Of a stretch of 64,000 nucleotides of DNA, positions 1 to 64,000 are shown one piece after another (position 1 is the first letter of the stretch; each line of letters opens with the position of its first letter). The stretch comes from Eublepharis macularius (lineage: Eukaryota; Chordata; Lepidosauria; Squamata; Eublepharidae). The stretch spans positions 14,466,001 through 14,530,000 of the forward strand of contig NC_072801.1 of assembly GCF_028583425.1 (NCBI RefSeq). The letters run 5' to 3'. The notes under the pieces were generated by a model. It searched no databases. It was given only the letters and a program-made list of their open reading frames with translations, and was not told where the DNA came from. A program made the position numbers and the translations under genes.

Positions 1-7
1 TTGTAAC

Positions 8-413
8 CAGGGGTCATTTTGTAGAAAAAGAGCTGGAGGAACTTATTAGCATAACTCATCAGCATAACTCATTAGCATATGTCATGCCCCTTGCCATTGC
101 CTGAAGTGTGTCATTGGCATAACTGATTTGCATATGCCACACCTCCAGGTATCACCTATCCTGGCTGTTTTGGACCCAATCCTGGCCATTCAGGGCCGAA
201 ATTGGGCCCAAAATGGGGAAAGGGGGCTGAAAATGGCCGAAAAGGGGCCCAAAATGGTCAGGAGCGGCCCGCTGCTGAGCGGGAGAGTGATCCACCACCC
301 GTCAGAGGCCCGATCTGGCCTCTGATCAGGTGGGCGGGGCCACCTGACATGTGACCTCTTGGGGGAACTGCCGGAACTGCATTCCTGGGCGTTCCCCCTC
401 AAAATGAGCCCTG
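8..413 (+). mobile_element. hAT-type nonautonomous DNA transposon
   Basis: Begins CAGGGGTCATTTTGTAG and ends AAAATGAGCCCTG. The right end is followed by ATTGTAAC (414-421) and the window opens with TTGTAAC, so an 8-bp target duplication of hAT type is visible except for one base lying outside the window. The same element recurs at 14149-14572 and, reversed, at 25754-26189. No transposase reading frame is present. Confidence 0.8.
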
Positions 414-440
414 ATTGTAACCCTTAACAACAACCTTATA

Positions 441-525
441 GGAGAATCATAGGGTTGGTAGGGACCTCTAGTGTCATCTAGTCAACCCCAAGAGGTAAAT
501 ATTTATCATCCCTGTATTGCAGATG
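441..525 (-). mobile_element. CR1 LINE 3' end fragment
   Basis: Contains the reverse complement of the typical CR1 3' tail (GAATCATAGGGTTGG followed by a GGGACCTCTAG segment and CATCTAGTCAACCCC). Only the 3' terminal part is present. The following bases to 690 show no recognisable feature. Confidence 0.65.
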
Positions 526-692
526 TGGAGGCTGAGCCTGAAAGGTGGTGGCTTGCCCCTAACACTCTATGGCCAAACCAAGAGTAGAACAAGCAACTGC
601 CTGATTCACAGCAAATCCTTTTTGGTTAGCTTCTTTAGGCCTCTTGTACTGGAGGGAAAAACAGGATATACTTTATACTGACGTGAGATTCA

Positions 693-816
693 GGCCGATT
701 TTGCGCAAAACTCCCGAATAACAGCGTCTTCCTGGTGCGATTTCGCACAAGAAGACGCTGTCTTCCGGATTTTTCGCACAATGTTCCGCAGGCAGGTAAA
801 ACATGTGGAAACGGCC
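693..816. mobile_element. Palindromic MITE, GGCC-end family (P1)
   Basis: Fold-back element with ends GGCCGATTTTGCGC and its partner ending GGAAACGGCC. It is flanked by perfect 3-bp duplications TCA (690-692 and 817-819). The core shares the segment CAGCGTCTTCCTGGTGCGAT with copies at 28224 and 49319. CpG-rich. Confidence 0.75.
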
Positions 817-931
817 TCAGTTTACAAACTGTTCTTCAGTTTTTCTTGGTATTCGTATCTTGGGGATAGGATTTCCAACCAGATGGTGATTTGGTGGTCT
901 GACCATAGGGAACTTGTTCTTACAAGCCTGA

Positions 932-1185
932 GAGCCAAGCTACAAGAGATGAATTACACGAGGAGGAGCATGTGAAGGGAATAGTTGCAATGTTAGCCGG
1001 GAAGCTGAGTTTTAAAAGAGATTGGAAGGCTTTGTTAATTTCCCCTCTCTACAGATCCAGGGAGATCTCTGCTCAGAGGATTTGTTAATTTCCTTTTTGC
1101 CTCCCTAAGGTTCTGTCAGTTTCACCTCCCCTTCTAAGAGGCGAAGAAGAAATAAACAAACCTTCTGAGCAGAGATCTATAGAGA
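932..1185. mobile_element. Fold-back element with P2 left end and a distinct core
   Basis: The left end, GAGCCAAGCTACAAG, matches the P2 MITE family. The interior is a different inverted repeat, with arms around 1040-1095 and 1135-1185 containing TTTGTTAATTTC and its complement. The same interior occurs at 23905-24212 with different ends. The right end is not found. Confidence 0.6.
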
Positions 1186-1219
1186 GGGGAAATACAGGTC
1201 CCAAGTTGGCTTCAAACCT

Positions 1220-1380
1220 CTGACAGGCCAGGTTCTAAAACGACACCACCCCTGATGGGTTCCAAGATGGTTCCACCCATGACAGACCAAATTCCAAAAG
1301 AACTCTCCCTGTAAAGGTTCCAAGGTGGATCTGCCCAGGACATTCCAGATTCCAAGATGGTTCCACCCATGACTGGCCAT
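1220..1380. repeat. Short tandem repeat, unit about 58 bp
   Basis: Two and a half diverged units carry TTCCAAGATGGTTCCACCC near 1260 and again near 1352, with a degenerate middle unit (TTCCAAGGTGGATCTGCCC). Open frames across it are by-products of the repetition. The repeat is not coding. Confidence 0.6.
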
Positions 1381-1527
1381 AGAGATACCCTCCTATCCAA
1401 GTATGGAGTGCAATGGCTCTTTTCCCATACGTAGGACCATGAACAATACTGATCCAGAAAAAAGAATGTACTCATGTCTGTGTATGAATGCCAACAATAG
1501 AATGATGTCACTTAAGAAAGGGGGATT

Positions 1528-2310
1528 ATATTTACTTATTTATTTATTTATGTCATTTATAGTCCACCTTTCTCACTGAGACTCAAGGCGGATTACACAG
1601 TATGAGATTAGTACAATCAGTATCAAGTACATTTCAATACAGTATCAAGGACATTTCCATAAACAATGCCATAGGGTAAATAGATACAAGTTTAAAAGAT
1701 ATAGTATTAGCAAGAATCCAATACAGAGTAGAAAAAAATACTGAAGCAGAACATAATTCTAGGACTGACATTAGGCAACATGGAGCACTGGTGGTACATA
1801 GGAGTACATATTTAAAGCAGCAGATAATAAGGCAACATAGTGATGAAGTCTATGGTCTCTAATTAATTAGCGAAGCATCTGAGACCCCATCCCTAAAATG
1901 CAGCCCTCCCATTTGAGTAAAAAGCCTTTTTTTGAATAGTTCGGTTTTGCATCGTTTACGGAAAGCCAGCAGAATGGGAGCTCTTCTGACTTCCTCAGGC
2001 AGGTCATTCCACAGGATAGGGGCCACCACAGAGAAAGCCTGTGTATGGGCTGCTGCTGACTTCACCTGTGTGCAGCCTGGCACCTGCAGGAGACCCTGTT
2101 CAGATGAGCAAAGCTGCCGTGGAGGAACACAGGGAGGGAGGCAGTCCCAAACCAAAGCCGTGCAGAACTTTGTATGTAATAACCTTGAACTGAGCACGGT
2201 AACTGATGGGTAGCCAGTGGAGCGACTGTAGGATGGGAGTGATGCTCATGCTCCTGATAACAGTCGAGCTGCAGCATTTTGCACTAATTGGAGCCTTCTA
2301 GTTAACTTAG
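1528..2310 (-). mobile_element. LINE 3' part: end of ORF2 plus 3' UTR (L2/CR1-like)
   Basis: On the minus strand an open stretch (2197-1859) encodes the C-terminal tail typical of vertebrate L2/CR1-like ORF2 proteins, with the segment FSVVAPILWNDLPEEVRR followed by FRKRCKTELFKKRLF. The 3' UTR contains CCGCCTTGAGTCTCAGTGAG and finishes in an AAATA-rich tail (plus-strand TATTTATTTATTTATG at 1535-1552). The same 3' end recurs at 24360-24712, 56014-56170 and 60375 onward. The element is 5' truncated. Confidence 0.75.
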
Positions 2311-3716
2311 ATGATTATATAGGTTAGTTTGGCTCAGCATTGAATTGTAAATCTTTTTAAAAGGATACTGCCCCAAAAGATATAGAATCTCATCCCAGGG
2401 ATTTTATAACATTGCTTCTTTAAACACACAAACTTTTTAAAAACCTGACACGTGACTCAGATTAAGACCTAAAAGTTGCAAAGGATCGAAAACAAATTAT
2501 CTTAACAGCAACACTGAGGCTATAAGCAAGCAATATCTTATTATGCCAGTTTGAAAGTGGCACAGGAGAGGAGACCCATTACTGTTGAGCTCACATATAT
2601 TTCTTTTCTCTCTGGCCAAATGGGTTTTGTGGGTTTTTAAAGCATTATCAAAAACCTGCAGAACCTGTTGAACCAGTGATAACAGAGAATGGGGGAGAGA
2701 AATAAAGACTGCGCACATCACAATCAAAGATAACTCAAGCCATAATTTCAAGCTAATATTTTATTTGTGTGTTGTCTCCAGATTGAGGTCACCCGCCTGT
2801 CCTCTGCTGTCCCCTTCCTGGCAAAATTTTCTTCAGTTTGGGTGGCTCGGCTGTGCAGTTTCACAGAATAAAAACCCACCGTCCACCTCTGAAATTGATA
2901 AAAACAGCCATGGTACAAAATGCAAGGAAACCGGCACAGCTGTGTGGCCTTTGGAGGTAGTTGATCGATAGCTTCTTTCTAGCATCCTACCCTTCTCCGG
3001 ATCCTCACATACATTTTTCATACTAACCCCTCCCGGGCAATGGCTGTCTGTCTCAGAAATAAAATAAAACACCACGCACACAAAAAAAACCAAAGCATAC
3101 TTTGTTTCTCTGGGCCCTGGAGGTTGTTTTCGTTAAAGGGCCAATCTATACATTCCAGGCTGGGAATTCCTTTACTGTGTGAACAAAGAAACCACGTAAC
3201 TCCCCCGCCCCCCCCCGCCCCCCCATCGTGTTTCATTTTTTTAAAGAAAGCTCTTCTGATTAGCCCCAGGCTATGGATTGGTTTATAAACCAAGCAAGGC
3301 CATATAAATATAAGCTTGTCTGTGTGGGCCAGCGTCAAAGAAGGATGCAAAATGTAAAGGAGTCTAAGTGGGTTGATTCAACTGGTTGCTAGTTTGGGGG
3401 TGGGGGGGTGTTGCAGTTGACAGGTTTGTACTTTGCCGCATGCCAAGCACCTTTTTGTGCAGGGAGCTCTCTTTTGTTGTTCTTTGTGTGACTGATGTAG
3501 GAGATGAAGCAGAACTGGCAGACTGCGATGCAAATGAGCATTCTGAAGGGCATCTGATGTTTCTCTCTCGTGACAAGTCCACATGAGAAGGGAGCCACCT
3601 GTGTGGAGAAATATCCTTGGAACAACTGAATAACTGTGCTGTGTACAGAAGAAAAAAAACAGTTAGTGGTAGATTCGGGTTAGGCAAAAAGGAAGTACTT
3701 CTTGCACAGTGTATAT
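2311..3716. other. Nonrepetitive intergenic sequence, no gene seen
   Basis: No exon or RNA gene could be supported. A C-rich tract lies at 3201-3223. A reverse CCAAT box (ATTGG, 3277-3281) 22 bases upstream of TATAAATA (3303-3310) resembles a TATA promoter on the + strand, but no transcript evidence follows it. Confidence 0.4.
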
Positions 3717-3724
3717 AGTTAAAT

Positions 3725-4329
3725 CAGGAGCCCCCAATTTGGTGCCCGTGGGCACTGTAGTACCCACCATTGCCTTTCCACATACCCTCCCAGTGTTTTT
3801 AGAAAGTGGGTGAGGCTTTTGCCCAGCAAGGCTTCTGATTGGCCATTGGAGATTTGATTGACTGTGCAGATTTTTAAAAACATTGCATTGACCACAGTTA
3901 TCACCACTATACAAGGATCTTCGTTAGGGTTACCAGGTCCCCCATGGCACAAACTGTGGGACAGGGAGGGGCATGGGGACCTGCGGTAGGAGTAATTACT
4001 TTGAGTGGGTGTGTGCCCCAGTATGATTCTTCATTGCACCTGGCGTGACCCCGCAATTCCACATTGCACCAGGAATGATGTCAGGAGGAACACATTCCGG
4101 GGGGATCTTGACCATTTCCATGCCTTTCCGCCCTGCTGGCCAAGTGAGAGGTGGGGGCAGAGTGGCAGATTCCCCCGCCCCCACCTGGGAATGGGAACTC
4201 TAATCTTCACTGTGTGGCTGAAGGTAAGCCGCGGCAGCCATTTTGTGGCAGCCATTTTGTGGCTGCACCCACCACTCTATGTCACAATTCCAAAAGTACC
4301 CACAGGGCCAAAAAAGTTGGGAATCCCTG
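3725..4329 (+). mobile_element. hAT (Charlie-like) nonautonomous element
   Basis: Starts CAGGAGCCCCCAATTTGG and ends AGTTGGGAATCCCTG, with a perfect 8-bp target duplication AGTTAAAT (3717-3724 and 4330-4337). Part of the interior (about 3925-4215) looks like a second, older element beginning AGGGTTACCAGG. A relic of the same family lies in the PRR35 intron near 34280-34630. Confidence 0.8.
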
Positions 4330-4337
4330 AGTTAAAT

Positions 4338-5093
4338 GATGGGATTTACAGCTACCGGATACAGGGGTGACAGGTAGTTGAGATGGCTTTGACAGGGGGA
4401 ATCTGATGGCCGTTCATGAAGGAGACGTCCACCCATGGCTATCAGCCTGGATGGCTAAAATGGGAACTCCGTGTTCAGAGGCAGAGTATTGCTGACGCTG
4501 AATCCCAGTTGCTGGGGTCAACATGGCAGGGCTTCTGTTAAAGGGAAATGTAGAACTGCATATCGGTATGTGATTGCAATTCATCTACATAATGCACACA
4601 ATGGCGATGCCATAGGGCGCTTTCCTGCTGTGTACATGCGTTTTGTTGCTTATAGTCACATTCTATGGCATTTGGAAGTCTGTGTCGGCCCTTTTCAAAT
4701 GTTTGATTTTGGTGCAATCAGAATCCCAGGTTTTCCAGAGAATGTGTTTGCACATGCCAAAACTGTACTCATATGGAAGATACACGCGTCACCCCATTCA
4801 CACAATATGGCAGCTGTGCTTATTTGGTGGGTTGCATGTAGCAGTTGGAGCACCAAAACTTTAAGTCTGAAAAAGGGCTTTAGAGCAAGAGAAAATCCCC
4901 AGAACAAATAATTTAACAACAGTAACATGGAAGGATGGTCATATAGTCAAGCAAACATACTGCAAGTTGGTTGTGGCATGAATTGTTTTATATGCAAAAA
5001 TGTTATTTTGCATGTGACAGAATGTTGTGGAACCTGGATGGAGTGTTAGGAACAAAGTTCATTATTATTTGCCATGTACATGAGAGGCCTTAT

Positions 5094-5095
<2 letters not shown>
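4338..5095. other. Intergenic, nothing recognised
   Basis: An open frame of about 146 codons starts at 4471. It has no homology I recognise, no splice context and no compositional support. Ends in a (CAA)n run that belongs to the following SINE. Confidence 0.4.
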
Positions 5096-5124
<29 letters not shown>

Positions 5125-5362
5125 TTTGATTTATTTGCCACACTTCAGGACAACCTAACACCCACTCAGAACGGTTTACAAAGTATGTTACTAATATCCC
5201 CACAACAAAACACCCTGTGAGGTGGGTGGGGCTGAGAGAGCTCTGAGAGAGCTGTGACTGACCAAGGTCACCCAGCTGGCTTCAAGTGGAGGAGTGGGGA
5301 ATCAAACCCGGTTTTCTAAATTAGAGTCCCACGCTCTTAACTACTATGCCAAACTGGTTCTC
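5096..5362 (-). mobile_element. Sauria-type tRNA-derived SINE
   Basis: Reverse-oriented copy. The (CAA)n tail is on the left, followed by the 3' body (CACTTCAGGACAACCTAAC) and the tRNA-like head near 5290-5360 (reverse complement of GTTTGATTCCCCACTCCTCC and AACCAGTTTGGCATAG). The head holds A-box and B-box sequences for RNA polymerase III. Other copies are at 9024, 16410 and 59616. Confidence 0.85.
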
Positions 5363-6170
5363 TTACCCAGCACCCCCTCCAAAGTCAAGCCCCTGACCCA
5401 AGACATTTACAATCTAAGTTACGTTTCTCTCTCATTTGAAGAAAGATTCTGAAACCTGCCAGAAATGTCACCTGATTGGCTGGCTGTAGCAGACCCTTGA
5501 TTTTTTTATACCTGCCGCCTTCTTGGCAATTCTGTTCTCCCTCCAGCTTGATTTTAAACAGCAGGTATGGTGAGTTTTGCTTTTCCTCTGCCTGAAAGGT
5601 TGAACCAGCAGGGCCAGTCAGAACCGAGTCATTAAGGAACATTCAGAATGGAACGTATCTCCTCTCAAAGTACAAAGGGCACTGTGTAGAAAATTGGAGC
5701 GGGGAGGACACCCTGACCTTTCAGGCAGTTGGAAAGGAAGAAAACTTTTGAGCGACCTGTTCTGGAAATGTACCCAGTGAGTTTCGATATCATCTCATCC
5801 AACGGCAGCTTCCCCGGGCGACCAGCGGCCCCACCGAACCTCCCCTTTGGGTTTATCGCGCAAACACTGATGGGTTACGAATTAACTCAATTTAGCTGCC
5901 CAATGCAAGTTACAGATAGAAAGCTATTTAAAAGCCAACTAAGAGAGCTATGGGTAGAGTGGGCTCTCTGGGGGAGGGGAAATATCATCCCGAGAAGCCA
6001 TCATCCAGGTCAGCTTGTGGAGCTGAACGAAAGAGACGTTCTTCCTCCTGTTGGGCGTGGGTGGAGGTGAGTCACAGGCCCAAGAATAAAAACAAGCAAC
6101 AGACCTGTGACACCTTTAATGAAAGATTTTAATTTTACTGTTAGCTTTGAAGTCAATTCTCTATCAATGG
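5363..6170. other. Intergenic with CpG-retaining nonrepeat segment
   Basis: No repeat is recognised. At 5775-5885 the sequence keeps many CpG pairs (TCGATATC, CCGGGCGACCAGCGG, ATCGCGC, TACGAATT) unlike its surroundings. An open frame of 113 codons (5729-6070) has no family resemblance that I can see. This may be a conserved regulatory element, but nothing in the sequence proves that. Confidence 0.3.
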
Positions 6171-6180
6171 TTATTGCAGT

Positions 6181-6750
6181 GTATTGTCGAAGGCTTTCAC
6201 GGCCGGAGAACGATGGCTGTTGTTTCGCCAGCAGCTGGGGCTGGCATCTTCAGAGGTGTAGCACCGAAAGACAGAGATCTCTCAGTGTCACAATGTGGAA
6301 AAGATGTTGGCAGGTCATTTATATCTACTCAGTAGGGGTGGGGGTTCAACAGGAAAGAAAAGACTTTAAGAATGAATAGAGCATGGTTTCCAGTCCTGAA
6401 AAACACCAGGCTAACAAAACATTCTATCCCCGACAATAGCCCTGCAGAGAAGATTAGCACATCAAGCACCAATCCATATACAAAAGAACCTCCTCAGGAT
6501 ACAGTGAAGCCTCCTGCCATTAGCCTTCCACACCCTGGGAAACTCTTACAGGATGACTCAGCTCAACCACACCCCTCCTGAATAGATATAAATGACCTGC
6601 CAACATCTTTTCCACACTGTGACACTGAGAGATCTCTGTCTTTTGGTGCTACACCTCTGAAGATGCCAGCCACAGCTGCTGGCGAAACGTCAGGAACTAC
6701 AATGCCAAGACCATGGCAATACAGCCCGGAAAACCCACAACAGCCATCGG
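6181..6750 (+). mobile_element. Penelope-like element fragment with inverted terminal repeat
   Basis: Flanked by a perfect 9-bp duplication TATTGCAGT (6172-6180 and 6751-6759). The left 165 bp is an inverted copy of the terminal repeat. The rest is in + orientation, with the C-terminal coding tail (6372-6581, including NRAWFPVLKNTRLTKHSIPD) that follows the GIY-YIG domain in vertebrate Penelope-like elements, then the terminal repeat CTGAAGATGCCAGCCACAGC ... GGCGAAACGTCAGGAAC. Most of the element, including the reverse transcriptase, is missing. Confidence 0.75.
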
Positions 6751-6939
6751 TATTGCAGTGGTGTGAATGGCCATCATATCTTTTCTGGATCTCATTTGAA
6801 TTTTAACATGATAAAATCCTTGCAAAATTCTGGCATGTCTTGCACTTTCCAGCTCATTTGCAACATTTTGCTGTTTGCAGTTCCCACTCCCCACTGTTCC
6901 ATGTTCATGTACGTGTCTGCCTCCTGAAGATCTATCTCC

Positions 6940-7070
6940 TGCACCTGATGAAGTGAGCTCTAGTCTATGAAAGTTTATGCTAGATTTTTTTTTTACTATT
7001 AATAGTTTTCAAGGTGTCATAAGAGTCCTGTTTGCTTTTGCTGCTGTAAACTAACATGGCTATCCTTGTG
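6940..7070 (+). mobile_element. Penelope-type terminal repeat, family 2, diverged
   Basis: Matches the family-2 repeat in order: CTGATGAAGTGAGC, GAAAGTTTATGCTAG, TTTTCAAGGTGTCATAAGAG, CTAACATGGCTATCC. More diverged than the copies at 11700 and 23465. Confidence 0.55.
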
Positions 7071-7080
7071 GAGCTGGAGG

Positions 7081-8480
7081 CAGGAATGAAAGCATCACCC
7101 AAGCAGGGACTGACTTCCACTCTAAATGGTATGCATGCAGTCGACAGCTACATCCGTGGTTTAGTTCCGTGTTCTAGGAATCCTGACATTCCTTAGAAAC
7201 TTAGCTATGTCACTGAGTGAGAGAGGCTCTCTCAAAGCTAGCTTCTCTGCCAGTAACAATCTTCCTATAAAATATGCAGTTGCAGGGCAAGCTGGACATA
7301 TTTTAAAGGGTACGTGGGTAAGCTTCAAAATGTAGGCATGGTTCATGCCCTTAAATCTTCTGCCATATCCAGAATTTGTGTAATCTGTTTTTAAAAAGCT
7401 GCCTACGCTAATGGCCTTCACTGTATCTTGTGGTGGTGAGTTCCGCAAGTTAATTTTGTGTTGCATGAAGAAGTCCTTCCGGAGTCCATTGTTCTGTGCT
7501 ATCTGAAAGGCTGGAATAAATGCTGAGAATATCTCAGAGTTCTGGCAAGAGGGTCTTATTGGTGGAGGAAAAGGACCCTGAAATTTTGATACTTCAGATT
7601 AAAATCGCAGGTTTTGGCAACAGGATTTCTCAGCGACAGGCTTAGCTTGAGCAGTAATTGATTGAGGAATGTAAATACTGATATTTCAGGGAGATAAATC
7701 GCCTTGTCCTTGGAGGAAAAGCTTGCCCTGGGGAAGGGCAGGAAAAAGTATTTCTTGAAATACTTAATGGTTTCCCATCAGAAAGGAGCTGACAAGCCCA
7801 GTTATGAGAAACAGAAAGCAGAGCCAGCTTTGCAGCTTAGAAATGGACCGCTAAAAATAGCAAAACCAAACGATGACCACCAACACCAGCGTTCGCTGTT
7901 CTCCTGAGTGCCGTTTGTTTACGGATTTTGCCCACCTTTCCGTCTTTAAAGTTGTCAAAAGAAGCCTTTGTATACGTTCGAATAAAGTCTAGGGAATACG
8001 CTTTCACATGGAGGTCTTCAGAACAAACTATCACACTTCCTTGCCATCCCCTGCAGTCCGCACACTGGAGGGCCATGCCCAAGGGCCCAGGCTCTTTGAC
8101 ATCACCCTTTGGCAATGCCTCTGCCGCGGCATTTAGATGAAAAGTGAGCCCTCCCCAAAAGCATCCATTTGTCAGAATAGCCTGGAAGTGAAGCAGATAA
8201 TGTCGAGGATGCGGCTGCTGACACGTTCTTCCCATAGATCGCGGGTAGAGGACCGAAGTCATTTTACTGTCTGGTTCCTTGCAGCCAGACTCGTGTGCTC
8301 TGTAGGTATAGTTAGAGCAGCAAGGAATGTTTGTAAATACTTTACTCAGACTGCTGAAATTTTGAACTTCAAAATACAATTTTGCATTTTTAATGTGAAC
8401 ATTTTTATTGGAAATTCAGATACTCTAGACAGGCTGAGGTCTCTTGTTTTGGCAGGCATGAAACATGGGCTCTCTTAAAT
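7081..8480. other. Intergenic, nothing recognised
   Basis: No repeat or gene is recognised. A minus-strand open frame of 180 codons (8379-7837) lacks any recognisable domain. Several CpG pairs persist at 7915-8140. Could hold conserved noncoding sequence. Confidence 0.3.
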
Positions 8481-8710
8481 CAGGAGTCTCCGAGTTTGTT
8501 CAGCCTACAGGCCCTTTTGGAATTGGAGAATGTTGAGTAGGCAGTATAGCAAAATGGCTGTCACGAGGGGGGGGACCAATCGCAGAACGGCTGCCGTGTG
8601 GGAGGTTCCACACATTGATATGAAGTTCCAGGCCAAGCATCCTCCTATGAGGTGGAGGCAGCTGTTTCCAAATGAGCGCTCCCTGCAGAGATTAAGGTGA
8701 CATCCTGAGA
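8481..8710 (+). mobile_element. Probable hAT relic, left end only
   Basis: Starts CAGGAGTCTCCGAG like a Charlie-type hAT end. No matching right end or target duplication was found, so the boundary on the right is a guess. Confidence 0.3.
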
Positions 8711-8815
8711 TCTTCAGAAGCATTTCCTACCCCAATTAAGTGGGTGAAAGTCAGGCTCATTGCTTTGAGGCACAGATTCTTTTGTCAAAGAATCCAGTAG
8801 ATGCCAAGAAAAGAC

Positions 8816-8942
8816 AGTCGATTCCGCACGGCTTACCTGAAGCCGGAACGTTGCGGAACATGGTGGAAAAAACCGATCTTCCACGTTTTTTCCGGCATGT
8901 TCCGCAACGTCCCGGCTTCAAGTAAGCCGTGCGGAATCGGCC
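8816..8942. mobile_element. Palindromic MITE, GGCC-end family (P1)
   Basis: Near-perfect inverted repeat with arms around CACGGCTTACCTGAAGCCGG and complementary right arm ending GCGGAATCGGCC. The arm resembles the one at 51039-51240 (ACGGCTTACCTGAACCCGG) but the centre differs. No clear target duplication. Confidence 0.7.
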
Positions 8943-9023
8943 ATTGTTGGGCGCCGTAGGGGCCAAAGGCATCACACTGGAGATTGTTGTCTTAAATTCT
9001 ATATGGCAGATACCCCAAACTGG

Positions 9024-9280
9024 AAGCCAGTTTGGTGTAGTGGTTAAGAGTGCGGGACTCTAATCTGGAGAACCAGGTTTGATTCCCCACTCCTCTACTT
9101 GAAGCCAGCTGGGTGACCTTGGGCTAGTCACAGTTCTCTGGAGCTCTCTCAGCCCCACCCACCTCACAGGGTGTTTTGTTGTGGGGATAATAATGACATA
9201 CTTTGTAAACCACTCTGAGAGGGCGTTAAGTTGTCCTGAAGGGCGGTATATAAATCAAATGTTGTTGTTGTTGTTGTTAT
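9024..9280 (+). mobile_element. Sauria-type tRNA-derived SINE
   Basis: tRNA-like head with A box (TGGTGTAGTGG) and B box (GGTTTGATTCC), then a unique body and 3' tail GGCGGTATATAAATCAAATG with (GTT)n. Nearly full length. Confidence 0.85.
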
Positions 9281-9287
9281 TGCATGG

Positions 9288-9490
9288 TGGTGATGGAGAA
9301 TGCCCTCAAGTCATAGCAGGCTTACCCCTTGGCGGGGTTTTCATGGCAAGAGACTAACAGAGGTGATTTGCCATTGCCTTCCGCTGCAACCCTGGTTTTT
9401 GTGAGAGGTCTCCCCTCCAATTACTAACCAAGGCCTAACCTGCATTAAGCTTCTGAGATCTGACGAGATCAGGCTCATCTGGGCTATATT
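9288..9490 (-). mobile_element. 5S rRNA-derived SINE (SINE3-like)
   Basis: The reverse complement of 9400-9490 reads as a 5S rRNA segment: CAGATGAGCCTGATCTCGTC, then AGAAGCTTAATGCAGG, then CCTTGGTTAGTAATTGG. The plus-strand part at 9320-9385 (GGGGTTTTCATGGCAAGAG and TTGCCATTGCCTTCC) is the body of the SINE. A promoter derived from 5S rRNA rather than tRNA is implied. Confidence 0.75.
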
Positions 9491-9804
9491 ATTTCATATA
9501 AGCCATCAAATTCTAAAACTATTGTATGTCAACCATCAAATACTATCCGTTTTTTTTTAATGAAATCAAATGTCAAAGGCCCATCCTGAGACTTTTTGGT
9601 ACCTGAAGCAATCCAAATGACATCTGCCTCTATACCAATGAGTAAGCATGAGACATCATAATAATTGGTAGCATTTCTGTGTTAAAGTGTTCCGAATGCT
9701 TCATATACATTAGCACAATGATTTTTACAACAACTCTGCAAAGGAGGCCAATACATATTGAGGCAGCAGCAGGGGCTGAAGCTGAGAGAATATGTCTTGT
9801 CTAA

Positions 9805-10007
9805 GGGCCAAGCTACAAGTGACGAATGACACTTGCCTGGCAAGTGAACAGACTCACGTCACGTGTATTCCTCCCTGTTCACTTGCCATTCGCTTGCGCT
9901 CCACTTGATCATGTGGAGCGCAAGTGAATGGCAAGTGAACAGGGAGGAATGCACGTGAGTCTGTTCACTTGCCAGGCAAGTGTAATTCATCACTTGTAGC
10001 TTGGCCC
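9805..10007. mobile_element. Palindromic MITE, P2 family, core A
   Basis: Ends GGGCCAAGCTACAAGTGACG and its complement CACTTGTAGCTTGGCCC. Arms run almost the full length, with core words TTCACTTGCC and CCTCCCTGTTCAC. Flanks TAA/AAA fit a 3-bp duplication with one change. Confidence 0.8.
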
Positions 10008-11356
10008 AAATATTATCCTTGTACATTTGTGAATGAGATTCAATCTGTTAACTTCCCAAATGGCAGCTCTTTCTCTTTGTAAATATTCTCCTCGGTCAAT
10101 CTGTTTAGAAGTTGTCTTGCACACCCCTCATGACGGTGGTCAGGAATGGCACAAGAACTATGTGGTGTTCTTGAGCAGTTTCTGTATGAAACCGACTTAC
10201 ACCAGGACAGACAGTTTGGTGCACCTATCTCAGTATTGTCTGTTCTGACTGTCTCTGGAATTGTAGGATCTCAGGCAGAGATGGATCTCCTTTTGCTTGC
10301 AAAACTTGAGTTCCTGTCACTGATCCACACCTCTTTGCCTCTTCCTTTCATCACAATGGGGCTCATCCAGGGGACAGATTTTGTCCCAGAGTTCAGATGA
10401 ATTTGCCTCCCGCTGTGCTGCCCTTAATAGCCCCTCCCCGATTTTATTACCAACTTAAGGATCCCTCACCTTGGAAAGCTTCAGCAGCAGTTTGAGATCC
10501 TTACCTTCGCCCTGTTTGTGTCCCTCATTCTCTGGTGGGCTTCTGTAGCTTATTACTGGCCTCTGCCCCATTTCCTTTCTCCTTTGGGCATCTCTTCTGC
10601 CAAGCTGTCATAAGGCTCGGCGAGAGCTCCTTCCCGGACTGCACAGAAGCTCCACTTTTTTGCCAAGCTGTTGCTGCTTGGACGGCCACCTGTGCTGGCT
10701 TAAGGTATGCCATCTGGGAAAGTGAAGGTCAGTAGAGAAGGACTGCCACTTCACTGGGACTTTGGAGTCAGTACAGTGTTAAAGGATATTGCCAGTTTCA
10801 TTGACAGCTTTGTTCGTTTGCTAAAACAGATCAAGCAAATGTATGGAGGAGCCATCCAGGCCTATCTGCACCTATTGGCCATGATAGCTGCTGAGAGACC
10901 TCTGCTCGAAAAAAGCAGCCATGATAGCGTAACAGAACTTCCATGTACAGAGGCAGTATACCTTTGCAAATACCACTTATTGCAGACAAACATCTAGAGA
11001 AGACATTTACCTTCATTCTCTGTTTGCAAGCTTCTAAAAACATCTGGCTGGAGTAGATGGACCTCAAGCCTGTTCCACCGCTTTATGTTCTCACTTTGGG
11101 AACCATAGGTTTTGTTGACAGGTATATTAACTGGTGTAAACAACAAACCGCCCAATTCCTTCCCTGATTATTATTCCACATACCAATTTCTATATTATTG
11201 ATACAGAAAAGAAGCAAATTATGCAAACTATAAATTGATGAATTTTCTCATGCCTCTCTGTCTGTTGCAGCTCAGGACTGCAGATATGGTTCTCTCTTCC
11301 CCATTTATCCTTACAACAACCCTATCAGGTAGGTCAGGTTGAGAGAGAGCGATGGC
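10008..11356. other. Intergenic, nothing recognised
   Basis: No gene, RNA or repeat could be supported. Short open frames here (for example near 10707-10997) show no domain, and no splice signals in a sensible order. Confidence 0.35.
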
Positions 11357-11369
11357 CCAAGTTACCCAA

Positions 11370-11829
11370 ATCAAAAAGAGTCCGGTAGCACCTTTAAGAC
11401 TAACCAATTTTATTGTAGCATAAGCTTTCAAGAATCAAGTTCTCTTCGTCAGATGCCTGATACAGAAACTGGTCAAATATAGAAGAGGAGGGGGGAGGAG
11501 GGGAGGAGAGAGAAGATGCAATTAGGGGGGGAGAGGGAGGATGCAACCCAAACATTCCTTTGCTAGTAAATGTAAACATCTCCTTTTGGTGTGAGGCTTC
11601 AAAGGAGTTTGCTGTGCAGTAAAACAGCTAGACCATCCAATTCCAATGCAGTATAAGCCTTCGATAACCACAGCTCTCCCCGCCAGTTTCTGTACCATGC
11701 ATCTGACGAAGAGAACTTGATTCTCAAAAGCTTATGCTACAATAAAATTGGTTCGTCTTAAAGGTGCTACTGGACTCTTTTTGATTTTGCTACCACAGAC
11801 TAACACGGCTAACTCCTCTGCATCTATGA
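11370..11829. mobile_element. Penelope-type family-2 element, inverted arms
   Basis: Two terminal repeats face each other: minus at 11370-11460 and plus at 11700-11829. They surround a 240-bp spacer with a G-rich stretch (GAGGAGGGGGGAGG). The unit is bounded by a perfect 13-bp duplication CCAAGTTACCCAA (11357-11369 and 11830-11842). Both arms contain the hammerhead-like words CTGACGAAGAGAAC and AAGCTTATGCTAC. A sister copy is at 56449-56823. Confidence 0.75.
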
Positions 11830-12329
11830 CCAAGTTACCCAATCAGCTTCCCTGTCAGAGTGGGGATTTGAAAAACCAGTTCCTGATAACACTCAAATGC
11901 CGAATGCATCAACGCTGACTACCTGCACCCCCTGCATAGATTGTATTCTCTATGGCCTTGAGGCACCACCGCGTGGATCCAAAGTACACAACTCTTGTAG
12001 CACATTTCCTACCTGCATATATAACAAAACCCTAAATTCTGTTCCACTTTGGAAGGTGTGAGATATCACTTTGAACATTGTTTTTAGAATGCGTGAGTGT
12101 GGCTACCTACGGATTTCCTTATGCTTGCGGGGAGAGCGGAATATAAATTGAATAAAATAAATAAAAGTCATTGCCTCATTAAAGAACTATTGTTAACCTT
12201 TCCCATGCTGACGCTCCTGAAATCTACTGAAATGGAAGCTCTCAGATCCTAGCCAAAATCCTACCCCTTTACCTTGGGGTATCCAACTTGTGTTACTGGC
12301 CTGTGTAGGGCTGACCATTGGTGCCCTAG

Positions 12330-12740
12330 GCAAAAAATCTAACATCCCCCCCCCCCGATCACATTCAATATAGACAAAAATGAGAATGAACTTTTACCTT
12401 TATTTACTTGGCATTCGAAAGGAATACTGTAAAAATAAACATAGAAATTCACTTCTGTTGAATTTGGTGCCCCTGAAAGCTTGTTGCCCCAGGTGGCCCT
12501 GGGTGCCTGCGTTATTAAAAGCACAGGTATAGGCCTGATTCCACCCCCCACCCCCCCAATTTTTGGCCTTGGGAACCTCATTCCACTCCGCTATAAGGCT
12601 TTTCAAATTTGGCCGGGGCAGCATTTCCATAGGGCTGAGCCGGTCCTGAGCAAGGTCAACACCAGATCAGCCTGGCCTCTCCACTCCACTCCTGCCCTGG
12701 CATTCAGATGGGATCCTGCACCTTCTGTGTCCATGAAGGT
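12330..12740. repeat. C-rich tracts and unassigned repeat-like DNA
   Basis: Poly-C runs lie at 12348-12357 and 12542-12557. The phrases GGGCTGACCATTGGTGCCC and GCCCCAGGTGGCCCTGG resemble a decayed DNA transposon, but no paired ends were identified. Confidence 0.3.
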
Positions 12741-12756
12741 ACTTTGCTGGATCTGA

Positions 12757-12976
12757 GGGCCTAGCTAGAAGTGACAAATTACACTTGAATGGCAAGTGAA
12801 CAGATTCACATGTATTCCTCCCTGTTCACTTGCGCTCCACTTGCACTCCACTCGATCACTACGTGATTGCTACGTGACCGAGTGGAGTGCAAGTGGAGTG
12901 CAAGTGTACAGGGAGGAATACACGTGAGTCTGTTCACTTGCCATTCAAGTGTAATTCGTCACTTCTAGCTTGGTCC
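12757..12976. mobile_element. Palindromic MITE, P2 family, core A
   Basis: Ends GGGCCTAGCTAGAAGTGAC and CACTTCTAGCTTGGTCC. Perfect 3-bp duplication TGA (12754-12756 and 12977-12979). Matched changes in both arms (CTAGAAG/CTTCTAG) indicate arm-to-arm homogenisation. Confidence 0.8.
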
Positions 12977-12979
12977 TGA

Positions 12980-13795
12980 GCTGCTGCTTCTGACAAGTGA
13001 GACTTCTGTGTACTGAGATGTCTCTTCCTCCCTCTCCCCGCTGCCTGTGTCCTTCTGACAAAATCACAAAAAAGCCTAGAGGGCAAATTGGTACAAATGG
13101 GTGCTGGAGGAAGAGGGCAGATCGGTTGGCTGCTTTTGCCCTTTTTAAAATTTGGCTTTGTGATCTAGACTTGATGGGATTCTGCCAACAGCCATATCAG
13201 TGTAACAAAAGGCCTGCTCTTTGAGGTCCTTCACAAAGCCCACCTTGCCAGCGGAGCTCCATGGAGGGGGCGGGAATGTCTTGGCCCTCTCTCTAAGCCA
13301 TCTGCAACTTTTGCAAGTGGGGAGAGCTAAAGAATCTGCCTGCTGTCCAGAGGAAGCCACGAGCCAGTTGGATTGTGGATCAAGCCGTATGTGTAAGGCA
13401 AGACAATTTAATTAGGGCTTCCCTCCCCCCCCCCCCGCCCTGGCTCATGGGGAGGTGAATCAGTCCGGCATGAGACGGTTTCTCCAGGGCAAGAAGGAAA
13501 GTGAAAAGTTTGCAGAAATCGTCACAAACACAGTGCGGGGAGTTGTTTTCCAGGAGAGCTTGTGCACCTGCAAGGTAGGCAGAAATGCGGAGGGCGAAAC
13601 TTTTTCTCATTACGTTATCCCTATGGCAGGAGAAGCTTTCCCTGTCAAATTTCTGCCCATCAGTCAGCTTAGGAAAACACTGGGGACTTTTAAGCTGCAC
13701 ATTGCAAGCTGCATGTGTGGGCATGGAGACTGGGAGTGCATTTTTGCAACCAAGATGCCAACAAATCAAAAAGGACAGATTCCTTAGGTGGAAGA
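12980..13795. other. Intergenic, nothing recognised
   Basis: Open frames of 110-129 codons on both strands at 13380-13790 overlap one another and match nothing known to me. A C-rich tract lies at 13424-13440. No gene is called. Confidence 0.35.
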
Positions 13796-13799
13796 GACG

Positions 13800-13985
13800 T
13801 AGGGCTGCTAATCCAGCCAGGGAAATTCCTGGATATTGGGAAGTGGTGCCTGTGAAGGGGGGATTGGGGGATGGATTTCATCTAGAATCTATATTATATG
13901 ATAGAGTTTGTTCCCTGAAGCTGCTGTTTTTTTCAGGGGACCTGCTTCTGTAGTCTGGAGATCAGCTGTAATTCTGGGAGAACTT
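13800..13985 (+). mobile_element. AGGGTTGCCA-type MITE relic
   Basis: Begins AGGGCTGCTAATCCAG and contains the family words CCAGGGAAATTCCTGG and GGAGATCAGCTGTAATTC. Compare the better copies at 22535-22729 and 56360-56955. Diverged, with uncertain boundaries. Confidence 0.4.
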
Positions 13986-14148
13986 CAGGACCCACCTGGA
14001 AGCACCATAGATAGCAGAGCTCTGGTGCCTTTCATAGAAGGGAGATTTGGATAAGTGCTGGGAAGGATGATGGTGGTTCATTATAGTTCAAGTATCTCAT
14101 TTGGTTGATAGAACCTCTTGTGTATTGGGACGGAGCATTGTTGGTACA

Positions 14149-14572
14149 CAGGGGTCATTTCATAGAAAAAGAGCAGGAGGAACTCATTAGCATAAGCGAC
14201 ACCCCCTTGACACCACCGAAAATGTGTCATTAGCATAACTGATTTGCATGTGCCACACCCCCTGGCATCATCTATCCAGGCTGTTTTGGACCCAATCCTG
14301 GCCATTCAGGGCTGAAATTGGGCCCAAAATGGCAAAAGGGGGGCTGAAAATGGCTGAAAAGGGGCCCAAAATGGTCAGGATCAGGTCACTGCTGAGCGGG
14401 AGAGTGATCCACCACCCATCAGAGGCCTGATTCAGGCTGTTTCAGCCCCAACCCAGGCCGAAACGGGCCCCAAATGGCCGAGAGTCAGGTGGGAGGGGCC
14501 ACCTGACATGTGACCTCTTTGGGGAACTGCCAGAACTGCGTTCCTGCATATTCCCCCTGGAAATGAGCCCTG
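14149..14572 (+). mobile_element. hAT-type nonautonomous DNA transposon
   Basis: Same family as 8-413. Starts CAGGGGTCATTTCATAG and ends GGAAATGAGCCCTG. The 8-bp flanks TTGGTACA and TTGGTACT differ at one base. No coding capacity. Confidence 0.85.
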
Positions 14573-14580
14573 TTGGTACT

Positions 14581-16405
14581 ACAGGGTGGCATTCTGTAAG
14601 TGGGTAAGGTTGGCGACTGCCTGTACCTGAGCATTCTCTGTTACGGCTCCCACCTGATGTAACGGCCTGCCTAAGGAGGTTAGGAAGGCTTCCACCCTTC
14701 TCTCTGCCTGCAAAGTGTGTAAAATGGAGCAGTTCCGGAGGGCATCCTCACAAAGGGGTTAAAGCGATCGTGCAGTGGAATGTTCAGGAGGGTGCTTTTT
14801 CTAACAAAGGGAATAGGATTCCATTTGAATTCTGTGTGAAAGGTTTTAGGCGGTTCTTTCTCTGTCTTTTTCTTTCTCCCCCTTCAGTTTGCATCGTTGA
14901 TACTATTTTATTTCAGTGTCTCTCTAGCGGTGCAATCCAGTTTTACTTTATTTGGCTGGTATTTATTGTGCTGTGGTGTTATAACGCCATCACCCGTCTG
15001 GAGTCTCACAAATAAAGGCAGGTGAGATGAATAAATAGGCCATTCGAAAGGGGCTTGTGCATTCCAGCGGCCCTTTGGAAATTCAGTGTATTCCCGTACC
15101 TGTTTCAAAGGGTGATCTGACTGCTGTATTTGTGTGGCCATTTGGCTGGGAACCACTGCCTTGCAGTGATCGTTGTCAGTTCTTTAGTAAGTAAGCAGGA
15201 GACCAAGTCCATCCGTGAAGGCAAGGAGGCCCAATCCTACCTGCCCCAATTTTGGCCGTAAGACATTATTGCCTCTCTATATATTTCAGACCCTGCTGGA
15301 ATGGCAAGAGTCTTAGAGGCAAGATGTGTATCCCCTCCCCTTAAAGGATTTTGCCATCACTGCCAGAGCCCTCCCCCCCCCATTCTGCTGCTGTAGACCA
15401 CCCCCTCTATTGCCCATTAGTCTGTCCCAGGACTGAATTTGGAACATTCAAAAAAGCTGCCCCACCCAGGAATTCCGCAAAGGTTTTTAACTCCTTGTGG
15501 TTTCCGGTTTGTGGCACAGGGGAGGTCAGCTTGGATCCTTCTGCTTGAATTCATCGCCTAATGATCTGTCCCACTGTTTTATCTGATTGTTTGCTCACAG
15601 GCGAGCTTTCCGCAGAAAAGTCCCCCCCCCCACCCCGCAGGTTATTTCAGAGAGATGGGGCGGGGGGGGGGGAAGCAACGTTTCCATTCATCTGGAAGCA
15701 CGTGTGTTTATATAACCACATTTTGCATATAACCTGATACCACTGCAATCAATTATAGGAAATGTAAGATATGCTTTTTCATTTTATTTATTTAATGTGG
15801 AGCTAGGAAATTAGACTAGGACTCCAGACTGTGTACGAGATGAATATGTCTTGGGAGAGAGTTCCATAATGAAGGAGCCATAACTAAGTAGGCCTTGTCA
15901 TGTAGCTGCCCACCCTACTTCACAAGAGCAGAACATGCTCTGTCATCTCTCCTAGGGATGCAGGCCTCAGTTTGGGAAATTTCTGGAGATTCGAGGCGAT
16001 GCCTAGAGAGGGGCAGAATTTGCAGAAGGGAGGGAGCTCAGCAAGGACGGAGTGGCATAGAGTCTACCTTTTGAAACTGCTATTTCCTCCGGGGGAACTG
16101 ATCTCTGCCGTCTGGTGATCAAGTTGTACTTCCACAAGAAATCCTGACTGAAAAAGCTAATCCCGCCCATGCACATATATTCATCTATCTATCTACCATA
16201 TGTTTATCGGGGCATTCTTCTATGGAGCTCAAGGGGATCATGCATTATTCTCCCTTCCCCACGTTGTCCTCACAACAACCCTGTGAGGTAGGTTAGATTG
16301 TGAGAGTGTATGACTAGCCCAAGATCTCTCAGAGAGCTTTGAGAAAGGGTAGGACAATATAGATGTATTCCCTTATTGATGGAAAGGTGAGGTTTTGCTT
16401 AGAAA
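14581..16405. other. Intergenic, mostly unassigned
   Basis: Nothing coding is recognised. 15955-16150 contains words of the AGGGTTGCCA MITE family (TTTCTGGAGATTCGAGG and TCCGGGGGAACTGATC) in decayed form. 16260-16330 (CCTCACAACAACCCTGTGAGG) resembles the tail of a SINE or LINE. Confidence 0.3.
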
Positions 16406-16409
16406 ACTG

Positions 16410-16628
16410 AGAGCCTGTTTGGTGTAGTGGTTAGGAGCGGCAAGACTCTAATCTGGAGAACCGGGTTTGATTCCCCACTCCTCCACTTGAAGCCGGCTGG
16501 GTAACCTTGGGTCAGTCACAGCTCTCTCAGAGCTCTCAGCCCCACCCACCTCAGGGTGATTATTATTGTGGGGATAATGGGCATTAAGTTGTCCTGAAAG
16601 GCAGTACATAAATCGAATGTTATTAAAA
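16410..16628 (+). mobile_element. Sauria-type tRNA-derived SINE
   Basis: Head GTTTGGTGTAGTGGTTAGG, B box GGTTTGATTCC and 3' tail CAGTACATAAATCGAATG. Slightly shortened in the middle relative to 9024-9280. Confidence 0.8.
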
Positions 16629-16639
16629 TGTTCTATTAG

Positions 16640-16697
16640 AAGAACGTCATATGATATATATGATATGATATATGATATGATATGATATATGACATGA
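16640..16697. repeat. (GATAT)n microsatellite
   Basis: Run of ATGATAT-type units, interrupted by the hAT insertion that follows and resumed at 17227-17243. Confidence 0.8.
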
Positions 16698-17226
16698 CAG
16701 GGGTGGCCAAACTGCAGCTCGGAAGCCACATGTGGCTCTTCTAGACATATTGTGCAGCTCCCAGTGATCTCTGAGTATTGCCATGGCCATACATTTTATT
16801 TTAGTTCAGTTTATTTCCCTCTCTCCCTCCCCTCCCTTTCCTCTTTTGTTTCCATATCTTTCACTCCCTCCTTTTCCTTCTTTCTTTTCATGTCTTTCAT
16901 ATTTTCAATAAAAATGTTGGGGTCACCAGGTCTGACTGAGAAAAATACCTGGGGCCTTTGGGGGTGAAGCCTAGCAAGGATGTGACATCACTTTTGTGAT
17001 GTCAGAGGTCAGGTGATGGCTCTTCCCAAGCTCCACCCCTTCTGATGATGTCACTTCCAGCATACTGCACCAGAACCCCACCCCTTCCTGTGATGTCACT
17101 TTCAGGACACTCCCCCAAACCCTCCTCTTCATCTGAAGTCACTTCAATGCATCACGTCTTGCGGCTCTCAAACATCTGACGTTTATTCTATGCGGCTCTT
17201 ACATTAAGCAAGTTTGGCCACCCCTG
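16698..17226 (+). mobile_element. hAT-type nonautonomous element (CAGGGGTGGCCAAACT ends)
   Basis: Terminal inverted repeats CAGGGGTGGCCAAACT and AGTTTGGCCACCCCTG. The 8-bp flanks TGACATGA/TGATATGA differ by one base and come from the GATAT microsatellite it entered. The interior has repeated GATGTCACTTC words. Noncoding. Confidence 0.85.
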
Positions 17227-17942
17227 TGATATGATATGATAATCCTGCATTGCCCCAGACCCTGAACCACCCAGGAGTGCATTGTTGTCCTGTCCTATGT
17301 AAGGAAACGTCAGCAAGGCAGGCTATGCATGTAATCCATTGGTAAAGGATGTTGCAAAAAAACAGGTACCCTTTCCATGTACCATTTCCAGTTTGGCCAT
17401 CTCAGCCAGGGGTATTTAGTGCCCTGGGAGAATGACTTTGCTGCCCCTTGTTTTGCAGAGAAGCTGCTGCCTGCCCGCCCCCCCCCCCCCGCCCCGTGAA
17501 AGAAAGAGGCAGGCTCCCCGCAGTCTGGGGTCAGTGGTGTTGCCCAGGGATGCCACTTGTCGTGACAGAGCCCAATATCATGGGTGGCCAGGCAGTGTCA
17601 ACACAGTTGGTTTGGGCTCCCCTCCCCCTCTGCCACCATAGGTGCTCCTAATGGATGGGCTGGCCCAGATCTTACCCTGGGAAGGCTGAACTCCCACAAA
17701 AAAGGAAGGGGCCATCCTGGAGTGAGGAACTGAGAGATGGAAGGGCCATAACAGGGTCAGGCGGCCGGAGGTAACAAGGAGGCGCTCACTGCATGCACTG
17801 CCTAGAACTGGTGGCAGCATCTTCTGCTTGAGCACATGGAGAGCTGCAAATGTAGCAAGGCACATTCCAGAGCTCTAATGGTGGCTAGAGTGGTTGCTGT
17901 TTCTCCCTTTCCTTGGCCCTCTGTCCTGCTTATCCATAGGGC

Positions 17943-18202
17943 CAGGGCTTTTTTTCTGGGAAAAGAGGTGGTGGAATTCAGTGGGTTGCCCTCGGAGAAA
18001 ATGGTCACATGGCCGGTGGCCCCGCCCCCTGATCTCCAGACAGAGGGGAGTTGAGATTGCCCTCCGCGCTGCTCGGCGGCGCAGAGGGCAATCTAAACTC
18101 CCCTCTGTCTGGAGATCAGGGGGCGGGGCCACCGGCCATGTGACCATTTTCAAGAGGTTCCGGATCTCCATTCCACCGCGTTCCAGCTGAAAAAAATCCC
18201 TG
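17943..18202. mobile_element. hAT palindromic MITE (family H)
   Basis: Ends CAGGGCTTTTTTTCTGGG and CAGCTGAAAAAAATCCCTG. The body is one long inverted repeat (arms with ATGGTCACATGG and GATCTCCAGACAGAGG). Flanks CATAGGGC and CATAGGGT are an 8-bp duplication with one change. First of about eleven copies in this window. Confidence 0.85.
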
Positions 18203-18210
18203 CATAGGGT

Positions 18211-20270
18211 GTATCAAGGCAACCACTTGTAGGATCAGCTTTCTTGTAAGCAGACAAAATTAGAAGCTGGTGGGTGATTCTCTAGTATCTGGTTTAAAAC
18301 CTGTAGATCTGACCATCAGGGACAAAGGTGGCCGAACTTTCTAAGAAGGCATCCGTTTCTTCCCAAAAGCAATAGCATCCCCAGGCACACACACCCAGAC
18401 TCTCCCTTGCCAACCAGCCCGATCAAGTGCATAAGTCCTACTATACCTAATGAGTCTCATTTCCTAATCACTTTGTTTAGGGTTGCAGATTTATCCTCTT
18501 GACTATTTTTTAAAAAACTACCAACCCTTTTCTCTCCAACTCCACGTCTCCAAGCAGGTTGGGATGTGTCCAGTAGCTGGTTGTCACCAGCCATCAAAGG
18601 GCCACTGCTGCTCAGGTAAGTGATCATCTTATAACCAAGGACCCATTGAATATCGGTTAGCTAACAAAGTATACAGAATCTTAGAGAAAAGTGGACTTCT
18701 CTGTTTTGCAGTACAGAAAGGCATTCCTATTACCAGTATATAATGATTACACTGGGTACCATGCGCCTGTTGAAATTTGGAATGGATCCCTGCCATGGCT
18801 GCAACTCTTGTCATGTTCCATTTGCTCATATCACAGCACCTGGAGAGATCTGTGGAGTGAAGGTCTTAAATAAATGCTTCTACCATCTGAACCGAAATTT
18901 TCTGCTCGCCGTTTCAGCCCTCTAAGCTCCATCCATGAATGGACTAGAGCAAATTTTACCATTTTATTCATTTACTGCATAGATTATCTATATTTCCTCC
19001 AGAGAACAAAAGGAGACATATATACTGCCCATCCAGACACTGCCAAGATCCTCTTAACTTCAACAAAGTTAACGCATTATACATCTTCAGAGCTGGCTTC
19101 AGGTTGTTTTCACCCTTTGGGGTTTCCCTCTGTTTATTCTGTATTCTTCCTGTGGGGGAGCAGAGGGCTCAGTAAATCCTTGAGGGCTCTTTAATCCTTA
19201 TAGCATCCCTGCAAGATAGGCTATAGCATATTATCTCCATCAGGAACTTGGGCTCAGATATGCTGGTTTTGCCAAAGGACGCACTAGAAAGCTGAGATTT
19301 GAACCAGGCTCGCAAGTCATCCTCTTACCTAGACTCATCCCTGCTCAAACCCATCAAGGTCCACATTGCGGAGCCTCTTGTTTCCTGCAGTGGCCGAAGA
19401 GATGCCCCCGAGACCATCATTTTGCCCCCAGGAACTGGTGGTGGCCAGAAGTAGCAGGTTCCATTTAGCCGTATGGTCAACCCCTTCCAAGGGATTCTGT
19501 AACAGGTTATTAACCGTGTGTTCCTGAGCAGACTTACACCCTTCCAAGTCTATGGACTTCAGGGAGCTTGGGTGTAACATCTTGCTTGCTTACATCTAGC
19601 CTTCCTCATGGCTCAAAGTGGCTCATGCTTTAAAACATGCAGAATAAAATAAAACTCAAATAATCCCTCCTCTCCCCCTAAAAGATACCTGCAGCCTATA
19701 TCCCATTAAAAACTCTGGCAAATAATATGGCCTAAATTTTTCTTTAAAACGTTAGGGTGGCATTCTTATCTACCTTAGCCGGTAAAAGTACCTCTGACTG
19801 GTGGTAGGAATCTGGGGTCTTCTGCCTACATTCTCTTACTGAAACATTGGCCGCTTTTATGTTTCAAGACTGGGGGTCTGAACACAGGCTGAAGGCAACT
19901 GCAGTATAGCAGTGATCTTCAACCCATGGATTTCAGACCTCGGGTGGGCCACACTCCAGAGCCCTGTCTGCTCTGTTGTAAACCTCTTTAGGGTCACCTT
20001 TTGCAGGGAGCTCCCTTAGCAGACTGGGACCAGCATATCTGTGGTACCACCTCTCACCATATGTTCCCGAGAGGGTGCTTTGTTCAGCCAAAAAACAGCT
20101 GCTGGTTATCCCTGGCCCAAAAGATGTTCATCTGGCCTCGACCAAGGCCGTGGCCATTTCGGTCCTGGCTCCAAACTAGTGGAACTCTCTATCTGTTGAA
20201 GTTAGGGCCCAGCGAGATTTGCTAGCCTTCCATCAGGCCTGTAAGACAGATATGTTCTGCCAGGCATATG
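18211..20270. other. Intergenic, nothing recognised
   Basis: No gene or clear repeat. A decayed tRNA-SINE-like stretch may lie at 19200-19330 (GGAACTTGGGCTCAG, GAACCAGGCTCGCAAG). Confidence 0.3.
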
Positions 20271-20276
20271 GTCGAG

Positions 20277-20472
20277 CAGGGCTTTTTTTCTGGGAAAAGA
20301 GGTGGTGGAACTCAGTGGTGGAACTCAGGACCACACAATGACGTCACTTTGGGTCAGCTGGCACAAGGTTTTTTTTTTTTAAGTTTAAATTGCCCTTGGA
20401 GAAAATGGTCACATGGCCGGTGGCCCCGCCCCTTGATCTCCAGACAGAGGGGAGTTTAGATTGCCCTCCACG
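20277..20472. mobile_element. hAT palindromic MITE (family H), left half only
   Basis: Starts CAGGGCTTTTTTTCTGGG and proceeds through ATGGTCACATGGCCGG to the end of the left arm. There it joins the interior of a P2B element at about 20473. The long subfamily (with ACAATGACGTCACTTTGGG) is represented. Confidence 0.75.
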
Positions 20473-20684
20473 CCAGCTTCCCTCAAGTTTTGCTGGGAAA
20501 TGTAGGCATCCTGGTCTTGCAGCTTGACTCTCTGACTGCTGTCCAATGGACTTTTCAACTGTCACTTGTCCAACATTCCGCCAAGCTGCCTACATTTCCC
20601 ATCAAAACTTGAGGGAAGCTGGCAAGTGTCCAACCTGTGTCAGGCGTCACTTGTGGTCCCGCTCTCAGATTGCGCTCCACACCC
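20473..20684. mobile_element. P2B palindromic MITE, left end missing
   Basis: Contains both long arms (CTTCCCTCAAGTTTTG and CAAAACTTGAGGGAAGC) and the right end CACTTGTGGTCCCGCTC. The left terminal piece has been replaced by the H-family half element, giving a direct chimeric junction. Confidence 0.7.
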
Positions 20685-21003
20685 CACCTCTCTGCTGATA
20701 TTTAATATAGTCTGCCAGTTCCCATCTCATGGGATAATTGGGCCGGGTTAAGCAATACGGGCTGCTGCTTACGATTTTATGCTCCCTGAATCTTAAGTTT
20801 TCTTTTAATGTGATTTTATTGTCATTATATCATACATTGATGTGATCTGCTCTGAGCCCGCTCACGGGCACGGCGGACTATACATTTAATAAATAATAGT
20901 AATAATTATTGTGGGAGGACTTGTTGGAGCCCTGCATGGTGAGCAAGGGTGCCAGACCTCCTGACTCTCTGTCCATGCATGGATGGCAAAATGAGGTCAC
21001 TCA

Positions 21004-21202
21004 GGGCCAAGCTACAAGTGACAAATGACACTTGAATGGCAAGTGAACAGACTCGCGTGTATTCCTCCCTGTTCACTTGCCCTCCACTTGCGCTCCACTT
21101 GATCACAGTGGAGCGCAAGTGGAGGGCAAGTGAACAGGGAGGAATACACGTGAGTCTGTTCACTTGCCGTTCAAGTGTCATTCGTCACTTGTAGCTTGGC
21201 CC
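21004..21202. mobile_element. Palindromic MITE, P2 family, core A
   Basis: Intact ends GGGCCAAGCTACAAGTGAC and CACTTGTAGCTTGGCCC. Perfect 3-bp duplication TCA (21001-21003 and 21203-21205). Confidence 0.85.
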
Positions 21203-21524
21203 TCAGCCATAGAGAGGATTTTTCCATGGGTCTGGCCCTATTGGCCTGTTTCTCACTATAGTTCATCTTCTGATGCTCGTCCTCCTTTTCCTATCCATGG
21301 TTTCCTTGGTCTGCTACCTACAGCCCTGGCCGTGATGCTGGGGAGGTCATAACCCTGGCTCCTTCTCTTCCTGTCATGCAACAACCACATAACTTGGTGG
21401 GTCCGTGTTGCTCTCTAGGGGTTGAATCTGGGTCCTGGGTTTGGAAAAGATCACTGCTCTAGGGTAATGAGAAGCTGAGAAGGTTTTTGCATGGAGTTCT
21501 CCACAACTAATAAGAAGAAGGGAA

Positions 21525-21690
21525 CACACAGCTCACTGGTCAAGCACTTGTTTTGCCTACATAAGGTCTCAGGTTCCAGCCCTAGCATTTCCAGTTTGAA
21601 AAGATCTCCGAGCTGGCACCTATTAGATTAATTCGTCCAGTGGCCTGACTCTGCAAAAATACAGCAGCTTTGTCTTCTGCTGCTCTTCCA
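21525..21690 (+). mobile_element. tRNA-derived SINE, second family (S2)
   Basis: Head words AGCTCACTGGTCAAGCAC and CAGGTTCCAGCCCTAGC (B-box like), followed by the body ending CCAGTGGCCTGACTCTG. The same family occurs reversed at 31676-32222 and in pieces at 24740-25060 and 47185-47260. Confidence 0.55.
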
Positions 21691-22086
21691 GCTACTGTAA
21701 CATTCTCTGTAATCCCCCCCTCCCATCCCTTATGTCTGTTCTGTTTAATAAACCACACTTTAAGGCCAATAACTCTTAACTGCCTCCGACAATAAACACT
21801 TTAAAAGCTTGATTCGTTTCCACCCCAGGCTATGAAAACAGCAGGAGTGGAACGTTTACTAATAGCTCAGGAAGACCCATCGGCCAAGAAGCCCCACAAC
21901 TCATTGGCACAAATGGTTGATATTGATCGGCATTTAATTCAGCCGAGTATCAGTTGGAGGAAAAAAGCCCTTCCTGCTGTTCCTATCCACTGCTTGGTGT
22001 TTTGCTTTTGCTCTAGAAATTGAAGAGGAAAATGACCCCCAGAACGATCAAAGGCCGGGAGATGTTTCTTGACTTTTGGCGGGACT

Positions 22087-22244
22087 CCTTGGAGAAACGG
22101 TGTAGATAAAAATGTTATAGGATAGACATTACCTCTGATTAGGGAGGTAATGGCTGATTACCAGGGCTTTTTTCAGCTGGAATGCAGTGGAACGGAGTTC
22201 TGGAACCTCTTGAAAATGGTCACATGGCTGGTGGCCCCGCCCCT
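22087..22244. repeat. Direct duplication, copy 1 (with truncated H element)
   Basis: 158 bp that recurs at 22842-22999, 755 bp away. It includes non-element flank (CTTGGAGAAACGGTGTAG, GGGAGGTAATGGCTGATTAC) and the first 82 bp of an H-family MITE (from 22162). Because flank and element are shared, this is a DNA duplication and not an independent insertion. Confidence 0.8.
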
Positions 22245-22439
22245 TAGAGGTTTGTCCTTGATCCTCCTCACCCTTCTGAGAACACGGAATAGCTGCTCTA
22301 TTAGGCCTGCAAAAAAACACAAGGCAATTATAAGGTGATGAGCCCTGCAGGATCAGACCCAAATGTCCATATAACACAGCATCCTGTATCCCAATGGCAA
22401 CCTACCAGTTGTTTCTGGGAAGCACATATGCAAGGCATG

Positions 22440-22830
22440 GCCCTTTGTGCACGCAGGCGGTTTAGTAGTTCGAGTGCCACACTAGGACCAAGGAGACCCA
22501 AGTCTAAACCCCCACTCAAGCCATGAACTTAGAGTGGCCAACCTCCTGGAGATTTCCCGAAACTACAACTGACCTCCAGACTTCAGAAAACAGTTCCCCT
22601 AGAGAAAATGGCTGCTTTAGAGGGTGGACTCTATGGCATTATACCCTGCCGAGGTCTTTCCTCTCCCTAAACTCCACCCTCCAAAACCTCCAGTAATTTC
22701 CCAACACAGAGTTGGCAACCCTAACCATGATGCTCACTGAGTGACCTTGGGCCAGTCACCATCTCTCAACCTGACATACCTCACAGAGTCATTGTGAGGG
22801 CAAAAGAGAGGAAGGGAGAAAAATGTAGTC
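22440..22830 (+). mobile_element. tRNA-derived SINE split by a MITE
   Basis: Left part 22440-22534 (GGTTTAGTAGTTCGAGTGC, AAGTCTAAACCCCCACTC) and right part 22730-22830 (GCTCACTGAGTGACCTTGGG) are the two halves of one SINE. Between them lies 22535-22729. Confidence 0.65.
22535..22729 (+). mobile_element. AGGGTTGCCA-type MITE
   Basis: Ends GAGTGGCCAACCTCCTGG and GAGTTGGCAACCCT, with the family core GAGAAAATGGCTGCTTTAG and TCTATGGCATTATACCC. The flanks CCATGAACTT and CCATGATGCT within the host SINE suggest an 8-10 bp duplication, now decayed. Confidence 0.65.
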
Positions 22831-22915
22831 CGCGCTGTTTTCCTTGGAGAAACGGTGTAGATAAAATGTTATAGGATAGATATTACTTCTGATTAGGGAG
22901 GTAATGGCTGATTAC

Positions 22916-23162
22916 CAGGGCTTTTTTTCAGCTGGAATGCAGTGGAACGGAGTTCCGGAACCTCTTGAAAATGGTCACATGGCTGGTGGCCCCGCCCCTG
23001 ATCTCCAGACAGAGGGGAGTTTAGATTACCCTCTGCGCCGCTGAGGGCAATCTCAACTCCCCTCTGTCTGGAGATCAGGGGGCGGGCCACCAGCCATGTG
23101 ACCATTTTCTCCAAGGGCAACCCACTGAGTTCCACCACCTCTTCTCCCAGAAAAAATCCCTG
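22916..23162. mobile_element. hAT palindromic MITE (family H)
   Basis: Complete: CAGGGCTTTTTTTCAGCTGG to CCCAGAAAAAATCCCTG, perfect 8-bp duplication CTGATTAC (22908-22915 and 23163-23170). Lies at the end of copy 2 of the 158-bp duplication. Confidence 0.9.
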
Positions 23163-23366
23163 CTGATTACTAATGATAAGCCCTGCTCTATGAATTTGTC
23201 CAATCCCCTTTTAAAGGCAGTGGCCCCCACAATTTATGACAGTGAATTAATCTCAAATATTATCATCAGCATTTCCAGGATCCGGCTTTAACCACCTAAT
23301 TTCAATATGGGAGCCATCTCTTTCCAAAGATCTGAGAGTTTTACTCAGTGTTAGTAAATTAACATA

Positions 23367-23739
23367 GTAGCAAAGAGTCCAGTAGCATCTTTAAGACTAA
23401 CCAACTTTATTGTAGCATGAGCTTTTGAGAGCCACAGCTCTCTTCGTCAGGTGCATCTGATGGTGCATCTGATGAAGAGAACTGTGGTCCTTGAAAGCTT
23501 ATGCTACAATAAAGTTGCATCTGATGAAGAGAGCTGTGGCTCTTGAAAGCTTATGCTACAATAAAGTTGCATCTGATGAAGAGACCTGTGGCTCTCGAAA
23601 GCTTATGCTACAATAAAGTTGCATCTGACGAAGAGACCTGTGGCTCTCGAAAGCTTATGCTACAATAAAGTTGGTTAGTCTTAAAGGTGCTACTGGACTC
23701 TTTGCTATTTTACTACTGCAGACTAACACGGCTAACTCC
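23367..23739. mobile_element. Penelope-type family-2 element with tandem core array
   Basis: Inverted left arm (23367-23455), then four tandem 52-bp units (23465-23672), then the repeat's right part ending AGACTAACACGGCTAACTCC. Bounded by a perfect 14-bp duplication AGTAAATTAACATA (23353-23366 and 23740-23753). Each unit holds CTGATGAAGAG or CTGACGAAGAG, then GAAAGCTTATGCTAC. Confidence 0.8.
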
Positions 23740-23904
23740 AGTAAATTAACATACTACATCTTTATTGGACTGATTGGTAAGGGGGGCACATTTTAACTGG
23801 GAAAGCTGAGAGTTTAGGGCACCTTTGTTTATTCTGTTTAGAATATTTGGGATTTTAAAAATCTGTACCATATCCTTGGATGTCCAAGACAGCTTACACT
23901 GAGC

Positions 23905-24212
23905 GTCTCTCTACATGAGACATCTTACACGGGGATGCTGACATGTAGAGAGACGTAACGTTAGTAGAAAAGCTTAGTTTAAAAAGCCAGAGCTGGCAGA
24001 GAATGCTCCTTAGAGGGTTGGTTAATTTCATCTTTGCTCCTGGAATGCTCTGTCAATTTCACCTCCCTTTCAGGGAGGCAAAGAAGAAATTAACAAACCC
24101 TCTGAGGAGTGATCTCCACTGGCTCTGTCTTTTTAAACTACACTTCCCTGCTAACATTGCGTCTCCCTACACTTAAGCATCCCTGTGTAAGATGTCTCAT
24201 GTAGAGAGAGAC
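23905..24212. mobile_element. Palindromic MITE with GTCTCTCTACATGAGAC ends
   Basis: Long terminal inverted repeats (GTCTCTCTACATGAGACATC and its complement near 24180-24212). The core (GGTTGGTTAATTTCATC ... AAGAAATTAACAAACCC) is the same as in the element at 932-1185, which has different ends. No clear target duplication. Confidence 0.7.
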
Positions 24213-24359
24213 TGTGAGAAACAAACAGTGGATCTGATGTCACTCTCAAGGCATCTTCATCTTACAGAAGGGCCATTTTGCACCTCTTGTTAGTATGCTT
24301 TGTGAGAAATTTGACACTATACCCACAAATGTATGTCTGGAGGGGGTCTCAGATGTTTC

Positions 24360-24712
24360 ACTAATGAGTTAGGAACCATAGACTTCACCATTATGCTGCC
24401 TTACATATTATCTGTTGCTTTAAATATGTACTCCTATATACTTCTTGTGCTTCATGTTGTCTAATGTCAGTCCTAGAATTGACTATGTTCCAGTAATTCT
24501 TCAACCCCATATTGGATCCTTGCTAATGCTATGTCTTTGTAAATATGTATTCATTTACCCTGTGACATTGTTTATGGAAATGCCCTTGACACTGTATGGA
24601 AATGCCTGCCCTTGTCCTTGCTACTGACTGTACTAATCTCACACTATGTAATCCGCCTTGAGTCTCAGTGAGAAAGGTGGACTATAAATGACATAAATAA
24701 ATAAATAATAAA
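24360..24712 (+). mobile_element. LINE 3' UTR end (L2/CR1-like)
   Basis: Plus-strand copy of the 3' end seen reversed at 1528-1860: GACTTCACCATTATGCTGCC through CCGCCTTGAGTCTCAGTGAG to the tail ATAAATAAATAAATAA. Confidence 0.75.
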
Positions 24713-24739
24713 GATCTTCCAACAGCATATCACCTGCTT

Positions 24740-25060
24740 TGACGGCAGAAAGCCACCAGTTTGGTCCCTGACATTCCCAATTGAAGCATCTCAGCCAATG
24801 CTTTTTAGGAAGGGCCTTTTTCTGCTGCCAGTCAGATCAGACATTACTGATCCAGATGGACCAATGGCCTGACTCCATGTAAGTCAGCGTCATGGGATAT
24901 GGAGGAGCCCTGTCTTAGTGGCAGGTCCATGTGTGCTGCTTGTAGAAGGTCCCAGGATCAGTCCCTTGCATTTCCACTCAAAGGGTCTTGAGCGGGAGGT
25001 TTTAGAAAGACTGTATTCTACCCTAGACCCTGGAGAGTTACTGCTAGCTCAACTAGACAC
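24740..25060 (+). mobile_element. S2 SINE pieces
   Basis: Two overlapping diverged pieces: the body with TGGACCAATGGCCTGACTCC (24856-24875) and a second head with AAGGTCCCAGGATCAGTCCC followed by CCCTGGAGAGTTACTGC. Confidence 0.5.
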
Positions 25061-25753
25061 GGTCTAAGGCGCTTCACACCAACAGAAGGGCAAGAACTGC
25101 TGCAGAAGGCTTCCTATTGCAACGTCTCCCAAGCTCTGGAACAAGCTCTTGCCACAAACGTTTGGTGGGAAAGCTCTAGAAACTGTTTTCCTTTGGCTCT
25201 CAATTGCCTGCGTGCAGTCTCGTTTGAAGTTTCTCTTGCAGAAGTGGCAGCACAGCTCTGTAATTGTGGGAGAAAGAGATCATGACAGAAGGAAACAGAG
25301 GAACTCTGATACCAAAATATGGAGAGTTGTTGGTATTATTACTTCTAACGAAGCAGCTGTCTTATCTGAAGTAGGAGTGACATCTAGTGTGCAAATGAGG
25401 TTGGAGACTGCTCTGATTCGAACTAGCTTCCTCCGAGACATCAACTTCCTTTGAGTTATGTCCCTTTAAGAGCTGCTGTACCTATCTGTTGTTTTTTTAA
25501 CTTCTGCACTAGTGGATGGGGTGACTTGCTTCTAGAAGACCAGATTGCTTGGAACAAACATTCTAGTCCTTAAGAAGCTTGAAAATAAAAGCTACACATT
25601 CTGGAGAAGCGGCCACCAAGTTAATCCTTCACAGCAAAAACTTGAGGGGGATCTTTAAAGACTAACAGATCTATAGCATAATCCCAAACCCTGTCCCTGA
25701 ATGGCTTAAGATACCAACTAAGCATGCCACTGGTCACGCCACACAGATGCATC

Positions 25754-26189
25754 CAGGGCTCATTTCGAGGGGGAACGCACAGGAATGCAGTTCCAGCAGT
25801 TCCCCAAAGAGATCACATGCCAGGTGGCCCCGCCCACCCGACCCTCAGCCATTTTGGGCTCGTTTCAGCCTGGATTGGGGCTGAAATGTCCTGGATTGGG
25901 CCTCTGACGGGTGGTGGATCACTCTCCCACTCAGTAGCGGCCCAATCCTGACCATTTTGGGTCCCTTTTCGGCCATTTTCAGCCCCTTTTTGCCATTTTG
26001 GGCCCAATTTTGGCCCTGAATGGCCAGGATTTGGTCCAAAAGAGCCAGGATAGGTGATGCCAGGAGGTGTGGCATATGCAAATCAGTTATGCTAATGACA
26101 CACTTCCAGTGATGGCAAGGGGGCGTGGCATACGCTAATGAGTCATGCGAATGAGTTCCTCCAGCTCTTTTTCTACAAAATGACCCCTG
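25754..26189 (-). mobile_element. hAT-type nonautonomous DNA transposon
   Basis: Reverse copy of the 8-413 family, from CAGGGCTCATTTCGAGG to CTACAAAATGACCCCTG. The flanks GATGCATC and CCTACATC match at five of eight positions, so the duplication is decayed. Confidence 0.75.
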
Positions 26190-26197
26190 CCTACATC

Positions 26198-28220
26198 TCA
26201 AGGGTAGGATGTACGACATGGCACTACGTCTTTCTGTCCTCATATTGGGCACACTCAGAACACCCAAAGGGGGTGGGAGACTTTGGTGATGGGGAACCCC
26301 ATGGAAAGGGCACTTGGCACCAGCAAGCCAAGAAACGGAACCAATCTTACTGTTGCATATTCCAAACACTGCTCTGCTCAGACCTCTTACAGGTACTCTG
26401 CCTCAAGGTGCAAATACCAAATTGGGAGCCTCTCCTTTCTGCAGCTTGGTTGGGGTGCAAGGGTAATGTACCCCACAGAGGTAAGCAGTGAGTGTTTCCC
26501 AAGGACCCACTCTGTGTATTACCTAGTGACCCTTCCTCAGCCATTACTAGCCATTACTAGCCGAGAAGAGAGCGGTGCTCTGGCATATACACTGGCAGCA
26601 AATCACTGTGATGTTAGGTCTGTATAACACACATGTCCCATTCCATCCTGCAGATGGGAGGCACAGGGAGGCCGACCACAGCCTCTGGTGTCACTCTGGT
26701 CTAAATGGTCCCACTTCAAGGTGTACATTTATGGCACCCGTTGCCTTGTGGGTGGGAGCCCCCCCCCCCCGGAGCATCCTGTTGGGCAGACAGGTTCTAC
26801 AAGGGATGGGTAAGCATTGGCTTAAAGGGAGACGGAATGCACGTGAATTGCAAAAGCAGCCCTTGCAGGGATGGAGAACTCAGTTTCTGTTTGTGGCGGC
26901 TGCAGATCATGACTCATTACTGCACTTCTGACTCTTCACAGGCAGCCTTTCAACAGGGTCAGAGACCAGGATGGACTCCATTGCAGTGGTTGGTACAGTG
27001 GCCGACCACCCGCTGAGCTAGCAGCAGGACCAACAGCGGTGTGCTTCTAGTGGCTCCACAGTGTGGATGCCAGTTCTCTCTTGTTCTACCTTTCTCCTGC
27101 TCACAGCGAGTTGCTTCACAGACCATTCTTTGACTGGTACTGCTTTCCTTCTTATGGGCATTCAGGGACAGCTCTGCCTGTGGCCCTGCAGTCTGTCAGT
27201 GCAGCTTGAAAAGGCACAGGAGACATGCCAAAACAAGAGAGTCAGCAGCCCCTGATGCCACTTGGTAAAGTTGCAAATTGTTTCTCAGCTCTGCCTCTTT
27301 GGCAGATAGGAATTGTTTCTTGTGCCTGATGGACCGTGGCTGTTGTCCAGGCGGGGATTGAGCATGGCTGTGAGGGGGACGAGGGCATCGTCCACTGTCT
27401 GAGCAAGGGGGAAGCAGGAGGCAGTATCCTCCTCCCCTCCATCACAGCTGGGGTCCGATAAGCCATGCGGCCTGCATGAGAAGGTTGGAGGGGGAATGGA
27501 GTGCAACAATTGCTCTTGAATAGGAGCTCTTGAATGGACCCCTGAAAGCAGCAGAGGGATTGTGCCCAGGAGATTCGCACGTGGGGCAGCCAGATGGCAG
27601 GAGCAGCCCCTCACAAATGATCATCTTTGGTGCAAAACTTCAGCTATGCCTTGGATTCCTTCCAGGGCTGTTGGGTATCTTGTCTTATACAGGGCTTGAA
27701 CTTGGGGCCACTGGGTGTGCCGCACCTGTGCATTTCCACTGCCTTTCTCTGATGCCCTCCCTGCCGTGCTAGAAACAGTTGGTTTCGATTTCAGGGCTGA
27801 TAGGGGATTTCTAATGCCCTGTGCCGTGTCTGCAGCTGTGTGGGCTCCACTGGGTGTGTGGATGGAGGACAGCTACTTCTGGGTGGGTTCTAATCTGGTC
27901 TCTTCCCTTTCTACCTGCAATTAAATTAAAATATAATCTCACATGTGGCATGATGATCCATGTGATGGCTGCACACCTGAACAGTTGCATACAACCAAAG
28001 TGACATTGCTAAGCAATGAGGACTAGTTTGTGCCTTGGCGGTGCATGCACACGTAACAGTTTACACATGAGAAATTAGCTGCAGCATTCTTTTGGATCTT
28101 CTTCCACGTTGGTTAATAACAGGAGTCCTCAGAAGGAGGACAGGAAGTGGCCGAGTCCCCCTTCCCTTGGGCTGGATCTAGTCCAACTGGAAACCGCCTC
28201 CTACCACACTGCCAGAACAC
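26198..28220. other. Intergenic, nothing recognised
   Basis: Several open frames of 100-118 codons occur on both strands (26575-27016, 27242-27614). They overlap in opposing frames and contain no recognisable domain. No repeat is identified with confidence. Confidence 0.35.
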
Positions 28221-28223
28221 TTA

Positions 28224-28399
28224 GGCCGTTTTAACACTGCTTTCCGGCCACGGAACATCGTGCCGAGCTCCCGGAACGACAGCGTCTTCCTGGTGCGATT
28301 TCGCATGAGAATTCTCATGTGAAATCACACCAGGAAGACGCTGTCGTTCCAGGAGCTCAGCGCGATGTTCCATGGCCGGAAAGCAGTGTTAAAATGGCC
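28224..28399. mobile_element. Palindromic MITE, GGCC-end family (P1)
   Basis: Ends GGCCGTTTTAACACTGC and GCAGTGTTAAAATGGCC. Perfect 3-bp duplication TTA (28221-28223 and 28400-28402). Arms carry CCGAGCTCCCGGAACGACAG. Close relative at 49319-49500. Confidence 0.9.
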
Positions 28400-28402
28400 T
28401 TA

Positions 28403-30000
28403 TACTGAATTTTAATGTTGTTTGCATTTAGTTCTGTATTCCAGTATGTTGCTTTAGAAGCCAGTTTTGCCCCCAAACAGGATAAAATAAGGCTAAGTAA
28501 ATGAAGAATTATTGCTTGGAGAGTAGGGAGGAATCCATGTGGAGTTACTGCTGCAGGCACCAAAATATATTTGCACAGCTCTTGTTGGGGGAAAAATAGC
28601 CCAACTGAGTGCCCTGAAACTGCAGAGAAATATATACTTGAACAATTCTCTCTTTCCTCATGTACTTCCTGCCTGCTTCCCGCATTTTGAGTCTATTTTT
28701 TGTGCCCCGTTCTGTAACCTTCCCCCTCTTGCCCTTGCCCTGCTTTGCCTTTTGGGGGGGCTCTTTTCTCCAGGCTGCTCTTGGCAAAGGGATTCTCTAA
28801 TTCCCATGCACAGGTGCAAAGTCTCCTGGCATGGTGCTGGCCCCTGGGCATGTCCCCATAATGCCGTGTCTCCGCAGCCCAGTGGAAATAACATGTTGTG
28901 GCAGGTAGAGGAATTCAACAGACCACAAATATTTGCTAGTGTGGGAATCGCTCACAAAGCAGGCCTCCAAACACCTGTCTCTCTCTGCGCCGTGCCCTCT
29001 ATGCTTGTTCTTAAAGCTACGGGTAGTCCAAGGAAGACCCCTGCAGACCGTGATGTGGCGCAGTTGGCCTTCTTTCCCCTTCTATTCATGCTTGCCATTC
29101 TTCAGCTATATTAAAATTTGCATAATGGGTTGAGTAGATCCCTGGCAAGGAGCTTATCTAGGCTTAATTCAGACATGGTTTATAAACCCCAGTTTAATTG
29201 TGACATCTGAACGCAGACTGTACAACGAAACTGGATTTGTTTAATGGCACTAAAGCAGGATTTCCAACTAGGGATTTTGTGGCTGGTTTGTTGACTGTAG
29301 CAGTTTGCTATGACATCTGAATTCACAAAGCACCGTTTTATGAACAACACCCCCCTTGCACGCACCCCTCCCCACCACAGGGATGGCTGCCCTCCCTCTT
29401 GGCAGGCAAGCGCAAGGCAGGAAGCAATCAAACCTGAGTTTGCGCAAAAGCCAGGATTGCTTGCTTGTTCTGGCAGGCTAGAGTTTGTTATCATGCTGTA
29501 TGAATGCACCCCTATTCTGAATTTGACCATTAATTCATTGACCCCAGTATTTACTTATTTATGTCTGTCTACCTTTCTGCAAAAGCATTCAGAGTCTTTA
29601 ATGTTTTTCACTACCAAGCAAGGTAGGCCAGATTCTAGGAAGGCAGCTGTTCTCTGGTCAAGACAGGATTCGAACTCAGATCCCCTGATCCCATTGTAGT
29701 GTTCTGACCATTACAGCATGTTCAGGTCCAATCTGCATGTTACAAAGTCCACCTGTTGGTTGAGGGATTACACAAAGACTGCATCAGACATGTGGTGGGA
29801 TTTCTGTGCCTCCTAGTTTCCCCTGGCCCTTTTCTGTTGGGCCCACAGGGAGAAACAGCTCCCGTGCCATTTTCACGTCTTCGTACTGCCTCATGAAGTC
29901 ACTATTGGCTGTGTTGTGAAAATCTCAGTCCTTACATGGTGACCTGTCTGATACCAAATCTTTGTGTTGTTCCCCCCAACAAAGCTCTGTAATGTGTCAG
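28403..30000. other. Intergenic, nothing firmly recognised
   Basis: A 191-codon open frame at 28539-29114 has no family resemblance and is rejected as a gene. 29520-29720 resembles a reverse-oriented tRNA-SINE (ACAGGATTCGAACTCAG near 29664 is a reversed B box). Confidence 0.35.
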
Positions 30001-30007
30001 TTGGCCC

Positions 30008-30253
30008 CAGGGCTTTTTTTCAGCAGGAACGCGGTGGAATGGAGTTCTGGAACCTCTTGAAAATGGTCACATGGCTGGTGGCCCCGCCCCCTGATCTCCA
30101 GACTGAGGGGAGTTTAGATTGCCCTCCGCGCCACGGCAATTTAAACTCCCCTCTGTCTGGAGATCAGGGGGCAGGGCCACCAGCCATGTGACCGTTTTCT
30201 CCGAGGGCAACCCACTAAGTTCCACCACCTCTTTTCCCAGAAAAAAAGCCCTG
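30008..30253. mobile_element. hAT palindromic MITE (family H)
   Basis: Complete, with perfect 8-bp duplication GTTGGCCC (30000-30007 and 30254-30261). Arms fold through nearly the whole 246 bp. Confidence 0.9.
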
Positions 30254-30731
30254 GTTGGCCCTAATCATACTGGTAGGATCAACACAAGCAGGAATAGAAA
30301 AATGATTTTAGTATGAGGACCTGAAAGGGGAGGGGGTTCCCAAATTCCAATATTTGTGATAAAAATCATACTGTTTTTGGCAGAGAGTTTCTGGGCTTAG
30401 TTTCCCACCATGCCTGAAATGGCAGAGGTATGTGAATGCTGATATTTCAGTAAGATAATCACCTTGTGCTTAGAGGAAAAGTTTGCCCTGGGGAAGGGCA
30501 TGAAAAGTACTTCTTGAAACGATCAGGGGAACTGTATGGTTTCCCCTAGGAAATCTACAAGGAGCCTGAGACCAGTTGCTAGCACAGCAATGGAAGTGTA
30601 GGCTGAAATGGACCACTGTAAACACTATATGAAGATAGGAAACTATGCTTATGACCAGCTAGACTGTTGAGCCATCTAGCCAGCTGCAGTTTTCCAAGGT
30701 CCAAGGCTTTTCTTGTCAGAAAAAGGAAAGT

Positions 30732-30839
<108 letters not shown>

Positions 30840-31675
30840 AGTGCTGGCCTTGGTCAAATGGTGGAAACCACGGCCTGTGTGGAGCAGTTTAGCATAGTGA
30901 CCTGCAATGGAACTGACACGAGGGCTCTGCCTTTTGTGCTTTTATTTTCCTGGATATTTCCACAGCATTATCTGCAATGGTACACCCTGTTCCCCAATGC
31001 AGCAGCATTCCAAAGCGTAAAGACAACAGCATCAGTTGATAGAGGCCTAAATTATTGTTGCACACAATGTGCAAAACTTGGTTTCATTACACAATGGTTT
31101 GGACGGTTTACTCCCTGCCTTGAGTGTATATCTGTGTGTATTTGCATATTCATTATCGATATTCACAAGTGTGTGGCCTGTGGGTGACAGTTATCTGCAA
31201 CAGCATATGTGTGGCTTTGGAGACCAGAATATTACACATTATCTGTGATGTTGCTGGCCTGTTTCTTTACATTGTAGGCTTCGCTGACATTGCATGGTGG
31301 CAGATAGAAAGTGCAGCAGTTTTGTCAGGAGATGGTTACCGTTCGTTTCAGAGGGACTTTCCCAAGAATCCAGTGGACTGCAGCTCATGTTAACGCGGGG
31401 AGGAGGAATTCCATTTGAGATTTCTACTTCAGAATGATAGCATAATATCTTGGGACTGACCATATCTACTGGCCAATACCAGCAAAAATATTGTCAATAG
31501 TCTGTCTGTCTGTCTGTTGCTGGTTATACGAGTGAAATTGAGGTTGTCTCTTCCCCTTGCTTCTGCAAAGTTGCCCGCCTAGTAAGTGGAGATGTTGGGA
31601 AATCCAAGGGAAGGTCAAGTTTTTGTGGTGTGAATGCCCACCTAGAAGGTGACAGGAAATTCGAGGGAAGGTTAA

Positions 31676-32222
31676 GTCACATGAACCCAGGAAGCTGTCT
31701 TGTACTGAGTCAGACCATTGGTCCATGAAGATCAATATTGTTTACCCAGACTGGCAGCTCTTCAGGGTCTCATGTAAAGATTTTCCACCTCACAGGGCTT
31801 TTTTTCAGCGGGAAAGTGGTGGAATGGAGTTCTGGCACCGCTTGAAAATGGTCACATGGCTGGTGGCCCCACCCCCTGATCTCCAGGCAGAGGGGAGTTA
31901 GATTGCCCTCCGTGCCGCTGGAGCAGCACAGAGGGCAATCTAAACTCCCCTCTGTCCGGAGATCAGGAGGCAAGGCCACCAGCCATGTGACCATTTTCAC
32001 CAAGGGCAATTTAAACTTTAAAATACTCCACCCTTGTTCCAGCTGACCCAAAGTGACATCATTGTGCAGTCCTGAGTTCCACCGCTGAGTTCTACCACCT
32101 CTTTTCCCAGAAAAAAAGCCCTGCACATCACCTATCACTTGAACCTTTAAAACTGGAGATGTCAGGGATTGAACATGGGATCTTCTGCATTCAAAGCAGA
32201 TGCTTTACCCCTGAGCCATGGC
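31676..32222 (-). mobile_element. S2 tRNA-derived SINE, split by an H element
   Basis: On the minus strand the head (32222-32160) reads GGCTCAGGGGTAAAGCATC and then GTTCAATCCCTGACATC, a tRNA-like A and B box. The body continues to 32124, is interrupted, and resumes at 31792-31676 (GGACCAATGGTCTGACTCAG). It is a SINE and not a working tRNA gene, because the acceptor stem and 3' half of the cloverleaf do not close. Confidence 0.7.
31793..32123. mobile_element. hAT palindromic MITE (family H, long form)
   Basis: Long subfamily copy (331 bp) with ends CAGGGCTTTTTTTCAGC and CCCAGAAAAAAAGCCCTG. Inserted in the S2 SINE. The flanks CACCTCA/CACATCA are an imperfect duplication. Confidence 0.8.
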
Positions 32223-32257
32223 CTTATGGTCCATAGTGTGAATGTCCACCTAGTAGG

Positions 32258-32350
32258 CAAAATAGTAAAGAATCCAGTAGCACCTTTAAGACTAAACAAC
32301 TTTATTGTAGATAAGCTTTCGAGAACCACAGCTCTCTTCGTCAGATGCAT
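32258..32350 (-). mobile_element. Penelope-type terminal repeat, family 2
   Basis: Single minus-strand arm bounded by a perfect 11-bp duplication CACCTAGTAGG (32247-32257 and 32351-32361). Contains the complements of CTGACGAAGAGAGC and GAAAGCTTATCTAC. Lies only about 110 bp upstream of the PRR35 exon acceptor. Confidence 0.75.
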
Positions 32351-32471
32351 CACCTAGTAGGTGAAAGTATTGATAAAGTCTGAGGAAAGGCTATGGTTTC
32401 ACAATATGAATACCCACCTAAGGAAATAGGGTGCTGTCTTGAATCTCAAGTTGTGGTGCCTCTCTTTTCAG

Positions 32472-32564
32472 ATTGCGCTTCAGCTCTAGGCATGAAAAGT
32501 GATCGAGAGTGAAAGCACGGTGCCCTCCAACCAGTTCCTTGAGATCCACTCATCCGAAACAGCC
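32472..32564 (+). promoter_or_regulatory. PRR35: PRR35 5' UTR part of first coding exon, with uORF
   Basis: A good acceptor (TCTCTTTTCAG, AG at 32470-32471) opens the exon, so at least one upstream noncoding exon must exist. An upstream ATG at 32492 opens a six-codon reading frame that stops at 32512, 52 bases before the PRR35 ATG. This uORF may lower translation. The upstream exon and promoter were not located. Confidence 0.55.
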
Positions 32565-34186
32565 ATGTCTAAGGAAGAAGTGGGCTGTAAACTGGCATCG
32601 GTCTACAAGCATAAGGAACGCAAGCCCAAGAAACCCCACTACATCCCCAGGCCATGGGGGAAACCCTACAACTATAAGTGTTTCCAGTGTCCATTCACCT
32701 GCATGGAGAAATCCCACCTTTACAACCACATGAAGTACAGCCTCTGTAAGAACTCCCTGTCTCTGCTGATTGAGTCCGACTGGCCCTATAAGAAAGGGAA
32801 CCTTCTCCATCCAGAGCTCCGGCTCCTGCATGCCACGGAAGGATCTCGGGCCCGAGGGAGGCGGGACGAGCCTGAGGACTCGGTGGCCGTGGCTTCTGAC
32901 ACTACTAGCCCCAAGCAGGTTACGGACCAAGACAGCGGTGGTCATAAGCCTGCCTGCCCAGAAGACTCAGCTTCAGACAAGATGAATGAAGAAACCAACC
33001 AGTTCCAGGAGGAGGAAGAGGAAGAAGAGATGTCTGGATCTTTGCCAGAAGCAGGCGCTGCTGAGAAGGAGAAGGCAAGGGAGGCTGGCTGTGGCGGGGA
33101 GACTTCCGAGCCTGAAGTGAACACTCTGCTCTTCAGGTTCAAAAACAAGAGGGACAAGCCTTGCAAAGACCCTGCACCCGACTTCATCATTACTGATGTC
33201 TTCTCCTTAAAGAACCATGTAATAAAGGGAAAGGAGCCAACCCCCTTGGAGTTAGAAGCCAAACCAAAGCAATGCAGAGTGCCCAAAAAATGCCCAGCGA
33301 GCAGTGGGATCCTCATGGAACAATGGAAGCTGGTTGCCAATGGGCAAAGGAGAGGCACCGGGGATGTTCCAGCGCAGTGTCCTGATGGGAACATCATCCC
33401 TTGTTACCCTCCTCCAGCATATGGGGAATACCCCGAACCTCAAAGTCTTAACCTTTCTTTGCTGGGGATCAACTACCCACTCAACCCCAACCTCTTCTCT
33501 TATCTTGGTCCTTCTGTAGCCAGTAGCACAGCTCCACACTCACACCTGACCCAGCTACCCTTCCTGGCCTCCACAGCCCAGCTGATGCACCCGCATTCTG
33601 CTCACTTCCAGCCCCTGCAGAACTCCGAGAGGTCAGCCTTCCTCCCGCGCTTCTACTACCCCTTGCTCTTTGAGCACTCCTTCAGTTCAGCAGAAAACAA
33701 GATGGCCGCCATCAAGCCCGAGGCCCAGCAACATCTGGGCGTGGCTGTGCCCACTCCACCCCAAGCCAAAACCCCCACAGAGCCCCCGAAGGCCAGCCTG
33801 CTGAAGGTGCCAGTGTTGAAAACTAGCCTTCCTTGGGCGAAAGGTTTCCACGAAGAAGTGTCTCCTGACTCTGAGCAAAGTCACAAAGCATTGCTGCTCC
33901 AGGACGAGGAAGAGAAGTGGCTGACCCACCAGAAGGAGAGCAGCTCTTTGCCGGGTGCCAGCAACAGCCCTCGCAGAAGGCCAACAGCTGATGCCTACCG
34001 GAGCATTGTGGGTGTAAAAGATGGCACCTCCCTTCTCCCCAACAGAAAGGCTGAGCTGCCGGTGGCCTCTTGCTTGGATAGCGGCAGAACCCTGATCAAC
34101 AACTTGAAGAGGAAGTTTTCCGGAAGCGGATTTGATCTTGTGGGCTCTGATGCACCTGTGGCTGGGAAAGTCACCTACCAAGCCAG
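32565..34186 (+). CDS. PRR35: PRR35 coding exon 1: ZNF750-like zinc-finger protein
   Basis: Encodes residues 1-541 of a predicted 843-residue protein. The start MSKEEVGCK matches the length and place of the mammalian PRR35 start. The frame is open further upstream, but no earlier in-frame ATG exists in the exon. Residues 18-61 hold the hallmark shared with ZNF750: KERKPKKPHYIPRP followed by a C2HC zinc finger (C39, C42, H55, C61). Then come an acidic glutamate-rich stretch (about residues 150-160), a proline-rich region, and the family block LSLLGINYPLNPNLFSYLGP. The exon ends at CCAG/GTATTG after two bases of a codon. ZNF750 is a nuclear regulator of epidermal differentiation. PRR35 itself has no established function, so a nuclear cofactor or DNA-binding role is inference from the relative. 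The frame is intact. Confidence 0.93.
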
Positions 34187-34318
34187 GTATTGTGAGTCAT
34201 GCAGCTTCCATCCCTAATTAATGTCCTTCTCTTTGGCTTGGAAACCGCCCTATCTTATATGGTTAGCCAAGCCCTCCCCCATCTCAGCCATTTTGTGGAA
34301 GCACCCAATACTCATAAA

Positions 34319-34604
34319 CAGGGCTTTTTTTCTGGGAAAAGAGGTGGTGGAACTCAGGACCGCACAATGCCGTCACTTTGGGTCAGCTGGAACAAGGGGG
34401 GAGTTTTTTAGAGTATAAATCGCCCTCTGCGAAAATGGTCACATGGCTCCCTGATCTCTAGACAGAGGGGAGTTGGAGCGGCACAGAGAGCAATCTAAAT
34501 TCCCCTCTGTCTGGAAATCAGGGGGCAGGGCCACCAGCCATGCGACCATTTTCAAGAGGTGCTGTAACTCCGTTCCACCGCATTCCAGCTGAAAAAAAGC
34601 CCTG
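34319..34604. mobile_element. hAT palindromic MITE (family H) inside an older hAT relic
   Basis: Perfect 8-bp duplication CTCATAAA (34311-34318 and 34605-34612). The flanking pieces (CAGCCATTTTGTGGAAGC to the left, GGTTGGGAACCCCTGA to the right) belong to a Charlie-like element related to 3725-4329, so the H element landed inside it. Confidence 0.9.
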
Positions 34605-34978
34605 CTCATAAAGGTTGGGAACCCCTGAAATAGACAACAATGAGTGTGAATATAAGGCGATATCATCTGTTCAAGTTGGTGATACACCCTGATTCCTTTA
34701 ACAAAGAAGGGAAGGCAGAAAGCTCTGCAAAACCCCTTTGGAGAGAAGGCCCCACTTGTCACTTCCCTCCAAGCAAGTTTCCATGCTGAGTTCAAGGGCA
34801 TGCATTCACTGTATTCAGGGCAAAAGGAGAGACCTGTTGGCACGTTAAAGACAAACTGGGGCCACTCAGTTAGATGCTTCTTCAGCTTATGCTAAAGACA
34901 CCCTAGTCTATAAGGTGCCACCAGTCTCTTCTTTTGACCTCATTGCAACAAACCCACATGATGAGCCCATTGGATGTT

Positions 34979-35209
34979 GGTTGTTGTGGCAGCTGTGGCT
35001 GGCATCTTCAGAGGTGTGGCACCAAAAGACAGAGATCTCTCAGTGTCACAGTGACACTGAGAGATCTCTGTCTTTTGTGCTACACCTCTGAAGATGCCAG
35101 CCACAGCTGCTGGCGAAACGTCAGGAACTACAATGCCAAGACCACGGCAATACAGCCCGGAAAACCCACAACAACCATCGTTCTCCGGCCGTGATAGCCT
35201 TCGACAATA
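34979..35209. mobile_element. Penelope-like family-1 terminal repeats, inverted pair
   Basis: A short minus arm (34979-35050) meets a longer plus arm (35051-35209) at CAGTGTCACAG/TGACACTG. Bounded by a perfect 12-bp duplication CCATTGGATGTT (34967-34978 and 35210-35221). Same terminal repeat as 6181-6750 and 63612-64000. No coding part remains. Confidence 0.8.
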
Positions 35210-35361
35210 CCATTGGATGTTATTAGATTTATCTGGAAAACACCCTGGGGTGGGGGATAATTTTGTGTATATTGCTTTTGTCGTGTTGCACAAGATGGCA
35301 TAGACAGAGAATCCCCAGGCACAGCTACTTCTGTCCAGATTCTGTCCAGATTCTGATCTGA

Positions 35362-35563
35362 GAGCCAAGCTATAAGTGACGCCTGACACAGGTTGGACAC
35401 TTGTCAGGTTCCCTCAAGTTTTGATGGGAAATGTAGGCATCCTGGTCTTTCAGCTGTAATGGAGAGCCAAGCTGCAAGACCAGGACGCCTACATTTCCCA
35501 TCAAAACTTGAGGGAAGCTGACAAGTGTCCAACCTGTGTAAGGCGTCACTTGTAGCTTGGCTC
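35362..35563. mobile_element. Palindromic MITE, P2 family, core B
   Basis: Ends GAGCCAAGCTATAAGTGACG and CACTTGTAGCTTGGCTC. The arms contain CCCTCAAGTTTTGATGGG and its complement, unrelated to core A. Confidence 0.8.
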
Positions 35564-36062
35564 TGTGTCAGAGTTATTTATCTTTAGCCAATCTGTTTTG
35601 TCATATATCTTCTCACCATATCCTGGGTCAGTTGTGCTTTAGATGCCACAAGTTGGGTTGCGCGGGTTTCTCAAAACCAGCACAGCGGCTGTTTTAATGA
35701 TTAAAAACGCTCAGGATCCCCGTTCACAATCTTAATAACAGTTTTGGGAGGCTAATTTTTATCAGAAAAAATGTCCCTTGGGGAAAAGGGTCAAACATCT
35801 CTATTGCTATTTTTCTTCTAAACTGACACCAGGATATCTATTGCTGCATCTCCCATACCAAGTCTAGTTTGGCCCCTAAGAAGCCAGAGGGGCTAGCCAT
35901 CTTTTCCTGCTGTCACAGGGAAGTAGGACTTTTTCACCCAGCCCCTCTCACACTTCTGTGCAGAGGTGCCATGTGCTTCTTCGTTTTCATTAGCCTGTTA
36001 TTTTGCTCTGCTTTATTTAACCATTTTCTTCCACTCTGCCTCATTTTCTGCTCTTCCACCAG

Positions 36063-36972
36063 CAGCAGTTTGCGATCCACCCCAGCTCAGCTCTCCAAGT
36101 CACTGGACCACTGGCACGTGGAGCTCCATGCCTGCCCACCCGAAGAACGAGAGAAGAACAATGGCTCTGATGTTTTATCCCCTTTAATCTCAGCTTCAGA
36201 CCATCTCCTTTTGAAGCCCGGCAAAGAACAAGGGGTACGAGACCCAGAGGTGACCACGGTGCTCATTGGGGATTTGTCAAAAACCTTGGAGGAGTATCAG
36301 GAGGTGGAGAAGAAGCTTTCGGACCTGGCGAAAGAGGACACCCCAGCACAGAAACAGCTACGGGAGCAGCTGGTCAAAATCCGGCAGGAACTCTTCCATA
36401 TCCACCAGGCGCTGGAGAAGGCTGCCAAGCCCAGTGAGGGTCCTCTGGATCTCTCCGTAAAAAGGTCCTCCAAAGGTCTAGAGAGATACCACCAGGACAA
36501 GAAAGAGCCCAAGGCTAGCCTTGGTAGTGAGAAGCTCCTGAGCAAAGATCCCAGCTCCGTCAATAGATGTTTAGTGGCAGGGGAGGAGGACGAGTCTCCA
36601 AACTGCCTTCTTGAGCCCCAGAACAAGACTATTGACCTGCTGATCAAGATGAGCCACACGGAGCATCTCCAGAACTCCTCTTCCGACGCCCACCTGGGAG
36701 CTGTGATTAAAGCAGAAGTGCTGCCCCTCAACGTCCCGATAGAACTTAGGCACGTGATGGAGCCCTACTACAGCCGTACCACCAAATGTGAGGCAGATTC
36801 TAGTGTCCTGCTGTGCACAGATGGGAGGCCCAACACCAGCCAAGTACCTTCACTTCCTATGACAGAAGAAGCTCCACTCGGATGTAGGGCCATCCCACGC
36901 TCACTGTCATGTGGTCTGCCCAGTGAGACTGATGGGGTGTGTATCCACAGTCCCTTAAACACAGAACCATGA
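36063..36972 (+). CDS. PRR35: PRR35 coding exon 2 (C-terminal part)
   Basis: Continues PRR35 in phase and ends at TGA 36970-36972. The joined coding sequence is 2532 bases, 843 residues. The block LREQLVKIRQELFHIHQALE (near residues 640-660) aligns with the human PRR35 segment [20 protein letters not shown] and looks like an amphipathic helix. It is followed by EGPLDLSVKR, where PLDLS (36442-36456, near residue 668) fits the PxDLS docking motif for the corepressor CtBP. ZNF750 uses similar PLNLS motifs. The string TTKCEADSSV near residue 780 is also identical to human as I remember it. Together these identify the gene and suggest a repressor-linked role. The role is inferred and untested. Confidence 0.93.
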
Positions 36973-37890
36973 TCCCCTAATTGGTACACGCCCCCCCCTC
37001 CCCCGGGCACTTCTGACTTCTCTGAAAATCCTTTCTCACACTTTTCCTCCCAAGATTTTTAAAAGTCAGAAGCGTATCCCTCTCAGTTACGATAGCTTCT
37101 TGAACTTTGTGCTGTGGGACACGGGTGGTTGGCGAGACATTCTTCTTCCAGATGTTTTGGATGGCACTGCATGCATGAAGACAGCACACATGGGAAAGCG
37201 TCTCTTACTGTGTCCGTCACTTTTCAGATCTTGATATAGTGCAGGAAGTATGGGGAGCTTCTGCTCCACGCTCTCCTCTTATCCTGCTCTGCAAGGTACA
37301 TTTTCCAACATAGTATTCTCTTTGGAACATTGATTTGAAGAAAGGCTTCTAGAGCACAACCCTGAGACCCCTGCATCTGCAAGAACCTCCCCTCCAAGCG
37401 AAATAGAACCTGAACTAATTCAGATAATGGATTTAACTGTAGCTCGCTTGGGCTTTTTAAAAAGAGGAGATGGAGAGGAGGTTTGGAGGTTGCCCTCCGT
37501 TCTGCTGAGAAGCAATTTCTCCTAGACGGGTAATATGAGAATCATCACTGAAAGCATTCCTTCTGCTGAAAACTCTCGGCTGGATCCTTTCAGAACAAAG
37601 CTTGCATTCGGGACCAAACGTTCGCTGCTGGTTTTTTAACCTTCTGATTGGATTCACAGAGTTACTGTTTAAATACCAGGAAACTTAGGGAAAACCTGTT
37701 CACACCAGCCTTGTTAGAACTAAAGCACAACTCTGTGTGTGTGCATGTGTGTAAATCTGAGTATTTTTCTTCCCTGACATTGTTACACAAAGCTCATATC
37801 AATGCCACAAATTTAAACTGAACAGTCATTATCCTGAAGGGACAGAGGGAACTGTAGTTTAGCATAAGTTACAGGTCCATCAGTCCACTT
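36973..37890 (+). other. Probable PRR35 3' UTR and intergenic sequence
   Basis: Nonrepetitive sequence after the PRR35 stop. No AATAAA signal was found in this stretch, so the end of the 3' UTR is not set. No other feature is recognised. Confidence 0.3.
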
Positions 37891-37891
37891 A

Positions 37892-38010
37892 GGGCTAAGC
37901 TACAAGTGACGAATGACACTTGAACGGCAAGTGAACAGACTCACGTGTATTCCTTCCTGTTCATTTGCCCTCCACTTGCACGGAGTCATTCGTCACTTGT
38001 AGTTTGGCCC
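37892..38010. mobile_element. P2 core-A MITE, internally deleted
   Basis: Left end GGGCTAAGCTACAAGTGACG and right end CACTTGTAGTTTGGCCC are present, but most of the right arm is lost, so it no longer folds. Flanks TTA/ATA. Confidence 0.7.
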
Positions 38011-39190
38011 ATAGACTGTAAGTGTCTCCAATGAGGCAAATAGTAAATAGTTCCCTGGGGCCATTTCAGGTCACCCCATGCGCCCTGGTCCTGTTCTGAA
38101 TTGGGCCTGCAAGTTCCTGAAAAAGTAAGCTTTTAAAAAATTACTGGGAGTTCCGTGCTGGGTGGACAAGGGTAATCAATTCTCAGAAACTCTTGGTCTA
38201 TGCTCCGCTGCACTCGCCTGCTTCCCTCTACTACGGGGCTGCTCCCCAAAAGTCCCGCTTCAGGCCAAAATCGAGATTGGAAGTAACGGTAGAGTGCTTC
38301 CGGTGAAGGGGGTGGGAGATCCAGTAGTGGTTGTTGTACAAACTGCTGGTCCGTACTGGAAGTGACTGCAGCCCCCGTTGGAGATAATGGAGGTGGCGGC
38401 GGAATCCCCTGATTCCCGTTCATGCGTCCTAGCCTCTGGGCGGCGTCAAGTCCGTGCCACGTATGTTCGTGGTCGCAAAATTGCTCTCCATTCCCTCTCT
38501 GGAGGTGGTGTGGAGCTCTTGATCTTCTTGTTTCAAGTGTCATATTCTTACAGGTTGCATTACAAGTACTACATTTGCTCCTGAGCATAGGGAAAAAGTG
38601 CAAGGCATATAAGTGATATATAAAAGTAATATATAAAATCCTTTTCTTCAAATCTATATCCATCAAGACAGAACCCAGGACAAACCTGGGAAGAGCACTA
38701 TGTGTAGTGAGGCCTTCACTAGTCTCAGGATTCTTTGGTGCAGGTGCCATAACAGTTAAAGCAACCATACATCTGTTGCGCAGATTTGCCCAATGGCGCC
38801 ATCACATTCCCCTGCCCTCCCTTATTCCAAATACCAGATGATGCTCTTGTCTCTAGGTCATGAAACTTGACCTAGAAGGCCCTGTGATGAGGGGATGGAA
38901 AGGGAGAATAGGTGGACCCACCGTGAGACTGAACATCAGCATTGCATCACTGGCTTGGTGATGGCTATCCTACGTGTAGCAATACAAGAGTGTGACTGTC
39001 ATGTTGCGCAAGAAGTGCTTGCTGTTTGTTTTCTTGAACATAGTGGGAGGAGCAAGGATGCCTTTTGCAAACCATCGGTGGCGGAAGGTATTTTGGGTAG
39101 AAAAGCCTTCTCAAAGGTGTACAGCAGAAGGGAAATGAGAGTTTGCAGGTATTGTTTTCCTCCCAGACAGGCCCAGTGCCACCATTGAGG
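38011..39190. other. Intergenic, nothing recognised
   Basis: A 211-codon minus-strand open frame (38768-38133) has a proline-rich middle but no domain, conserved family match or splice context. It is not called a gene. Confidence 0.35.
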
Positions 39191-39194
39191 CCAT

Positions 39195-39560
39195 GAGACA
39201 GGGGCCGCGGGTGCCGCGGGGCCGGAGGGGGTGCCGGGGGCGGAGGCATGTGCCACAGAACTGGTGTGCCTGGCCCGTGCCGCCTGCAGCCAGCCCCACA
39301 CGGCAGCCACACGCCCCTGGGAGGACGTAGCAGCCACGGGCCAGGGACGGCAGGGAGCCAGGGTGGCATGCGGAGTGCGGGCAGCCTCCTCACGCCACCC
39401 CAGCTACATGCCAGCCAATGGCCCTGGCTTTACTGCATGATGATGTCATCATGCAGTCTGGGGCGCGCGCATGCGCACTCTGCACACGCGCATGAAAGGG
39501 TGGCCACAGGCGCCAGAAACCCTGGCGCCGGCGGTGCTCCCAGAAAAGGGGCCAGAAGTA
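39195..39560. repeat. GC-rich CpG-dense repeat, copy 1
   Basis: Very high GC with GCCGCGGGTGCCGCGGGG, ATGTGCCACAGAACTGG and the near-palindrome GATGATGTCATCATG followed by GGCGCGCGCATGCGC. Shares these words with 47870-48240. It is a repeat and not the CpG island of a gene, because both copies lack exon signals. Confidence 0.6.
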
Positions 39561-39696
39561 ATAAAATGCATGCTAATGTTGTCATGGAGATGCTACAGAA
39601 GAGGGAGGGATCTTGGGTGATCCTTAATGCAGGTGCCGATTGGAACTGTTGGGAAAAGTAATACGCAGGAGATGAGCCAGCCTAACTGAAAGCAGA

Positions 39697-39936
39697 AGAC
39701 ATTTTTCACGTCTCGGCATAGCGCTAAACTCATGGAACGAGGGCATCTTCATGGCGCGGTTTCTGATGTCATCACGTGATGACATCAGAAATTGTGCCAT
39801 GAAGACGCCCTCGTTCCATGAGTTTAGCGCTATGCCGAGACATGTGATGTCATCGCGCGATGACATCAGAAATTGCGCCATGAAGACGCCCTTGTCCTGT
39901 GAGTTTAGCACTATGCCGAGACATGTCAAAACGGCC
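39697..39936. mobile_element. P1-type palindromic MITE with a third arm
   Basis: A left arm, its inverted partner, then a second direct copy of that partner: the segment from GATGACATCAG to GCCGAGACATG occurs at 39779-39843 and 39857-39927. The two centres are perfect 24-bp palindromes of TGATGTCATC type (39757-39780 and 39846-39869), with CRE-like TGACATCA. Right end AAAACGGCC is of P1 type. No target duplication found. Confidence 0.65.
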
Positions 39937-39939
39937 ATG

Positions 39940-41490
39940 GGGAAGTCACTGGCCTGCCCACATCACTGACTGGTAGCCAACATCACGTTTCACTGGAAGT
40001 AGTCGTTGTCTGATGAACCACTTGATTTATGAGCCGACCCCCCACCCCTCACTACCTCCACCGTTCCTGCCCGTTACACTGCCGCCCCTGAAATGCAGCC
40101 GCCACTCAGACACGTACCTGCACAGATGCGGGGGTGACTCTAAGTTGCACCTATGTCAACCGTGGACAATCCCAGGTGAGCAACTTCTGTGTGCTAAATT
40201 AATTTATTTATAATGGGGGGAACGGTGCTTTGGGGGGTGGAGGAGGGAAGATACGGGGATGGGGGAGGGATAAAGAGTAATTCATGTGTTATTTATTGTC
40301 CATGGTTCTAAGAATGTAAAAAATTAAAATGGTTGAAAGTGGATGTTCTTCTCGTCTTTTCCCCCCTCTCTAATTATGTTTCCCAGGGAAGCGCTTACAA
40401 ATGAGAGTGCGCAACTAAGGACTGTTACTTCACCAACGTTCCTTTTAAATCAGGCCTTCTACTCTTGACTTTCTCTGTTGTTTCTCTGTGCCCTTCCTCT
40501 TTCACTCTTATCCCCCACTCTTCCTGCCCTATGGTTTCCTACCTTTCTTTTTAAGAACACTTAACAGTCATTCCACACATTCATAGACAGCCCATGCTCC
40601 AAACTGCAGCCCATCAAACAGCTTTCTTCATTCACTAGCTCTTCAAAATTAAAATTACCAGTTCTGGCTTGGGAAAATCCTGGAGAGTAGAGGGCAGTGC
40701 TTGGAGAGGGCATTGTTTGGGAATCAAAAGGAGCTCGGCAGGGATTTGATATAACTTTAGGACTTCTGTTTCTCTTAGACTCTATGGTATACCTCTTAAG
40801 TTGACATTTCCTCCAGGCAAGTTGATCTCTGTAATCTGGAGATCAGTAATAATTCCAGGAGAACTCCAGGTGCCACCTGGAGATAGGTAGGTAACCCTAT
40901 TCAGAATGCTTGAATGCTCCCTGACAAGAGTAGTCCTTAATGAGTTGACTAGGCAAGTGTTTGTCTGAGCCTTGGGCACCAAAGGTGCATTGGCACAAAA
41001 ATTGAAATTAGTGGGCTTTTGGCTGGCTAGCAGCGGTCAGTGATCCACCCCTTTTTTCCCAGAATCCATGACCTGTACATGTGCTTCTACAGGACTGGAA
41101 GAATTCCAGATTCAACCAACGCCACCTAATTACTTTCTCCGGATCACGTACTTCTTATATCAAGATAGCTTACAATTGGAAAGATCTGCCTTGCGCTCCA
41201 GGCCCAAGAACTATTTCTCTAGCCCCGGTAAAAAAAAAAAAACTGCAGTGCAGTCCCATGAGTCATGAAAGAAAAAAATATCTATTATTTCTGAAACATC
41301 ACAAACAGATCAAATTATGGTAACAGACTCATCACCTAGAATATGACCCACTGGATGGCTAGAACCTTGTAAAGTGGACCGCCAGCACCCCACCCCGTGA
41401 CTGGCCCCTACTCAAAGAGTCCCTTCTTTTACTTTTTCAAACAAAGATTTGCTATACTTGAACAGCAGGATTTGCACCCGGTGGCACCTC
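39940..41490. other. Intergenic, mostly unassigned
   Basis: Contains a decayed minus-strand AGGGTTGCCA-type piece at 40790-40902 (AATCTGGAGATCAG, GGTGCCACCTGGAG). Nothing coding seen. Confidence 0.35.
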
Positions 41491-41491
41491 A

Positions 41492-41682
41492 GAGCCAAGC
41501 TACAAGTGATGAATTACACTTGTGTGGCAAGTGAACAGACTCACGTGTATTCCTCCCTGTTCACTTGCCATTCCCTTGCGCTCCACTTGATCAAGTAGAT
41601 CAATGGCAAGTGAACAGGGAGGAATACACGTGAGTCTGTTCACTTGCCACGCAAGTGTCATTCATCACTTGTAGCTTGGTTC
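41492..41682. mobile_element. Palindromic MITE, P2 family, core A
   Basis: Ends GAGCCAAGCTACAAGTGATG and CACTTGTAGCTTGGTTC, flanks TCA/TTA. Full-length arms. Confidence 0.8.
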
Positions 41683-43537
41683 TTAGATACCAACAAGATT
41701 TTCAGGGTGTAAGCTTACGAAAGTCAGGGTTCCCTTTAGACACGAGCGGGAATGGAGATCTTTGAGCCTTTATATCTCAGCCAAAAGGTAGGTGGGGTGT
41801 TACAAGGGAGGGCATCAGGTACAATGCAGCTTGATTGGTGCAGAAATTAGCATCTGTAGTGAGATAAGAATCCTAAATCTCAGCCGGGGGAGGGGGCAGT
41901 GTTCTGAATTTATGAATGAACTCCATTTCAGCAATTTCCTGTTGTAATTGCCCCTTGAAATTTCTCTGACTAAGAACAGCCACTTTTAGGGCAGCAATGG
42001 AATGTCCAAGAAGATTAAAATGTTCTCCCACTGGTTTTTGTGTGTTGTGATTTTTAATGTCAGATTTATGTCAATTTATTCTTTTGTGTAGAGACTGACC
42101 TGCTTGTCCACCTAATTGTGCTTCATTGTACCTTTACATGCTGCTGCCCTCCCTTGTGAACACCCCACCCACCTTTGCCTGGGATATAAAGGCTCAGGGA
42201 TTTCCATTCCTACTCACGTATGAGGGGAGCTCTGACGCTCGAAAGCTGACACTCTGATTATTATTGTTGGTCTCTAAGGTACCACTGGACTCAAATCCTG
42301 CTGTTCTACTACAGACCAACATGGCTACCCATCTAAAGTTATACTGGAATTTCCTTTCTCTGGAAAACTAAGGGTTACAGTACATTCTCCGTTGTCCGAT
42401 CATTCATAATCTGATCAAGTCTTCGCCAACAGCTGGGAGCAAAAAACAAACAGCATTTACAAATATTGTATCATTAGCTTTTGCATTTTGAGACTCCAAA
42501 AGGCAAGGGGGAAGACTCCTCCCCCCTTCAGTACAGTTGCCAAGTCTGGGGTGGTAAATTCTTGGTTTTGGGGGTGGAGCCTCGGGAAGCCAGTGGGGGA
42601 GGGAATGAGGAAGGCTCGCCAGCATTGCACTCTGGCATCACTTTGGTAGCAAAACTCGAGTCTGGCCACCCTGATGAGATGATGCCACTTTCAGCTTTGC
42701 GCGAGAACCAATGTTGCTCGTTGACACAGGCAAGCCTGCCCAACCCCAATTTCTCCCAGTAGGTTGCCAGCTGCAGCTGGTTACTTTCCTATGTTTTGAT
42801 GTGAAATAACTTTCCAGATTTGTTGTCTTTGACCTCTGCCATGAGAGAGGGGTGAGCAGCCATAGTACCAGTTATGCATACGTGCCAACGTAAGACAACT
42901 TGGCCAAGGTCACTTGGGAGTCCAGAAGCAAATCGGGAACAGAAAAACTCCTGCAGGGCTGGACCTTCTACCTTGTTCCTTTTGCTTATCTTATCCAGTC
43001 AGGGGTGGAGATTAGAAACAGCGAGGACATAGCCGCCAGGCAGACAAAACTAGGGAGAAATTAGCTTTTCCTGGTATAAGCAGGGTTTGGGGGCGTGGAA
43101 CTAAGATTTCAAGTTCAAAAGGTGAAAGCATTTTCCTTAGTGTTTAAATAATTGGATGGGAGATGAAGAACTTGCAGGTCTTATCAGGACTAGAATCTGA
43201 CCCTCCGGGTGCACCGCTCGCTCCAGTGCTAGTCCCATTACACGGTTATTTGGCCAACCTAAAGGCATCTGATAGCTAGCTGTTACTCCTCCGTTACGGG
43301 CAGCCTCACTGATATGCATCTGGGTTGGTCTCAGGTGAACGAAGAAGGAAACTCTCCTCTTTTTGAGCTCCCACATCAGGGAGGTGCCCTGTGCCTCCTG
43401 GAGCACACAAATGGGCCAAATCCAACCCATTCAATGGGCTCGGTGAAGGGTTATGGGATGTCTGCAAGGATCCCTCTGAAAGCTCAGGTTCTTGAAAAGC
43501 CAGGCGCTGAAATGGAAGGAGAGGCTATAGCATTAAT
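41683..43537. other. Intergenic with a diverged Penelope repeat
   Basis: 42225-42330 is a diverged family-2 repeat (CTGACGCTCGAAAGCTG, CTCTAAGGTACCACTGGAC, GACCAACATGGCTACCC). The rest shows no gene. 42530-42780 has decayed MITE words (AGTTGCCAAGTCTGG). Confidence 0.4.
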
Positions 43538-43783
43538 CAGGGATTTTTTTCTGGGAAAAGAGGCGGTGGAACTCAGTGGGTTGCCCTCGGAGAAAATGGT
43601 CACATGGCTGGTGGCCCCGCCCCCTGATCTCCAGACAGAGGGGAGTTGAGATTGCCCTCCGCTGGAGGGCAATCTCAACTCCCCTCTGCCTGGAGATCAG
43701 GGGGCGGAGCCACCAGCCATGTGACCATTTTCAAGAGGTTCTGGAACTCCGTCCTACCATGTTCCAGCTGAAAAAAAGCCCTG
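43538..43783. mobile_element. hAT palindromic MITE (family H)
   Basis: Complete short form. Its centre reads ATTGCCCTCCGCTGGAGGGC, so the arms nearly touch. Flanks GCATTAAT/GCACCAAT agree at six of eight bases. Confidence 0.8.
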
Positions 43784-44960
43784 GCACCAATTCTTGCAAC
43801 AGCCCCCTAAGTTAGGCCACAATCTCTGCATTGCAAATGGGTATGGGGGAGACAGGGGCAGAGAATGAGGTCCACAGTGAGTTTGTGATTTGAACTAGTG
43901 ATCTGGTTTGCTGCTGTGTGACGCTGCCCCTTAAAGGAGTGTAGCAGAGGGCCTTGAATCTGGTGTGTGCTTCTAATGGAACCAGGGCTAGTAGTCCACA
44001 GAGACTAGAGAGTATTGGACTTGGCTCTATGAGACCTAGTTCCTACTTGGCCAGGAAGCTCACTTGGTGACCTTGGGCCATCAATCTCAGTCTAACCTAC
44101 CTCACAAAGGTGTTGTGTTGGGAGAAGTGGTGGTGAGAACCATTGGAGGAAGAGCTCAATAAAAAGGTATCTAGGTAGGTCAAGAAGACCGAGAAATGCC
44201 CTTAGTAAAGACAAAACTGCAATATATCTGAAAGTCCAGATGCCTTTGTCCAAAAGAGAGTGTCCTGTGCAACGTAAGTTTTATAGGATCAGAACAGAAA
44301 AAAGCATGGTTTTGGTCCTTCCTCCTTGGTTTTGGTCCTTCCTCCTTGTGCTTCTAAGAGCACAAGAGAAGCCTTTTCCGAATGTAGTCAGAAAAGGTGC
44401 ATTTATGATTAAGAAAGGACCCATTCTTGCAGTGGGATCAAAAATCAGAATATAACCTCCTATGCTCGCTCATGCACATGCTGCATAGCACCCTTGAGAC
44501 CCCTTTTGTGCTCTTTTTTTTGCAAATGAGCCATTTCTAAATTAGTTCCATTTAGTCAACATGGGCTTTTACAATCAAATGGCAGGCGTGGGAAGAAAAG
44601 AAAGAAAATGCTGATCAGTGTGCAAGCTAACTTTTGGAGGAGTCCTCAGATGTTGCTCACAGTGAGTCTCTCTACACTGTATAAAGGATTTTTAAAAAAA
44701 GGAAGGCAGTCACACAATGAAAGAAATCTTAATTCATATTATTCAATGAATGGGTTAATTAAATCTGCATACATTTGCAAATGAGAGAGAACTGTTTTAA
44801 AGAAAAGTGTATGCTCTAGTTATGCTTAGACTATGCACACAGCAGGAATCTTCTGGGCGCCAAACTACACAGGACTGGTCCTTCATATACATTTTTATCT
44901 TTAAGATGACAGCAGGGTGGGGGGAGAACTGAGTATGGATTAGGGCCAAAGTGTCCGGAA
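43784..44960. other. Intergenic, nothing firmly recognised
   Basis: 44020-44150 resembles a tRNA-SINE body (CTTGGTGACCTTGGGCCATC, ACCTACCTCACAAAGG). No gene or RNA gene seen. Confidence 0.35.
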
Positions 44961-44965
44961 AGCAG

Positions 44966-45177
44966 GGCCAATTCCAGATGACTAACCTTAAGGCGCTTCA
45001 TGCCGCCCTCTTCTGGATCGCGACGGGGAAAATGCGAAATAGCGCGTTTCCTCGCGCGAGTTTTGTGCGACGACGCGCAAAACTTGCGTGAGGAAACGCG
45101 ATATTTCGCATTTTCCCCGTCATGATCTGGAAGAGGGCGGCATGAAGCGCCTTAAGGTTAGTCATCTGGAATCGGCC
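44966..45177. mobile_element. Palindromic MITE, GGCC-end family (P1), CpG-dense core
   Basis: Ends GGCCAATTCCAGATG and CATCTGGAATCGGCC. Perfect 3-bp duplication CAG (44963-44965 and 45178-45180). The core (GCGCGTTTCCTCGCGCGAG and complement) is full of CpG pairs and differs from all other P1 cores except for a resemblance to 51039. Confidence 0.9.
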
Positions 45178-45602
45178 CAGGTATTAACTCTCTCTGTCCC
45201 AGTACTGTTTCTTTGATTGAAACTGCCCCTTTCCATCTGTTTTCTAGCCCCAGGAAGGAAAAAAAGATGGGTATTAATTTCAGTCTTTGTTTCCTTACCT
45301 GGACAAAAAGCCGCACTGGAAGGAAAGGGAAGTGAATAAACATTCCTCTTCCGTTGCTCAGGAATCTTTCATGCAAATTGCAGGTGTAGATTTCATACTT
45401 TCATTAAAAAAATTGCACATGTTGCATTGCTCTGGAAGTGGCTTCTAATTTGTGATATTTTTAGGCCATCTATAATGACACAGTGTCCAGTAAGCATGCA
45501 GGGTATGTCCTCACAGGCAGCATTTTCTTGTTTTCCATGCATCAGGGAGCAATATTGGAACCCAAGAGTCCAGAAGAAAATCTGTCATGGTGTGGTCGCA
45601 GG

Positions 45603-45860
45603 CAGGGCTTTTTTTCCAGCGGGAATGCGGTGGAACGGAGTTCCAGAACCTCTTGAAAATGGTCACATGGCTGGTGGCCCCGCCCCCTGATCTCCAGACA
45701 GAGGGGAGTTGAGATTGCCCTTCGCACCATGCGGTGCAGAGGGCAATCTAAATTCCCTCCTGTCTGGAGATCAGGGGGCAGGGCCACCAGCCATGTGACC
45801 ATTTACTCTGAGGACCACCCACTGAGTTCCCCCACCTCTTTTCCCAGAAGAAAAGCCCTG
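45603..45860. mobile_element. hAT palindromic MITE (family H)
   Basis: Complete, with perfect 8-bp duplication GTCGCAGG (45595-45602 and 45861-45868). Confidence 0.9.
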
Positions 45861-46097
45861 GTCGCAGGCATACTGATTTCTATTCTGTCCTTGGAGGATG
45901 AGCGAGAGCAGAGGTGAGTCCAGGGACCCAATCTAGTCCTCGAGGAGCTTGTCTGTTTGACGGGAGCATCGTCTAGTTGGCCAACTGGCCTGAAAAAACC
46001 ACTCAAGGACCGCTGAGAAGAACCACTGGGCTCAAGGGCCAACAGGGCTTGGAGACAGGAAGCATCAACATCCAACTCAACAAAGTAGGCAGCAACT

Positions 46098-46320
46098 CCG
46101 ATTTTATTTATTTATTTATTCAATTTTTATATCGCTTCTCTTCCACTAAGATCTTGAAGTGGTTCACAACCATTACAACATTTAAAAACCAATACAAAAA
46201 TATAATGCATTCAATAAAATCACAATAAAACTACAGCCTCATACAAATAATTAAAAATCACTCCAGTCCCACCCCAGCCTATGAAACCTTGTTAATAACA
46301 TAAAATTATAGACACAGCTG
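46098..46320 (-). mobile_element. LINE 3' tail, unassigned family
   Basis: Plus-strand TTATTTATTTATTTATTC followed by ATATCGCTTCTCTTCCAC suggests the reversed 3' end of a LINE. There is no coding remnant, and the limits are approximate. Confidence 0.35.
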
Positions 46321-46865
46321 TGGCCATAGGGCTGAAAAATTTGCCATCCCCTGAGCTAGAATATCTCGGCAGTTAAAATCTCTTAGGAAAAAGCCATTAT
46401 TTCCAAGCAAGAGAGAACTTTGTGCCCTAAAAGTGGGCTAAGTGTGTCAGCCCGTTCCCAAGCATATTCATATTCCATTCTAAACTGATCAGTTTGCTCC
46501 ACTAATTGTCCTCAGCTGGACATTTCAAAATATAGTGAGCGATTTTCTCTTTATCTGCAAATTAAAATTCTGCATGCATGGTTAATAATGTCTACCCTCT
46601 CCTTAAACCTCTGTTTTTGCTTTCCGCCACGCTTCTGATTTTAGAACACCACGTTATTGTGGAGTTTGGAGCTCTCTTCGCAACCCTACTTGGCACTCCT
46701 AGGCTTTTATTTTTCGAACTGCTTTTCTGAGTTCTTTTCTATTGTTGATTATTTGGACAGAGAGAGCCTCCTTGTGGTTGGCTTGTAAAACTGCAAGAAA
46801 ACATTTCTTGGCTACTAAACTATAGCAAAACTTGAAGCTTGCAAGGCGGGTTAGTTAGTTCAAAT

Positions 46866-47111
46866 CAGGGCTTTTTTCTGGGAAAAGAGGTGGTGGAACT
46901 CAGGGGGTTGCCCTCAGAGAAAATGGTCACATGGCTGGTGGCCCCGCCCCCTGATCTCCAGACAGAGGGGAGTTGAGAATGCCCTCTGCGCCGAGAGCAA
47001 TCTAAACTCCCCTCTGTCTGGAGATCAGGGGGCGGGGCCACCAGCCATGTGACCATTTTCAAGAGGTTCCAGAACTCCGTTCCCCCGCCTTCCTGCTGAA
47101 AAAAAGCCCGG
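46866..47111. mobile_element. hAT palindromic MITE (family H)
   Basis: Complete, with perfect 8-bp duplication GTTCAAAT (46858-46865 and 47112-47119). The right terminus has CCCGG in place of CCCTG. Confidence 0.9.
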
Positions 47112-47467
47112 GTTCAAATCAACATGTGAAATGTTGCCTTCTGCTTCTTGGCTTTTCTTACCTTTTGAGAAAAGGGTCCAAAGCTCAGTGGCAGAGCGGG
47201 TTCAGTTCCCAGTCTACCTAGTAAAAGATAGAAGATCCCTCCAGAAGAGCTGCTTCTAGTCAATAGTAGACATCAAACAACCGGAAAACTTGCAAGGGCA
47301 TTTGAGGAAGAGGGGTTCACTTCAACTTCCCCTGTATTCCCTTCCCCACACTGTTTCCTTTTTCTTTCCTCATGGCAGTTCCCATATCCCCTCCCCACCC
47401 TGCTTCTTTCTCTCCTTCCCACTTGGCCGACCAACTTTCTTTTATCTCCCCCCCCACACACCCCAGT

Positions 47468-47692
47468 CTTCACCTTTCTTTGTTATTTTTGACTTCGTTT
47501 ATACCCTGCCTTTCTCCCCAATGGGCACTGAAAGTGGCTTAAATTGTTCTCCTCTGTTTCATCCTCACAATAACGCTGTGAGATGGGTTTGGTTGGAAGT
47601 GCATGACTGGGCCAAGGTCACCCAGCAAGCTTCCATGGCTCAGTGGGTCTCTCAGATCCTAGTCTGAAACTCAAACCACTACGCTACAGTTC
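47468..47692 (-). mobile_element. tRNA-derived SINE, reverse copy
   Basis: The minus strand begins GTAGCGTAGTGGTTTGAG (A-box like), then reads GCTTGCTGGGTGACCTTGG. The body ends in GGGGAGAAAGGCAGGGTAT. Related to 22440-22830 and 59880-60025. Confidence 0.6.
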
Positions 47693-47869
47693 CCTCCCCT
47701 GGAACCTCTCCCTGGGAAAAGTCTGGCTGGGCTGCAAAAGCTGAGAGGTAGCACGTCACTCAGGTGAGTTGTATGGTGACTGCTGCTTGGCTCAATCAAA
47801 TCTTGCAAGTAACAACAACAACAACCACCAGGGCAGGATCTACAGTTGCCAGTGTCCAGAGCAACCTAA

Positions 47870-48240
47870 GTCTGGCCCCCTGCATGCGCATGCGCTCCTG
47901 GCACTGCGTGATGATGTCATTTCTATGATGTCATCACACAGGGCGGAGCATGCCACCAGTGCGGCAAGCCGGCTGCCCCGGCACATGGTGTGCCACGGAG
48001 CTGGCGGCAGCAGCGCGGGCGGCTGGGAGGCTGCCTGTGCCATTCGCCTGCCCTGCTGCAGGGGTGGCCAGATTGCCACGTGCTCCCTGTCCTGTGGAGC
48101 AGGTGAATGGCGTGGCCGGCCTCCCCCCTGTTCAGCTGCCCGTGCTGCCACCAGCCGCTCCCGGCAGCTAGCAGCTGCGCCCAGCACCCCCTCTTTGGCA
48201 CCGCCAGGGGCAGACTACTCCCCCTGCCCCCCCGGTCAAT
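47870..48240. repeat. GC-rich CpG-dense repeat, copy 2
   Basis: Shares CATGCGCATGCGC, GTGATGATGTCATTTC and GGTGTGCCACGGAGCTGG with 39195-39560. The 230-codon open frame across it is a composition effect. Confidence 0.6.
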
Positions 48241-48246
48241 CTGGCC

Positions 48247-48330
48247 CTGACAACAACAACATTCAATATATATACTGCCCTTCAGGGCAACTTTATACCC
48301 ACTCAGAGAAGTTTTCAAACTATGTTATTA
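48247..48330 (-). mobile_element. Sauria SINE 3' fragment
   Basis: ACAACAACATTCAATATATA followed by CTGCCCTTCAGGGCAAC matches the reversed 3' tail only. Confidence 0.6.
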
Positions 48331-49310
48331 TTAATGTGGGATCAAACTATATTAATATTAATGTGGCATCAAGGCATAATCACCACAGCACCTGGGTAAG
48401 TTGCATAACTTGTATAGTTGCCTGGTGGTTGCTACTTGCCTGCCTTGATGAGTCAATATAAAGATTAACTCAGTGGCTCTTGATGAAGGTTCTGGATTTT
48501 ACCCTTGGTCTCTCCAGGTGTTGGAACAAACCTTTCTCACTCTGTTTGAGATTCTGAAGTTACTCTGCAGTTAGCCCCTCTGCTCCCACCAGGTCTGCAA
48601 GACGGTTCTCATTACAGGCTGGGAGAGGGTATCTGGAAAGGGGCTTTTGCCAGTGCCTGCAGGGTAGAAAGGTGCATGAAAAAGTTGTCCTCCACCCAGG
48701 AAAGGCAGTTTGTAAGGTTCCCCCAAACCTGGAGCCTGCCCTGTACATCAGTTGAAGGCACTTTCAAGTGATCTCGGGAAGATGGTTCAGTAATTTGGAT
48801 GGAGACAGAGTGGTAGGGTTGCCTGCCCCCTAAGGATTTTGCATTGGATACCCTTGCCTTAGGAGTGCCAGGAAGCCATTTGGAACCCTGTTGATTCTGA
48901 AGTCCCATCCTGTGGTACGAACCCTGGCAGGCCCACCTGCAGTTGAGATGTACCTAGAGGGTTTGAAACCACCCTTGACAGCCCTTCCATCCCAGAAAGG
49001 TGAATGGGCGCCCAAGGGCCCATGGGCGAGTTTGTTTATCTCGGTGATTAAAGCAACCACAGCAGCGCATTTAAAGGTCAGAGTCCGTCGCCGTGGGAGA
49101 TGCTTTTTTTTCCAATAAAAGGCTTCCCACTGTCTTCCCACTGTCCAGCTGACAGGGGCCCTATTTACTTGTCAAGTTGAATTCTACAGTTTATTTTGAC
49201 ATTGCCAGAGGTGTGGGCCCAAAATGAACCATCTTGGGTCCCGGACCCAACAACGCCTGTTGAATCGAAGGGTAAAAGTGACTAGCGATGGTTCTGATGC
49301 ACCGGCATGC
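48331..49310. other. Intergenic, nothing recognised
   Basis: Several short open frames, none with a domain. No repeat firmly identified. Confidence 0.35.
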
Positions 49311-49318
49311 CAGATCAT

Positions 49319-49500
49319 GGCTGTTTTCACACTGTTTACCGTCCACGGAACATTGCGCCGAGCTCCCGGAACGACAGCGTCTTCCTGGTGTGATTTCACG
49401 CGAGAATGGTAGTTCTCGTGCAAAATCGTGCCAGGAAGACGGTGTCGTTCCGGGAGCTCAGCGCAATGTTTCGTGGTCGGTAAGCAGTGCGAAAATAGCC
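49319..49500. mobile_element. Palindromic MITE, GGCC-end family (P1)
   Basis: Ends GGCTGTTTTCACACTG and GTGCGAAAATAGCC. Perfect 3-bp duplication CAT (49316-49318 and 49501-49503). The core is shared with 28224-28399 (GAGCTCCCGGAACGACAGCG). Confidence 0.9.
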
Positions 49501-49503
49501 CAT

Positions 49504-50480
49504 GTCATGGCTACTCCTGAAACCACCCCATTGTACTCACTGACAAGTTTTTTTTCCCTTCTGTTTTTTCCCTTCTCTTCCCTTTCTAAGAGCTGCATAT
49601 CATGTGTACAAAACACAGGGAATATTAGCATGACCCATTTTTTATTTTAAAAATCCTAACACCCTGAGCACGTGTAGAATGCCATTCTCTTGAAGGAATC
49701 AAAGAAGTCTCTTCTTTCTAAAAAGACATAGAAGACACACTGTATGGGCAACATTTTCCTCTTTGAAGTTATTTATCTTCTTGTTTTTCTTGTTTTTTAA
49801 TAGAGCCGGGGGGGGGGAATAATTCCAGAAAAGTGAATGAATTATGGAGACAGAACAGATGAAAAGTCCTGTAATTTATATTATGACATTAAGGTTTTGG
49901 GGTTTTTTGGCTTCGAGACTTTCTGCTACATGCTGTGACTAAAAGATCATGTGTTGCTTGCTTGTGTGTTAATAGAAAAGCATGTTTTAATGGCTTTCTA
50001 TTCGCCATTGCATCCAGCATTGATCTGCTGGCTGAGCGAGTAGCATTTTGGCTGGCTTGCACCCCAGGTCCATGTTCTGTACAGTCAGCCCAAGATCTGG
50101 TAGAGGTAATTGACTGTGCTACTGTCAGAAAGCTCCACTAGGGTGTGCATTCTTTCTCTATGCCAGCGTGTGTGTTTGTCGAAAGAACAATCCTATTGAC
50201 ACAAGCATTGGCCCGCAAAGCTGAGTGGAATCCTGTCACTAACAACAGAGCCCTGGGAACATTATTTCAGTCACTTCCTGCTTTGGAAGCTGTCTAGCTG
50301 ACCCTCCACTGGGAAGTTGGAATCGTTCCTACAACTTTAATTAGAGGTAAAGAGGTTTAACTCATTTTCTGCCCTCTTTTGCTAGAGTTTGGTATTTGCT
50401 TATTAAGGTAGCTATTGTTAATACAAAAGCTTTCAGCTCCATCACCGTTGAGACATCCGGATCAAAACTTCCGGAATTGC
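49504..50480. other. Intergenic, nothing recognised
   Basis: AT-rich, with a G run at 49808-49817. No feature supported. Confidence 0.35.
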
Positions 50481-50483
50481 TTA

Positions 50484-50662
50484 GAGCCAAGCTACAAGTG
50501 ACGAATGACACTTGAACGGCAAGTGAACAGACTCACGCGTATTCTTCCTTGTTCACTTGTGCTCCAAGTGGAGCGCAACTGGAGCACAAGTGAACACGGA
50601 GGAATACGCGTGAGTCTGTTCACTTGCCGTTCAAGTGGCATTCGTCACTTGTAGCTTGGCCC
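50484..50662. mobile_element. Palindromic MITE, P2 family, core A
   Basis: Ends GAGCCAAGCTACAAGTGACG and CACTTGTAGCTTGGCCC, flanks TTA/TCA. Slightly shorter centre than other copies. Confidence 0.8.
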
Positions 50663-51038
50663 TCAGTCTCACCAGGGAGGGTTTATCTCCTTCCTCAGGT
50701 AGATGGAGAAGAGGATTACTTTTAAGGCCATTGGTCCAGGGTAAGAGTGTGCCTGTCATATGCCACAGAACAGCTCTTTCTGGATTTTGAGATTGGGATT
50801 TCATATCGAGGAAATATTTCTTCCTTGATAACTTAGAATTGGGGAGGTGGGGAAGAGATCCAATCTTAGCTAGAGCTGATACTACATACCTCTTCTTTCC
50901 TTCACATTAAGGGATATGGGAGAGGCTGGGTCTAGTTTTCCTGGAGGGCCACTTTGAAAAGAGGAAAGAGCGAGCTTGTGGGACAATATTTCCATCACCA
51001 GAATAGATACAGCCAGCTAAGATGTTACTCAGGACTAG

Positions 51039-51240
51039 GGCTGTTCCCACACGGCTTACCTGAACCCGGAACACTGCGCAGCATGCAAAAAAAACTGCGG
51101 AAGATCGCGTTTTCTCTCGCGAGTTTTGCGCGATGTTGCACAACATTGCGCAAAACTCGCGAGAGAAAACACGATTTTCCGCGTTTTTTTCAGCATGCTG
51201 CGCAGCATTCTGGGTTCAGGTAAGCCGTGTGGGAATGGCC
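51039..51240. mobile_element. P1 palindromic MITE inserted at the tip of an H element
   Basis: Ends GGCTGTTCCCACACGGC and GTGTGGGAATGGCC, 3-bp flanks TAG (51036-51038) and CAG (51241-51243). The CAG is also the first three bases of the H element to its right. The core includes CTCGCGAGTTTTGCGCGATG, a CpG-rich palindrome. Confidence 0.85.
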
Positions 51241-51547
51241 CAGGGCTTTTTTTCTGGGAAAAGAGGAACTCAGTGGTGGAACTCAGGACTGCACAATGAC
51301 GTCACTTTGGGTCTACTGGAACAAGGGAGGAGTTTTTTAAAGTTTAAATTGCCCTTGGCGAAAATGGTCACATGGCCGGTGGCCCCCACCCCCTGATCTC
51401 CAGACAGAGGGGAATTTAGATTGTGGCGCGTAGAGCAATCTCAACTCCCCTCTGTCTGGAGAACAGGGGGCGGGGCCACCGGCCACGTGACCATTTTCAA
51501 GAGGTGCCAGAAGTCTGTTCCACCATTCCAGCTGGAAAAAAGCCCTG
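51241..51547. mobile_element. hAT palindromic MITE (family H), separated from its left duplication
   Basis: Ends CAGGGCTTTTTTTCTGGG and GCTGGAAAAAAGCCCTG. Its right flank CTCAGGAC (51548-51555) is matched by CTCAGGAC at 51028-51035, on the far side of the P1 element. The H element therefore came first and the P1 element entered its terminal CAG. The nest ends about 100 bp before the NHLRC4 start codon. Confidence 0.85.
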
Positions 51548-51649
51548 CTCAGGACCTTTGCCAGCCCTCACAAGATCAAAATCTGCCCTCCTGAGCCTAC
51601 AGTTTTATAACTGCCTTTGATGATATTTTTGAAGCAGAGAGAGAAAGAG

Positions 51650-52750
51650 ATGGATTATACTTTGGAGGACACACAGCGCAAGGAGAAACTCCTGAGAACT
51701 GTTTACACCCTCCAAGTTAAATCCGATTCCACATTTCAAAAGGCCAGCCCACTCCTGAGCAATCACCGTGGCATGGGGATGGTGACGGAGCATCAGGTTC
51801 AAGAACTGGCTGAGAAAGCCAAAGTCATTTGCCATGACTTGGACAATATCAGAAACCACCTCTTCTATCGGCAGAATGACCTAGTACAGCAGATCCCAAA
51901 CCCCAACGGTAGCTGTTACAGTGGTGTAAGTGGAATCCATTGTACACTGGATGGATCTGTTTATGTGACTTGTGAGAGTGCCCCAAGGGTCCATGTCTTC
52001 AATCACTCAGGCCAAGTGGTTCAGTGTCTACCTTGTGTGGAATCAAAGAAGAAGGAGACCTTTTTGCCAGAGGATGTGACCCTCACCAGAGCAGGGATGG
52101 TGGCTGTAACCGACATGGTGAACAAAACCATCCGCGTTTTCAACCATCACTCAAAGTTTTCTAAGGGTGAATGGGTAAAAATTGGCCAGTTCTGTTCCCC
52201 CCGGGGAATTGGAGTGGACACTTCTGGCAAGTTACTGGTGGCGGACTACACAGAAGGCAAAGTTCATAGCTTTGCTTTGGACCACGCATTCAAGGTGCAG
52301 AGCCCTCACTCTGTATCTGACCTGTGTGGGCCGCGTTATGTGTGCGCCGCACCAGAAGGAGGGTTTGTTGTGAGTGAAGAGTGTGGTGATGTCAAACTGT
52401 TCAATAACAGTCACAAACTTCTCTTTTCCATCTGCCACAAATTCAGCCATAGTTTTGGCAACCCTGCTGGGGTATGTGCTGACAGAGAGGGCAACATCAT
52501 TGTGGCTGATGAACAGCACCGGAAAATCCACTTGTTTCCCCGAAATGGTTCCCCTATTTGCTTGGTTTCAAAAGGTCTTCAGAGACCGACTGGAATAGCT
52601 TGTTCCACTCAGGGGTTGTTATATGTTGCCGACTCTGGAGATGATAATATCAAAGTCTTCAAGTATCGGGTGAGACCCCCTTTCAATGCAGACCTTCTTT
52701 CTGCGTCCAGTGAGAGTCCAAATCTAACTCCCAGAAGGAGGGTAGAGTAG
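51650..52750 (+). CDS. NHLRC4: NHLRC4: NHL-repeat beta-propeller protein
   Basis: Single open coding exon, 366 residues from ATG 51650 (GAGATGG, a strong start context). An in-frame ATG at 51620 has a weaker context, and an acceptor (TTTGAAGCAG) lies between the two, so the exact start depends on splicing. Residues 1-85 are helical and charged. From about residue 88 six NHL blades follow. Each ends in a V-x-V-F or K-x-x-x-F type strand, for example the ADYTEGKVHSFAL, VVSEECGDVKLFN, ADEQHRKIHLFP and ADSGDDNIKVFK segments. The last 120 residues align closely with human NHLRC4 (GNVIVADEQRRQVTLFP and LFPRAGPPICLVSEGL as remembered). Human NHLRC4 is only about 123 residues, so this protein keeps a full propeller that the human one lacks. 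Function is unknown. NHL propellers usually bind protein or RNA. It lies downstream of PRR35 on the same strand, as in mammals. Confidence 0.93.
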   Translation: MDYTLEDTQRKEKLLRTVYTLQVKSDSTFQKASPLLSNHRGMGMVTEHQVQELAEKAKVICHDLDNIRNHLFYRQNDLVQQIPNPNGSCYSGVSGIHCTLDGSVYVTCESAPRVHVFNHSGQVVQCLPCVESKKKETFLPEDVTLTRAGMVAVTDMVNKTIRVFNHHSKFSKGEWVKIGQFCSPRGIGVDTSGKLLVADYTEGKVHSFALDHAFKVQSPHSVSDLCGPRYVCAAPEGGFVVSEECGDVKLFNNSHKLLFSICHKFSHSFGNPAGVCADREGNIIVADEQHRKIHLFPRNGSPICLVSKGLQRPTGIACSTQGLLYVADSGDDNIKVFKYRVRPPFNADLLSASSESPNLTPRRRVE

Positions 52751-52870
52751 GAGTCTCCATCCTTCCATATCCTTTAAATAGTTTACCATGTGACCTCACC
52801 TGAGGGGGCATTCTTTTGTCACATATATTGTACTGGTGGAGAAATGTGCTTGCCATAGATGACTAACTCG

Positions 52871-52872
<2 letters not shown>

Positions 52873-52937
<65 letters not shown>

Positions 52938-52938
52938 A
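52873..52938. repeat. (GAAA)n microsatellite
   Basis: About 16 tetranucleotide units. Probably in the NHLRC4 3' UTR if the polyadenylation site at 53677 is used. Confidence 0.9.
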
Positions 52939-53129
52939 AACCAGCACCCCTCCCCAAATAACACGGGAAGTCAAAAGAGAGCTGAACCACTAACAGGAGC
53001 TGAGTAGAGAATTTATTGAACAGAATTTTTAAAAATCTCAACATGGTTTGGCAATATGTTTTTTCCCCCAGGCAACATGTTAATGTATTTCCCTATTCTG
53101 AGAGCAGGGTTCTCTCAGAGTGCATCTGA

Positions 53130-53553
53130 GGGCCAAGCTACAAGTGACGAATTACACTTGAATGGCAAGTGAACACTCACGTGTATTCCTCCCGTTCACT
53201 TGCGCTCCACTACGTGACTAAGAGCGGGACCACAAGTGACGCCTGACACAGGTTGGACACTTGCCAGCTTCCCTCAAGTTTTGATGGGAAATGTAGGCAG
53301 CTTGGCGGAATGTTGGACAAGTGACAGTTGAAAAGTCCATTGGACAGCCGTCGGAGAGCCAAACTGCAAGACCAGGATGCCTACATTTCCCATCAAAACT
53401 TGAGGGACGCTGACAAGTGTCCAACCTGTGTCAGGCATCACTTGTGGTCCCGCTCTGAGTGGAGCGCAAGTGGAGTGCAAGTGAACAGGGAGGAATACAT
53501 GTGTGTCTGTTCACTTGCCATTCAAGTGTCATTCGTCACTTGTAGCTTGGCTC
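53130..53553. mobile_element. P2 core-A MITE interrupted by a P2 core-B MITE
   Basis: Outer ends GGGCCAAGCTACAAGTGACG (53130) and CACTTGTAGCTTGGCTC (to 53553). The outer element is broken in its centre by the inner element at 53222-53455, so core A predates this core-B insertion. Confidence 0.8.
53222..53455. mobile_element. P2 core-B MITE, nested
   Basis: Ends GAGCGGGACCACAAGTGACG and CACTTGTGGTCCCGCTC, flanks TAA/TGA. This end variant (GAGCGGGACCAC) differs from GAGCCAAGCTAC but carries the same core as 35362-35563 and is shared with 20684. Confidence 0.8.
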
Positions 53554-53676
53554 TTATATGTGTTCTCTTACTGAAGCTGAAAATGAGGCCTGGTTCATAC
53601 ATGCAGGAGAATAAGGTAGCAGGGACCCAAAGTGGTAGAATAGCCTACAACAGTTAACTCACAGGGACTATCTCTC

Positions 53677-53682
53677 AATAAA
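53677..53682 (+). terminator. NHLRC4: Candidate polyadenylation signal
   Basis: AATAAA followed within 40 bases by GT-rich sequence (TGTGTGTTGAATTTGGG, TTTTTGTGGGTC). It fits NHLRC4, 927 bases past the stop codon. A second AATAAA is at 53798-53803. If used, the 3' UTR includes the microsatellite and the nested MITEs. Confidence 0.4.
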
Positions 53683-53829
53683 TGTGTGTTGAATTTGGGT
53701 TTCATTTTTGTGGGTCTTTGTGCAAAGGAAGACATGTTGTCTCCTACCAATATATTATTACAGAGAATATTTAATCTTACTTTGTATATATTTGATGAAT
53801 AAAAAGTAAGTGAATGTGTTTCTTCTATC

Positions 53830-54190
53830 ACTGACACTGAGAATTAGACCTCATTTAAGTTGTTACCTTATCCCAACTAAGACAATATCAGTGTGTTCAA
53901 AAGATCAAAATAATAAAAGAGTATAATGAACCCTATTTTCCTTGTTTGATATATTTAATTTATAATTTTTCTTTAAAATACTCGAGGCAGAAAATAAAAA
54001 GCCATAGTACACCAACTTACCCATTTGCCACACTATTCAGCATCTCAGATGTCCTTCAAAGCACACTTTGAAGAGTAGAATTTAAAACAAATGCCACATG
54101 ATCAGTGTATTTGTTTACTTCTATTTGTAATACGATCTTTGTTTTGTCATGTGCTTAGTTCTTATGGCCCCTTCTTACATGCCCAGGGTA
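53830..54190. other. AT-rich intergenic, nothing recognised
   Basis: No gene or repeat supported. Confidence 0.35.
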
Positions 54191-54194
54191 ATGC

Positions 54195-54368
54195 CGATCT
54201 CAGATAGCAATTTCCCCCAGCTCAGCTCGGCTAGGGATCCTGACGGTGTTTTGCCGTCTTCTGGGCCATTGGGAGTGTGGGGAGGGGGAGGTAGTTGTGA
54301 ATTTCCTGCCCTGTGCAGGGGGTTGGACTAGATGACCCTGGAGATCCCTTCCAACCCTATGATTCTAT
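54195..54368 (+). mobile_element. CR1 LINE 3' end
   Basis: Ends with the diagnostic CR1 tail: GGGGGTTGGACTAGATGACC, then CCCTTCCAACCCTATGATTC and the octamer repeat ATTCTATG. Only the 3' 170 bp remain. Confidence 0.85.
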
Positions 54369-56010
54369 GTACCTCATGGTGGTCTCATAACCTGTCACCG
54401 ATCAGACCCCGACTGGCTTATTGCAAGGTTGCAGCATCACAAATCTTCCAACCATACCATGAGGCCCTCTATCTAACTGATAGCCACGTATGTGTAACTC
54501 CCAGAGTCCTGAGTGTCAGGTTCAATGTCTAGAGTTATGTTTACAAATTCAAAATGTAAATACAATTTATTTAAATATAACAGAACACAACTGTGAAAAC
54601 ATTTCCAAAGTTATCAATACTTGGTCGGTAACCAGTGACCCCAGAGCAGAGTCCTACGCACAATCCACTTAGTAGTACAGACAGTTCTGTGGTCTTGGCC
54701 AGAGGCTATAGCCGTAACAGCATCCCAAATATCCAGAAGGCCTTGTAACAGCAGGACTCTGTGAAGATGCTGTATGAAGCCTGGAATTTGGTTGTTGCCC
54801 TAGGAGCAGTTCCCCTTTCTTCCTGGCAAAAGTGGGGCAGCTCTGTTCCCAAGTGCTGGTCTCAAGCAGTCAAGATGCAATTTCAACTCTACGACCTTCT
54901 TAGAGGCAAGGCTTGAAAACAAGCTTTGCTCCCAAACAGCAGTAGCTTCAGCACTTTTCCCTCTTTTCCAATCTTTTCAGCTAGCCTAGTCCTGCATTAT
55001 ACCACTTCTCCTAATCATGTCGACTTTTTTAACACACACCCCATGAACCTTTGCTGAACATGCAAATTAATACAAACCTAGGTACACCTCAGTTATCTGC
55101 TGGTCCTGTCTGCTAGTCTAGTATATCTATATATCTGCAGTCTACTAATCAGACCTAGGTCCTAGACCCCAAACCTTTTTTTCAGTACAGGCTTACATTC
55201 GCCTCTCTCTGCATGGATCAAAATATCTGCACGAAGGGGGCCATACAAGGCTAGGGTTACATGTGTCTGCAATCCCAGAGAAAACCCAAATGTGCAGAAA
55301 AATTATTTTATTAGTTATTATTTGCTTCTCTTCAGGCTCCGTCCCCAAAATCTCCAGGAATTTCTCAGCCTGGACCTAGCAACCCTATTACATTGTGAAG
55401 AAAATGCTGTGTGTTGATCCATTCCAAAATAGCACCAAGTGCTACTGGTTGTCACTGGAGGGAGAAATGCTGGTGACAGAGGAGGATGGCAAGAAAGAAC
55501 AGCAGGACACAGGAAAAAAGAAGGGACTCCAGTCCAAAATGAAGGGATGTCAATCCAGCAAGCTAGGAAAGAGGGGCAGATGTTTGCTTGAAGAAACATG
55601 TGGGCACCTGGAATCTCATTGCTGGGAAGGCACTACAAAGGAGAATCACTGACCCACAATATGGGTGGCAATATTTTGCACATGAGAACAACATGAAAGG
55701 GAAAAAATACACCCAGCCACCAAGATACCAAAAGTAGATAAGCTATTAGAAAATATCTCAAGTGATACAATTATACAATGATAATTAACAAGAAATGTAA
55801 ATACATGAGATTACACAGCAATGTATTTTCCTAAGTAAACAATTGCGACCTTGATAAACAACATGTAAAGAGTATCAAAGGGCCAGATGTCAAATTAATG
55901 GCCTGTAGCTGAAAGTCAGAAGAAATATATGGCAAATGCTAGCAAAACATTTCCACTATATCTGTCTCAGATATATCAATTTACTTGTTCTCACACATGT
56001 GGAATGAATT
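54369..56010. other. Intergenic, mostly unassigned
   Basis: AT-rich. 55345-55390 holds a short reversed AGGGTTGCCA-type MITE piece (CCAGGAATTTCTCAGCC, TAGCAACCC). No gene seen. Confidence 0.35.
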
Positions 56011-56013
56011 GTT

Positions 56014-56170
56014 GTTTGTTTATAGTCCACATTTCTCACTGAGGTCCAAGGCAGTGAATAATGCAAGTGAGTACAATTTAATACAATACAATATTCAATA
56101 GCTAGGACATTCACAGAGCAACATACAACATGGACATTCAATGAAAACAGATACAATAGGGTCCCGTAGC
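56014..56170 (-). mobile_element. LINE 3' UTR end (L2/CR1-like)
   Basis: TAGTCCACATTTCTCACTGAG is the reversed 3' end also seen at 1550-1585. Short fragment. Confidence 0.6.
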
Positions 56171-56359
56171 TGCAAAAATGAAAAACTAGCAGTTCAAAAC
56201 TGAAAATAATTCAGTTTTGTTGAATTATTGATGCTCGCTTTTTGTGGATGGTTTGAGGGGTTCCTTTTGCTTTAAGTTGGCAATATTTTGCACCTGAAAG
56301 TTGGAGAGATGGCATATGGATCTACTTACTTTGGATCTGTCTATAAAAGCCGTGCATGT

Positions 56360-56955
56360 AGGATTGCCTACCTCCAGGAAGGGCCTGGAGAGATCCTGAA
56401 ATTACAACTACTTTCCAGACTACAGAGATCAGTTCCCCTGGAGAAAATCAAAAAGAGTCCAGTAGCACCTTTAAGACTAACCAATTTTATTGTAGCATAA
56501 GCTTTCGAGAATCAAGTTCTCTTCATCAGATGCATGATACAGAGACTGGTCAAATACAGAAGAGGAGGGAAAGAAGGGGAGGAGAGAGAAGAGGCAATTA
56601 GGGGGGGAAACCAAAACATTCCTTTGCTAGTATATGTAAACATCTCCTTTTGGTGTGTGGATCAGTTGGCTTCAAAGGAGTTTGCCCTGTTAGTTTGTAG
56701 CAGCCAAACAGCTAGACCATCCAATTCCAATGTAGTATGAGCCTTCAATAACCACAGCTCTCCTTGCCAGATGCATCTGACAAAGAGATCTGTGGTCCCC
56801 GAAAGCCCACGCCAGGTGCCACTGAGAAAATGGCTGCTTTGGAGGGTGGATTCTATGGCATTATACCCTACTAAGACCCCTCTACTCCCCAAACCCCACC
56901 ATCTCCAGTTCCACCCCAAATCTCCAGGAATTTCCCAACTCGGAGTTGGCAATTG
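56360..56955 (+). mobile_element. AGGGTTGCCA-type MITE split by a Penelope-type element
   Basis: Left part 56360-56448 (AGGATTGCCTACCTCCAGG ... CCCCTGGAGAAAAT) and right part 56824-56955 (GAGAAAATGGCTGCTTTGG ... GAGTTGGCAAT) join cleanly when the insert and one copy of GAGAAAAT are removed. Confidence 0.75.
56449..56823. mobile_element. Penelope-type family-2 element, inverted arms
   Basis: Minus arm 56449-56540, spacer with GAAGGGGAGGAGAGAGAAG, short plus arm 56768-56823 (CTGACAAAGAGATCTGTGG, CCCCGAAAGCCCACG). 8-bp duplication GAGAAAAT (56441-56448 and 56824-56831). Same composite as 11370-11829. Confidence 0.75.
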
Positions 56956-56959
56956 TACA

Positions 56960-57715
56960 TCAGGAGGGCCTAGGTGCCATTCTATAGCTATCAGCTTTCT
57001 ACAAAAGTAGTCCTAGACGTAGTCCTAGGAATTGCACAGGCAGATCTAGCCACACTTTACAGAGGAAGCTTATCAGGAAGAGGCAGGCTTCATATTGGAG
57101 CGGGGAAATGTGCCCCACCCAGAGGTGTGGGACTGTGGTGGGCAACGGCTAGTTTTGTTTTGTTTAGAGGAATTACTTTCTGTGAGCAGCTTAGAGAGGT
57201 TTTTGTTGTTTTGGAGGCCTGTTCTTGTTTTATATTTTCCTTGGCTGCTGCTTCATCCCTGGGAAACACTCAGGTGAGTACCTCAAAATGAATGTATATG
57301 GGGCAAAAGGTTATCTCTAGAGTTATTTTCTGAGACATATCCCATTGCATTTCTCATTGTATTTAACATTTCTTGCAAAATTTACCTAATCTTGGGACAA
57401 AGCCACAATATATGTAACAATTAGGTTACAATTACAACCATGGTTTACTTGGAAGTAAGCCCCCTTGTACACAGTGGAACTTAATACCATATAAACATGC
57501 TTCGTAATCTGTCAGACTTTCAAGTGCCACAACACAATTTGTTAATTTAAAAAACTGTATTTTTTTAAGCCTCCTTAACAGCTGGAAACTCTGAAAAGGT
57601 TGAGAAAAATGGTGACAAAATAATAATTATGATAATAACTTGCTTTTCGGGGGGGGGGAGATAAAAGCTATTTTCAGCCATATAATAACAACATTTGATT
57701 TTTCAGCCATGTGAG
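56960..57715. other. Intergenic, nothing recognised
   Basis: No supported feature. A G run lies at 57649-57658. Confidence 0.35.
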
Positions 57716-57721
57716 AGACTG

Positions 57722-57956
57722 GGAGCCAAACTACAAGTGACGAATGACACAGGTTGGACGCTTGTCAGCTTCCCTCAAGTTTTGATGGGAAATGTAGGCA
57801 GCATGGCGGAATGTTGGGCAAGTGACAGTTGAAAAGTCCATTGGACAGCAGTCAGAGAGCCAAGCTGCAAGACCAGGATGCCTACATTTCCCATCAAAAC
57901 TTGAGGGAAGCTGACAAGTGTCCAACCTGTGTCGTTTGTCACTTGTAGCTTGGCCC
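57722..57956. mobile_element. Palindromic MITE, P2 family, core B
   Basis: Ends GAGCCAAACTACAAGTGACG and CACTTGTAGCTTGGCCC, arms CAGCTTCCCTCAAGTTTTG and complement. Target duplication not clear. Confidence 0.8.
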
Positions 57957-58244
57957 TCTAACTGGGGAGTGTGTGTGTGTTGTCACTTGTATTTCAGATT
58001 GGTATACCTTGATGATGTGCAAATGTATGTTTTCTTTGCAATGTTGTGAGCTTGTGGTTCTGTATTTTAATTTTTTAATGTTGCTTTTCTGTTCCTGTGG
58101 TTTGGGGATATAAATAGATATTTAAAATATGTGTTGGGAAGCTATTTTGAATGGATAAGAAAGAGCCCTTCTATCAAATCATTCCCACCCTGATGGGGAA
58201 AAAAGATTACCAAAGGCTAACCATCTTCAAACTCAGATACTTAG

Positions 58245-58375
58245 TCCAGTGGTGCTTCAAAGACTAACAGTCCAGCGTCTCTCTTCGTGACTCAGAGCTC
58301 GTTCACTAAAGCTTATGCTGGAATAAATTTTGTTAGTATTTAAGGCATCACTGGACTCCTGTTTCATATTACTGT
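58245..58375 (+). mobile_element. Penelope-type terminal repeat, family 2, diverged
   Basis: A short reversed piece (GTGGTGCTTCAAAGACTAAC) precedes a plus-strand repeat with AAAGCTTATGCTGGAATAAA and AAGGCATCACTGGACTCC. Confidence 0.5.
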
Positions 58376-58439
58376 TATGGACTTAACACGACCCAGCCAG
58401 ATTTTTTAATAGATGAGAGATTTAGTGTAACGGAACCCC

Positions 58440-58636
58440 AAGCCTAGACGTCAGGATTTTGCACGGAAGAGTATTGAGAACGGACAACAGGGACCTCTGT
58501 GGATGAAGGACCGCGTCTCCTAGCAACCACGCACTAACACCCGGAAGTGATTTGAATGTCTCTAGAAGCGGGCTGTTTTTTTCTTTTCTGTTTTGTGTTG
58601 GTTAAAGGTGCCTGTTGGAAGGAGGAGGAAGAGAAA
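58440..58636 (+). promoter_or_regulatory. Candidate promoter and noncoding first exon (PIGQ?)
   Basis: CpG-bearing, nonrepeat stretch with an RFX/X-box-like GTCTCCTAGCAAC (58515-58527) and an ETS-type ACCCGGAAGTGA (58539-58550), both common at housekeeping promoters. A strong splice donor follows: GAGAAA/GTAAGT at 58637-58642. This arrangement predicts transcription on the + strand from about 58540, a short 5' UTR exon ending at 58636, and an intron running past the window end. In mammals the gene right after NHLRC4, on the same strand, is PIGQ (GPI-anchor synthesis). The gene identity is inferred from order only. No coding exon of PIGQ is visible here. Confidence 0.5.
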
Positions 58637-58642
58637 GTAAGT

Positions 58643-59610
58643 GCAGAGGGATGGAGGGCAGTCCTTCCCTGGAGGCTGGAAGAGAAGGGTGCAAAGTGCT
58701 CCGGGGGAGGGATTGGGACCTGGGTTGTCAACTTTTGAGACTAAATCCTGTAGATGGACCTTTAATAGTGTTAAGATGTGGAGACGTTGGCAGGTGGCCG
58801 TGTGTGTCCATGCTCATTGCTGCACATTACTTCAAAAGCAAAGCAGCAATCCAGGTCATTTGACGTTCCCTGTATGGACATAAAATGGTGCGGGGGTGCA
58901 TGTTGCTGTGTGGGCTGTTGTGGTAGTGGTGTATAATATTGGTTAGCGTGTTGGTTTAGGACTGGAGAGACTCGTCTTTAAATCCCTGCTTAGCCATGTG
59001 AGTGTCCTTGGGCCAACCTGCCTCTTCTTGTGCATGCTCACTCTCTCACATGCAACCTGACCTGAATAATTATGCTTCCGGGGTCACCTTGAGACAGTCA
59101 CCCTCTCTCAACCAAACCTCTCTCTCAGGGTTGTTTTGAGGGCAAACCAGAGAAAAGGATAATTATCTGAGCATATTGAAGGAATGGGTGGGATAAAAAT
59201 GTCTTAAATAGAGACAGCAATTGGCCAGAGGTCACCCAGTAAGCTTTTGTGGCTAAGCAGGAATTGGGGTCACCCCAATGGAAGGCCATCTCTCTAACAA
59301 CTCATGGCCCTTGCTTTCTTGGATTTTATAGTTAATATATTTATGTTTTCTCAAGCATATTGTTAATACAGATTGGTCACTTTCAGATCCTCCCAAATTT
59401 CACAGAAGTTACAATGTAGCACTGGGAGCTGTGACACCTGGAATCTCGTCCTCACTCTGTCATGAAACTTGCTGGGTGACCTACCTCACAGGGTTGTTGT
59501 CTGGATTAAGATGACAGAATAGTGAACTGTTTGTGCCACCTTGAGGTCCTTGGATAATAATAATAACTGTGCTTATATACCACTGTTTTAGACAGATTAG
59601 TGCCTCACCC
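58643..59610. other. Probable intron of downstream gene, SINE remnant
   Basis: 58930-59240 resembles an old tRNA-SINE (GGTTAGCGTGTTGGTTTAGG, GACTCGTCTTTAAATCCC, GGGTTGTTTTGAGGGC). Nothing else recognised. Confidence 0.4.
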
Positions 59611-59615
59611 AGAGT

Positions 59616-59870
59616 AGGGAGCCAGTTTGGTGTAGTGGTTAAGAGCACGGGACTCTAATCTGGAGAGCCAGGTTTGATTCCCCACTCCTCCACTTGAAGC
59701 CAGCTGGGTGACCTTGGGCTAGTCACGGCTCTCTGGAGCTCTCTCAGCCCCACCCACCTCACAGGGTGTTTTGTTGTGGGGATAATAATGACATACTTTG
59801 TAAACCACTCTGAGTGGGCATTAAATTGTCCTGAAGGGTGGTATATAAATCGAATGTTGTTGTTGAACAA
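59616..59870 (+). mobile_element. Sauria-type tRNA-derived SINE
   Basis: Head GCCAGTTTGGTGTAGTGG, B box GGTTTGATTCC and tail GGTATATAAATCGAATG with (GTT)n. Near full length and close to the copy at 9024. Confidence 0.85.
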
Positions 59871-59879
59871 GTTAGTGTT

Positions 59880-60025
59880 ATTATTATCCCCACAATATAG
59901 CTGGGGAGCTGGGGCTGAGAGAAGTGGCTTACCCATGGCCACCTACTAAGCCCATGGCAGTAATGAGATTTGAACCAGTAGAGTGCTGATTCGCTGCTGA
60001 ACCACTTAACCACTGTGCTACAACA
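59880..60025 (-). mobile_element. tRNA-derived SINE, reverse copy
   Basis: The minus strand starts GTAGCACAGTGGTTAAGTGG (A-box like), then ACTGGTTCAAATCTCATTAC. The body contains GGCCATGGGTAAGCC. Confidence 0.6.
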
Positions 60026-60639
60026 GGATGGTATAAAAATATGTTACCAGATGTCCAGACAGACCTTTAGATTCCCCTCGTAGCAAAGTTTACTCTGTTT
60101 CCCCATCTCTATAGAATGGGCTGCCAGTAAGGGTAAGAACTGCTTCTTCCTGTGATGACACATCTTCAGGGGCCAGATTGCATGTAGTAGAAAACACATG
60201 GCCAAAATTTCTGTCTCCTTAGCACCATTCAGTTAAATAAACTTGGTGGTGTGATTTACTTCCATTGTGCTCAGTGTTCTCCCATGCTCTTCTCCACTTC
60301 AGGGCTCCTGCTTGTAAGCTCCATATCTTTAATTAAAGTGAAAGGAATGAATCCCTGAGCGAGCCTTGAAATTGGTTGGTTGTAACCTGCTTTTCTCACT
60401 GAGACTCAAGGCAGATTGCACAATGTAAAACAGTGCACTCAAAAGAGTGTGAGATATCTTTTTTTTTTTTTTTAATTTTTACACCAGACTATCACAAGGA
60501 AAGGGAAAGGACAAAGGGGGGTGGAAAAAGAAAAAGGGGGGGGGAATGAACTACAAACACTAAACACTACACTTCAATGTTTCCCTTCATACTGTCATAA
60601 TACAAAAATAGCTCCATAGAATAATGATGGAGTGGTTAA

Positions 60640-61554
60640 TCATACAGAAAATAAACATTTCAAATTCTGATTAAACTTTCCTCCCCCTTCTAGGTCCCGG
60701 ACGCAATTCTCTCTGTGCAACTGCTGTTGCGATGCTCTCCTCCTCCCCCCCCCCTCCGGCTCCTCCTTTTCTTCGTTCTTGGTGCAGCAGAGTTCTGGGT
60801 TTTTATTCTCAAAATCCTTTAGTTGATCTTCTGATAATATCTTATAGGCCTGATCTTTATATCTGAACCATATTCCTTCCGGGAATAACCATTTGTACTT
60901 TATTCCATGGTCCCTCAGAAGAGCTGCAAACTTTTTATATTTAAAACGCCGTTTCCGGACTAGAAATGGAACGTCCTTCAAAATCTTGACTTTCAAACCC
61001 ATAAAGTCCAAATCCGCATTGTATGAGTTATATAGGATGGTGTCCCGAATCTTTTTAGTTGAAAAGTCAATAATGATCTCACGAGGCAACTGTCGCTTTG
61101 TTGCATATTTTGAAGAAGCCCGACGGACCTCCAAAATGGCGCTTTTAACCTCTCCTTTAGTCGTCCTCGCGGGTGTCGCCAGTAGTTCCGAGACCAAATC
61201 CCACAGATCCTCATTTTCCTCCTCTTTCACGTTTTGGAGACGCAAAATTGTCTGCGTTCGTTCCACCTGTAGCCCGATCAGTTGGTTCTCCACCAACTTC
61301 AGCTCCTTTTTTGTAGCCTTCACAAGTGACGCACTTTCCAGAGCAGACTTTTCTGCCCCCCCCGCTGCTGCCTTAATGGTTTTCACCTCGCTTTCAATTA
61401 AGCCCACCCTTTGATCAGTTTCGTTCAGCTTGTCAACAAAGGGTTTTATGGCTTCCACCACCGCCCTGCGCACCAACTCTTCGAGCGACTCCCCTTTCTG
61501 CAAGGTGGCCGAGATTGACTTACCGAGAGCGGGACTTTGCTTCTTTGCTGCCAT
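60640..61554 (-). CDS. LINE-1 ORF1 protein (ORF1p)
   Basis: Open frame of 304 residues from ATG 61554 (context AAAAATGGC), preferred over the upstream in-frame ATG at 61578, which lies before a C run. Begins MAAKKQSPALGK. Residues about 20-105 form a coiled coil (LEELVRRAVVEAIKPFVDKL onward), as in trimeric ORF1p. The RRM-like domain follows (TILRLQNVKEEENEDLWDLV ... REIIIDFSTKKIRDTILYN), then the C-terminal domain (KILKDVPFLVRKRRFKYKK, IKYKWLFPEGIWFRYKD). ORF1p is the L1 RNA-binding nucleic-acid chaperone. The glycine- and arginine-rich tail (EEPEGGGRRRASQQQ) is longer than usual. No frame damage is seen. With no ORF2 partner, mobility would need proteins from another L1. Confidence 0.9.
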   Translation of the reverse strand: MAAKKQSPALGKSISATLQKGESLEELVRRAVVEAIKPFVDKLNETDQRVGLIESEVKTIKAAAGGAEKSALESASLVKATKKELKLVENQLIGLQVERTQTILRLQNVKEEENEDLWDLVSELLATPARTTKGEVKSAILEVRRASSKYATKRQLPREIIIDFSTKKIRDTILYNSYNADLDFMGLKVKILKDVPFLVRKRRFKYKKFAALLRDHGIKYKWLFPEGIWFRYKDQAYKILSEDQLKDFENKNPELCCTKNEEKEEPEGGGRRRASQQQLHRENCVRDLEGGGKFNQNLKCLFSV

Positions 61555-61951
61555 TTTTGGGGGGGGGGGCGCCAACAAAATTCTGGAACTCCACGAAGGG
61601 GAAGAGCGAGTCTTCTTCAGATCAACCTCTCCTTCACAAACGCTTGTAGAACAGAAGGGATTCGCTTGTTTACAGGCTTCCGCCTGTTTCTTTTACTTGC
61701 CATTTCTCGTTGCCCGGCGGCACTCGAGGCGCCGCGCACATCTGCCGGCCTCCATAGGGACAAACGGGCAATTCCCCCCCCGCATTGATTTTGGGGAGTT
61801 CTTCCCGCCGCGTCCCGGACCCTGGCTCCCTCCCTGGGAGTCCTGGGGGCTAATCCTTACGGATCAGCCGCCCGGTCAGGGTGCCCGGTCGTTTCCTCCC
61901 GGACCAGCCGAGAGGAGCGTCCGGCATGGCTGAGAAAACGAAACCGAATCC
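61555..61951 (-). promoter_or_regulatory. L1-type CpG-rich 5' UTR / internal promoter
   Basis: The sense strand is GC-rich with many CpG pairs (GCGCGGCGCCTCGAGTGCC, GGTCCGGGACGCGGCGG). It reaches the exact 5' target-duplication junction, so the insert is full length at its 5' end and could carry a pol II promoter typical of L1 5' UTRs. Promoter activity is inferred. Confidence 0.6.
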
Positions 61952-63430
61952 AAGAGTGTGAGATATCTAATAATGCAATGCAATAGGAGTAAGATTACAA
62001 AATTAGAAACAATGAGGAAAAAGTATCAGACAAAAATAAAGTGTAGTAACAGTTGTATAACAGATACAAGAAACAAATAATTCAAATCATGAACAGGGAA
62101 ATAGCCTACACACCTGTTCCCTTTACAGTAGCTCCATCTTGACTCATTCTGCTATGCTATGTCCTTGTCCCATCAAAAAGCCAATAGCTGTTCAACCAGA
62201 AAAAGACAATATAACTGAAAAGTGATTGCTGTTCAATACACATTGAAAACAGCAATACGACTAAAAAGTCATTGCTGTTCAATATTCATTAAAAACAGCA
62301 ATGTTTAATTGCTGCAGCTATATATTTACACGTATCCAATGTTGTATTACAATCCATGTTCGCTAACAGAGTAATTAAATGATAGTTAGAAGAGCTAACA
62401 GGCTTCTTATTCAAATGAGGATGAAGAAATGCTCAATAGCTTGTACTGAAGATTTGTCACAAGTACAAACTTTGGATCCCCTTTCTTGGCCTGTAAATTG
62501 TCCATATAAGTCAGCAAGTGGAAGTGAGTTCGTTCTAGCAAGGAAAAAATCTATGATAACATGCTACCATAACACTATAAAAACAATATGGTAACTGGTA
62601 TTGCTTAAAATATGAATATCCAAAATACATGGGCGAGCATACACGCCACCTCCCTGCCTGAAGACCATGCCATTTTTCTGCCGAAAGAAGGCTGCTAACC
62701 AGACTATAAGCACCAGTCTTCCCTAAAGCCAACAGAGAATCACAATCCAAATCAAATGAGTTCAGCTTATCTATGAGCAGGTGAACCCATCCAGGTTTAT
62801 AAGAATCTAATATTGACAGTGAGTGATTCCTTACTCTCTATATTAATTACAACCCAATATTTAATAACTGTTAACCAGGCTATAAGAGAAACAGACTTCT
62901 GGCCAGTTTCCATTAACAAGGAAGATGAAGCAATACATCTAGGACATGCTAAAATCGATCTAAGAAAATTTGTCTGAATTATGTCTGGGCATGTACCCGG
63001 AATACCAGTACACACCGGAATAGCATACAAAAACAGTGAGGTTATTTTTGCCTGAAATGCATCCTCAGAATTGCCTCTTAGCTTTTCATAAATATCTCCC
63101 TAGCGTGCAAAGCCCAAGAGAGTGAGCATTGGAATGTAACTCCCAGATATTTATAAGGTTGGACTTATTCCATAACATGACCTAAGATATTCCAGCGTAA
63201 TAATTTTGGCCTACAAGATCTAGCAAAAACTAAAACCTTGGATTTTTTGAAATTAATTACCAAGTGTTCATCAACACAATATTGAATGAAGATCTCTATT
63301 GATTTATGAAATCCCACTCTGGTTACTGATACCAGAGCTGTATCGCCTGCATATAGCATGACTAGAATCAGATGAGTCCCTAGCCTTGAAGGGTGCAAAG
63401 ACAGCAAATTCAATCTAGGGGCTAAATCGT

Positions 63431-63605
63431 TAATGTAAAGATGTATGTATAGTCATTACATACTTTTTCTTATTTTTTATGAATTTTGTTAGCTGCATTA
63501 GATTTAAAAAGTGTAATGTAAATGAAATTAGACAGGGATTTCAGCCTGGACGGTTAGGACTTCTTTTCAGGCCAAAAACAGGCACTAGGTGTTAGGGAAG
63601 TATGT
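63431..63605. other. Unassigned AT-rich spacer
   Basis: Separates the LINE fragment from the Penelope repeats. Nothing recognised. Confidence 0.35.
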
Positions 63606-63611
63606 TTATTT

Positions 63612-64000
63612 TGGTTGTTGTGGATTTTCCAGGCTGTATAGCCGTGGTCTTGGCATTGTAGTTCCTGACGTTTCGCCAGCAACTGTGACTGGCATCTTCA
63701 GAGGTGTAGCACCAAAAGACAGTGATCTCTCAGTGTCACAGTGTGGAAAAGATGTGACTGGCATCTTCAGCTGTGACTGACATCTTCAGAGGTGTAGCAC
63801 CAAAAGATCTCTCTGTGTCACAGTGTGGAAAAGATGTTGGCAGGTCATTTATATCTATTCAGGAAGGTGGGAGGAGTAGATATAAATGACCTGCCAACAT
63901 CTTTTCCACACTGTGACACTGAGAGATCTCTGTCTTTTGGTGCTACTCCTCTGAAGTTGCTAGTCACAGCTTCTGGCGAAACGTCAGGAACTACAATGCC
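63612..64000. mobile_element. Penelope-like family-1 terminal repeats, inverted pair, cut by window end
   Basis: Minus arm 63612-63870 (TGACGTTTCGCCAGCAAC, GGCATCTTCAGAGGTGTAGC) and plus arm from about 63888 (GATATAAATGACCTGCC ... GGCGAAACGTCAGGAAC). The minus arm has an internal partial duplication at 63753-63838. The right end lies outside the window. Confidence 0.75.

What the first reader, a model, noticed from the sequence alone, without database searches (positions are those of the whole stretch)
60460..61951. ORF1-only L1 retrotransposon in a reptile (half-L1-like) with a perfect target duplication
Seen: 17-bp exact duplication, intact 5' UTR, 304-codon open ORF1, short 3' UTR and A tail, with no ORF2. 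Known: half-L1 (HAL1) elements that keep ORF1 and lose ORF2 are described from mammals and move in trans. Inference: this may be a squamate half-L1 family, or a single copy made from a deleted or prematurely ended L1 RNA. Both ends being complete separates it from ordinary 5'-truncated L1 debris.
Basis: partly seen in the sequence, partly recalled or inferred. Interest (0 to 1): 0.78.

Follow-up and report, generated by a model that had tools for sequence, protein, structure and literature searches.

The report
Gecko half-L1: ORF1-only jumping gene
A genome that is almost certainly the leopard gecko's carries more than a thousand copies of a jumping gene that kept only the first of the two L1 genes and must borrow the copying enzyme from other L1s; such half-L1s are described from mammals, so the same strategy seems to have arisen in a reptile.

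Summary
The window copy (minus strand, 61951 to 60460) has a 17/17-nt target duplication, a complete 397-nt 5' UTR, an open ORF1 and an A-rich tail, and no ORF2. The host genome (2.24 Gb, inferred leopard gecko) holds a large family: 40 of 40 scored matches share the layout at 98-100% identity (39 from the first 5 nt, one 5'-truncated), mean pairwise distance 0.96%. The ORF1/3'-UTR junction occurs 1,583 times and the 5' end 2,531 times (up to 3 mismatches in 38; reversed-pattern controls 0). On contig C1 below 156.4 Mb, exact 5' and 3' ends within 15 kb lie 1.35-1.50 kb apart (37 of 37), never L1 length. The ORF1 core is open in 40 of 40; variants shared between copies are mostly synonymous (N6:S11), private ones look neutral (N26:S9). 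Young L1s with open ORF2 coexist, but the 8 loci read show no meaningful DNA similarity; the best ORF1 match is 27.7% identical. Best reading: a HAL1-like retrotransposon moved in trans by L1 ORF2p that still needs its own ORF1p. Unresolved: its parent, and a minority class with the same 5' UTR and ORF1 whose 3' part I could not read.

The parts
61952..61968 (.). target-site duplication, copy at the element's 5' side
   Evidence: 17/17 identical to 60443-60459
61555..61951 (-). 5' UTR, 397 nt, complete 5' end (GGATTCGGTTTCG...), presumed internal promoter; ends in a length-variable C-run before the ATG
   Evidence: 39 of 40 scored matches start within 5 nt of the same position, one at 33; 38-mer of the 5' end found 2,531 times, control 0
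60640..61554 (-). ORF1, 304 codons plus stop; codons 1-264 conserved core, then a frame-variable tail
   Evidence: 127 of 130 scored ORF1 matches in the genome have no stop
60790..61425 (-). part of ORF1 aligned to solved LINE-1 ORF1p (residues 44-255; domain names recalled: end of coiled coil, RNA-binding domain, C-terminal domain)
   Evidence: phmmer 2yko E 1.5e-4; profile of five gecko ORF1s E 1.3e-22 to 2ykp; PF02994 E 0.0025, below its cut-off
60745..60754 (-). G-run (C-run on the + strand) whose length decides the reading frame of the ORF1 tail
   Evidence: sequence; three tail frames among 40 copies
60480..60639 (-). 3' UTR, 160 nt, with a polypyrimidine tract; no match to the L1 loci read
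60460..60479 (-). A-rich tail; about 30 nt of 3' sequence present in 39 of 39 other copies are missing before it
60443..60459 (.). target-site duplication, copy at the element's 3' side

Best explanation
It is one copy of a young, probably still active, non-autonomous L1-type retrotransposon family that encodes only ORF1p. Its RNA is presumably made by RNA polymerase II from the 5' UTR, is translated into ORF1p that coats the same RNA, and is copied into the genome by the endonuclease/reverse transcriptase (ORF2p) of autonomous L1s acting in trans (target-primed reverse transcription). Shown: family structure, A-rich tails, target duplications, L1-type nick sites, the missing ORF2, constraint on ORF1, presence of young ORF2-bearing L1s. 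Inferred: promoter, trans use of ORF2p, and the need for its own ORF1p.
For: Family: 40 of 40 scored matches (of 2,732 first-look candidates) at 98-100%, 39 from position 1-5 and one from 33, to 1472 or beyond. 36 of 40 have exact duplications of 15-20 nt, all 36 different, nick consensus TY/AAAA. Counts at <=3 mismatches in 38: 5' end 2,531, ORF1 core 2,385, tail 1,880, junction 1,583, 3' UTR 1,319, 3' end 1,126; controls 0. The first 5 listed 5' ends, read downstream, have the junction in 5 of 5. 37 of 37 linked exact 5'/3' end pairs are 1.35-1.50 kb apart. ORF1: core open in 40 of 40; in 60 copies private N26:S9, shared N6:S11, Fisher p 0.014, shared against neutral p 0.0022. Possible helpers: ORF2 of 1260 aa, 37 of 37 scored at 99-100%; another family with many open 1258-aa frames and 16-nt duplications at the two loci read.
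Against: Trans-mobilisation is not observed. The copies compared are the best-scoring ones, so open frames are over-represented. The N/S contrast rests on 17 shared variants treated as separate events. 5' ends outnumber 3' ends, 19 of 90 exact 5' ends have neither exact tail nor exact 3' UTR at the expected place, and 11 of 100 exact ORF1-core places have the exact 5' end but neither tail nor 3' UTR: a second class whose 3' part I could not read and which could contain an autonomous relative.
Confidence: 0.86

Rival explanations
1. By-product of an autonomous L1 with the same 5' UTR and ORF1: a deleted form amplifies passively and the constraint on ORF1 is that of the parent.
For: A second class keeps the 5' UTR and ORF1 core exactly but has neither exact tail nor exact 3' UTR (11 of 100); 5' ends outnumber 3' ends.
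Against: 5 of 5 five-prime ends read downstream are ORF1-only. In the one second-class locus that appears in the ORF1 search (C1:26719695) the match runs to the last query residue at 98% in a frame of a usual length (350), so tail and stop seem the same there. No exact 3' end lies within 15 kb of the 11 second-class 5' ends. The shared variants with the synonymous bias lie in junction-bearing copies.
Confidence: 0.1
2. One-off internal deletion or prematurely ended L1 RNA.
For: Would give a single copy with both ends complete.
Against: 1,583 junctions; 36 of 40 copies with different target duplications.
Confidence: 0.01
3. Retrocopies of a domesticated host gene derived from L1 ORF1 (an L1TD1-like gene) rather than a transposon.
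For: Only ORF1 is present and it looks constrained.
Against: More than a thousand copies, and 66 of 99 exact 3' UTRs have the exact 5' end at the expected spacing; variants shared by subsets of copies fit several source copies, not one gene.
Confidence: 0.03

Closest known systems
HAL1 (half-L1) of mammals (Bao and Jurka 2010; not held, known here through citing papers)
   Same: ORF1p only, poly(A), target duplications, dependence on L1 enzymes (PMC5322556 passage); independent origins in mammals (PMC5753468 passage); maintained ORF1 coding in guinea pig (PMC3627910 passage); in rat, HAL1 keeps its internal promoter on insertion (PMC8535693 passage), as the many complete 5' ends here suggest.
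   Different: Reptile host. None of the L1 loci read shares UTRs or a close ORF1, so descent from an L1 of this genome is not shown. No sequence comparison with a HAL1 was possible.
Autonomous L1 of the same genome, family of L094 (ORF1 frame 281 aa, ORF2 frame 1260 aa)
   Same: L1-type ORF1p (27.7% identity over 231 residues, 88 bits; best of 50 shuffles 20 bits), 17-nt target duplication, AATAAA close to an A-rich 3' end.
   Different: Has ORF2. DNA comparison gave only one 25-nt match (E 8e-4, element ORF1 against L094's ORF2 stretch), which I take for chance.
L1-dependent pol II transcripts (processed pseudogenes, SVA)
   Same: Borrow ORF2p; pol II transcripts were found to need ORF1p as well (PMC2666806 abstract).
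   Different: They encode no ORF1p of their own (recalled).

Membership tests
HAL1-type (half-L1) retrotransposon | encodes L1-type ORF1p | tested here: met
   2yko E 1.5e-4; five-row profile E 1.3e-22; Pfam model below its cut-off
HAL1-type (half-L1) retrotransposon | no ORF2 between ORF1 and the 3' end, in the family and not only in one copy | tested here: met
   37 of 37 linked end pairs at 1.35-1.50 kb; 84 of 92 exact tails followed by the exact 3' UTR at the expected 84 nt. The second class is unread.
HAL1-type (half-L1) retrotransposon | multi-copy with one shared junction | tested here: met
   1,583 places, control 0
HAL1-type (half-L1) retrotransposon | poly(A), target duplications, L1 endonuclease site | tested here: met
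   36 of 40 duplications of 15-20 nt, TY/AAAA
HAL1-type (half-L1) retrotransposon | ORF1 kept by purifying selection | tested here: met
   shared N6:S11 against private N26:S9; small numbers
HAL1-type (half-L1) retrotransposon | derived from an L1 by loss of ORF2 (shares UTRs or a close ORF1 with an autonomous L1) | tested here: inconclusive
   8 L1 loci, six of them with ORF1 sequence, show no such similarity; other L1 families of the genome unread
HAL1-type (half-L1) retrotransposon | moved in trans by L1 ORF2p | not testable with these tools
   needs an assay
a named mammalian HAL1 family (sequence membership) | sequence similarity to a Repbase HAL1 consensus | not tested
   no Repbase here

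The most novel reading that the evidence does not exclude
The family is not a recent ORF2-deletion derivative but a self-standing ORF1-only lineage: an obligate parasite of L1 that has carried its own RNA chaperone long enough to diverge to under 30% protein identity from the L1s that must now move it.
Probability: 0.3. Interest if true: 0.78.

Novelty: new variant of a known kind. Interest (0 to 1): 0.62.

Why it matters
It seems to extend the half-L1 strategy beyond mammals: in the papers I could search (passages opened in six) HAL1 was named only for mammals; subscription papers and Repbase were not searched. The sampled copies are young, many copies are complete at the 5' end, and intact L1 families live in the same genome. 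That makes open questions testable: why a non-autonomous element keeps ORF1p when ORF2p is borrowed, and whether ORF1p and ORF2p of distant L1 lineages work together.

Tried and rejected
One-off deletion: rejected. 3' UTR as a piece of ORF2: in 8 L1 loci (L071-L073, L094-L098) blastn and tblastx of tail, 3' UTR and 5' UTR gave one tblastx hit (E 0.025, L071 1120-1197) and one 18-nt blastn hit (E 0.072, L073 1458-1475), both outside the L1s. Shared 3' end with a full-length L1: of the 35 best 3'-UTR matches not already I read 20, and 20 of 20 run into ORF1. Different upstream frame lengths looked like alternative 5' UTRs; of 4 read, 3 have the same 5' UTR with other C-run lengths and one is 5'-truncated just before the ATG. 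Structure prediction from the single sequence was poor (mean pLDDT 44.5); no fold search was run. The recalled Pfam accession for DUF1725 is not in the library. No rows were dropped; one search was limited to C1 below 149.6 Mb, to C1 below 128.87 Mb and to C1 below 156.4 Mb, because a pattern search lists only its first 100 places. PMC3575242 (Daphnia) mentions HAL1 only in its reference list.

Full report
What is there. On the minus strand of 60460-61951 lies a complete short L1-type element: 397-nt 5' UTR, ORF1 of 304 codons (61554-60640), 160-nt 3' UTR, A-rich tail, bounded by a 17/17-nt duplication. ORF1 residues 44-255 align to solved LINE-1 ORF1p (E 1.5e-4). A profile of five gecko ORF1s, this one included, hits the same structures at E 1.3e-22. 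Pfam's L1 RNA-binding model matches residues 116-175 with E 0.0025, under its curated cut-off. The relation is clear but distant.

Host. The window lies in an assembly of 2,236,738,225 bases in 72 contigs. Contig C6 is 145,573,841 bases. A published table gives the leopard gecko assembly a scaffold N50 of 145.57 Mb at L50 6, with 75 scaffolds (PMC13148402, passages). I take the host to be Eublepharis macularius; this is inference.

A family, not a single event. The whole element as query gave 40 scored matches of 2,732 first-look candidates, all at 98-100% identity. 39 of 40 begin at position 1-5 and one at 33; apart from the window copy itself they end at 1472. Beyond that point 39 of 39 other copies carry about 30 nt that the window copy lacks. 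Exact duplications of 15-20 nt flank 36 of 40, all 36 different, with a nick consensus TY/AAAA as for L1 endonucleases. The four without are L017, L025, L037 and L040. Mean pairwise distance is 0.96%, maximum 1.96%. Three pairs of copies are identical; in the two pairs where both duplications are known these differ, so they are separate insertions.

How many. With at most 3 mismatches in 38: 5' end 2,531, ORF1 core 2,385, ORF1 tail 1,880, junction 1,583, 3' UTR interior 1,319, 3' end 1,126; the reversed pattern gave 0 each time. As exact matches on C1 below 149.6 Mb, 84 of 92 tails are followed by the 3' UTR at the expected 84 nt, 66 of 99 3' UTRs have the 5' end at the ORF1-only spacing, and 71 of 90 5' ends have tail or 3' UTR at that spacing while 19 have neither. 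Where an exact 5' end and an exact 3' end lie on one strand of C1 below 156.4 Mb within 15 kb, the spacing is 1.40-1.50 kb in 36 and 1.35 kb in 1 of 37 cases; none is near the 6 kb of the full L1s. The first five 5' ends in contig order, read downstream, carry the junction in 5 of 5 at 97.9-99.3% identity.

Selection. All 40 copies have the first 264 codons open and without indels. In the ORF1 search 127 of 130 scored places (of 23,727 first-look candidates) have no stop and three have one TAG. Both sets are ranked by similarity, so they over-represent good copies. The better test compares variants. In 60 copies (40 full, 20 covering about the second half) private variants are N26:S9, near the neutral expectation (p 0.85), while shared variants, which arose in copies that went on to multiply, are N6:S11 (Fisher p 0.014; shared against the neutral share p 0.0022). 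The neutral shares are N 0.674, stop 0.039, S 0.287, with each transition weighted four times a transversion. The ORF1 tail is different: a G-run puts it into three frames, so it is not conserved as protein.

The helpers and the missing parent. The same genome has L1s with both frames open: one family (L071; 19-nt duplication), a second (L072, L073; 16 nt) and a third (L094; 17 nt). The ORF2 of the third gave 37 of 37 scored places at 99-100% with a 1260-aa frame, so it is young. Against the 8 L1 loci read, the element gives no DNA match in its UTRs within an L1. The whole element gave one 25-nt match to L094 (E 8e-4) and an A-tail match to L098, which I take for chance; a 25-nt match of 84% between a sister copy and L072 (E 0.003) likewise. 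Six of these loci hold ORF1 sequence. By score the nearest ORF1 is that of L094, 27.7% identical over 231 residues; L071 gives 27% over 180, L095 and L096 28-30% over 81-87, L072 and L073 nothing beyond 12 residues. Element and L1s have AATAAA or a similar A-rich stretch close to the 3' end; I count that as weak, since it may only be a polyadenylation signal. The L1 diversity of the genome was not exhausted: 150 of 83,480 reverse-transcriptase candidates were scored and 8 loci read at length.

Result against a simple story. 5' ends outnumber 3' ends, although L1-type insertions usually lose 5' ends. Of 100 exact ORF1-core places on C1 below 128.87 Mb, 82 have the exact 3' UTR at the ORF1-only spacing, 3 the tail only and 15 neither; 11 of the 15 have the exact 5' end. 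That looks like a second class with the same front and a different back. The one such locus seen in the protein search (C1:26719695) matches ORF1 to the last query residue at 98% in a frame of a usual length, so its tail and stop seem to be the same. No exact 3' end lies within 15 kb of the 11.

Mechanism. Inference from these facts and from papers: the many complete 5' ends imply a promoter inside the 5' UTR. Pol II transcripts needed ORF1p besides ORF2p in an assay (PMC2666806, abstract), and a review notes that ORF1-bearing 3'-shortened RNAs might be retrotransposed, citing a cell-culture construct and HAL1 (PMC4859970, passage). An RNA that brings its own ORF1p therefore needs only ORF2p in trans, which explains both the missing ORF2 and the constrained ORF1. 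For mammalian HAL1 the same was argued from guinea pig copies (PMC3627910, passage), and rat HAL1 is said to keep its internal promoter on insertion (PMC8535693, passage).

Place among known things. It works like, and meets the tested structural features of, a half-L1 (HAL1). Descent from an L1 of this genome is not shown, and its relation to named mammalian HAL1 families was not tested: Repbase was not at hand and Bao and Jurka 2010 is not held. My paper searches showed HAL1 named only for mammals. I rate it a new variant of a known kind.

Noticed in passing
contig C1 of the host genome, 5' ends at 14300632, 26719302, 27275646, 29416083, 56645394, 86662243, 86751026, 87064366, 102993491, 109555378, 109803087: Second class: exact 5' end and exact ORF1 core but neither exact tail nor exact 3' UTR. 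Could be another ORF1-only subfamily or the autonomous parent.
   Followed up: partly
window 23464-23673: Tandem array of a 52-nt unit; the flank of L102 shows a similar GCATCTGACAAAGAGAGCTGTG..TCTCGAAAGCT array. Perhaps one of the SINE-derived satellites of scaled reptiles (PMC10702118, start of abstract in a listing).
   Followed up: no
window 32499-34214, + strand: Long open frame with a zf-C2H2_7 domain (E 1.5e-29); recalled as a PRR35/ZNF750-like gene.
   Followed up: no
window 51617-52747, + strand: Open frame with NHL repeats (E 2.3e-21); recalled as NHLRC4-like.
   Followed up: no
window 1859-2197, - strand: Open frame that looks by eye like the C-terminal end of an L2/CR1-type reverse transcriptase (recalled); no Pfam match.
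   Followed up: no
L037, 5' junction: The left flank repeats the first bases of the element just before its start: a tandem 5' end or nested insertion. The copy is otherwise identical to L033.
   Followed up: no
L071 flanks (785-1951 and 7173-7769): The L1 of this locus sits between long open frames that read by eye like a gag-type gene, with a 19-nt duplication.
   Followed up: no
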